Shown piece by piece: positions 1 through 43,355 of a stretch of DNA of 43,355 nt. The position numbers and the translations under genes were made by a program. Location of the stretch: assembly GCA_903870815.1 (NCBI GenBank), contig CAIQEI010000062.1, positions 1 through 43,355 of the forward strand, written 5' to 3'. The notes under the pieces were generated by a model, which saw only the letters and a list, made by a program, of their open reading frames with translations, was not told where the DNA came from and did not search any database. The stretch's first letter is position 1. Every line of letters begins with the position of its first letter. The stretch comes from an uncultured Verrucomicrobia subdivision 3 bacterium (GTDB lineage: Bacteria > Verrucomicrobiota > Verrucomicrobiia > Limisphaerales > UBA11358).

Positions 1-635
1 CGATCCGAATCCAAGCTCACGCCGATGATTTCAAAGCCCTGCCCGTGATATTTCTGGTAGGTAGCGATGACGTTGGGCAGTTCGGCGCGGCAGGGCGGGC
101 ACCAGGTCGCCCAGAAATCTACCAGGACCACTTTGCCTTTCAGCGCGGCGACGGAAATCGGATGGCCGTTCAGGTCTTTCACGCTGAAATCGGGGAATGC
201 CAACCCGGGTGTGAGGGCCGACTGGACTTTTTTGGCCGCTGCCTGTTGGTCGATCATTTGCAAAATACGGCCCGCCTGTTTCCCCATGATGGTGTCCGGA
301 TATTCCGTCTTGAGCTGCGTGATCAAAGCCCGGCCCTTGCCCGGATTGTCCAGGACCTGAAGGTATAGCATGGCTTTCATGTAAATGATCTGTGCGCCGG
401 TGTCGGTCTTTTCACCATTTTGCTTGGCGAGTAACTGGTCAAAGCCAGCCAGATCGGGCGCCAGATCGGCCTCGGTCTTCTGGCCATCTTTTATCTTGGT
501 CTGGATTTCCTGGACAATTTTTTTGAGATCAGGATCCATGCCGCCGGCAGCGCGGTTGGTGGTTTGGGCGTTCAAGCCGGCCGGAACGAAAAACGCGGCC
601 GCGGCAATCAGAGCGAGCAGAGATTTAATTTTCAT
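1..635 (-). CDS. TlpA/ResA-like thioredoxin-fold protein, 3' end off the window
   Basis: The reading frame starts at an ATG (complement of 633-635) and stays open to the window edge, so about 211 N-terminal residues are seen and the C-terminus is missing. Residues 1 to about 24 form a signal peptide ([16 protein letters not shown], ending LNAQ). A helical spacer of about 120 residues follows. The thioredoxin domain then begins near [11 protein letters not shown] and carries the redox motif [12 protein letters not shown] and the strand [11 protein letters not shown]. In this family the CPPC pair reduces disulfides in periplasmic partners, often during cytochrome c maturation, but nothing here fixes the partner. 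The gene is divergent from xylA, with the xylA start 253 bases away. The fold and signal peptide are clear; the physiological role is not. Confidence 0.88.
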
Positions 636-887
636 AAGCGGATGAATTTGATTGACGATTTCAGGTTTTGGCCGGCGGGGCAAATGTTTTCTGGTGACGA
701 AATATGCTATTGCCTTGACTCTCGGGCGTCACCTGTAGTTTCCTTAATTCATTGTTACGCCCTCGGTTCCTCAATATTTAAATTCCTTTGCCGGGTTGGA
801 ACCCGGCGGGCCCGGGCTGGAGCGGTTCCTTCGAGCCTGAATCATCCGGCGCGCCGTATCCGTCAGCTAGAATTTACAAATAGACAC

Positions 888-2201
888 ATGAAAGCCGCAT
901 TTCCCGACATCGCTAGAATCCAATACGAAGGGCCCCGATCCAGAAATCCGCTGGCCTTCAAACATTATAACGCGGACGAAATCATCGCCGGCAAACCGAT
1001 GCGCGACCACCTCCGCTTCGCCGTCGTGTATTGGCATACGTTTCGCGGCACCGGCTCAGATCCGTTCGGGGTCGGCACCATGCAGCGTCCGTGGGACGAT
1101 GGCTCGAACTCCGTGAGCAACGCGCAAAAACGCGCGCGCGTCGCCTTCGAGTTCATGGAAAAACTCGGTGCGCCTTTTTATTGCTGGCATGACCGCGATG
1201 TCGCGCCGGAAGGCAAAACGCTTGCTCAATCCAACCAGAACTTTGACGCCGTTGCGAGAGTCTTGAAGGAGGAACAACAGCGTTCCGGGATCAAACTGCT
1301 GTGGGGCACCGCGAACCTGTTTTCCAATCCGCGATTTGTTCACGGGGCCGGCACGAGTTGCAATGCGGATGTGTTTGCCTTTGCGGCCGCGCAGATCAAA
1401 CAGGCTATGGAAGTGACGCATGAGTTGGGCGGCGCGGGCTACACGTTCTGGGGCGGACGGGAAGGCTATATGACGCTGCTCAACACCGACATGAAGCGCG
1501 AACTGGAGCATCTCGCCCGACTCCTGCACCTGGCTGTGGACTACAAAAAGCAGATCGGCTTCAAGGGGCAGTTCTACATTGAGCCGAAACCGAAAGAACC
1601 AACCAAGCATCAATACGATTCCGACGCCGCCGCCTGCCTGAATTTTTTGCGCCAATACGACCTGCTGCCACATTTCAAGCTCAACCTCGAAACCAACCAC
1701 GCGACGCTCGCGGGGCACTCCATGCAGCACGAACTTGAGGTGGCCGGCGCGGCGGGCGCGCTGGGTTCGATCGACGCGAACACCGGCGACGAACTGCTGG
1801 GCTGGGACACGGATCAGTTCCCGACGAACATTTACCTGACGACCTATACGATGCTGGCCATCTTGAAATATGGCGGCCTGACGACGGGCGGCGTCAATTT
1901 TGACGCCAAAGTCCGGCGCGAGAGTTTCGAACCGGTGGATTTGTTCCACGCCCATATTGGCGGCATGGATGCGTTTGCCCGGGGGTTGAAAATCGCGGTT
2001 GCGATTCGTAAGGACGGACGGCTTGCGGAATTTGTAAAACAGCGTTATGCCTCGTGGGATTCAGGAATCGGCGCCAGGATTGAATCGGGCAAAACCACTT
2101 TACCGGAGTTGGAGCGCTACATTCTCAAGCAGGGCGAAGCGGCACCCAACGTCAGCGGGCGCCAGGAATTTCTGGAAAACCTCATCAACGAATTTATTTG
2201 A
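888..2201 (+). CDS. xylA: Xylose isomerase
   Basis: This 437-residue protein matches the usual length of class II xylose isomerases (about 440). It interconverts D-xylose and D-xylulose (and D-glucose and D-fructose) in the cytoplasm, using two divalent metals. The catalytic His-Asp pair lies in [13 protein letters not shown] near residue 100. Metal ligands are in [46 protein letters not shown] and the later GGVNFDAK. The frame is open back to 564, but that part runs antisense through the start of the thioredoxin gene and has no family similarity, so the ATG at 888 giving MKAAFPDI is chosen. No clear Shine-Dalgarno site precedes it. No xylulokinase or xylose transporter is adjacent, so the gene stands alone here. 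Confidence 0.96.
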
Positions 2202-2656
2202 ACTTTCACGGTGAAGTTGGTTTTCCATCATTCTGACCATGGGGATTTTGGATGTCAGGTATGACGCTTGGAGATAGCACCACGCATTGCTCGCAAGTTG
2301 TCACTGGATCCGCTTCGCGCCAGGTCGATGACCGCCGTTTCAATCCAACGGCTCCAGCGACCTGGCTGTTTTCCGGCCAACGGACCGGGGCAGCCGAACC
2401 AGGCCGGCTTTGTGGCCCGAACTTAAATAATTTCACGGCAATTGGAAACTCGGCAAGCAGGCTGCTAAACATAAGTGGATGGTCAGAATCAAATCCGTCA
2501 GGCGGGCTGAAATTGGATTGGCGGAATCAATTGACACCCTGATAAAACATGGTGAAACTCGTGTTGTAGGATTTTTTCCAACGCGAAATTCTTAGGTTTT
2601 GGCCGGATCTGGCTGGCGGTAAATGCCCATGAAGTTCAAAAAACAACTGATGGAAT
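2202..2656. other. Intergenic region of 455 bases
   Basis: This lies between xylA and the ATP-grasp gene. Short open frames on both strands show no recognisable protein. A TTGACA at 2531-2536 could be a -35 box for the downstream cluster, but no good -10 box sits at the right spacing, so no promoter is called. I see no RNA gene or repeat here. Confidence 0.4.
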
Positions 2657-4093
2657 ATGCTGAATCAATATCAGGTCAACGAAGGTTTCGACGAAATGGC
2701 CGACGCGAAACGCGGGGTGCGGCCGCACTACCAGAAATTTCACAAGCTGTTTGCCGATTTGACGGAACCGGAGTTTCAGGCCAAGCGCGAGGCGATTGAC
2801 AACGCTTTTCTCCGGCAGGGCGTCACGTTCAATGTCTATGGCGATGCGGCGGGCGCGGAAAAGATTTTTCCATTCGACTTGCTGCCGCGCATCATCCCGG
2901 CGTCGGAATGGGAGCACCTGGAGCGCGGTCTGACACAGCGCATCACGGCGTTGAATCTTTTTCTGCACGACATCTATCATGACCAGCGGATTTTGAAGGA
3001 TGGGGTGATTCCGGAGTTTTATGTCCTGTCGGCGCGGCACTTCCGGCGCGAGTTCGTGAATTTCAACGTGCCGAAGGATATTTACATCCATATCTGCGGC
3101 ACCGACCTGATCCGCGACAAGGACGGAAATTATCTGGTGCTCGAGGACAACGGTCGCTGCCCGTCGGGCGTGAGCTATGTCCTGGAAAATCGCCGGGCGA
3201 TGAAGCGCGCCTTTCCGGGAATGTTTGAAGGCATCGGGGTGCGTCCGGTCGAGAATTACTCGCAGGAACTTTTGAAGTCGCTCCGGTACATCGCGCCGGC
3301 GGGCGTGGCCGATCCCACGGTGGTCCTGCTCACTCCCGGCGCTTACAATAGCGCCTATTTCGAGCACACGTACCTGGCGCGGCAGATGGGCATCGAAATC
3401 GTTGAGGGCCGCGACTTGTTTGTGAAAGATGCCCGCGTATTCATGCGCACGACGAAAGGACCGCAGCCGGTGCATGTCATTTACCGGCGGATTGACGATG
3501 ATTTTATCGACCCGACGGTGTTCCGCAAAGATTCGATGCTCGGCGTGCCCGGGCTGATCAACGCTTATCGCGCCGGCAATGTTTCGTTGGCCAACTCCAT
3601 CGGCACCGGCATCGCGGACGACAAGGTGATGTATTATTTTGTGCCGCGGATGATCAAATATTATCTCGACCAGGAGCCCATCCTGCCCAACGTGCCGACC
3701 TTCCTGGCGAGCGAGGAAAAGGACAAGCAATACATCCTCGACCATCTCCCTGAACTCGTGGTGAAAGCGGCGAACGAATCCGGCGGCTACGGCATGTTGA
3801 TGGGGCCGAAGGCTTCGAAGGAAGAAATCGAAAAATTTCGTCAGCTCATCATTGCCGAGCCGCGCAATTACATCGCTCAGCCGATGATTTTTCTATCCCA
3901 GCACCCCACGTGCTGCGACGGGAACTTTGAAGGCCGCCATGTGGATCTGCGGCCGTTCGTGCTGTCGGGTGAACGCACCAGCATCATCCCTGGCGGGCTG
4001 ACGCGGGTTGCGCTGCGCAAGGGTTCGCTGGTGGTCAATTCATCGCAGGGCGGCGGCAGCAAGGACACCTGGGTATTATACGGAGACGAATGA
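2657..4093 (+). CDS. Circularly permuted ATP-grasp protein (DUF404/DUF407 family)
   Basis: The 478-residue protein has the hallmarks of the circularly permuted ATP-grasp family. These are an N-terminal [20 protein letters not shown]-type segment, [14 protein letters not shown], the [18 protein letters not shown] block near residue 170, [24 protein letters not shown], and the C-terminal [13 protein letters not shown]. Such proteins are predicted carboxylate-amine ligases that use ATP. They nearly always occur with alpha-E and transglutaminase genes and are thought to build or attach a peptide-like product, although no substrate is established. The gene heads a co-directional cluster running to 14486. 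The chosen ATG gives [14 protein letters not shown], the usual start of the family. A second, divergent copy is fused to alpha-E at 10140. Confidence 0.9.
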
Positions 4094-4103
4094 AAGTAAC
4101 GTC

Positions 4104-4184
4104 GAACATTCAATATTTAACGACTAACGCCAAATGCTGGGCGCAGTCCGCAATTGGCAGTTCGAGGTTGAAGGTTGAATGTTC
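4104..4184. repeat. Imperfect inverted repeat between the ATP-grasp and alpha-E genes
   Basis: GAACATTCAA (4104-4113) and TTGAATGTTC (4175-4184) are perfect 10-base complements 61 bases apart. They fill the only sizeable gap between these two genes. This looks like a small dispersed palindromic element rather than a gene. It may also form an mRNA hairpin just upstream of the alpha-E start. Confidence 0.45.
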
Positions 4185-4197
4185 CCAATTTGAAAAT

Positions 4198-5226
4198 ATG
4201 TTAAGTCGCGTTGCTAACTCTCTCTACTGGATGGCCCGTTATATCGAGCGCTCGGAAAACATTGCGCGCATCGTGGAAGTGAACCTGCAGCTTCTGCTGG
4301 ACATCCGCAACCTCGACGAGAAACGGCTTACCGCCTACTGGCTGCCCATCGTGCAGGCCACCGGCGACGAAGAGGCGTTTTTCAAGACCCACGCGAACGC
4401 CACCGGCAAGGCGGTGACGGAATTTCTGGTGTTCGAAATGGAAAATCCCAATTCGCTGCTGCAGTCCATCTGCCAGGCCCGCGAAAACGCCCGCATGGTG
4501 CGCGACCAGATCACGCTCGAATTATGGGAGGAACTGAACCGCCTGTACCTGTTTATGCGGTCGCCCTACGCCCGCGAAGTCTGGCGGCGGAGCCCGGCGG
4601 AGTTTTTTCAGGAGATCAAATCCAGTTCGCTCCACATCATCGGCATCATCAACGCCACCCTGATCCGCAACGAAGGCTGGTGGTTTGTGCAGATTGGCCA
4701 GTTTCTGGAGCGGGCGGACAAGACCACGCGCATCCTCGATGTGCGCTATCAAAGCCTGCCCGAGCGCGGCGTGCCCGAGCGCATCAGCCCGGATGAGGCG
4801 CTCGAATGGTCGGCCGTGCTGCGCTCGTGCAGTGCCTGGGATGCCTACAAGACCAGCCATGGTGCCGACGTGCATCCGCGCAGCGTCGCGGAATTCCTCT
4901 TGTTGAGCGATGTCTTCCCGCGCTCGGTCCGCTATTGCGTCAATGAGTTAAACCACGCTTTGCGGCGCATTTCCGGCGTCGCCGAGGGGCGATTCACCAA
5001 CGATGCGGAAAAGCTCACCGGCCGGTTTCTGGCGGAACTTCAATTCTGCACCATCGAGGAAATATTCGACGTCGGCCTGCACCGCTATCTGGACGAGGCG
5101 CAGTTGAAACTGAACAACATTGGCGCCGAGTTGTTCCGCGCCTATATTTTCCAACCGTTCGAAAACCCCGACGAAGTTCACATGGTGCAGCAGGAGGAAC
5201 AACAGCAGCAATCCGCAATCTTATAA
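4198..5226 (+). CDS. Alpha-E domain protein (DUF403)
   Basis: A 342-residue, largely helical protein. The start MLSRVANSLYWMARYIERSEN is the family's signature N-terminus, with the repeated E-rich helix motif that gives the alpha-E name. Later typical blocks are ENARMVRDQITLELWEELNRL, GWWFVQIGQFLERADKTTRILD and RSVRYCVNELNHALRRI. The frame is open back to 4090, but the family start is at 4198, so that ATG is used. The biochemical activity of alpha-E proteins is unknown. They are always encoded with, or fused to, the circularly permuted ATP-grasp proteins and are assumed to act with them. The phosphofructokinase gene begins only 4 bases after the stop, so the two are probably co-transcribed. 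Confidence 0.88.
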   Translation: MLSRVANSLYWMARYIERSENIARIVEVNLQLLLDIRNLDEKRLTAYWLPIVQATGDEEAFFKTHANATGKAVTEFLVFEMENPNSLLQSICQARENARMVRDQITLELWEELNRLYLFMRSPYAREVWRRSPAEFFQEIKSSSLHIIGIINATLIRNEGWWFVQIGQFLERADKTTRILDVRYQSLPERGVPERISPDEALEWSAVLRSCSAWDAYKTSHGADVHPRSVAEFLLLSDVFPRSVRYCVNELNHALRRISGVAEGRFTNDAEKLTGRFLAELQFCTIEEIFDVGLHRYLDEAQLKLNNIGAELFRAYIFQPFENPDEVHMVQQEEQQQQSAIL

Positions 5227-5230
5227 ACCC

Positions 5231-6622
5231 ATGAAACGCATCGGCATCCTCACTGCCGGCGGCGACACGCCGGCCCTCAACGCCACGATCCATGGCGCGG
5301 TCACGCGCGCCAACCAGCTCAAGGTCGAGATCATCGGCCTGATCAAGGGCTTTAATTGCCTGTTCAATCCGCGGGTCCCACACGTCCATCTTAATCCGCT
5401 TTACCAGAACATTCCCGAATTGGACCCGACGAAAGGCGGCACGCTCATTGGATCATCGCGCGATTTTGTGGACCCGAACAAAAAGGACGATCTGGACATG
5501 GTCGCGTCGCGCCTGAAACAACTCGGTATCGAGGGGCTGATCTGCATCGGCGGCGACGGCACCTTGAACGGGCTCCAGCCGTTTGCTGAACGCCTGCCGA
5601 CGGTGCTGGCGCCCAAGACGATCGACAATGACCTCGGCCTGAATTATCCGAGCGAGCCCGACGAGTTTGTGCGCGTGAACGATCCCTCTGCCAAGTCCGG
5701 TTTCCGATACAAGCGCACGGAATCGCACACGCAGTTTGACCTGAACAACATCGTGAATTACGCCACGCCGGGTTACGCGACCGCCGTCTTTGTCTCGGCC
5801 AGCGGCGTCGAACGCATTCGGACGACGGCGGAAAGCCACCGGCGCATCGCCATCATCGAAGTCATGGGCCGGCATTCCGGTTATATTGCGCTCGGCTCGG
5901 CCTACGGGCAGCCGGACATTGTCCTGGTCCCTGAAATCGCGCCGGACTTGGAACTGCTGGTCGCGCGGGTGAAGCACCTTTACGATCTGCAAAAGAACGT
6001 CGTCATTGTCTGCGGCGAGGGCATTGTGGACGAGCAAGGCCGCGAACTTGGTGCGGAAACGAAATCCACCGACCCGGCAGGCAACGTCGTTTTGAGCGGG
6101 GCATCGGAAGCGTTGCGCGGAAAATTGATCCAGATGATTGGCGACAAGTTTTTCCAGCTTTACCGGCGCGGGGAATCAGCCAAGGAGGCGATTTTTACCC
6201 GCAAAGTCGGCCATACCCAGCGAGGCGGCCGGCCGATTCTATTCGACCGGTTCTACGCGGCCGCGCAAGGAGCGGAGGCCGTCGAACTGCTGGTGGAAGG
6301 CCGTAACAACGCCGTTTCCGTCCTGCAATACAACTCGACAAAGGGATTTTTCGTCGAAGGCTACGATGCGAACCGTTTTCGCGACCGCTGGGGTCTGATT
6401 CATGCGCGCCGAATGCACCCGTCGCTTTACGATTCTAAATTAATGAAGCCTTCCAAGCTTGGCATGGATTACCTGATGCCGATTTTCACGGATGCCATCG
6501 GCGAGGACGATATGGAGCATACGCGGCGCACCCTCTTCGCCTCCGGCAATCTTTCGCAGCCCTACCACTCCATCAACACGGATGTTCACAAGCGCATCCG
6601 GTACATGGAAAATGCCGTATGA
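5231..6622 (+). CDS. 6-phosphofructokinase, PPi-PFK-like sequence group
   Basis: A 463-residue phosphofructokinase, longer than the 320-residue E. coli type, that phosphorylates fructose 6-phosphate to fructose 1,6-bisphosphate. The N-terminal MKRIGILTAGGDTPALNA is the phosphoryl-donor loop. GGDGT lies near residue 106, PKTIDND near 126, and EVMGRHSG near 212. Gly in GGDGT is typical of ATP-using enzymes (PPi enzymes have Asp there). Lys in PKTIDND is typical of the PPi-type lineage, where E. coli PfkA has Gly. The donor therefore cannot be settled by eye, though ATP is favoured. The frame is open from 5120, but that part overlaps the alpha-E gene; the ATG at 5231 gives the family N-terminus. 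It is embedded inside the transglutaminase/ATP-grasp cluster. Confidence 0.93.
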   Translation: MKRIGILTAGGDTPALNATIHGAVTRANQLKVEIIGLIKGFNCLFNPRVPHVHLNPLYQNIPELDPTKGGTLIGSSRDFVDPNKKDDLDMVASRLKQLGIEGLICIGGDGTLNGLQPFAERLPTVLAPKTIDNDLGLNYPSEPDEFVRVNDPSAKSGFRYKRTESHTQFDLNNIVNYATPGYATAVFVSASGVERIRTTAESHRRIAIIEVMGRHSGYIALGSAYGQPDIVLVPEIAPDLELLVARVKHLYDLQKNVVIVCGEGIVDEQGRELGAETKSTDPAGNVVLSGASEALRGKLIQMIGDKFFQLYRRGESAKEAIFTRKVGHTQRGGRPILFDRFYAAAQGAEAVELLVEGRNNAVSVLQYNSTKGFFVEGYDANRFRDRWGLIHARRMHPSLYDSKLMKPSKLGMDYLMPIFTDAIGEDDMEHTRRTLFASGNLSQPYHSINTDVHKRIRYMENAV

Positions 6623-6682
6623 AACGATGCCTGCAACCATTTCGGTTCAGGGTAAATCGCCAATCGTAAATTATAAATTCCT

Positions 6683-9600
6683 GTGTCCATCCACGTCGCG
6701 CTCCACCACAAGACGCTTTACAAATATGACCGGCTGGTCAACTTGGGCCCGCAAGTCGTGCGCCTGCGGCCGGCGCCGCATTCGCGGACGCGGATATTAA
6801 GCTACTCGCTCAAAATCAAGCCGGAAAAGCATTTCATCAATTGGCAGCAGGATCCGCAGTCCAACTACGCCGCGCGCCTGGTCTTTGAAGAGCCGACGCG
6901 CGAATTCCTGGTCGAAGTGGATCTGGTCGCGGAGATGGCGGTGCTGAACCCGTTTGATTTTTTTCTCGAACCGAACGCGCAGAAATTTCCGTTCGCCTAC
7001 GACCCGGCGCTCGAACACGAACTCGCGCCATTCCAGCGCAAGTGCTGGCTCACGACCAATTTCACCAAGTATCTGACGGAGTTGCGCCGGGATTTGATTG
7101 ACGAGATCAAGCGGCGCACGAAGCAGCAGCGGCTCGAACTGCCCGACAGCGAGAAGAAGCCGACAAACGATTTTATAGTCGCGATCAACCAGCGGCTTTG
7201 GAAGGACATCAAGTATACCATTCGCATGGAGCCGGGCGTGCAGACGCCGGAGGAAACGCTCACGAAAATGAGCGGTTCCTGCCGTGACTCGGCATGGCTG
7301 CTGGTGCAATTGCTGCGGCACTTCGGCCTCGCGGCACGCTTTGTCAGCGGCTATTTAATTCAGCTCAAACCGGACGTAAAATCCCTCGACGGTCCCAGCG
7401 GCGCGGAAAAGGATTTCACTGATTTGCACGCGTGGACCGAAGTGTATCTGCCCGGGGCCGGTTGGATCGGCCTGGATCCTACCTCCGGCCTGCTCGCGGG
7501 CGAAGGTCATATTCCGCTCGCCTGCACCCCGGACCCTTCGAGCGCCGCGCCCATTTCCGGCGGCGTGGATGAATGCGAAACCGAATTTGAGTTCGACATG
7601 ACCGTGAAGCGCGTTTACGAATCGCCACGGGTCACCAAACCCTATACCGAGGAGCAATGGCGGGAGATCGAGCAGCTTGGTCACGCGATCGACGTGGATT
7701 TGAAGCAAGGCGATGTGCGCCTCACCATGGGCGGCGAGCCGACCTTTGTTTCCGTGGATGATCCCAACGGCCCGGAATGGAATTTTACCGCCGTCTCGAA
7801 GAAAAAGCGCATTCTTTCCGGCGAACTGATCCGGCGGCTGCACGGAAAATTTGCGCCCGGCGCACTGCTGCATTATGGCCAGGGCAAATGGTATCCCGGC
7901 GAACCGTTGCCGCGTTATGCGCTCGCGGCATATTGGCGCAAAGACGGCGTGCCGGTATGGAAAGATGATTCACTCATCGCCGACGAATCGAAAAATTACG
8001 GCCACGGCCCGAAAGAGGCGAAGGCGCTGGCTGAGGGCCTCGCCAAAACGATTGGGGTGAATCCCAAGCACCTGATACCCGCCTACGAGGACGCCTTTTA
8101 TTACAGTTGGAAAGAGCGCCGTTTTCCCACCAACGTCACACCCGAAAAATCCAATCTCAAGGATAAACAGGAGCGCGAACGCATCGCGCGGATATTTCAG
8201 CAGGGACTCGGCACGGTTGTCGGCTATACGCTGCCGATCAAGCGCGCGTGGGATGGCAACGAGCAGGGCTGGATGTCGGGTTCGTGGTTTTTGCGGGACG
8301 ACGATACGCTTTGGCTTATCCCCGGTGATTCGGCGATGGGTTTGCGACTGCCGCTGGATTCCGTGCCGTGGGTTTCGGAAAAAGATTATCCCTGGCTGCG
8401 GCAGCAGGATCCATCCGAACCGGATTTGCCGGAACTGCCGAAAGAATTTCCGTATCACCTGCGACCGGAATTGAGCGGACAGCGATTCATGCGCGGTAGC
8501 GGTGCGCCCTTGCCCGCCGGTTACGGGCCGGGCCAGCGCGCACAAAAGCTTGGCTCGCCCAAAGTAAAATCGGAATTGAAGCCCGACGAAGATCCGAACC
8601 GCCGGCCCGCGCCTGGCGAGTCCGCTCCCTGGATCATTCGTACCGCTCTCTGCGTGGAGCCGCGTGATGGACGGCTGCACCTTTTCATGCCGCCGGTCGA
8701 AAAGACGGAGGATTATTTGGATCTCATCGCGGGCATCGAAACGTCCGCTGCCGAAGCCGGTTTGCCGGTCGTCATCGAAGGCGAAACGCCGCCCAAAGAT
8801 CCGCGCCTGAACAAACTGGCGGTCACGCCAGATCCCGGTGTGATCGAGGTGAACATGCATCCGAGCAAGACTTGGGATGAGCTCGTCGAGCGCACGACTG
8901 TGCTGTACGAGGAGGCGCGCCAAACGCGGCTCGGCACGGAAAAATTCATGGTGGACGGCCGTCACACCGGCACCGGCGGTGGAAACCACATCATCATCGG
9001 CGGCGAGACGCCGACGGATTCCCCGGTTTTGCGCCGGCCGGATTTGCTACGCTCGCTGCTCTCGTATTGGCAGAACCATCCGTCGTTGAGCTGGCTGTTC
9101 AGCGGTTTGTTCATCGGTCCGACGTCGCAGGCGCCTCGCATTGATGAGGCGCGCAACGATTCGCTCTACGAACTTGACGTCGCGTTCAATGAAATGGACA
9201 AGCAAATCAGTCAATTCGGCCAGACGCCGCCGTGGCTGGTGGATCGGTTGTTCCGGAATTTACTGATTGATTCCAGCGGCAATACGCATCGCGCCGAGTT
9301 TTCAATTGATAAGCTTTATGCGCCGGAAAGCAGCACGGGCCGGCTTGGTCTCGTGGAAATGCGCGCCTTTGAAATGCCGCCGGATGCGCGCATGAGCCTC
9401 GCGCAGCATTTATTGCTGCGCGGTCTGGTCTCGAAATTTTGGAAGGAGCCTTACAAAAACGGGCTCGTGCGCTGGGGCACGGACATTCATGACCGCTGGA
9501 TGCTGCCGCACTTTTGCGAAACGGATTTTGCGGATGTCATCAACGACTTGCGCGAAGCCGGTTACCCCTTCCAAGCCGAATGGTTTGCGCCGCATTTTGA

Positions 9601-10147
9601 ATTCCGCTTCCCGCGCATCGGGGATCTGGAGCAGCGCGATTTACACCTCGAACTGCGCACCGCCCTCGAACCGTGGCACGTCCTCGGCGAAGAACCGGGC
9701 GGCGGCGGCACGGTCCGCTACGTGGATAGCTCGGTGGAACGCCTGCAAATCAAGGCGCGCGGCCTTGCGGGCGACCGCTTCGCCATCACTTGCAATGGCC
9801 ATCGGGTGCCGCTGCATCCGACCGGTACCAACGGCGAAGGCGTCGCCGGCGTGCGCTATCGCGCCTGGCAGCCGCCGATTTGTTTGCAACCGACCATTAA
9901 GTCGCACGCGCCGCTGCGCTTCGATCTTTACGACACTTGGAACCGGCGTTCGCTGGGCGGCTGCACGTACAACGTGGCGCATCCCGGCGGCCGCAGCTAT
10001 GACACCTTCCCGGTGAACAGCTACGAAGCGGAATCACGCCGTCTAGCTCGATTTTTCCGGCACGGCCACCAGCAGGGCAAGTTCACGCCGCCGGTGGAAA
10101 ATTTGAACAGCGACTTTCCTTTTACCCTGGATTTGCGCAATGTCTGA
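6683..10147 (+). CDS. Transglutaminase fused to DUF2126 putative amidoligase
   Basis: A 1154-residue fusion protein. Residues 1 to about 100 form the transglutaminase-associated N-terminal beta domain (HVALHHKTLYKYDRLVNLGP). The papain-like transglutaminase core has Cys in GSCRDSAWLLVQLLRHFG near residue 198, His in DLHAWTEVYLPGAGW near 248, and Asp in GLDPTSG near 264. From about residue 330 to the end lies DUF2126, a putative amidoligase of the glutamate-cysteine-ligase-like fold, with VRLTMGGEPTFVSVDDP, RHTGTGGGNHIIIGGETP and LFIGPTSQAPRIDEAR. Presumably one half forms and the other cleaves or transfers an amide bond; the substrate is unknown. The start is GTG, giving MSIHVALHH. Its stop overlaps the next start by 8 bases, so translation is probably coupled. 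Confidence 0.92.
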   Translation: MSIHVALHHKTLYKYDRLVNLGPQVVRLRPAPHSRTRILSYSLKIKPEKHFINWQQDPQSNYAARLVFEEPTREFLVEVDLVAEMAVLNPFDFFLEPNAQKFPFAYDPALEHELAPFQRKCWLTTNFTKYLTELRRDLIDEIKRRTKQQRLELPDSEKKPTNDFIVAINQRLWKDIKYTIRMEPGVQTPEETLTKMSGSCRDSAWLLVQLLRHFGLAARFVSGYLIQLKPDVKSLDGPSGAEKDFTDLHAWTEVYLPGAGWIGLDPTSGLLAGEGHIPLACTPDPSSAAPISGGVDECETEFEFDMTVKRVYESPRVTKPYTEEQWREIEQLGHAIDVDLKQGDVRLTMGGEPTFVSVDDPNGPEWNFTAVSKKKRILSGELIRRLHGKFAPGALLHYGQGKWYPGEPLPRYALAAYWRKDGVPVWKDDSLIADESKNYGHGPKEAKALAEGLAKTIGVNPKHLIPAYEDAFYYSWKERRFPTNVTPEKSNLKDKQERERIARIFQQGLGTVVGYTLPIKRAWDGNEQGWMSGSWFLRDDDTLWLIPGDSAMGLRLPLDSVPWVSEKDYPWLRQQDPSEPDLPELPKEFPYHLRPELSGQRFMRGSGAPLPAGYGPGQRAQKLGSPKVKSELKPDEDPNRRPAPGESAPWIIRTALCVEPRDGRLHLFMPPVEKTEDYLDLIAGIETSAAEAGLPVVIEGETPPKDPRLNKLAVTPDPGVIEVNMHPSKTWDELVERTTVLYEEARQTRLGTEKFMVDGRHTGTGGGNHIIIGGETPTDSPVLRRPDLLRSLLSYWQNHPSLSWLFSGLFIGPTSQAPRIDEARNDSLYELDVAFNEMDKQISQFGQTPPWLVDRLFRNLLIDSSGNTHRAEFSIDKLYAPESSTGRLGLVEMRAFEMPPDARMSLAQHLLLRGLVSKFWKEPYKNGLVRWGTDIHDRWMLPHFCETDFADVINDLREAGYPFQAEWFAPHFEFRFPRIGDLEQRDLHLELRTALEPWHVLGEEPGGGGTVRYVDSSVERLQIKARGLAGDRFAITCNGHRVPLHPTGTNGEGVAGVRYRAWQPPICLQPTIKSHAPLRFDLYDTWNRRSLGGCTYNVAHPGGRSYDTFPVNSYEAESRRLARFFRHGHQQGKFTPPVENLNSDFPFTLDLRNV

Positions 10148-12770
10148 CGCGGACAACCAAGAGCCAAACCGCAAACCGGCGCACATGTTCCAATCCCAAT
10201 CCCAATCTGTAACCGGTGAGACCGACGCGGTTGGAAAAGCGACGCCGGAAGCAATCCGGTTGTTGTCCGGTTACCGGCTGGATTCCAATGCTTTTGATGA
10301 ATCCCTCGCGGCGGACGGACAGACGCGCCCCCATTATCGCGGTCTGCTTACCGCCTTGGAGGAACTCGGCCCGGTGGAACTTAGGCGTCGCCAGGACACC
10401 TGTGAACGGCTCCTCCACGAGCAGGGCATCACCTACAATGTCTATGGCGACCCGCGTGGCATGGAACGCCCATGGCAGCTCGACAGCATCCCATTCGTCA
10501 TCGCGCCGGATGAATGGAGAACGCTCGAAGCGGGATTGATCCAGCGCGCCATGCTGCTGAACCGGATCCTCGCCGACTGCTACGGTCCTCAGGAACTCAT
10601 CCGGTCGCGCTGGCTGTCACCGGCGATGGTTTTCGGCCAGCCGGACTTTCTGCGGCCGTGCCATGGCATCCGCCCGCCGCAGGGCCGGTTCCTGCATTTT
10701 TATTCCGCCGACCTCGCGCGCTCGCCGGACGGGCGGTGGTGGGTTGTTTCCGACCGTACGCAGATTCCGACGGGCGCGGGCTACGCGCTGGCGAACCGCC
10801 TGGTCACGTCGCGCATCCTGCCGGAACCGTTTCGCGACAACCGGGTGCAGCGGCTGGCCGGTTATTTCCGCACCGTGCGGAACACGCTGGCCCAAATGGC
10901 CTCGCGGCCGGCCGGCGAGGCCCGCGTGGTCATGCTCACGCCTGGCCCGCATAACGAAACCTATTTTGAACAGGCCTATCTGGCGCGCTACCTCGGCTAC
11001 ATGCTCGTTGAGGGCCAGGATTTGACCGTGCGCGATGACCGCGTCTTCCTGAAGACCCTGAGCGGTCTCGAACCGGTGGACGTTATTCTGCGCCGGGTGG
11101 ACGATGATTTCTGCGATCCGCTTGAACTGCGCAACGACTCGATCCTCGGCGTGCCCGGCCTCGTCGAGGCGCTGCGCACGGGCAATGTCGTCGTGGCCAA
11201 CGCGCTTGGCAGCGGCTTGCTGCAAAGCCCCGCATTCATGTCGTTTCTGCCGGGCTTGTGCAAGCATTTGCTCGGCGAGAAATTGAAACTGCCGTCCGTC
11301 GCGACGTGGTGGTGTGGCCAGGATTCCGCGCGGAAATATGTCCTGGAACATCTCGACCAACTCGTTTTGAAGCCGGCGTTTCGCACTCATTTTCGCGCGC
11401 CTGACGCCGATAAACCGATGGGCGCGAAGGAGCGTGAGGCTTTTCGCCGCCACATCGAGTTTGATCCGGACTTGTTTGTGGCGCAGGAGCGCGTGCAGCT
11501 TTCCAATGCGCCGGGGTGGGACGGCAGCGGCCTCGGGAACCGTTCGGTAAGTCTGCGGGTTTATCTCGTTGCTGACGGCGACGGCTATCATGTGATGCCC
11601 GGAGGGCTCACGCGCATTTTGGCGGACAGCCGCGGCCATTCCATTTCGATGCAGCATGGCGGCAGCAGCAAGGACACCTGGATCAGCTCTGAAACCCCGG
11701 TCGAGGAGGTGACGCTGCTGCATTCCGCTGGTGAAAACATCGAACTGCGCCGCACCGGCAACAATCTGCCTTCCCGGCTCGCGGATAATTTCTTCTGGCT
11801 TGGCCGCTACTCTGAGCGCGCCGACGCCACCTGCCGTTTGCTGCGCAGCGCCTTGCTCCGGTTCAATCCCGAACGCGCCGGCACTTCGACCCAGCTCCTC
11901 GCGCCGCTGTTGAGCACGCTCGAAGTGCAGGGGCAATTACCGGGCATTTCGGAAAAGCCCGAGCTGCGCCAGAACGCCGAGGCCTTCGAGGCGGAACTGC
12001 TCGCGGCCATCTTTGATTCGTCGCGGCCCGGCAGCCTGCGCAGCGTCGTGGACAATCTCCACCGGCTCGCTGTCCAGGTGCGCGACCGCACGTCCAACGA
12101 TCTGTGGCGCGTCATTAGTCAGATCAACGAGCGTCTGGCCGCGCCGCCCGCCGGCCGCGTGATGCTCGCCGGCGAAGCCGTGGGCGTCCTGAATCAAACC
12201 CTCATGGGCATCGCGGCATTCCACGGTCTCGCCCGCGAAAACATGACGCGGGCGCAGGGCTGGCGCTTCCTCGACATGGGCGTGCGGATCGAGCGCGCCA
12301 TCTATCTCTGCACGCTGCTCGATTCCAAGCTGCATTCCGCTGAGGCCGACAATGCCAGCGTGCTCGAAACCATCCTGGAGGTGGACGATAGTTCCATCAC
12401 CTACCGGTCGCGCTACAGTCTGCTGCCGCATATCTCGGCGGTTTACGACCTCGTGCTGCTGGACGACAAAAATCCGCGCTCGGTCCTCTTCCAGTTGAAC
12501 CAGTTGCTCAAGCACGTCGAACGCCTGCCGCATGACCGAGAAAATGCCGGTGTGGGTTCCAGCCGGAAAGTATTGCAGGAATGCATCGCGCGATTGAATC
12601 AGTCCGACGCCCGGGAACTTGCCACGCTGCACGCCGATTGGTACTCCAGCAACCTCGGGGCGGCCATCCAGCAGACGTTGCGCGACCTGCCTAAATTCTC
12701 CGATGCCATCGCCGCCAGCTGCTTTGCGCATTCCGCCATTTCCCGCACCGGCCGCGAGTTTGCCCCATGA
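10140..12770 (+). CDS. Fused circularly permuted ATP-grasp and alpha-E protein
   Basis: An 876-residue protein that joins in one chain what genes 2657 and 4198 encode separately. Residues about 40-520 are ATP-grasp-like (YGDPRGMERPWQLDSIPFVI, RRVDDDFCDP, GVPGLVEALRTGNVVVANALG, HGGSSKDTWIS). Residues about 540-870 are alpha-E (LADNFFWLGRYSERADATCRLL, GWRFLDMGVRIERAIYL, NPRSVLFQLNQLLKHVERL). In the central block the pattern is SDRTQIPTGAGYALANR, where the stand-alone copy has [17 protein letters not shown]. This long type is a distinct subfamily, so the two copies are unlikely to be simple backups. The ATG overlaps the preceding stop, and its own stop overlaps the next ATG (ATGA). Confidence 0.9.
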   Translation: MSDADNQEPNRKPAHMFQSQSQSVTGETDAVGKATPEAIRLLSGYRLDSNAFDESLAADGQTRPHYRGLLTALEELGPVELRRRQDTCERLLHEQGITYNVYGDPRGMERPWQLDSIPFVIAPDEWRTLEAGLIQRAMLLNRILADCYGPQELIRSRWLSPAMVFGQPDFLRPCHGIRPPQGRFLHFYSADLARSPDGRWWVVSDRTQIPTGAGYALANRLVTSRILPEPFRDNRVQRLAGYFRTVRNTLAQMASRPAGEARVVMLTPGPHNETYFEQAYLARYLGYMLVEGQDLTVRDDRVFLKTLSGLEPVDVILRRVDDDFCDPLELRNDSILGVPGLVEALRTGNVVVANALGSGLLQSPAFMSFLPGLCKHLLGEKLKLPSVATWWCGQDSARKYVLEHLDQLVLKPAFRTHFRAPDADKPMGAKEREAFRRHIEFDPDLFVAQERVQLSNAPGWDGSGLGNRSVSLRVYLVADGDGYHVMPGGLTRILADSRGHSISMQHGGSSKDTWISSETPVEEVTLLHSAGENIELRRTGNNLPSRLADNFFWLGRYSERADATCRLLRSALLRFNPERAGTSTQLLAPLLSTLEVQGQLPGISEKPELRQNAEAFEAELLAAIFDSSRPGSLRSVVDNLHRLAVQVRDRTSNDLWRVISQINERLAAPPAGRVMLAGEAVGVLNQTLMGIAAFHGLARENMTRAQGWRFLDMGVRIERAIYLCTLLDSKLHSAEADNASVLETILEVDDSSITYRSRYSLLPHISAVYDLVLLDDKNPRSVLFQLNQLLKHVERLPHDRENAGVGSSRKVLQECIARLNQSDARELATLHADWYSSNLGAAIQQTLRDLPKFSDAIAASCFAHSAISRTGREFAP

Positions 12771-13642
12771 ACTACCGCATTACCCATCGCACTCTTTACG
12801 ATTACGCCGCGCCGGTGACGGTCTCGCATCATGTCGCGCGGCTCGAACCGCTGGGAACAGCCACCCAGGTGCGGAATGAATATGCGCTGGAAATTCTTCC
12901 CGTCCCCGCGCTGCGCAAGGCCCGGCGGGATTATTTCGGCAACAAGCTTTGCTTCTTTAGCATCCAGGAAGTCCACCAGCGGCTGGAAATTGTCACGACC
13001 AGCCGCGTGACGGTGAACCCCGGCCCGGCTCTGGCACCGGAACATTCGCCGGCCTGGGAGGAGGTCGGGCGCCTCTTTCGTGACCCGGTTTCGCCGGAGG
13101 TGGTCGAGCCGTATGAATTCATCTTTGATTCGCCGCAGGTTCGCGCGTCCTTTGCGCTGGCCGATTACGCGAAGGAAAGTTTTTCGAAGGGCGCTCCGCT
13201 GCTGGCCGGTGCCCGCGAATTGACGCGCCGCATTTTCACGGATTTCAAATTCGATTCCAAGGCGACCACGGTGGCGACGCCGCTGGAGGAGGTCTGGGAA
13301 AAGCGGCGCGGCGTGTGCCAGGACTTCGCGCATCTTGGCATCGCTTGTTTGCGTTCGCTGGGGCTCCCGGCCCGCTATGTCAGCGGCTATTTGCGCACCC
13401 GCCCGCCGGAAGGCCGGACGCGGCTGGTCGGCGCGGACGCAAGTCACGCCTGGTTCGCCGTTTTCTGTCCCGGCATCGGCTGGGTGGATTTTGATCCAAC
13501 CAACAATGTCCAGCCCGCCGCGGAACACATCACTGTCGCCTACGGCCGGGATTACGGCGATGTCAGCCCGGTGGCAGGCATCCTCACCGGCGGCGGCCGG
13601 CACGACGTGAAGGTTTCCGTGGATGTGGAGCCGCTCGAGTGA
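12767..13642 (+). CDS. Transglutaminase-like cysteine protease family protein
   Basis: A 291-residue protein with the bacterial transglutaminase N-terminal beta domain (MNYRITHRTLYDYAAPVTVS). It has a full catalytic triad: Cys in RRGVCQDFAHLGIACLRSLG near residue 183, His in ASHAWFAVFCPGIGW near 226, and Asp in DFDPTNN near 242. Members act as cysteine proteases or acyl transferases. In this type of cluster they are predicted to process the product of the ATP-grasp/alpha-E proteins. The start overlaps the preceding stop as ATGA, so it belongs to the same transcript. No signal peptide is seen, so it is probably cytoplasmic. Confidence 0.9.
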   Translation: MNYRITHRTLYDYAAPVTVSHHVARLEPLGTATQVRNEYALEILPVPALRKARRDYFGNKLCFFSIQEVHQRLEIVTTSRVTVNPGPALAPEHSPAWEEVGRLFRDPVSPEVVEPYEFIFDSPQVRASFALADYAKESFSKGAPLLAGARELTRRIFTDFKFDSKATTVATPLEEVWEKRRGVCQDFAHLGIACLRSLGLPARYVSGYLRTRPPEGRTRLVGADASHAWFAVFCPGIGWVDFDPTNNVQPAAEHITVAYGRDYGDVSPVAGILTGGGRHDVKVSVDVEPLE

Positions 13643-13658
13643 CTCGTTCCTCCCAACC

Positions 13659-14486
13659 ATGAAATGGCATATCTTACATCGCACGCGCTACACTTACGCC
13701 ACGCCGGTGCGCGACAGCTTCAACGATGTGCGGCTCCAGCCAATGCCCATTCCTGAGCAGACTGTCGAGTCGTTCCTGCTGAAAGTCCTGCCGGCAGCGC
13801 GGCTGACGCATACCAAGGATTTTTATTCCAACTGGATCCACCACTTCGAGATCATCGAGCCGCACAGTCACCTGCTGATCGAGGCCAGTTCCACTGTCGT
13901 CACGCATCCGCCCGCGCCGTTGCCGGATGAACCGATCTGCTCCTTCGAACGGATGCGCGAGGCACCGAACATCGAGCGCTGCTTCGATTACCTGCTGGAC
14001 AGCCGCTTCGTGGAACTGTCGGCGGACGCTTGGAAACTCGCTCTCGACGCGACTGATGGCATAACCGACGCCTGGCAGGCGACGCTCGCGCTGATGCGCT
14101 TCGTCCACGGCTTCCTGAAATACGAATCCGCCTCCACTCACGTCCATACGCACATGAGCGAAGTGATGCGCGACCGGCGCGGTGTTTGCCAGGATTTTGC
14201 GCACCTGATGATCGGACTATGCCGTTCGCTGAAAATACCCGCCCGTTACATCAGCGGTTATCTCGCCACCGAGGCCGCCAGCGCCACGCACGCTTGGATT
14301 GAAGTCTTCGTTCCCGGCCACGGCTGGCGCGGCCTGGACCCCACCCACAACCGCCAGCTTGACGAAACCTATGTCAAGATTGGCAACGGCCGCGACTACG
14401 CCGACGTCTCGCCCATCAGCGGCAATTATCGCGGTACCCGCGACCGCAAAATGGAGGTCGAGGTCCGGATTACGGCGGCGAATTGA
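13659..14486 (+). CDS. Second small transglutaminase-like protein
   Basis: A 275-residue paralogue of the gene just upstream. It starts MKWHILHRTRYTYATPVRDS and carries Cys in RRGVCQDFAHLMIGLCRSLK near residue 176, His in ATHAWIEVFVPGHGW near 211, and Asp in GLDPTHN near 227. The C-terminus GRDYADVSPISGNYRGT is typical of the family. The frame is open from 13623, inside the preceding gene, but the homologous start is the ATG at 13659, 16 bases after that gene's stop. It is the last gene of the cluster; the next gene encodes an unrelated secreted hydrolase. As in its neighbour, all catalytic residues are intact, so it should be active. Confidence 0.9.
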   Translation: MKWHILHRTRYTYATPVRDSFNDVRLQPMPIPEQTVESFLLKVLPAARLTHTKDFYSNWIHHFEIIEPHSHLLIEASSTVVTHPPAPLPDEPICSFERMREAPNIERCFDYLLDSRFVELSADAWKLALDATDGITDAWQATLALMRFVHGFLKYESASTHVHTHMSEVMRDRRGVCQDFAHLMIGLCRSLKIPARYISGYLATEAASATHAWIEVFVPGHGWRGLDPTHNRQLDETYVKIGNGRDYADVSPISGNYRGTRDRKMEVEVRITAAN

Positions 14487-14705
14487 AGCGGGGCGAGATC
14501 CCGCTCGTATTCGAAAACGCAATCCGCTTCAACCGGCAATCAGGATTACGCTTGCGATAAGGATCAAGCCTCCAACAACTCCGGAGCTGCGACTTGAAAA
14601 ATTTTATGGCTTGGTAACATCAACGACCCGAAGTCATATCTACATTCTTCTGGAACACAACATAAGGGCATTGACGCTGCCGGGTAGAATTGCCAATTTT
14701 TGCCC

Positions 14706-15482
14706 ATGAAATCTTACCGAATAACTCGCACGCTTGCCTTTGTCGCCGCCTGCTTCACCCTTCAATTCAATCTGCCCGCGCAAACCAATGCTTCCGCGCC
14801 CGCCATCATCGAAGGCATTCACCATAATACCGCCGTCATGCCCTTCCCCCGCAGCGACTGGGCCGTGCCGCGCCAGAATGAAGTCCTGGCCCGGGCCAAA
14901 GCCTCGCCCGGTGACTGTGACCTCGAATTCATCGGTGACTCCATCACGCAGGGTTGGGAAACCGCCGGCAAGAACGTATGGCAGAGATATTACGGCCATC
15001 GCAAGGCGCTCAACTTCGGCGTGGGCGGCGACCGCACCCAGAACGTCCTTTGGCGCTTCGAGAATGGTCAGCTCGATGGCATCAAGGCCAAGGTCGCCAT
15101 CGTCATGATCGGCACCAACAATTCCAACGACCAGGACAATACCGCGGCCGAAATGCTCGAAGGTGTCACCGCCGTCGTGAACCAGATTCGAATTCGCCAG
15201 CCGGACACCAAAATCCTCCTGCTTGGCATTTTCCCGCGCGGCTTAACCTTTAGCACCCAGCGCGGCAAGATCCTGCAGGTTAATCAGGCGCTTGCCCGGC
15301 TGGACGACGCCCAACACATTTTCTATTTGGATATCGGCTCCCGATTGATTGAAAACAGCGGCGCTATTTCACCGGACATCATGCCCGACGCCTTGCATCC
15401 CAGCGAAGCCGGCTATCGCATCTGGGCCGCCGCCATGGAACCGAAGTTGAACGTGCTGCTCCTGACCCAACCTGCACGGTGA
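14706..15482 (+). CDS. Secreted SGNH/GDSL hydrolase, platelet-activating-factor acetylhydrolase-like
   Basis: A 258-residue protein with a cleavable signal peptide (residues 1 to about 27, ending LPAQ). Catalytic blocks of the SGNH family are in order: FIGDSITQGWE near residue 77 (Ser), NFGVGGDRTQNVLWR (Gly), VIMIGTNNSND-like VMIGTNN (Asn), and DALHPSEAGYRIW near 228-231 (Asp and His). Members remove acyl or acetyl groups from lipids or polysaccharides. The exported form here suggests a carbohydrate or glycolipid ester outside the cytoplasm. A TTG two codons upstream is also in frame, but the ATG at 14706 gives a standard signal peptide. It is convergent with the dihydroorotate-dehydrogenase-like gene. 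Confidence 0.9.
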   Translation: MKSYRITRTLAFVAACFTLQFNLPAQTNASAPAIIEGIHHNTAVMPFPRSDWAVPRQNEVLARAKASPGDCDLEFIGDSITQGWETAGKNVWQRYYGHRKALNFGVGGDRTQNVLWRFENGQLDGIKAKVAIVMIGTNNSNDQDNTAAEMLEGVTAVVNQIRIRQPDTKILLLGIFPRGLTFSTQRGKILQVNQALARLDDAQHIFYLDIGSRLIENSGAISPDIMPDALHPSEAGYRIWAAAMEPKLNVLLLTQPAR

Positions 15483-15533
15483 GGCGGGAGGGCTTTGAAC
15501 GGTTCCCTGATTATTGGTGAAGTTTAAGATCCT

Positions 15534-16535
15534 TCAGGTGCGGGGCATCGCAAAGCCGGTCAGCGCCTTCATGTATTGGGCGCGCTCAAAGGCCGCCGGT
15601 TCCGCGCAGTTCTTCTGGCTCAGGCTGCCTTTCAACTGACTGACTGATTCGTATTCGTGCTCCTGCATCCAGTCCGCCAGGTCGCGTTCGATCATGGCGA
15701 TCTGCGGGATGCCATGGCGGATGATCGTGGAGCAGAGCATGGTCACGTCCGCGCCGGCCATGAGCATCTTGAGCGCATCGGAGGCGCGGTGGATGCCGCT
15801 GGTTCCCGCGAGGCTGGCCTTCACTTTGCCGTGGAGCAGGGCGATCCAGCGCAAGGGCAGGCGCATCGACATCGGCGTGCTCAACAGGATGTTCGGCTTC
15901 ACTTCCAGCGATTCCAGCTCGATGTCCGGCTGGTAGAAACGGTTGAACAGGACGAGTCCGTTCGCGCCGGCTTGGTCGAGCCGCTTGGCCATGTTGGCGA
16001 AGTTGCTGAAGAACGGGCTTAATTTCACCGCGATCGGAATGGAGACATTCGCCCGCACCGCTTTAAGGATGTCGAGATAGTTCAATTCGACTTCCGTGCC
16101 GGGCAAATCCGGATCGGTGGGGATGTAATAAATGTTCAGCTCCAGCGCGTCGGCGCCCGCCTTTTGGATCTGCTTGGCATAATCCGTCCAGCCGCCGGGG
16201 GATGAGCAATTGAGGCTGGCGATGATGGGGATGCGCGTGGCTTTTTTCGCGGCGGCGATGTGCTTGAGATATTCCTCGGGGCCGAGGTGGTATTCCTCGG
16301 CATCGGGGAAATACGTCAGCGCTTCGGCAAAGCTTTCCGTGCCGTGTTCCAGGTGCTGATTCAGTTCGAGCCGGTCCTGGCGCAACTGCTCCTCAAACAG
16401 CGAATACAAAACAATCGCCGATGCGCCGGCATCCTCCATGCGCTTGAGATTGTCCACGTCCTCCGAGAGCGGCGAGGCGGAAACGACCAGCGGCGTGCGC
16501 AGTTCCAGTCCAAGATATTTGGTGGTGAGATCCAT
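15534..16535 (-). CDS. Dihydroorotate-dehydrogenase-like flavoprotein, PFOR neighbour type
   Basis: A 333-residue TIM-barrel flavoprotein that starts MDLTTKYLGLELRTPLVVSASPLSED, as in class 1 dihydroorotate dehydrogenases. FMN-binding blocks are IPIAVKLSPF, GANGLVLFNRFYQPDI and KASLAGTSGIHRASDALKMLMAGADVTML. Where genuine DHODs have the NxSCPN active-site motif, this protein has ELNIYYIPTDP, with no catalytic Cys or Ser there. It is therefore unlikely to make orotate. Proteins of this kind are often found next to pyruvate:ferredoxin oxidoreductase, as here, where the gene follows nifJ by 27 bases on the same strand. I infer a redox role linked to that enzyme, with an unknown substrate. Confidence 0.87.
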   Translation of the reverse strand: MDLTTKYLGLELRTPLVVSASPLSEDVDNLKRMEDAGASAIVLYSLFEEQLRQDRLELNQHLEHGTESFAEALTYFPDAEEYHLGPEEYLKHIAAAKKATRIPIIASLNCSSPGGWTDYAKQIQKAGADALELNIYYIPTDPDLPGTEVELNYLDILKAVRANVSIPIAVKLSPFFSNFANMAKRLDQAGANGLVLFNRFYQPDIELESLEVKPNILLSTPMSMRLPLRWIALLHGKVKASLAGTSGIHRASDALKMLMAGADVTMLCSTIIRHGIPQIAMIERDLADWMQEHEYESVSQLKGSLSQKNCAEPAAFERAQYMKALTGFAMPRT

Positions 16536-16562
16536 ATTATATATCCAGTTTAAGGGTTGATG

Positions 16563-20183
<3,621 letters not shown>

Positions 20184-20555
20184 GGTCGATCAGGTCTGGT
20201 GGTTGTTGGATTAAAAATGTGGTACCGGCGGATTCCTGCCGCCATCGCGTAGTCAACTTAACTGGCAGTGGGGTGGGCGACTTCCCCTATTTTGCCAAAG
20301 GCTGAACACCCTTTGCGGTCCGGGTGGCCGGGGTGAAGAAGGATTACCGCCAAGGTGCAAAGCCGCGAAGCCGCGGAGGATTATTTTCTCCCTCGCCCCT
20401 CGAAGGGGAGAGGGGTGCGTTCAATTTACCAGCATCAGCACAGCCGCCGCAACTTCCTTCCCACCCCTTGAATGAAAATTGAATTTTTTGGCGTCTTGCT
20501 GCGGGGCGCGTGCGCTGCGACTGATCCCGCTGCGCGGAACACAGTCGTACTCTAG
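20184..20555. other. Intergenic region of 372 bases with a hairpin
   Basis: This lies between the start of nifJ and the stop of the NHL protein gene, both on the minus strand. It should hold the nifJ promoter, but no convincing -35/-10 pair could be picked. It contains the hairpin annotated at 20390-20414. No coding region is evident. Confidence 0.4.
20390..20414. repeat. GC-rich hairpin, dispersed-repeat style
   Basis: CCCTCGCCCCT (20390-20400) and AGGGGAGAGGG (20404-20414) pair at 10 of 11 positions around a CGA loop. It sits downstream of the NHL-to-nifJ gap and has no T-run on either side. It therefore looks more like a dispersed palindromic repeat than a standard intrinsic terminator. 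Confidence 0.5.
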
Positions 20556-22115
20556 TTACGGCCAGAGACGGATGCGGTAGAAACGCTCACTGCCTGCACC
20601 CACCACATCGGCGGTGGCGGCGGCGTTGCTGGTGGCGGTTACGGGACTGCCGAGGTCCGTCCAGACGGGCGCGATGAGGTTGGTGGCGTATTGCAGTTGA
20701 TACATCTGGTTGGACACCGCGCCCCAGTTGAATAAAACGACGCTGTTGCTGGCCGTGAACGACGGCATGACCGGCGGTAATTGAAGATTCAATGTCGCCA
20801 CGCTGCTCGTCACACTGCCGGAGGCGTTGGTTATCACCACTTGATAGTTGCCAGTGTTTGCAAGGGTCGGCTCAATGAGTGGCAAAGCGGGACCTTGGGT
20901 ATTTAGAACTTTGCGAATGCGGCAGTTGAACCTGTCTGCGATGAATAAATTACCGTATGGATCCAAACGCACGCTGACTGGCTGGTTAAACTGAGTAAGC
21001 GTAGCAATGCCGCCATCACCATAAGGACCTTGCACGCCGTTACCCGCGATCGTTGTAATGATACCAAGCGTGTCCACTTTACGAATGCGATTGTTACCAG
21101 AATCAGGAATGAAAATGTTGCCATAACCATCCACCGCCACGTTGTAAATACCACTCAGACTGGCATTGGTGGCAGGTCCACCGTCGCCGGAAAAAGCACC
21201 CGAACCATTCCCGGCTACAGTTGTAACAATACCATTCGTGCCTACTTTACGGATAATGTTGTAGGCTACATCGGCAATCAATAGGTTGCCATTCGGATCT
21301 AAAACAACGCCGGAAGGAATTCCGAAACTTGCATTGGTTGCAGCACCGCCATCGCCGGAATAACCAAATGAGCCATTGCCCGCAAACGTCGTGATGATGC
21401 CATTTGTGTTCACTTTGCGGACACGATTGTTGCTAGAATCTGCAATATACAAATTGCCGGAAGTGTCCAAGGCCACACCGGTAGGTCCGTTTAAGCTGGC
21501 ATTTGTCGCCGCACCGCCATCGCCGGAATAATTTCCGAAAGAAGTTGATGTGCCATTGCCTGCCACCGTCGTAATGATGCCATTAGTATCGACTTTACGG
21601 ATGCGGGAAAAGGCAATGTCGGCAATGATAAGATTGCCGAACGAATCCACAATCACATCGTTAGGGGCTAAGCAGGCATTGGTGGCCGCGCCGCCGTCGC
21701 CAAGATAGTTTTGGTTGCTATTACCTGCCACCGTTGTAATAATTCCATTTGTGTCCACCTTACGGATACGACTGCCAGTGTTGTCAGCGATAAACAGGTT
21801 GCCGTTTGCATCTAACACCATGTCACGAGGTCTATTTAAAGTGGCATTTGTTGCCGGACCACCATCGCCGGAAAATCCTTGGGTGCCGTTACCCGCTACG
21901 GTACTGATTATGTTCGGCAGGTTGGTGCCGTTGAATTGCCATTGGTAAGTGAGTGGGCCGACGCCGGTTGCCATCACGCTGAAGGTGGCGTTGCCGCCCC
22001 AAATCACCGTCTGGCTGATTGGCTGACTGGTGATAACGGGTTGCGCGTGGAGTGAAGCGACCAGCGCCAATGAGCCCAAGCCCAAGCCCAAAAGTTTTCC
22101 CAAATATGATATCAT
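20556..22115 (-). CDS. Secreted NHL-repeat propeller protein with split Ig-like domain
   Basis: A 519-residue exported protein with a signal peptide at residues 1 to about 25 (GLGSLALVASLHAQ). Residues 27-67 look like the first half of an Ig-like domain (TSQPISQTVIWGGNATFSV, PLTYQWQFNGTNLPN). Six NHL repeats of about 56 residues follow, each with (I/V)(I/V)(S/T)T(V/F/I)AGN, GDGG.AT, a D..GN.(F/L/Y/I)I(A/P)D core and (I/V)RKV. Six repeats suit a six-bladed beta propeller. Then comes LANTGNYQVVITNASGSVTS, which reads as the second half of the Ig-like domain. Residues 446-519 form a small beta domain (YQLQYATNLIAPVWTDLGS, FYRIRLWP) common at the ends of secreted Verrucomicrobia proteins. A binding or surface role is likely; the ligand is unknown. 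Its base composition is AT-richer than its neighbours. Confidence 0.88.
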   Translation of the reverse strand: MISYLGKLLGLGLGSLALVASLHAQPVITSQPISQTVIWGGNATFSVMATGVGPLTYQWQFNGTNLPNIISTVAGNGTQGFSGDGGPATNATLNRPRDMVLDANGNLFIADNTGSRIRKVDTNGIITTVAGNSNQNYLGDGGAATNACLAPNDVIVDSFGNLIIADIAFSRIRKVDTNGIITTVAGNGTSTSFGNYSGDGGAATNASLNGPTGVALDTSGNLYIADSSNNRVRKVNTNGIITTFAGNGSFGYSGDGGAATNASFGIPSGVVLDPNGNLLIADVAYNIIRKVGTNGIVTTVAGNGSGAFSGDGGPATNASLSGIYNVAVDGYGNIFIPDSGNNRIRKVDTLGIITTIAGNGVQGPYGDGGIATLTQFNQPVSVRLDPYGNLFIADRFNCRIRKVLNTQGPALPLIEPTLANTGNYQVVITNASGSVTSSVATLNLQLPPVMPSFTASNSVVLFNWGAVSNQMYQLQYATNLIAPVWTDLGSPVTATSNAAATADVVGAGSERFYRIRLWP

Positions 22116-22272
22116 AATCGAATGAGAACTTTTTATATCACGTTAAGAGAATTGGTCAATTTCGTTTTCGAAGCTACCAGAAAGTGGTCAGCCGTCCCAC
22201 CGCCCGCATTGATGGGAAGCGTACCCGTCTCGCCTGTTGTTTTCGGCATCGCGCAGCTTCACCTGATAATAG

Positions 22273-22334
22273 CCCAGCCATTCATGGCTGGGACTCGATG
22301 CCCGCAATCGTCCGAAGTCCCGCAAGGGACGGAA
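22273..22334. repeat. REP-like palindrome pair
   Basis: CCCAGCCAT (22273-22281) and ATGGCTGGG (22284-22292) form a perfect 9-base stem with a 2-base loop. About 25 bases further on, GTCCC and GGGAC around GCAA form a second short stem inside TCCGAAGTCCCGCAAGGGA. Closely spaced GC-rich palindromes of this sort resemble REP elements mobilised by tyrosine transposases. No transposase gene is in the window. Confidence 0.45.
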
Positions 22335-22520
22335 GGTCCTTATTGTCATGGCGTCAAGCCGCCACGACGCGACAAATTTCCCGATCACACGAAAGTCGTG
22401 TCCTCTTTTGCGTCATTGTTTGTGTTGGAATTAGACACAGGCCAGGTGCATCCACGTGAAACTCCGCCGGCCTGAAAATTGAATTCGTAAGAAGACTTCA
22501 TTTTTTGACCCGAAACGAAT

Positions 22521-22730
22521 GCCCATGAGCTTGTTACCTTTGAAAATCTGTATCGACTCTTAAAAGATGCGGTATTCATCTTTGAGGATGCGGACCGAAT
22601 TAATGAAGATGCGGAACGAATCTTACATGATGAGCAGCTAATCTTCGAAGATTTGGACCGAATATTAAAAGATGTGGAGCTTATCTTCGACGATTGGGAC
22701 CTAATCTTACAGGATTGCTAGCTAATCATG
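22521..22730. repeat. Degenerate 21-base tandem repeat array, about ten units
   Basis: The triplet GAT recurs at exactly 21-base steps at 22566, 22587, 22608, 22629, 22650, 22671, 22692 and 22713, and two weaker units precede them. A typical unit is GAAGATGCGGAACGAATCTTA. Most units have imperfect dyad symmetry of the form AAGAT-N9-ATCTT. Read on the plus strand, the units are open from 22509 to a TAG at 22719-22721. They give a 7-residue repeat such as EDADRIN, EDAERIL, HDEQLIF, EDLDRIL, KDVELIF, DDWDLIL, with coiled-coil spacing. There is no ATG in that frame, only a CTG at 22548. The array may thus be a decayed coding repeat or a DNA-level binding array. Confidence 0.75.
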
Positions 22731-22886
22731 CAGTAATCCATGATAAGAGTATCGTATACTATGGCATGATGTATGCTGTTCCGTAAATACCCTTAGTGTG
22801 AGTGTGAAATATCCAAATTGAAAGGTAATAGTCAAACGCGCGAATGCTACGGGATACGTTGACAGTGGACGATTTGAATTGGCAGA

Positions 22887-22937
22887 GACGGTCCGTTGGC
22901 CGTCCGGGATCGCGTCCTGACCGTCGGCTCGAGCCGA
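22887..22937. repeat. Overlapping inverted repeats
   Basis: GACGGTC (22887-22893) and GACCGTC (22919-22925) form a 7-base stem. A perfect 14-base palindrome, TCGGCTCGAGCCGA (22924-22937), shares its left end with the second arm, so the two structures are mutually exclusive. They lie 130 bases before the 226-residue unknown gene. They could be a terminator-like or operator element. Confidence 0.4.
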
Positions 22938-23066
22938 TGGTCAAATGGCGAATTCAAAATGTATGTTTTGTAATTCTGAGTTCGGGATTAAAAAATCTCG
23001 TGAGCGTGGCCCCGCTGTTACTGCCAGTTAAAACCCGTCCGTTGTCAGGCTACAGAAAGTCACATT

Positions 23067-23747
23067 ATGGCAAATAAAATCAAATTCCTCCCCGTGAGGA
23101 AGGGAGACCAAATCGCCTTCGCCCAACAAATGCACGACGTAGTGTCGGCCACGGGCTTCGTCCCAACCACGATTGGGCTTACCGCCCAGGACGTAACCGA
23201 ACTGGGAACGCTCCTGACGACGGATCGAGGCAATCACACCGCCATCAACAACGCCATGGCCACGAAGAAGGCCAAGACGCAGGATATGAACGGCCCCGCC
23301 GGATCGCATCCGCAATTGATGGACAAGGTGCGCGTCATCGCCAATGCCGCCCGCGTCTCGAATGCCGCAGATGGGGTGCTGGCGACCATGGGCATCACCC
23401 GCCGGAGCCCCGGCGCCACGCCCAAGATCGTGCCGCTGACCGCGCCGGAATTTTCGCTGGAGGATGGCAAGCCGGGTTTTTTGCGCCTGCGCTTCCGCGA
23501 GGCGGGCAGCGCCAACCCGCGTGCCCGCGCCGCCAACACCATCGGCGTGCAAGTGGCCATTGTGGACGCCGCCAAGCCCGAGGTGAATGGCGAGGCCGAT
23601 ACCGTGCCCTTTGTGACGCTCACCCGCAGCCCGGCCAATCTGGATTCGAGCAAGCTGCCCGGCGAAGTGCGCATGTATGCGCGCTGGATCGGGTCGCGCG
23701 GCCAGGTGGGCGCCTGGTCCGTGGCGCTGGGCGCCACCGTGCCTTGA
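23067..23747 (+). CDS. Unknown protein, fibronectin-III-like C-terminal half
   Basis: A 226-residue protein that I do not recognise. It starts MANKIKFLPVRKGDQIAFAQQ, without a signal peptide or membrane segment. Residues 1 to about 115 look helical. Residues 120-226 look beta-rich, and the end GEVRMYARWIGSRGQVGAWS resembles the last strands of a fibronectin type III domain. It is followed 88 bases later by a smaller protein with similar beta-rich character, and the pair ends at a strong terminator, so they are probably one transcript. GC content and codon use match the core genes, unlike the AT-richer DNA upstream. That it is a real gene is well supported; the function is unknown. Confidence 0.7.
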   Translation: MANKIKFLPVRKGDQIAFAQQMHDVVSATGFVPTTIGLTAQDVTELGTLLTTDRGNHTAINNAMATKKAKTQDMNGPAGSHPQLMDKVRVIANAARVSNAADGVLATMGITRRSPGATPKIVPLTAPEFSLEDGKPGFLRLRFREAGSANPRARAANTIGVQVAIVDAAKPEVNGEADTVPFVTLTRSPANLDSSKLPGEVRMYARWIGSRGQVGAWSVALGATVP

Positions 23748-23835
23748 CCGTAACCGCTCGCATCCGGGCGGCGCGGGCTGTCCTCGGCGGGCTGTGGCGG
23801 GCAGGGGACTCCGCCCGGCCCGGATCGAACCGCTT

Positions 23836-24159
23836 ATGTACAAAGAACGCATCAAGGTTGGAAACGCCCGGCGCGGCAGTCGCGATTTGTCGCCGTCCGC
23901 GCCGGTTCTCACTCTCACGCTCACCGGTACCACGCTCACGTGGTCGCCGATGGATCCGACAGCAGCGGCTTGGGTCGTGAACATCTATGACTTGTCGGGC
24001 AACCTGCTGGACAATTCCGGCAGCATTGATGCCAGCCATGCCAGCGCGAACATCAATGATATGTGGGATCCGCCGCCGTTTCAGTTGTCCCTTCAAGCGC
24101 AAGGCAATGACGGCGTCAACTTCGGTCCTGAATCAAACAAGGTGAGCTGGTTGGGATGA
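23836..24159 (+). CDS. Small unknown protein, single beta-sandwich-like domain
   Basis: A 107-residue protein that starts MYKERIKVGNARRG. Its core (VLTLTLTGTTLTWSPMD, AAWVVNIYDLSGNLLDNSG, FQLSLQAQGNDG, GPESNKVSWLG) looks like one fibronectin-III-type domain. The frame is open back to 23677, but that part overlaps the previous gene and is arginine/proline-rich shadow sequence, so the ATG at 23836 is used. It has no signal peptide. It probably works with the 226-residue protein upstream; the two could be a secreted or structural pair exported by an unseen route. The terminator follows 70 bases downstream. Confidence 0.62.
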   Translation: MYKERIKVGNARRGSRDLSPSAPVLTLTLTGTTLTWSPMDPTAAAWVVNIYDLSGNLLDNSGSIDASHASANINDMWDPPPFQLSLQAQGNDGVNFGPESNKVSWLG

Positions 24160-24209
24160 AAACCATCATGGGCAGGCTGGACCTGACCGGCGCCAACGCT
24201 GCCTGAAAC

Positions 24210-24273
24210 AAAATTATAGGCGAAGCAAAAACGGGGGCCTGCCAGATAGGCGGCAGGCCCCCGTTATAATTTT
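24210..24273. terminator. Strong bidirectional intrinsic terminator
   Basis: AACGGGGGCCTGCC (24230-24243) and GGCAGGCCCCCGTT (24252-24265) form a perfect 14-base stem with an 8-base loop. Outside it, AAAATTATA (from about 24210) pairs with TATAATTTT (to 24273), giving A-rich and T-rich flanks on both strands. It sits between convergent genes ending at 24159 (+) and 24288 (-) and can serve both. Confidence 0.9.
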
Positions 24274-24287
24274 CGTCCGGATTATGC

Positions 24288-27038
24288 TCAATAGGTATAG
24301 CTGGCGGTGAACAGATTGCTGTCGGCGTCGTGCACGACCTTGAAACCGACCTTGCGGCAGATGTGGTGCATGGCGTGGTTTTCGGCCAGGACCTGGCCGG
24401 AGATGCGCACGAGTTTTTCCACGCGCCCGATCTCGATGAGGCGGCGGAGGAGTTCGGTGCCGAGTCCCTGGCCGTGCCATTCGTCGCTGACGAGGACGGC
24501 GAATTCCGCATCGTTGGTCGCGTGCTGCTTGCTCAAGCGGCCCACGCCCAGGATCTTCTTTTCTTCGCCCCGGGCGACCCGGAGTTCGGCCACGAGGGCG
24601 ATCTCGCGGTCATAGTCGTTGAAACAGATGCGGGTCATCCGTTCATGCGCGATGCGTTGCGACAGTTTGAGCGCGGCAAAGTAACGGTTGTAAACGCTTT
24701 CCTCGGACAGCGTCTCGTGGAACTTGATCATCAGCGGCTCGTCCTCCGGCTTGATGGGGCGGATGATGGTCGGCGCCTTGTTCTTCATTTTCCAAGGCGT
24801 GGAGTATTGGATGGGGTAGGGCCGGATGGCGGAATGAGGGAGTTTGGCTTCCGGGGTCTTGGGGTCGTGCAGCACCACGCGGGCGTCGAGCGCGAATATG
24901 CGTTCGGACGAGACGAGCAGGGGATTGATGTCGAGTTCGGCGATCCACGGCTGCTCGACGACGAGCTGGCTGAAGCGCACGAGCAGTTGTTCGAGCGCGG
25001 CGATGTTGGTCGCTTTGCGGCCGCGCACGCCCTTGAGCGCGGTGAAAATCTTGGTCCGCTCCATCATGCGGCGGGCGAGGGTGGCGTTGAGCGGCGGCAG
25101 GCCGAGCGCGCGGTCTTTGAACACTTCCACCAGCTGGCCGCCGGTGCCGAAGAGCAGCACGGGCCCGAATTGCGGGTCGATACTGCTACCGACGATGATT
25201 TCGTAGCCTTCCAGCTTGATCATCGGCTGGACGGTGACGCCGAGGAAATGTTCCTTGCCGACCTTCTTGGTCACGGAGGTTTCAATCGCCTTCCAAGCCT
25301 GGCGGACGGCGGAGGCGGTGCGCAGGTTCAATTGGATGCCGCCGACGTCCGTCTTGTGCGTGATGGTTTCGGAGTGGAGTTTCAGCACGACGGGGAAACC
25401 GAGTCGCGCGGCCTGTTTGATTGCTTCGCTTTCGGTCGTGGCGATGTGCGTCTCAACGGTCGGGATGCCATAGGAGGCGAGGAGTTTCTTGGATTCAAAT
25501 TCGGTGAGGATGGTGCGGCCGGATTTGCGGACTTCGGTGATGATGGCCGCGGCTTTATCGCGGTCAATTTCCCCGTGCGCATCATCCATGGGCATCGCGG
25601 GGGTTTCGTAAAGCTGGCGCAGATTCTCGCTGTAGCGCCACATGTAATAAAAGGCTTTCGCGGCGCGGTCGGGATATTTGAAGGTCGGGATCTGCGCGGC
25701 GTTGAGGATGTCCTCGCCTTTGGCCACCATGTCGGCCCCCATCCAGCTCGCGAGCACCGGCTTGTTCGGAATGCGCGCGTAGGGCTTCAGGCATTCGGCG
25801 GTCGCGGTCGGGTCGGTCATGGCCTGCGGCGTGAGGATGACGAGGATGCCGTCGGTGTTCGGGTCTTTCGACGCGATTTCCAGCGACTTGGCGTAAAGCT
25901 CCGGCTTGGCGTCGCCGATGATGTCCACGGGATTGTTATGGCTCCAGGTCGGCGGGAGAATGGCATTGAACGCGGCCATGGTTTCCGGCGTGAGCTCGGC
26001 GAGTTGCGCGCCGCTGCCAATCAGCATGTCGGTTGCGATCACGCTGGGGCCGCCGGCGTTGGTGACGATAGTCAAACGCGGGCCTTTCGGGCGCGGCTGT
26101 TTGCCGAGGACTTCGGCCATGTCGAACAATTCGGAAATCGCCTCGACCCGCAGCACGCCGACGCGCTGGAAGGCGGCTTGCAACACTTCATCGCTGCCGG
26201 TGAGCGAGCCGGTGTGAGACGCGGCGGCCTTGGCGGCGGCTTCGGTGCGGCCGGGTTTGATGACAATGATCGGCTTGGTCAGCGCCACTTCGCGCGCGGC
26301 GGAGAGGAACGACCGGGCGTCGCCGATGGATTCCATGTAGATGACGATGCTCTTGGTGTTCGGATCGTCGCCGAGATGATTGATCAAGTCGCCCCAGCCG
26401 ACGTCGAGCATCGAACCGAGCGAGACGAAGGCGCTGAAGCCGACGTTTTCCTTCAGGCTCCAGTCCAGGATGGCCGTGCAGAGCGCACCGCTCTGGCTGA
26501 TGAAGCCGACGCTGCCCGGCCGCGCCATGTCGGCGGCGAAGGTGGCATTGAACTTATTGCCGGGAACCATCACGCCCAGGCAGTTCGGCCCGACGATGCG
26601 GATGCCGGCTTGGTTGGCCTCGGCCAGCACCTGGCGTTCGAGTTCCACGCCAACGGGGCCGATTTCCTTGAAGCCAGCGGAAATAATAATGACGCCCTTG
26701 ACCCCCGCCTTGCCGCAATCCTTGACGATGCCCGGCACCGTCGGCGGTGGCGTGATGATGACGGCGAGGTCGACTTTTTCCGGCACGGCGGTGATGCTGG
26801 TGTACGCCTTGACGCCGAGGACGGTGTCGCGTTTCGGGTTCACCGGATAAATTTTGCCGGCGTAGCCGCCCTTGATCAGGTTTTCAAGAATCGTTCGCCC
26901 GACGCTGCCGGGATTTTCCGTCGCACCGATGATGGCGACGGATTTCGGTGAAAAAATCGGATCCAGCGGACGGCGGGAGGTCTGGCGCAGGATGTCGTGG
27001 GCGGATTCGATGGAATTGTGGGGGACGGCGGTGCTCAT
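24288..27038 (-). CDS. ADP-forming acyl-CoA synthetase fused to GNAT acetyltransferase
   Basis: A 916-residue protein. In order it has a CoA-binding Rossmann domain ([20 protein letters not shown], residues about 28-150), succinyl-CoA-ligase-like domains, an ATP-grasp domain (about 510-720; [31 protein letters not shown]) and a C-terminal GNAT domain (about 740-916; [22 protein letters not shown]). The first part belongs to enzymes converting acyl-CoA, ADP and phosphate to acid, CoA and ATP. The phospho-accepting His is present in [12 protein letters not shown] near residue 274. The GNAT part resembles the protein lysine acetyltransferase Pat/PatZ, which silences AMP-forming acetyl-CoA synthetase. 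It could thus make ATP from acetyl-CoA and also control acetate use; which activity dominates cannot be seen. Confidence 0.93.
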
Positions 27039-27171
27039 GTTGGAAAAATGGTTAATTACAGTTACGTTACCGGAAAGAAAATGCCATGCGCCTTGGGCGA
27101 GGACTTTCCAGCTTTTGGCAAATCATCACCCAATATTGTCCTCCGGTTGGACCGTTGGAAGTAAATGAAAG

Positions 27172-27846
27172 TTAAACTTGCGACTGCGAGTCCAGCCAGC
27201 GGACGGCGTAGCGGACCAGGTCATTCGCGGTTTTGAGGCCGAGTTTGGTCTTAATGTTGGCACGGTGGACTTCCACCGTCTTGATACTCAAGTGCAGATG
27301 CTCGGCGATGCTGCGCGTGCTGACTCCCTGGCTGATAAGCCGGAAAACCTCGAACTCGCGGTCAGAAAGTTTGCGCACTGGTGAACCCGTATTTTCCGCC
27401 TGCCGCCCGGAAAAGACTTCCAGAATGCGCTCCGACATCTTTTCACTGACATAGATTTGGCCCGCGAGGACTTGGCGGATGGCGGCGAGGAATTTTTTAC
27501 CGCCTTCCTGTTTCATGATATAGCCGCGACCGCCGGCGCGCAGCACGCGTTCCGCATAAAATAACTCGTCGTGCATCGAGACGACCAGAATGGGCAGCTC
27601 CGGTCTCAGAACGCGGATGTCTTTGATGAGTTCCAGGCCGTTTTTGTCCGGCAGCGAAATATCCAGCAGGGCGAGATCGAATTTCTGCTTCGTCAGCGCA
27701 TCGATCGCCTGCCTGGCATTATCCGCTTCGGCGGTGACCTTCAGGCCAGGTTCGTTTCCGATCAGCTGTGCGAGCCCGGTGCGCATCATCGGATGGTCGT
27801 CCACGATGAGGATGCGCTGGTCGGGTGTTTTTATTTTAGCGGCCAT
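27172..27846 (-). CDS. NarL/FixJ-type response regulator
   Basis: A 224-residue response regulator. The receiver domain has ILIVDDHPMMRTGLAQL, the phospho-accepting Asp62 in DLALLDISLPDKNG, and the conserved Lys in GYIMKQEGGKKF. A LuxR-type helix-turn-helix follows (LSDREFEVFRLISQGVSTRS, IKTVEVHRANIKTKLGL). The start at the ATG ending at 27846 is preceded by CAGGAG at good spacing and is preferred over an upstream ATG at 27873. The start overlaps the end of the histidine kinase gene by 11 bases, so the two are translationally coupled and are almost certainly a cognate pair. It is the DNA-binding output of this system. The adjacent acyl-CoA synthetase gene is a plausible target. Confidence 0.93.
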   Translation of the reverse strand: MAAKIKTPDQRILIVDDHPMMRTGLAQLIGNEPGLKVTAEADNARQAIDALTKQKFDLALLDISLPDKNGLELIKDIRVLRPELPILVVSMHDELFYAERVLRAGGRGYIMKQEGGKKFLAAIRQVLAGQIYVSEKMSERILEVFSGRQAENTGSPVRKLSDREFEVFRLISQGVSTRSIAEHLHLSIKTVEVHRANIKTKLGLKTANDLVRYAVRWLDSQSQV

Positions 27847-29017
27847 GTGAATCTCCTGAGTTTTTCGGCGCATGGCAGATTACCATCACGCCGCCAGCCG
27901 GAATCTGCTCCACCCGCAACGATCCGCCCACCATGCCGATGCGCGCCTGCATGATTCGCAAACCCATGCCGCTGCCGCCGGAAAAGTTTTCCGGGAAACC
28001 GGCGCCGTCATCACTCACCTGCAGTGAAAGGCCATCCGCATCCGCGCGCAACCGGACGGAAATGTGCTTGGCCTTGCCGTGCTTGATGGCGTTGGAAACC
28101 GCCTCCTGCACGATGCGGAACAGGTGCGTGGCCGCCGCATGATCGTTGTACTTTACGATTTCAGGGCAGTCAAAGGTGCACTTTACGCGGAACAATGTCT
28201 CCGTGTTGACCGTGAGCTCCGCGAGCGCGGACATCAGGCCCTCGGATTCGAGAGTGACAGGTGAAAGCCCGCGCGCCAGCAGCCGCGTCTGGCTGATGGC
28301 CTCGCGCACGGCCGCGGCGATGCCGGTGGCGCGCGCCGCCGCGTCCGGCGAGTGCGGTTCCAGTTTCTGGGCCAGGACCTGGCTCAACATTTCGATGCCG
28401 GCCAGATGCTGGCAGAGGCCGTCGTGCAAATCCTGGCCGATGCGTCGCTGCTCGCGCTCGCTGATTTCGAGATTCTCCTTTTCCAGCCGCTTGCGCTCCG
28501 TAATGTCGCGGATGAAGCCGGTGAATATCCGCCGGTCGCTCAGCTTCACCTCGCTCACCGACAGATCCATCGGAAACAGGGTGCCGTCCTTTTTGCGCGC
28601 GAAAGTTTCGCGCCCGATGCCGATGATTTTGGCGTGCCCGGTGTGCCGGTAATTCTCCAGGTAGCCGTCGTGCTGCTCGCGGTGAGGCGTAGACATTAGC
28701 ACCCTGATATTTTTGCCGATGACCTCGGCGGCCTGGTAGCCGAAGATCTTTTCGGAGGCGGGATTGAACGATTCAATGGTGCCGCGCTCGTCGATGGTGA
28801 TGATGCCCTCGACGGCTGTTTCCAGAATGGCGCGCAGCCGCTCCTCGCGGTCGCGGACGGCGGACTCGGAGCGAGCCAGTTGCCCGGCACCTGACAGTTT
28901 TTTGGTCTTCTTCATCCCGCTTTTGGCGGGAATATCGGCCATTTTTTGGCCGAAGCCAATGCCAATCGCGGTATCAATAATGACTCGCGAACCGGACGGG
29001 GCATGGGGCCGGCACAT
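27836..29017 (-). CDS. FixL-like PAS sensor histidine kinase
   Basis: A cytoplasmic 393-residue kinase with no membrane segment. The PAS domain (residues about 58-175) closely follows the FixL heme domain: MSTPHREQHDGYLENYR, IIGIGRETFARKKDG, FPMDLSVSEV, FTGFIRDITERK. The heme-ligand His of FixL matches His116 in REQHDGYL, and its O2-sensing distal Arg matches Arg136 in IGIGR, with the same 20-residue spacing. A HisKA_3 dimerisation domain has the phospho-accepting His198 in IGQDLHDGLCQHL. The ATPase domain has RIVQEAVSNAIKHGK, DDGAGFP and GSGMGLRIM. Heme binding and oxygen sensing are inferred from these residues. The upstream regulator gene ends 7 bases before. Later starts at 28942 or 28915 are possible. 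Confidence 0.9.
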   Translation of the reverse strand: MCRPHAPSGSRVIIDTAIGIGFGQKMADIPAKSGMKKTKKLSGAGQLARSESAVRDREERLRAILETAVEGIITIDERGTIESFNPASEKIFGYQAAEVIGKNIRVLMSTPHREQHDGYLENYRHTGHAKIIGIGRETFARKKDGTLFPMDLSVSEVKLSDRRIFTGFIRDITERKRLEKENLEISEREQRRIGQDLHDGLCQHLAGIEMLSQVLAQKLEPHSPDAAARATGIAAAVREAISQTRLLARGLSPVTLESEGLMSALAELTVNTETLFRVKCTFDCPEIVKYNDHAAATHLFRIVQEAVSNAIKHGKAKHISVRLRADADGLSLQVSDDGAGFPENFSGGSGMGLRIMQARIGMVGGSLRVEQIPAGGVMVICHAPKNSGDSHGR

Positions 29018-29024
29018 TAAGCGG

Positions 29025-29987
29025 TCAGTGGATCAGCAGTTGGGCGCGGTAATCGGTCGGCGACTGGCCCAGTACTTTCTTGAAGACGCGGTTGAAGTGG
29101 GTGAGCGACTGGAAGCCGACTTCAAACGCGATCTCGCTGATGCGCAGGTTGGGGTTCAACAACAGGTTTTTGGATTTTTCGATCCGGATGCGCGCGACGT
29201 AATCGGTGAAATTAATGCCGGTGACCTTTTTGAATGTCTTGCAGAAGTAGTAGCTGCTCATGTTCACGGCCTTGGAGACCTCGCCCAGCTTGATCTCCTC
29301 GGTTTGGTGTTCATTGATGTAGGCGCGCGCCTTGGTGATGACGGGCGGTTCGGAATTCTCCTGCTGGATGAAGACTTGGTTGCTGAGCATCGCCAGGTGC
29401 TGGGAAAATATGGACAGCAGTTTCACGACGGATTCATGCTGCTTTTGTGAAATCACTTTGCCTTTAAAATAGGCTTTGCGCAGGGTTTCACGGTTCGCTT
29501 CGATGCCCCATTTTTGGCACAGCCGCACGACTTTGCTGAACTGCGCTTCGGTGGGTTTCTTCCGGAAAACCTGGCCGACTTGGAGAAAACCAATCAGGCG
29601 GTCGCTCATGTGGACCGGCACGGCGGTGTCGCATAGACCGGCTGGGCAGACCACAGTGCCGGCGGTCTTGGCGGCCTTCTGGCACAACCGCTCCTGCACT
29701 TGCAGGCAGGCCGCGCACGAACTGCTTTTGTTGGAGATTAGCGCGCAGAACGGGTTTTCATTGTTCTTGCCATGGTGCGGCAATTGCCAGGTTTCCACCG
29801 GCTGCAGGGCCACCGGCAGGCCGGTGATGTCGCTGAACGCACGCTCGTAATCACGGTAGGTGCGCGAGCCCGCCAAGGCGTCCACCAGCGCGCGGTTGCT
29901 GGTGCCGCTTTCGGTGTTGCCTGGCATCGGGTTGGGGGATGAGGCTTCCTCCGCCTCAGTATGAGAGTTAGCAAAATTTGTTTGCAT
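29025..29987 (-). CDS. PocR-AraC transcription regulator
   Basis: A 320-residue regulator. Residues about 35-200 form a PocR-type sensor domain (YRDYERAFSDITGLPVALQP). It has the conserved cysteines (FCALIS, CAACLQVQERLC, VCPAGLCDTAVPV) and IGFLQVGQVF. PocR domains are predicted to bind small hydrocarbon derivatives, as in control of propanediol use. Residues about 215-320 are an AraC-type double helix-turn-helix (LGEVSKAVNMSSYYFCKTFK, ISEIAFEVGFQSLTHFNRVF). It is the first gene of a three-gene operon with the FixL-like kinase and the response regulator, 7 bases before the kinase start. The operon thus couples a small-molecule sensor and a probable oxygen sensor. Confidence 0.92.
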   Translation of the reverse strand: MQTNFANSHTEAEEASSPNPMPGNTESGTSNRALVDALAGSRTYRDYERAFSDITGLPVALQPVETWQLPHHGKNNENPFCALISNKSSSCAACLQVQERLCQKAAKTAGTVVCPAGLCDTAVPVHMSDRLIGFLQVGQVFRKKPTEAQFSKVVRLCQKWGIEANRETLRKAYFKGKVISQKQHESVVKLLSIFSQHLAMLSNQVFIQQENSEPPVITKARAYINEHQTEEIKLGEVSKAVNMSSYYFCKTFKKVTGINFTDYVARIRIEKSKNLLLNPNLRISEIAFEVGFQSLTHFNRVFKKVLGQSPTDYRAQLLIH

Positions 29988-30234
29988 GACGACAATTTAA
30001 GTGAAGTCGGTAGTGGTATCAATTGGTGGAACACCTGATTTAGAATAGTTTAAGCCGCAGGTCATCTAAGGGAATACCCTATGCCGTCAGCGCGTTGAAA
30101 TAAACCAGCGGCACCAAGGGACCGCAGGTGGACGGTTTGGTCAAGAAAATCAGTTCTGAGCCGACGGCGCGCGTTATATTTGTGTCAGGGGAGCCGGAAT
30201 CTGCCCGCACATGACATTTGGGCAATCTTCGGTG

Positions 30235-30262
30235 TTGAAACCGGACCCGGATAGTCTATTAT
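30235..30262 (+). promoter_or_regulatory. Probable sigma-70-type promoter of tRNA-Pro
   Basis: TTGAAA (30235-30240) and TATTAT (30257-30262) are separated by 16 bases. The expected transcription start is about 10 bases before the tRNA 5' end at 30279. Confidence 0.6.
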
Positions 30263-30278
30263 CCAAGTTTCAATGGTT

Positions 30279-30356
30279 CGGGGCGTAGCGTAGCCCGGCT
30301 AGCGCGCTTGCTTGGGGTGCAAGAGGTCGGGAGTTCAAATCTCCCCGCCCCGACCA
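30279..30356 (+). tRNA. tRNA-Pro (GGG anticodon), CCA encoded
   Basis: A complete 78-base cloverleaf. The acceptor arms CGGGGCG and CGCCCCG pair perfectly. The anticodon stem CTTGC/GCAAG closes the loop TTGGGGT with anticodon GGG. The T arm is GGGAG-TTCAAAT-CTCCC. The discriminator A and the encoded CCA end follow, then a short T-run. It reads CCC (and by wobble CCU) proline codons. It is convergent with the protease gene. Confidence 0.96.
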
Positions 30357-30404
30357 TTTTTCTAAAAGCTTTTCAGCGGTATCCGCTTCTGCTTCGACAG
30401 GTCT

Positions 30405-31268
30405 TTATTTTACTGTGAACGCAAAGATATTGGTTCGTCCTGCTTCTTGCACCACTACGGTCACAGGTTTTCCAATGGAATCATAATACCATTTTTGGAA
30501 TGCGGCGAAGTTTCTCGCATCCGGCGTTGCATCGGCTGCATTGTCTTGGCCATGGGGGATTTTTATCACCTTGATCGGTGGGGCTGAAGAATTAGTGGCC
30601 CCCAGTTGCTCCCAGGTCCTCGATTCTCCGGAAATATTGAGTCGTATAAAATCCTGGGTGGGAATGGCAAAGCTCATATTCTGCGCGTCCGACTTGGTCC
30701 ACGAGGCAATGCCAATGACCTCCCCGCGCTGGTTGAAAATGGGGCTCCCACTGTTGCCCGGCGAGATGGGGCAGGAAAGTTGATACTCGCGAAAGCCGTC
30801 CACGCTCTGAATCTGGCTGATCAATCCATCACTGATGCTAAAAGCATAGCCCTTGGGTGTGCCGACAACATAAATTCGCGCGGCCACGGCTTGCTGTTCC
30901 CGGCATAAGGCCGCCTGCCCATGGGGTCGGGGTCTTTCCAGCTTCAGCAACGCCAGATCGCGCAATGCATCCTGATGAATGCACCCGATCACTTTCATGC
31001 GTTGGCCGTCGGCGAACACTGCCCAAACCGTTCGAGCGTTCGCGACGACATGCCAGGCGGTCACCGCAACATCGTCGGCCAATGCGAGCACACCGCTACC
31101 GACAAACTTTTCGCCACTTTGGGTCTCCACTTCCAAAGTCATCACTGAGGGCAAAACTTTTTGATAAAGCTTTTCGGGCGTCAGCGCCGCCGGCAATCTC
31201 GTCGGATTGGCCGCGAAGACCAAACAAACTCCCCAACAAAGGGCCAGATGATATTTGACGTTCGTCAT
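30405..31268 (-). CDS. Secreted trypsin-like serine protease, HtrA-type core without PDZ
   Basis: A 287-residue protein with an N-terminal hydrophobic signal segment (YHLALCWGVCLVFAA). The S1C-type triad is intact: His73 in VAVTAWHVVA, Asp104 in RDLALLKL, and Ser173 in SPGNSGSPIFNQRGEVIGIA. The protease core ends near residue 215. The remaining 70 residues (KVIKIPHGQDNAAD, ARNFAAFQKWYYDS) are not a PDZ domain and are unrecognised. HtrA-like enzymes degrade misfolded proteins outside the cytoplasm. The single-domain form here may be a stress protease with a different substrate-selection tail. The upstream gap carries a large inverted repeat (31361-31441). It is divergent from the FtsH-like gene, another quality-control protease. 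Confidence 0.9.
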   Translation of the reverse strand: MTNVKYHLALCWGVCLVFAANPTRLPAALTPEKLYQKVLPSVMTLEVETQSGEKFVGSGVLALADDVAVTAWHVVANARTVWAVFADGQRMKVIGCIHQDALRDLALLKLERPRPHGQAALCREQQAVAARIYVVGTPKGYAFSISDGLISQIQSVDGFREYQLSCPISPGNSGSPIFNQRGEVIGIASWTKSDAQNMSFAIPTQDFIRLNISGESRTWEQLGATNSSAPPIKVIKIPHGQDNAADATPDARNFAAFQKWYYDSIGKPVTVVVQEAGRTNIFAFTVK

Positions 31269-31601
31269 ATTGCCGGGGCGGCGTGGTCCGGTAAAGCGAC
31301 CGGAATCGTGGCAATGAAAAGCGCTTGCATGGATAACGGTCCGTCTTAATAGGCGTGTTTGCGACTAGGAGATTCCTTGCTGCGGTCGTAAGACACCCGG
31401 TGGTCGGCCGGTGTTGGCTTGGCTAGGAATGTCCTAGTCGCGGTCGGAATTGATGGGCGGTATCCTCTTTTATTCCTAATACATTCCTATTTCCAGTGAG
31501 ACGCATCGGCAGGGATTGCAGTTGTCCATCGCGGTTCATTATGGCGGAGCATCAAGGGCTGGAGGATGTCGCGGTTCACACTTTAGTTACTAAAGGCCAA
31601 T
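31269..31601. other. Divergent intergenic region of 333 bases
   Basis: This separates the serine protease (-) from the FtsH-like gene (+), so it must hold both promoters. Its main visible structure is the inverted repeat at 31361-31441. No gene is seen in it. Confidence 0.45.
31361..31441. repeat. 81-base inverted repeat with 17-base arms
   Basis: GCGACTAGGAGATTCCT (31361-31377) and AGGAATGTCCTAGTCGC (31425-31441) pair at 16 of 17 positions. Inside lies a second small stem (ACACCCGG and CCGGTGT near 31393-31415). It sits midway between two divergently transcribed protease genes. It could be a shared operator, a small structured RNA, or a miniature mobile element. Confidence 0.65.
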
Positions 31602-33428
31602 ATGTTACGTGATATTTTAATAGCATTAATCATTTTTACCGCCGCGTTCCTGCTGCTTTTAAAAAGCGGACTGACGTCACGCTGGAAATTCATTGTTCAG
31701 CAAACCGTGACGGGCGGGCTGATTATTTGGCTGCTGGCCGTCGGGTGGGTGGCGTTTTCCGGTCGGCTGGAGTCGGCCTACGGCCCAAGACAGGTGCATA
31801 TCACCCTGGAGCAGACCCGGGTCGCACATCTGCTGCAACTGATGAACCAGCATCCCCGGGCGGCATTTTACATCGCCCCAGCCGGGCAGCCTCAGACCTT
31901 TGAGGTCAAAGGCGAAGTTGCAGACCGAAACACGAACCTGACCGTCAATGTGACCGCGTACATTGACCCGGTGAACATGGCGGCCATGCTGGCCCTGACC
32001 AACGTGCAGGTTGGCTTCGTACATCCCTCCACGGCCCGAACCACGATTTCGGCAGTGGGATCGGTGGTGGCGTATGGCGCATTCCTGATTGGCCTGGTCT
32101 GCCTGCTGGTTTTTGTCCAATCCAACGCCGCCACCGGCTTTCGGAGCCGCGTTTACCAAAAGCCGGATGTTCGCCTGGCCGATGTGGCGGGGATCGAAGA
32201 GGCCAAAGCCGAGGCCATGGAGGTGGTTCAATTTCTTAAGAATGCCAAAAAGCTGCATGCGCTTGGCGGCAAGCTGCCCCGTGGCATTTTGTTCGTGGGT
32301 GCTCCCGGCACCGGAAAAACAATGCTGGCCAAAGCCATCGCCGCCGAGGCCGAGGCCAGCTTTTTTAACATGAGCGGCAGCGACTTCGTCGAGCTTTATG
32401 CGGGGGTGGGTGCCCGACGGGTTCGCAAACTGTTCAAGAAGGCCATGCGGAACCGGCCAGCCCTGATATTCATTGATGAGATTGACGCCATTGGCGGAAA
32501 GCGCAACGACCACCAGCATGAGGAAAGCCGGCAAACCATCAATGCCCTGCTGGTGGCGATGGATGGTTTCAAGGATAAAACCGGCGTGGTGGTAATCGGT
32601 GCCACCAATCGGGCGGAAGATTTGGATCCGGCCTTGTTGCGCCCGGGACGCTTCGACCGGAAAGTTTATCTGGCCAAGCCGGATACCAGCGGCCGGCTGG
32701 CGATCCTAAAGGTGCATGCCAAGGGCAAGCCCATCATGGCACCCGAGACATCATTGGGGGCGCTCGCCATATCCACGTTTGGAATGACCGGGGCTGACTT
32801 GTCCAACCTCCTGAACGAGGCCGCCATTACTGCCGTCACTCGCGGGCGTTCGGAAATTTCCCCGGCCGAACTGACTTACGCCCGGGACAAGGTCATGTAT
32901 GGGCGCAGCCGCACCATGGTGGAAAACCTTGAAGAGCGTCGGATCATAGCCCGCCATGAAGCCGGTCATGCGGTGGTCCACTTCACCTGCAAGCGGCTGC
33001 CCCCGCTCTATCAAGTCAGCATCCTGCCGCGCAATCAGTCGCTGGGATCCAATATGCTGCTGCCGAAAGAGGATGCCCATATCCAAAGCCACGAACTGAT
33101 GATGGAGCAGCTCTGCATGCTGATGGGTGGGCGGGCTGCGGAAAATCTTTGCTTCGATACCATAACCAACGGTGCCGCCGGCGATATGTCCGTCGCCCGG
33201 GAAATCACCGCCGCCATGGTTTGTGAGTGGGGCATGGGCACCGAGATGTATTACGAGCCAAAACAGCCGGCCGCCGAAGCCGAAATAAACCGGATCCTAA
33301 AAGAGGCGCTAGCCAAAGCGGTCGACCTTTTGCAACAGCGAAGCGCCGGTGTGGAAGCAATCGAACAAGCTCTTCTCGAACGGGAAACCCTCACCGGGGA
33401 AGAGGTCCGGCGTTTGCTTGAGCCATAA
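31602..33428 (+). CDS. FtsH-like membrane AAA+ zinc metalloprotease
   Basis: A 608-residue protein with the complete FtsH catalytic module. Walker A is GAPGTGKT near residue 233, the pore loop is MSGSDFVELYAGVGARRVR, and Walker B is LIFIDEIDAIGG. The second region of homology is ATNRAEDLDPALLRPGRFD. The zinc site is HEAGH near 451, with the third ligand expected in GAAGDMSVAREI. FtsH unfolds and degrades membrane and regulatory proteins in the cytoplasm. The N-terminus is unusual. Hydrophobic segments lie at residues 3-21, 36-54 and 149-173, one more than the usual two; a positively charged loop (KSGLTSRWKF) between the first two fits an N-out topology. It is probably an accessory FtsH, since it leads a signalling and stress island. 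Confidence 0.93.
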   Translation: MLRDILIALIIFTAAFLLLLKSGLTSRWKFIVQQTVTGGLIIWLLAVGWVAFSGRLESAYGPRQVHITLEQTRVAHLLQLMNQHPRAAFYIAPAGQPQTFEVKGEVADRNTNLTVNVTAYIDPVNMAAMLALTNVQVGFVHPSTARTTISAVGSVVAYGAFLIGLVCLLVFVQSNAATGFRSRVYQKPDVRLADVAGIEEAKAEAMEVVQFLKNAKKLHALGGKLPRGILFVGAPGTGKTMLAKAIAAEAEASFFNMSGSDFVELYAGVGARRVRKLFKKAMRNRPALIFIDEIDAIGGKRNDHQHEESRQTINALLVAMDGFKDKTGVVVIGATNRAEDLDPALLRPGRFDRKVYLAKPDTSGRLAILKVHAKGKPIMAPETSLGALAISTFGMTGADLSNLLNEAAITAVTRGRSEISPAELTYARDKVMYGRSRTMVENLEERRIIARHEAGHAVVHFTCKRLPPLYQVSILPRNQSLGSNMLLPKEDAHIQSHELMMEQLCMLMGGRAAENLCFDTITNGAAGDMSVAREITAAMVCEWGMGTEMYYEPKQPAAEAEINRILKEALAKAVDLLQQRSAGVEAIEQALLERETLTGEEVRRLLEP

Positions 33429-33513
33429 TACCTGCCGGCGCGGGCCTCGCAAAAACTGCCCGCCAACAGCTTTAAACCTACCAGACCGTCAACGACGGTG
33501 CTTCATTCAGATA

Positions 33514-33609
33514 GGGTTACACCCCATGGCAAAGCCCCGGCGCATCGTTTAGCGTCGTAACAGAAATGGATGGCAAATGATTTTCCATCCAGAACGAAAT
33601 AAAAATTAT
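33514..33609 (+). promoter_or_regulatory. Conserved 96-base leader, copy A
   Basis: The 96 bases before microprotein copy A recur at 38223-38318 with the same length. The first 34 bases and a 38-base block before the start are identical. Visible structures are GGGT-TAC-ACCC at the 5' end and a hairpin of TGGATGG and CCATCCA (33567-33591). A 4-codon frame, ATG GAT GGC AAA TGA, lies over the hairpin. A 6-base inverted repeat (33485-33499) lies just upstream. It is a candidate structured 5' leader or operator. Confidence 0.7.
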
Positions 33610-33717
33610 ATGACTCTATTGTTCTCCCCGGTTATTGGTAGTGCGATCTGGATTGGCGGCGGCGGGGTTGGTCTTTTGCTTGTCATTGTCGTCGTCATCC
33701 TTTTGCTGCGACGCTGA
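33610..33717 (+). CDS. 35-residue glycine-rich single-pass membrane peptide, copy A
   Basis: This ATG-to-TGA frame encodes 35 residues: a short N-terminus (MTLLFSPVIGSAIW), a GGGG stretch, then a strongly hydrophobic helix (GLLLVIVVVILLLRR). A near-identical gene occurs at 38319. Between the two, 11 codon differences are synonymous and only two alter residues (Ile/Val and Leu/Val), apart from one codon lost near the end. That pattern is the mark of selection on the peptide, so I treat it as a real gene despite its size. It should sit as a single helix in the inner membrane. Small Gly-rich membrane proteins such as DUF3309 are only loosely similar. It lies between the FtsH-like gene and the two-component cassette. 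Confidence 0.78.
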   Translation: MTLLFSPVIGSAIWIGGGGVGLLLVIVVVILLLRR

Positions 33718-33821
33718 ACTTTTGGAGGTTCTACCAGAGTCTTTGGTTTTTGGAGGTTAAGGAGGGAGATCCGGCAGCGCTTACAAGGTGTTCCTACAGA
33801 TTATTGTCCTGCTGTTTCGTT

Positions 33822-34283
33822 ATGAAACCAATTGAAATCAAATCGTTCAACGATCCGACCTTCGCGCTTATTTCGGCGGGAACTGATGGATTGCGACGCA
33901 TCCTCGTGGTGGATGACGAAACCGACTCCCGCCAACTTACGATGGATGTCCTGATGAGGTCCGGCTACGAGGTTGAAGGGGTTGAAAACGGGGCCGCCGG
34001 CTGGGAGGCGGCGCAGACACGCGATTACGATCTGATCGTGACGGATAATAAAATGCCAAAAATGGGAGGCGTGGAGATGATTAAGAAACTCCGGGCCGCC
34101 AACATGGCGGTTCCGGTAATCATGGCCACCGGATTGATGCCCACGCATGAATTTGTCCGCCGACCCTGGCTGAAACCAGAAGTCATGCTGGAGAAACCCC
34201 ATACCGATGACGAACTACTGGCGGCGGTGAAAAGCCTGCTGGGAACGGATGACGGCACCCAAGCCAGAAACACGCGACGATGA
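33822..34283 (+). CDS. Single-domain response regulator (receiver 1)
   Basis: A 153-residue CheY-like protein with LRRILVVDDETDSRQL, the phospho-accepting Asp75 in DLIVTDNKMPKMGG, Thr/Ala switch region VIMATGL and Lys125 in VMLEKPHTDDELL. There is no output domain. The frame is open from 33750, but MKPIEIKSF at 33822 gives a natural start. The stop overlaps the next start (ATGA). It is the first of four receiver domains in this cassette and would shuttle phosphate or act by protein contact. Confidence 0.9.
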   Translation: MKPIEIKSFNDPTFALISAGTDGLRRILVVDDETDSRQLTMDVLMRSGYEVEGVENGAAGWEAAQTRDYDLIVTDNKMPKMGGVEMIKKLRAANMAVPVIMATGLMPTHEFVRRPWLKPEVMLEKPHTDDELLAAVKSLLGTDDGTQARNTRR

Positions 34284-34786
34284 AGAAATACCATTCTACC
34301 ATCTTGATTGTGGACGACGATGCCAATGACCTCGTCTTGATTGAGCGAGCGTTCCGAGACATCGGCGTGACCGGTCCCATTCACACCATCATTGGCGGCC
34401 AAGAGGCGATTGCTTATATGCTGGGCCATGGGAAATATTCTGACCGCAGCGTGTATGCCTATCCCACGTTCATCACCACGGATTTGAAAATGCCCGGAAA
34501 AGATGGTTTTGCCGTGCTGGAACACCTCAAGATAAATCCCGAGTGGGCGGTCATACCCACGGTCGTATTAACTTCATCCCGCGATCTGGATGACATCAAG
34601 AAAGCCTACATGCTGGGTGCCAGTTCCTATCATGTGAAGCCCAACACGCCCGACGGCCTTCATCAGTTGCTGAAAGTGCTGCACGATTATTGGATGTCTT
34701 GCGAAGTGCCGGAGGTGGACAGTGCCGGGCGACAATTGCACACCAATAGCAAGGGCAAGCTCGGCGAACGATTCGCCCAGACTTGA
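34280..34786 (+). CDS. Rcp1-like single-domain response regulator (receiver 2)
   Basis: A 168-residue receiver of the Rcp1 subgroup, which usually partners bacteriophytochrome-like kinases. It has ILIVDDDANDLVLIERAF, the phospho-accepting Asp68 in ITTDLKMPGKDGFAVL, VVLTSSRDLDDI and the conserved Lys in GASSYHVKPNTPDG. There is no DNA-binding domain. It overlaps both neighbours by 4 bases or fewer, so the cassette is one tightly packed transcript. The last 25 residues are a low-complexity polar tail. Confidence 0.92.
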   Translation: MKKYHSTILIVDDDANDLVLIERAFRDIGVTGPIHTIIGGQEAIAYMLGHGKYSDRSVYAYPTFITTDLKMPGKDGFAVLEHLKINPEWAVIPTVVLTSSRDLDDIKKAYMLGASSYHVKPNTPDGLHQLLKVLHDYWMSCEVPEVDSAGRQLHTNSKGKLGERFAQT

Positions 34787-34818
34787 CGCAAAAATATATC
34801 CGCAGAAATCATCTGACC

Positions 34819-36453
34819 ATGGAAACCAATATTTTAAAAGAAGGGGGCTTAACCGCTGACCGTAACGGAACCTTAAATCCGCCGGCGCCCCAGTATGAGT
34901 TTCCCGAGGCCGCCGATCCGGCTAACGGCCGGCTGCAAGCGGAAGTCTCCGAACGCTGTCGCGTGGAAGCGGCGCTCCGCGCTTCGGAATTAAGTTATCG
35001 CCGGCTCTTTGAAGCGGCGAAGGACGGCATATTGATTCTGGACGTCGCCACGGGCCGCATCAAGGATGTGAACCCGTTCCTGGTTGAACTCCTGGGATTT
35101 TCCCATGCCGAAATGTCCGGCAAAACGGTTGGGGAACTGAGCCCATTCAAGGATGTTGTGTCGAATGAAGTCATGCTGGAACGGTTGCAAAAGGACGGGT
35201 ATGTCCGCTATGAAGATTTACCACTGGAGACGCGGGATGGCCGTCAAATCGCCGTGGAGTTTGTCTGCAATGTCTATCAGGCGGGCGATCAAAACGTGAT
35301 ACAATGCAACGTCCGCGATATCACGAAACGCAAGGCGGGAGAAATGGCCGCCCTCCGGCTGGCGGCGATTGTCGAATCGTCGGACGACGCGATCGTCGGC
35401 AAAAACCTCAACGGCATCATCACCACTTGGAATAAAGGAGCGGAAAGGATTTTCGGTTATGCCGCCGACGAGATCGTGGGAACTTCCGTGCTGCGGCTTA
35501 TTCCCGCCGACCGGCAAGATGAGGAGAACCAGATTCTGAACAAGATCAAAGCCGGCGAAACGATGGAGCACTTTGAGACGGTGCGACAAACCAAGGCGGG
35601 ACAGCTGATTGATATTTCGATCACGGTATCACCCATCAAGGATTCCACCGGCAAGGTCATCGGCGTGTCAAAAGTGGCGCGTGACATCACCGAACGAAAA
35701 GCGCTGACGGAGAAGATCAGCCAGATGAATGTCGAGCTTGAGCAGCGCGTGCTTGAACGCACGGAGCAATTGCAGGCTGCCAACGAGGAGATGGAGGCTT
35801 TCAGTTATTCCGTCTCCCATGATTTGCGCGCCCCACTGCGGCATGTGCAAGGCTTCGTGAGCCTGCTGGAAAAAGAGGCTGGCGCTTCCCTTTCCCAAGC
35901 CAGTCTCCGGCATCTGACCACGATTTCACAATCGGCCAAACGGATGGGGAATTTGATTGATGACCTGCTGGCCTTCTCGCGGATCGGCCGGGCGGAAATG
36001 CAAAAGGTGAAGGTCAACCTCGATCAATTGGTCCGGGAAACCCTGGTTGATTTTCAGGCGGAAACCAAGGCGCGAAACCTATCCGTGACAATTCACCCGC
36101 TGGCTGCGGTCCGCGCCGACCGGGCCCTGCTGCGACTGGTGCTGGTCAACCTGATCTCCAACGCCGTCAAATTCACGGGCAAGCGTGCCGAGGCAAAAAT
36201 CGAAATCGGCTGTGCTCCGGGTGGCGATGGCGAGACAGTGGTCTATGTCCGCGACAACGGCGCGGGTTTCGATCCGGAATATTCCGGGAAACTCTTCGGC
36301 GTCTTTCAGCGCCTGCATGATCAGAGCGAGTTCGCCGGCACCGGCATCGGCCTGGCGAACGTCCGGCGCATCATTCAGCGGCACGGAGGCCGGGTTTGGG
36401 CGGAAGGCGCACTGGATCGGGGCGCAACTTTTTATTTTTCAATTCCAGAGTAA
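34819..36453 (+). CDS. Cytoplasmic PAS-PAS sensor histidine kinase
   Basis: A soluble 544-residue kinase. PAS domain 1 spans about 58-170 (LFEAAKDGILILDVATGRIK) and PAS domain 2 about 178-298 (IVESSDDAIVGKNLNGIITT, FGYAADEIVGTSVLRLIPAD). A coiled-coil linker follows. The HisKA domain has the phospho-accepting His near residue 333 in YSVSHDLRAPLRHVQGF, and the ATPase domain has NLISNAVKFT, RDNGAGFDPEYSGKLFGVFQ and GTGIGLANVRRIIQRHGG. The sequence resembles kinases that pair with Rcp1-type receivers. Neither PAS domain shows the FixL heme motif, so the signal is unknown. A TTG at 34783 overlapping the previous stop is an alternative start. The next receiver gene starts 13 bases downstream. Confidence 0.93.
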   Translation: METNILKEGGLTADRNGTLNPPAPQYEFPEAADPANGRLQAEVSERCRVEAALRASELSYRRLFEAAKDGILILDVATGRIKDVNPFLVELLGFSHAEMSGKTVGELSPFKDVVSNEVMLERLQKDGYVRYEDLPLETRDGRQIAVEFVCNVYQAGDQNVIQCNVRDITKRKAGEMAALRLAAIVESSDDAIVGKNLNGIITTWNKGAERIFGYAADEIVGTSVLRLIPADRQDEENQILNKIKAGETMEHFETVRQTKAGQLIDISITVSPIKDSTGKVIGVSKVARDITERKALTEKISQMNVELEQRVLERTEQLQAANEEMEAFSYSVSHDLRAPLRHVQGFVSLLEKEAGASLSQASLRHLTTISQSAKRMGNLIDDLLAFSRIGRAEMQKVKVNLDQLVRETLVDFQAETKARNLSVTIHPLAAVRADRALLRLVLVNLISNAVKFTGKRAEAKIEIGCAPGGDGETVVYVRDNGAGFDPEYSGKLFGVFQRLHDQSEFAGTGIGLANVRRIIQRHGGRVWAEGALDRGATFYFSIPE

Positions 36454-36466
36454 CCATCGGCGCACC

Positions 36467-37006
36467 ATGGACACCAAAACCAAAATCGTAAAAAACATCC
36501 TGCTGGTAGAAGACGACACGGGGGATGTGGAATTGACGCTAGCCGCACTCGAGGAGCACCACCTGGCTGACAAGATTGAAGTCGTCAATAACGGCACCGA
36601 GGTGCTGGACTACCTTTATCGCCGGGGGAAATTCAAGGACCGCGCGGCCGGCAATCCCATCCTGGTGCTGCTGGATCTCAAGATGCCCAAGGTCAGCGGG
36701 CTGGAAGTTTTGAAAATCATCAAGGCCGACGAACAGTTGAAGCTAATTCCCGTGGTTGTGCTGTCGTCTTCGCGCGAAAGGCCGGATGTGGTCCAGTGTT
36801 ACCAACACGGGGTCAACGCCTACGTGCTGAAAGCAGTGGACTATGGCGAATTTGTGGAATCGGTCAAGCAACTGGGTATTTTTTGGACGGCGGTCAATGA
36901 ACCGCCGCCGAATACCTGGTGCGCAGCGCCAGGCCCCGTCCCAGTTCCCGAACAAGAGAATGACCTAAATGGCATCCCCGCTCCATATCCTGCATCTGGA
37001 GGATGA
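36467..37006 (+). CDS. Rcp1-like single-domain response regulator (receiver 3)
   Basis: A 179-residue receiver that starts MDTKTKIVKNILLVEDDTGD. The phospho-accepting Asp70 is in LVLLDLKMPKVSG, with VVVLSSSRERPDV and the conserved Lys in AYVLKAVDYGEF, where the usual Pro after Lys is Ala. The proline-rich C-terminal tail (about 35 residues) overlaps the next gene by 38 bases. It has no output domain. The ATG at 36467 is chosen because the frame upstream lies inside the kinase gene. Confidence 0.92.
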   Translation: MDTKTKIVKNILLVEDDTGDVELTLAALEEHHLADKIEVVNNGTEVLDYLYRRGKFKDRAAGNPILVLLDLKMPKVSGLEVLKIIKADEQLKLIPVVVLSSSRERPDVVQCYQHGVNAYVLKAVDYGEFVESVKQLGIFWTAVNEPPPNTWCAAPGPVPVPEQENDLNGIPAPYPASGG

Positions 37007-38081
37007 TCTCCTCGACGCGGCGCTCGTGCAGGCCACGCTGGAAACGGGTGGCATTACGTGTGCGATCAACTGTGTGCAAAACCGCCGTGATTTCATGGCG
37101 GCGCTCGCGCAGGGCGGCTTTGACCTGATTCTTTCGGATTTCTCGCTGCCAGGGTTTGACGGCTTGTCCGCACTGGGCATGGCGCTAGACCGATTCCCTG
37201 ATGTTCCCTTCATTCTGGTCTCGGGAATCTTGGGTGAGGAACGGGCCATTGATTCGCTCAAGCGTGGAGCCACGGATTATGTCTTGAAGGAACGGCTCAC
37301 CCGACTCGTACCCGCCGTCCAACGGGCCATGCTGGAAGTCAAAGAGCGTGTGAAGCGCAAGCTGGCCGAGCGGAAGCGTGAGGAATACGGGCGCAAACTC
37401 AAGGTGCTTTCCCGCCGCTTGGTGGAGGTGCAGGAAACGGAACGCCGCCATCTCGCCCGTGAACTCCACGACGAAATCGGTCAGGCGCTCACGGTGGCCC
37501 AACTAAATCTGCAGGCGCTGTTGCAGTCGACCCGGTCGAAGATCTCGGTGCCGCGTTTGCAGCAGAGCTTGGGGATAGTCGACCGGGTGCTGGAACAGGT
37601 GCAGGACATCTCGCTGAATTTGCGCCCGTCCATCCTGGATGATCTGGGATTGGAACCAGCCCTGCGCTGGTATACCAAGCAACAAGCCGCCCTCGTCGGG
37701 CTGAAAGCCAACTTCCACGCCGCCCCCTTGGCGGAACGCCTCGATCCGGTGATTGAAACCGAATGTTACCGTGTGGTTCAGGGAGCCCTAACCAATGTGG
37801 TGCGCCATGCGCAGGCGAAAACCGTGAACGTGGATCTGCGCGAAGAAGCCGGGCAACTCCATGTGCGGGTGCTGGACGATGGCATCGGCTTTAATGTGAA
37901 CGCCGTCCGGGAAGAGGCCGTCCGCGGGAAAAGCCTCGGCCTGTTGAGCATGGAAGAGCGATCCGCCCTGGCCGGCGGCGGGGTGGAATTTACGTCCTCC
38001 CCCCACAAAGGCGCGGAAGTTCACGCCTGGTTTCCTCTGAAATGGCAGACCCAACTGCCAGAAGCCAAAGCAGCAAGCTGA
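36969..38081 (+). CDS. Receiver-histidine kinase hybrid (HisKA_3 type)
   Basis: A 370-residue protein with an N-terminal receiver (ILHLEDDLLDAALVQATL, Asp57 in LILSDFSLPGFDG, Lys in GATDYVLKERL). It is joined by a coiled-coil linker to a NarX-type transmitter. The transmitter's phospho-accepting His167 is in RHLARELHDEIGQALT, and the ATPase motifs are YRVVQGALTNVVRHA, LDDGIGF and GLLSMEERSALAGG. With the receiver at the N-terminus, its activity is probably set by phosphorylation from another kinase, making it a relay step. Such kinases normally pair with LuxR-type regulators, but none is encoded nearby on this strand. It ends the cassette, 141 bases before the second leader copy. Confidence 0.92.
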   Translation: MASPLHILHLEDDLLDAALVQATLETGGITCAINCVQNRRDFMAALAQGGFDLILSDFSLPGFDGLSALGMALDRFPDVPFILVSGILGEERAIDSLKRGATDYVLKERLTRLVPAVQRAMLEVKERVKRKLAERKREEYGRKLKVLSRRLVEVQETERRHLARELHDEIGQALTVAQLNLQALLQSTRSKISVPRLQQSLGIVDRVLEQVQDISLNLRPSILDDLGLEPALRWYTKQQAALVGLKANFHAAPLAERLDPVIETECYRVVQGALTNVVRHAQAKTVNVDLREEAGQLHVRVLDDGIGFNVNAVREEAVRGKSLGLLSMEERSALAGGGVEFTSSPHKGAEVHAWFPLKWQTQLPEAKAAS

Positions 38082-38222
38082 ATCGTCTGCCGATTCTCAG
38101 CCTGGTTTTGATCAGCGGTTTTGGTGGGGTTGAACGATCAGTTCAAATAATATCCACTGCTCTCAGCGGAAGCCATTCGTTGAAAATTATATTAGCCGGA
38201 TAAACACTGATATGGTCCGGTC

Positions 38223-38318
38223 GGGTTACACCCCATGGCAAAGCCCCGGCGCATCGCTTAATGTGATACCAGAAATGGATGGCAAATGATTTTCCATCCA
38301 GAACGAAACACAAATCAT
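38223..38318 (+). promoter_or_regulatory. Conserved 96-base leader, copy B
   Basis: This repeats the leader at 33514-33609 at the same length. It has the same 34-base 5' block, the same TGGATGG/CCATCCA hairpin (38276-38300) and the same 4-codon frame over it. Most differences fall in a 14-base middle stretch and in the last 10 bases before the ATG. DNA farther upstream is unrelated between copies, so the duplicated unit starts at the leader. Confidence 0.7.
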
Positions 38319-38423
38319 ATGACACTATTATTCTCCCCGGTTATTGGTAGCGCAATCTGGATTGGCGGCGGCGGGGTCGGTCTCTTGCTCGTCATCGTCG
38401 TGGTGGTGCTATTGGTACGCTAA
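38319..38423 (+). CDS. 34-residue glycine-rich single-pass membrane peptide, copy B
   Basis: A near-twin of the peptide at 33610: the same MTLLFSPVIGSAIWI start, GGGG stretch and hydrophobic helix, ending VVVVLLVR. It is one residue shorter. Differences from copy A are almost all third-position and synonymous, which supports coding. It lies just after the two-component cassette and before another small membrane protein. No function is known; a role as a membrane stress peptide or modulator of a membrane protein is an inference from size and context only. Confidence 0.78.
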   Translation: MTLLFSPVIGSAIWIGGGGVGLLLVIVVVVLLVR

Positions 38424-38478
38424 AATCTTTGGCAATTCTGTCGAAGCTTTGATCCAACCTTTTCGTTATACAAAAACT

Positions 38479-38604
38479 ATGATTGCGCTTTTATTAACAC
38501 CAATGTTTGCCGCGGCCGGCTATTCCCTTATTTATCTGCTTTTCGGAGGCGGTTTGGGCGGAGCGGTGCTCATTTTCATCGTGGCAAAAATGATCGGCAA
38601 ATGA
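38479..38604 (+). CDS. 41-residue membrane protein with Gly-rich turn
   Basis: ATG to TGA, with the sequence MIALLLTPMFAAAGYSLIYL, then FGGGLGGAVLIFIVAKMIGK. It has two hydrophobic stretches separated by a GGGLGG turn, so it is either a hairpin or one long helix. It begins 55 bases after microprotein copy B and shares its plan (small, hydrophobic, Gly-rich middle), though not clear sequence identity. The frame is also open upstream across copy B in another phase, which is shadow. It is probably a real small membrane protein. Confidence 0.6.
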   Translation: MIALLLTPMFAAAGYSLIYLLFGGGLGGAVLIFIVAKMIGK

Positions 38605-38675
38605 GTGTGGTCAGAAAACCGGGCCGTGTGACGGTAATCCTCACGGCTTAATTCAAGATGGCAGCCCATATTATC

Positions 38676-39356
38676 ATGAAAATCTTAATAGTCTTAACCT
38701 CGCACAGCGAATTGGGTGACACCGGAAAGAAAACCGGTTTCTGGGTGGAGGAATTTGCGGCGCCATATTATGAACTGGCGGATGCCGGCGCGGAAATCAC
38801 CCTGGCATCCCCTAAAGGCGGGAAACCGCCGATCGATCCCAGCAGTGAATTGCCGGGGGCCCAAACCAAATTCACCCACCGTTTCGACCAAGACGGACCG
38901 CTGAAACAGAAATTGGCCCACACGTTGAAATTAAGTGACGTGAAGGCGGCGGATTATGACGCGGTTTTTTATCCGGGCGGACATGGCCCGTTGTGGGATC
39001 TGACAAAGGATGCCAAATCCATCGCCTTGCTCGAAGCCTTTCAGCATCAGGCAAAACCCATGGCACTCGTGTGTCATGCGCCGTGCGCCTTGCTCAATGT
39101 AAAATTACCCAACGGGGATCTGTTGATTAAAGGGAAGAACGTAACCGGTTTTTCCGACACCGAGGAAGCCATTGTAAAACTGACCAAGGTGGTGCCGTTT
39201 TTGCTGGAAGATGAGTTGAAAAAAGCAGGCGCCCATTATAGCCAAGGGCCCGATTGGGGTGTTTATGTGAAGACTGACGGTTTGCTGATCACGGGTCAAA
39301 ATCCCGCATCTTCCGCCGAAGCAGCCAGGACATTGCTGAAACTGTTGAAAAAGTGA
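38676..39356 (+). CDS. DJ-1/PfpI family protein, Hsp31-like
   Basis: A 226-residue protein with MKILIVLTSHSELGDTGKKT, GFWVEEFAAPYYELADAGAE and DAVFYPGGHGPLWDLT. The nucleophile Cys and His lie in MALVCHAPCALL near residue 132. These proteins act as glyoxalases, deglycases or stress chaperones in the cytoplasm. An ATG at 38658 is also in frame, but the strand MKILIVLTSH is the normal N-terminus. Its stop overlaps the GTG start of the next gene by 4 bases, so the two are translationally coupled. It fits the stress flavour of this island. Confidence 0.92.
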   Translation: MKILIVLTSHSELGDTGKKTGFWVEEFAAPYYELADAGAEITLASPKGGKPPIDPSSELPGAQTKFTHRFDQDGPLKQKLAHTLKLSDVKAADYDAVFYPGGHGPLWDLTKDAKSIALLEAFQHQAKPMALVCHAPCALLNVKLPNGDLLIKGKNVTGFSDTEEAIVKLTKVVPFLLEDELKKAGAHYSQGPDWGVYVKTDGLLITGQNPASSAEAARTLLKLLKK

Positions 39357-39724
39357 GACTGAATGGACCGCTTTTTGCCGCGATAGCTATGCTAAACGCA
39401 GGGTCTGTCGGCGCCGGGGATCCTGCCGGAACCAACGAGATGCCGGTGCAGATTCATTATCTCATGGATTCCCAAGGCTACGCAATGGATCCAACACCCC
39501 TGAGTTTCCCGAAGCCAAACACAAATTCGCTTAGAAATTTGCAGTTCATCGTGAGACAGAGGTATATTCCATTTGCCTTTCCAATTAAAAAACCCGGCTG
39601 GAGCCTGTTGAATAACTCTAAATTCAAATATGTCGGCAGAAACAACGACCAAACAAGCGTGCTTTCGCCCTATGCGGCGCTCTCGCTATACGAATACGAT
39701 ATCTCCTATTCTTTCGATTTCTAG
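39353..39724 (+). CDS. Small secreted protein of unknown function
   Basis: A 123-residue frame starting with GTG overlapping the DJ-1 stop. The N-terminus (LFAAIAMLNAGSVGAGD) looks like a signal peptide. The mature part has no recognised domain (IHYLMDSQGYAMDPTPLSFP, FAFPIKKPGWSLLNN). The C-terminus SLYEYDISYSFDF ends in Phe with alternating aromatic residues, like the last strand of outer-membrane beta barrels, although the protein is too short to be a whole barrel. The tight overlap supports it being real; no homologue is recognised. Confidence 0.5.
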   Translation: MRLNGPLFAAIAMLNAGSVGAGDPAGTNEMPVQIHYLMDSQGYAMDPTPLSFPKPNTNSLRNLQFIVRQRYIPFAFPIKKPGWSLLNNSKFKYVGRNNDQTSVLSPYAALSLYEYDISYSFDF

Positions 39725-40236
39725 GAGGCCACCGTTAACTTTTCACGCCATAGACAAAAATACCGGCTTGGTCGATAAACGCGCATGGTCCCGCGATAAA
39801 CTATTCCTCAAAGGGCACCCTTTGCCCGCCTCCCTAAATATGTCTGTGCCGTGCCATTCACTTCCTCCGGTTATGCTTGGCGGAGGTTTTGACGGCGCGC
39901 CAGGCGGACCGATGACACGTTCACAACGTCAAAAATCGGGACGCTTCCGCCAGGGCGCGGGTGACGCGGGAAAAGGGCAGGGACGCGGGTTTAGGGGAAC
40001 AGGTTTTAATAGTCCGCTTTCGCCGTTTTTTTTCTACCACCCGGAACGGACTTTACGGCATTTTCCAGCAGCTTGATAAAAACGCAAAAAACAATCGGAA
40101 AGCATTGATCCTGTGGTGCATGCATTGTTTCACTGCCATCATGATGCTGGCTTGACTCAGGGCAAATCTCCCACCCCTGACCGTTTCAACCGCGATTTCA
40201 TCACCAGCTTGGCAAGGTTGATGCTTGGTGTCTGTC
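39725..40236. other. Intergenic region of 512 bases
   Basis: Open frames here (for example across 39776-40076) have no family features, no start context and low-complexity Gly/Arg stretches, so none is called. A T-run at 40026-40034 follows weak dyad sequence and may end the transcript of the preceding genes. I see no RNA gene. Confidence 0.4.
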
Positions 40237-40407
40237 ATGCTACATCATTATTCTGAAAAAAACCGGAGTCCGTTGTGTCATATTATCACCGACTTTCACT
40301 CGGCCAGCCAGAAGCGCCTGGCGCGTTTTGACCTATGGGGCGTGACGGGTTCGGCCCTGATGGCCACTCTGCTGGTGGAATTTGTCCGGGTGCTGGTGTC
40401 GCGTTGA
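40237..40407 (+). CDS. Possible 56-residue protein with C-terminal membrane helix
   Basis: ATG to TGA. A polar N-terminal half (MLHHYSEKNRSPLCHIITDF) is followed by LWGVTGSALMATLLVEFVRVL, a plausible single membrane helix. There is no known family, no ribosome binding site and no second copy to test selection, so this is tentative. Confidence 0.25.
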   Translation: MLHHYSEKNRSPLCHIITDFHSASQKRLARFDLWGVTGSALMATLLVEFVRVLVSR

Positions 40408-40456
40408 TTGATATTGTCCTGTAAATGGCGATGCACTGATGGTCCGGCAGCGCTTC

Positions 40457-40495
40457 TATCAATACTTGAGTGGTATTGATATGACTCGACGAGTC
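40457..40495. repeat. Two adjacent inverted repeats
   Basis: TATCAATAC (40457-40465) pairs perfectly with GTATTGATA (40473-40481). It is followed at once by GACTCGACGAGTC (40483-40495), a 6-base stem around one base. The pair lies between the tentative small gene (+) and the broken gene (-) and could be a terminator for either or a regulator site. Confidence 0.45.
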
Positions 40496-40574
40496 GCCAC
40501 CAATGTAGGTTTCCAACGGCTCTCCACAAAATCTTCCGGGTCAAATTCCGGCCAATCTTAGCCGGTCGAAGGCA

Positions 40575-40979
40575 CTATTCTTGATTGATCACCCGAGGTG
40601 TGAAGCTGAGCTTCAAATCCCCCAAGGCGATCGCCACCGGTTTTCCGGGCTCGCCATTGACCTGGGTGGCGGCGTAATTGGCCGTCTCGCCATACTAGTT
40701 TTTGGACTCGACCGCGAACGTGATCAGCACATTCTGTTTGCCTATTAATTTCGGGGTCAAGGTGCAGTATTGACCGGTGGACAGGTGAAAGCTGGTTTCA
40801 TTGTGGTTGGTAAGGGAAATTTCCCCGAGATTTCGGGTGCCGGCATTCGCCGCGTTCGTTCCGGCGGCAACGGTGGCTGACGGGGCCGCTTTCGGCTGCG
40901 GGTCACCTTTATGGCAGCTGGCCGGGAGCAAACCGGTCAGAAAAACCATGATCGCGGAGGTTGTTTGTGTCAATCCCAT
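40575..40979 (-). pseudogene. Exported protein gene interrupted by an in-frame TAG
   Basis: The frame begins MGLTQTTSAIMVFLTGLLPA, followed by SCHKGDPQPK, a signal peptide possibly of lipoprotein type. It continues through ISLTNHNETSFHLSTGQYC and LIGKQNVLITFAVESKN to a TAG (complement of 40695-40697). Beyond it the same frame stays open and protein-like (YGETANYAATQVNGEPGKPV, AIALGDLKLSFTPRVINQE) to a second TAG at 40575-40577. The part after the first TAG keeps the composition and beta-strand pattern of the part before. The simplest reading is a recent nonsense mutation; readthrough or a base-call error are alternatives. An in-frame ATG at 41051 would add 24 residues. Confidence 0.6.
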
Positions 40980-41091
40980 GCCCCAAAATGAGCAGGAATC
41001 AGGCCGACTCAAAGCCGGTGAAATGGGGGATTTATTGGAGTATTGACCCAATTAAAAAAAGTGCCGACAGGAAAACGGCAAAACCAGCCCG

Positions 41092-42318
41092 TCAATCCGC
41101 CCGGTCGAAAATCAGCAGGTTTTTGCCATCCTTGACCGACAAACGCAAATCTTCGGCCACGGCGGTGTAAAATTTATCCTCACCATTGTAGGTCAGGTGC
41201 ACGTCATAGTTCGTGCCGCTGGCGTTCCAATCGCCTTTCCAGTCGTTTTGCTCCGTAGTGGGTGCCGGTTGGCCGGGAACCACTTTGAGGTGCGGCAGGC
41301 TTTTGACAAAGACCTGGTTGTCGCCCGTCACCAGCACCCGGGTGTTGGCGTAAGCCACCGTCATCCAGGCGCGGACCATGCGCATTTGACTGGCGGGGAT
41401 TTTTGGGTTGCCCTGGCGCATCCAAGCGACGGTCACCGCCGGATTGAATTCCCAGCGCCCGATGATTTTATCGCCGTCATATTTTGGCGATTTGCCGGTT
41501 TGCAGGTAATTCGTCAAGTCGTCCCAATTGGTCTGCAAAATGCCCGTCACCAGTTTGGTTTGATCCTGGTTTTTGATGAAGGACTCCGCGTTCGGGTCTT
41601 TCATGATTTCTCCCAGCGTCGCCCCGGAAGCGAGCGCATTCGTCAGGGTGGCGTCCTGCACCAGCGGCCGCATATCATCGCGTTCCCACAGCGACGTGAG
41701 CGCCGGATATGCCGCGAGCCGCGGGCCGACCTGTGGATTGTGCATGAGAAAACCCGAGAGATCGGCCAGTTGATAATAAAACGGTGGCAACGTCCCGACC
41801 GCGGCCGCCATCCGGTTGAGACCGGTCGCCTGCAGGTCGTTTCCCAGGGTGTTGGCCACCCGGATCACCAGCGGTTGGGTCGAGGCCGGTGCCACCTGCG
41901 TCGTCCAGTAGGTCAGGTTAAAAATCAGGAAGCAGATCAGCACGAAATAAAGCGCGCCATTCAGGAGGCCCACGCAGATGCCCAGCCGGGAGTTCAGCCG
42001 CTCCCACAGTGCCAGCCGCAGGTCGCCGGCCTGGTATTTGTAAAAATGCTCAACTTTGCTGTGCACCGGCTGGCCCACAATCTTGAAAACGATGGAGACC
42101 AGAATGAAGCCCACCACCGGCGCCAACGCCCAGGCGATGACGGGATTGCCCGCGCCCAGGTGCGGCAGCAGCGGGTGGATGAGTTTTCCAACCGGCGCCG
42201 CCAGCAGCGCCGCGAACAGGATGCCGACAAAGGAAATCGCCGCGCGAATCGCCCCCAGCCGCCAGCCGGCGAGGGCTGTCGAAACCATCACAAGAAAGGC
42301 CAGAATCCAGATGCTCAT
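41092..42318 (-). CDS. CvpA-like membrane protein with large soluble C-terminal domain
   Basis: A 408-residue protein. The first 140 residues resemble the CvpA family, with hydrophobic helices at MSIWILAFLVMVSTALAGW, GAIRAAISFVGILFAALLAA, IAWALAPVVGFILVSIVFK and ICVGLLNGALYFVLICFLIF. The remaining 265 residues are soluble and not recognised. They include LGEIMKDPNAESFIKNQ, GDKIIGRWEFNPAVT and a C-terminal beta-rich stretch (GDWNASGTNYDVHLTYNGED). CvpA was named for colicin V export but is widely a membrane and stress protein of unclear mechanism. The ATG at 42318 fits the family better than the upstream ATG at 42336. It is divergent from the glycosyltransferase gene, with about 90 bases between the starts. 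Confidence 0.78.
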   Translation of the reverse strand: MSIWILAFLVMVSTALAGWRLGAIRAAISFVGILFAALLAAPVGKLIHPLLPHLGAGNPVIAWALAPVVGFILVSIVFKIVGQPVHSKVEHFYKYQAGDLRLALWERLNSRLGICVGLLNGALYFVLICFLIFNLTYWTTQVAPASTQPLVIRVANTLGNDLQATGLNRMAAAVGTLPPFYYQLADLSGFLMHNPQVGPRLAAYPALTSLWERDDMRPLVQDATLTNALASGATLGEIMKDPNAESFIKNQDQTKLVTGILQTNWDDLTNYLQTGKSPKYDGDKIIGRWEFNPAVTVAWMRQGNPKIPASQMRMVRAWMTVAYANTRVLVTGDNQVFVKSLPHLKVVPGQPAPTTEQNDWKGDWNASGTNYDVHLTYNGEDKFYTAVAEDLRLSVKDGKNLLIFDRAD

Positions 42319-42408
42319 GCCGCCATTAAAAATCATCCGCCGAAAAATGCACGACGAAAATTGCGTCTGCCGGTTGAAAACCGCGCCGCAGCGGTTATCT
42401 TGCCGTCC

Positions 42409-43134
42409 GTGAAAATCTCCGTCATTGTCCCTGCGTACAACGAGGAAAAGCTACTCGGCGGCTCGCTGGCGGAAATCCAGTCCGCCGCCGCCGCCTTCAC
42501 CGTGCGCGGCTGGTCGTTCGAGGTGATCGTGTGCGACAACAACTCGACCGACCGCACCGCCGACATCGCCCGCGCCGCCGGGGCGAGCGTCGTCTTCGAG
42601 CCGGTCAACCAGATCGCCCGCGCCCGAAATGCCGGCGCCGGCGCCGCCACCGGCGACTGGCTGGTGTTCGTGGACGCCGATTCGCATCCGGGCGAAAAGT
42701 TGTTCGCTGACGTGGCTGAAAATATTTCATCCGGCAAAGTGCTGGCCGGCGGCGTCACCATCCGGCTGGATGAAGACTTATTTGTCGCCGGCCTGATCAC
42801 GCAGTTCTGGAATTTTTCGAGCCGCATCACGCGGTTCATGGCCGGCTCGTTCATTTTTGTGGAGGCGGCGGCGTTCCGGCAGGTGGGCGGCTTCAGCCAC
42901 GAGTTTTACGCCGCCGAAGAATTGGACTTGAGTCTGCGTTTAAAAAAACTCGCGCGCGCGACGAAACGCAAAATAGTCATTCTCCATCGCCATCCCATCA
43001 AGACCTCCGCGCGCAAGATGAAGCTTTATACCGGCCGTGAGCTGGGCGGATTCTTCATTCGCTCCATCTTCAACCACCGGCGAACCATTCGCAGCCGCGA
43101 GGCGGCGTTTATGTGGTATGACGGCCGGCGGTGA
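42409..43134 (+). CDS. Family 2 glycosyltransferase
   Basis: A 241-residue GT-A fold enzyme. It starts with GTG, giving MKISVIVPAYNEEKLLGGSL. It has CDNNSTDRTADIARAAGA, RARNAGAGAATGDWLVF, the metal-binding DxD in FVDADSHPGEKLF, and an acceptor-side GGFSHEFYAAEELDLSLRL (ED-like pair). It transfers a sugar from a nucleotide donor, probably to a lipid or cell-surface acceptor at the membrane; neither is identifiable. The frame is open back to 41197, but that part is antisense to the CvpA-like gene and has no glycosyltransferase features. No membrane helix is seen. Confidence 0.9.
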   Translation: MKISVIVPAYNEEKLLGGSLAEIQSAAAAFTVRGWSFEVIVCDNNSTDRTADIARAAGASVVFEPVNQIARARNAGAGAATGDWLVFVDADSHPGEKLFADVAENISSGKVLAGGVTIRLDEDLFVAGLITQFWNFSSRITRFMAGSFIFVEAAAFRQVGGFSHEFYAAEELDLSLRLKKLARATKRKIVILHRHPIKTSARKMKLYTGRELGGFFIRSIFNHRRTIRSREAAFMWYDGRR

Positions 43135-43355
43135 AAGCTGATAGCTGCAACCCGAGCGTCTGGTGTAGACAGGGTGTGAGTTGTTTTCTCGCTTGCGTGA
43201 AACACCTTGACTCGAAGGGGCAGGTGTGTGAATGACTAGTGCAACGTAACACATGAACAAGCTACGCTTTGATTCTGCGTTTTGGATCAGAGTAAGTCCA
43301 TTTGATGGGCGTTGCCGTTTTATTGTATTGACGGATGTAGCGCATCAGTTTGGAC

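Follow-up and report, generated by a model that had tools for sequence, protein, structure and literature searches.

Tandem 21-base arrays upstream of a multicopy gene family in Verrucomicrobiota

Described repeat arrays and the array of the window

The plasmid parC sites of ParMRC systems are, as far as the consulted part of PMC9426499 goes, the described elements that work most like the array dealt with here, in the sense that they are short tandem repeats located upstream of a gene and have family-specific sequences. In that part of the paper, the length and sequence of the parC repeats vary between systems (11-, 10-, 17- and 20-bp repeats are cited), and each ParR adaptor studied bound only the site of its own family (PMC9426499). 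Unlike parC, the array described here, which lies in an uncultured Verrucomicrobia subdivision 3 bacterium, within a stretch of 43,355 nucleotides that was analysed as a whole and is called the window in what follows, belongs to a type with many copies per genome, whose units are not conserved between most related copies. Its neighbours in the window are genes for an NHL-repeat protein, for the family protein discussed below and for a CoA-ligase-like enzyme, together with a small ORF with no Pfam match; since neither a ParM nor a ParR gene was recognised next to it, the array is not filed as a member of ParMRC.

Iteron arrays of plasmid origins are made of direct repeats of about 20 bases, helix-phased and located beside a gene. 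Their likeness to the present array lies in these helix-phased repeats of similar length next to a gene, whereas the units of the array are not conserved between its copies; replication iterons were rejected as an identity because no Rep initiator family of Pfam or NCBIfam matched any of the family proteins scanned. REP and BIME elements are imperfect intergenic palindromes, sometimes clustered, with a sequence that is common across a genome. The window array shares the imperfect palindromes with them, but it has no second copy in its own genome, and a REP/BIME identity was rejected given the lack of dispersed copies sharing a sequence and a unit similarity that stays at background between most loci. 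A CRISPR array was likewise rejected, since the units abut head to tail without spacers; no cas gene appeared in the Pfam scan of the family gene, three neighbours and three more ORFs of the window. Bacterial satellites and minisatellites are tandem repeats in which many unit lengths are multiples of three, according to the consulted part of the survey by Subirana and Messeguer (2019, PMC6749651), where nothing like these arrays is described. The arrays differ from such satellites in having one fixed non-coding period, dyads in half of the cases and a tie to one gene family. In another source, the portion consulted gives tandem repeats only as counts, G+C content and effects on assembly (PMC4210602). 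The open-access full texts searched held no recognised description of such arrays. We know of no counterpart either.

The core of the array (positions 22542..22730, no strand assigned) consists of nine diverged units with the consensus GAAGATGTGGACCTAATCTTA, most of them with inverted arms (AAGAT ... ATCTT), and is flanked by a degenerate outermost unit (22521..22541, also without strand) that matches the consensus at 10 of 21 positions. A sequence-only reading of this DNA had described GAT anchors recurring at eight exact 21-base steps, which is confirmed for the units starting at 22563 to 22710; a further matching unit starts at 22542 and a weak one at 22521. The self-match at period 21 is 0.587 over 22521-22730, compared with a mean of 0.257 and a maximum of 0.365 in 2000 dinucleotide shuffles, every one of the 15 windows that score best at period 21 in the 43 kb overlaps the array, and TRF recovers it with periods of 21 and 42. 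Chance is excluded as the origin of the repeat. The array is also richer in A+T than its context (GC of 0.40 vs 0.58 for the whole window), and the gap that contains it (22116-23066), which had been called gene-free, indeed lists mechanical ORFs only. The partial dyad symmetry that had been attributed to the units proved real as well, in that the window array (L010) surpasses all 300 of its column-permuted versions (p 0.003, the floor of that test).

DNA and peptide searches of its own genome gave no significant second copy of the array beyond itself, and its DNA matched, in that genome and 58 relatives, only short fragments outside the window (E of 0.046 or worse). No relative of the peptide of its open heptad frame turned up in plasmids or in genome and viral contigs, and phages gave three matches with an E of 5 or worse, while the sequence search for array relatives gave nothing significant in the PDB (best E 0.34) and one weak match in PHROGs (E 0.011). 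Other features were seen in the same gap: a stretch of 94 bases (about 22238-22331) is 86% identical to DNA upstream of the paralogue on C132, a sub-threshold match to the Acido-Lenti-1 RNA lies at 22255-22292 on the minus strand (25.4 bits vs a gathering score of 37, E 0.0024), and two inverted repeats were noticed by eye at 22885-22945, between array and gene, the corresponding region of the paralogue L014 having inverted repeats of a different sequence.

The gene family downstream of the arrays

The main finding, which the sequence-only reading had missed, is that the window array goes with the gene located 336 bases downstream (23067..23747, plus strand, 226 aa), from which a leader (22731..23066, plus strand) separates it. 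Testing periods 12 to 39, the best period upstream of full-length family genes was 21 in 68 of 77 cases, and downstream of them in 5 of 79. That set was restricted to matches starting at or before profile position 12 and ending at or after 200; 103 matches with duplicates were reduced to 83 distinct genes, the window's included, six of which had fewer than 300 bases upstream and four downstream. The homologues were found by protein sequence and not by their arrays, and the association is therefore not circular; its counts are not independent trials, because many of the genes are related copies (L069, L098, L099 and L100, for example, are close). The first six copies (L010, L014, L017, L011, L016 and L013) each have a period-21 array upstream, with different units and with L017 as the weakest (0.50). 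A later set gave the same picture, with period 21 upstream of six out of seven genes (0.50 to 1.00) and downstream of one (at 0.42). It derived from 17 loci, six genes of which had already been used; from the 11 tested, L217 and L222 (both array-less) and L211 were set aside as partial or false matches and L224 because it lies too near a contig end, while L215, matched only from profile position 67, L219, matched from position 13, and L216, already met in the 843-kb scan described below, were kept.

Exceptions exist. Among the nine of 77 genes whose best period is not 21, it is 22 for L093 and L106, 23 for L116 and 16 for L067, L108 and L120, L067 and L108 carrying period 21 as well; the remaining three, L105, L114 and the second gene of L054, show none. 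No array was found upstream of these three full-length genes and of the full-length L210, nor at the partial family matches L052, L058, L061, L217 and L222. Partial or split genes were omitted from the association set both where an array is present (L021/L048, split by a TAG, and L049) and where it is absent (L052, L058, L061 and L040), and the weak and short matches L024, L025 and L038 were taken for false ones. Two further features were noticed on that side of the genes. L067, which also has a 21-base array, and L120 both carry a pure 8-base repeat, (CCAGCGCA)n, before the family gene. In addition, L088, L110, L113, L053, L055, L036 and L077 have, by eye, a similar short frame between array and gene (such as MKTIRLDAGFKLD ... 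PKKGK), which may be a candidate for a small partner peptide or an N-terminal extension.

Two paralogues of the window gene, 67% and 43% identical to it, are present in its own genome; elsewhere it has distant homologues. With a profile of 13 members, the family was detected in 43 of 384 genomes of the class, its own included, and 11 of those 43 hold at least seven scored copies. In a sample across the phylum it was found in seven of 387 genomes, five of them in the class (again including its own), one outside the class (G441) and one that looks false (G634); the one locus seen outside the phylum of the window, L033, belongs to Abditibacteriaceae and has an array too. The family was not found in viral contigs, and plasmids and phages gave none either at E 0.01 with two members as queries. 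Within the limits applied, the gene of the window matched nothing in Pfam, NCBIfam, PHROGs or PADLOC. For the family proteins scanned, Pfam gave matches below the cut-off only (a GlgE domain at E 0.0015, HORMA at E 0.023 and similar ones), PADLOC no defence-system match in five proteins, and a search of PDB sequences with profile A5 weak matches, the best being a ribosomal protein (E 0.0072).

Structure prediction gives some idea of the protein. Modelled with AlphaFold from eight sequences (mean pLDDT 73), the window protein is helical in its N-terminal part and forms, in its C-terminal part, a beta sandwich that resembles FN3. With that model as query, Foldseek ranks FN3 and cytokine-receptor domains first in the PDB, at probability 1.00 and with E values starting at 1.1e-3, none of them reaching 0.001; in a viral library the leading matches are mostly phage tail and FN3-like proteins, six of them at E 0.001 or better. 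The curated FN3 profile of Pfam matched none of ten family proteins (those of L014, L023, L026, L033, L036, L088, L096, L103 and L131 plus the window's), at limits of E 0.01 for one of them, E 1 for three and E 0.1 for six. The N-terminal part of L027, modelled with a higher confidence (pLDDT 88), is predicted to form an 18-residue helix, a 55-residue helix and a short third one; this helical domain alone had no meaningful match in the PDB (best E 2.6), and no DNA-binding domain was recognised in either model.

In three of 11 relatives, a pyruvate-ferredoxin oxidoreductase gene directly adjoins the CoA-ligase gene, at distances of 34, 261 and 310 bases, whereas in the window 4.1 kb (20184..24287) lie between these two genes, comprising the NHL-repeat gene (20556-22115, minus strand), the array, the family gene and a second small ORF (23836..24159, plus strand, 107 aa, no Pfam match); the other eight relatives have no such neighbour of the CoA-ligase gene in the flank examined (up to 1.5 kb). 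Given the adjacent flanks of those three relatives, the region looks either inserted in this species or lost from them. The 107-aa ORF may belong to a cassette in its own genome, since about 23848-24150 is 89% identical, as DNA, to the sequence after the paralogue on C132. A scan of the gap for sigma-70-type promoters gave three sites vs 1.1 expected, with none on the plus strand between array and gene, an absence that was counted against the array being a binding site.

Unit sequence, coding capacity and symmetry

Do these arrays have a sequence in common? The consensus units of random pairs show a similarity of 0.48 over rotations and strands, with a 95th percentile of 0.62. Among the 60 most similar gene pairs, which are those listed, the eight that are at least 91% identical (from three groups) still have related units (0.76 to 0.95), while L070 and L107, with 90% identity between their genes, are at the background of 0.48. 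Below 90%, four of 51 pairs exceed 0.62 (L065/L068, L088/L113, L095/L103 and L065/L095), which is close to chance, and the window unit reaches 0.62 with that of its closest paralogue. In several pairs, such as L030/L032 and L053/L055, homology begins 3' of the array. The gene of L072 and L073 is common to both at 97% together with a 59-base leader, and the homology ends at the 3' edge of the L073 array, beyond which L072 has other sequence across the 200 bases compared. What persists between arrays is their geometry, with a unit sequence that differs between loci. As the units are mostly unrelated, one site-specific protein cannot serve all arrays, unless it reads shape or each locus has a partner of its own.

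The latter leads to one of the alternatives considered, namely that each array serves as an address for the protein encoded downstream of it, forming with that protein a cognate pair of the centromere and adaptor kind with a fast-diverging specificity. An array accompanies most family genes, paralogues of one genome differ in theirs, the copy numbers of the family are high in the genomes counted above, and ParR and parC are a known case of repeat sites that diverge in sequence and have cognate proteins, at least from the part of PMC9426499 consulted. Nevertheless, the window genes scanned included no recognisable partner ATPase or ribbon-helix-helix gene, the window locus sits between metabolic genes and arrays without the gene exist, and we consider such a pairing improbable.

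The sequence-only reading had left two possibilities competing, a coiled-coil gene, decayed or unusually started, and an array of protein-binding sites; the first did not stand, and the second is the one tentatively favoured below. The open heptad frame on which the first was based does exist (22509..22721, plus strand), with 70 codons from a TGA (22506-22508) to a TAG (22719-22721) and no ATG, GTG or TTG. This is weak evidence of coding by itself, since a repeat that has no stop in one unit tends to be stop-free throughout. An open frame on the plus strand was found in 63 of 68 arrays vs 49 expected from column permutation, and together with the heptad pattern of the window this is what speaks for a gene, but the minus strand is enriched too (56 of 68 vs 46 expected by the same permutation) and TA is depleted in the arrays to 0.49 of expectation. 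A comparison of the differences between units, proposed earlier as a check, gave no synonymous excess: they are at expectation both in 109 open plus frames (1.03) and in 95 closed ones (1.04) of the 68 arrays, and in the 26 arrays with exactly one open plus frame the variability at codon positions 1, 2 and 3 is 0.346, 0.371 and 0.343. Unit lengths not divisible by three, which that reading had itself named as an argument against coding, occur in L106, whose 22-base units align with the 21-base ones of L102 (76% over about 120 bases), and six of the 68 arrays continue beyond a one-base indel. The array of the closest paralogue (L014/L019), with a unit of 20 bases as read by eye, has no open plus frame. 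The array peptides look unrelated between loci and many of the frames lack a start codon. The coding reading fails on the lack of a synonymous excess, the 22-base units and the one-base indels; with three tests against it (open frames, synonymous bias and codon position, unit length and indels), the array was rejected as a gene, the window frame was judged a non-gene, and a coiled-coil gene retains a very slight probability.

Evaluated against column permutation, 35 of 68 arrays show dyad symmetry at p<0.05 (Fisher combined 3e-35), and in those 35 the paired positions are 2 to 6 from a centre that was picked for best pairing. These 68 arrays, used also in the covariation and frame tests, are those with a period-21 self-match of at least 0.5; they have 11.3 units on average (6 to 20) and end 2 to 420 bases 5' of the start codon. 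They differ from the 68 of the association test, as they include L067 and L108 and omit L090 and L091 (0.48 and 0.49). In the 35 dyad arrays pooled, the arms covary within units (0.819 paired vs 0.777 with arms shuffled, Stouffer z 5.6), a value that is inflated because units within an array share descent and there are fewer events than cells; covariation reaches p<0.05 in only six of the 35 taken singly, and the window array shows none between its own arms (z -0.69). The other 33 arrays lack a significant dyad, and among them are some of the purest (L046, L027 and L121). In arrays without a gene, the symmetry is weaker (3 of 10, Fisher 4e-5).

Inverted arms with short loops, in an array upstream of a gene, might also be expected of a transcribed row of small RNA hairpins, whether as part of the 5' leader of the gene or as an RNA of its own, and the window array folds better than its shuffles (z -2.48 on the plus strand, -1.94 on the minus one). 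RNA selection, however, should tolerate G.U over A.C, and the arm mismatches of the 35 dyad arrays are strand-symmetric (96 G.T and 93 A.C), a balance that fits double-stranded DNA and not a selected RNA pairing. Hairpins do not need an exact period of 21 bases, and no Rfam family reached its gathering score in 22000-23200, the best match over the array being mir-232 (E 0.21). A function as RNA seems hardly probable for these reasons. The balance of mismatches has a second side, since it is also what mutation without selection would leave, and in that respect it was counted against a binding array.

Arrays without the gene and the nature of the locus

Period 21 is not confined to the family genes. 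In 843 kb, made up of the window and parts of three contigs chosen for their length and family-gene content, 12 stretches of period 21 were found, compared with at most two for any other period from 13 to 39. The family gene is beside only four of them; one of the other eight abuts a family-gene remnant of 31 residues. L145 has two arrays and no family gene within 1972 bases. The first matches, at 77% over 200 bases, the array found at L027 in a different genome of the same genus; the second looks by eye like the L130 array, which lies in the genome of L145 itself. The existence of such gene-less arrays implies that the array may be an element of its own. In a sample of 264 kb of the window's own genome, three masked contigs included, period 14 leads with seven stretches and period 21 has three, once those contigs are taken off, along with several weaker ones; two of the three turned out to be heptanucleotide repeats, and the third lies at a family gene. 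The former (L190 8666 and L200 1279) were discarded as period-21 arrays. They are tandem heptanucleotides of the (TGTTCGA)n kind (L190 8666-9071 and L200 1279-1490), the one in L200 adjoining, by eye, an apparent insertion-sequence transposase. Two long pure arrays of a near-identical unit lie 3 kb apart on G232:C4 (44072-44842 and 47665-48239) with no family gene near, and a small, apparently helical protein with no detectable relation to the family is encoded directly abutting an orphan array on G089:C16 (196112-196621, minus strand).

These gene-less arrays, one of them next to a gene remnant, belong to the evidence for the main rival explanation, in which the array is a functionless by-product of copying with a 21-base ruler, left where a mobile cassette or its machinery duplicates DNA in successive 21-base steps at its upstream edge and so turns whatever sequence was there into an array. 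Such a process would account for a fixed period with a free sequence, for arrays that change while their genes hardly do (L070/L107 and L072/L073 above) and for the 4.1-kb region that is missing between the same flanks in some relatives. On the other hand, plain duplication would not be expected to give dyad symmetry or covarying arms, strongly diverged arrays keep their register, and none of the window genes scanned was recognised as a transposase or recombinase. We regard it as somewhat unlikely, and more probable than the other rivals.

The reading that we favour, tentatively and at rather less than an even chance, is that palindromic sites for a protein are lined up in tandem at intervals of two helical turns and serve the gene downstream of them. 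It is preferred on account of the dyads in about half of the arrays, the covariation of their arms, the strand-symmetric mismatches and the predominance of 21 as the best period upstream of family genes. The array would be a non-coding DNA element with palindromic sites every 21 bases, that is, every two turns of B-DNA, and since the palindromes are repeated at this distance, half-sites of about five bases alternate their orientation roughly every half unit. A dimeric protein could bind the sites side by side along one face of the helix, and the resulting nucleoprotein array might then control, or mark, the gene located a few tens to hundreds of bases downstream. A bound protein is inferred from symmetry and phasing, and its identity and the regulation of the gene are inferred along with it; that no binding protein was identified and that the family protein has no recognisable DNA-binding domain both count against the proposal.

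In a wider sense, these loci could represent an undescribed type, although this is doubtful: a mobile or fast-duplicating cassette, whose family copies each have a hypervariable palindromic array built on a 21-base molecular ruler, with a fixed geometry that might be read as such or by locus-specific cognates, and acting as a private operator or as a centromere-like address. An element that conserves its geometry and not its sequence is missed by ordinary searches for homology, so that a feature recurring in a set of Verrucomicrobiota genomes may never have been recorded. It raises the testable question of what gauges a length of 21 bases and recognises symmetry whatever the sequence. For a multicopy protein family that is missing from the profile libraries searched, the arrays offer a first handle.
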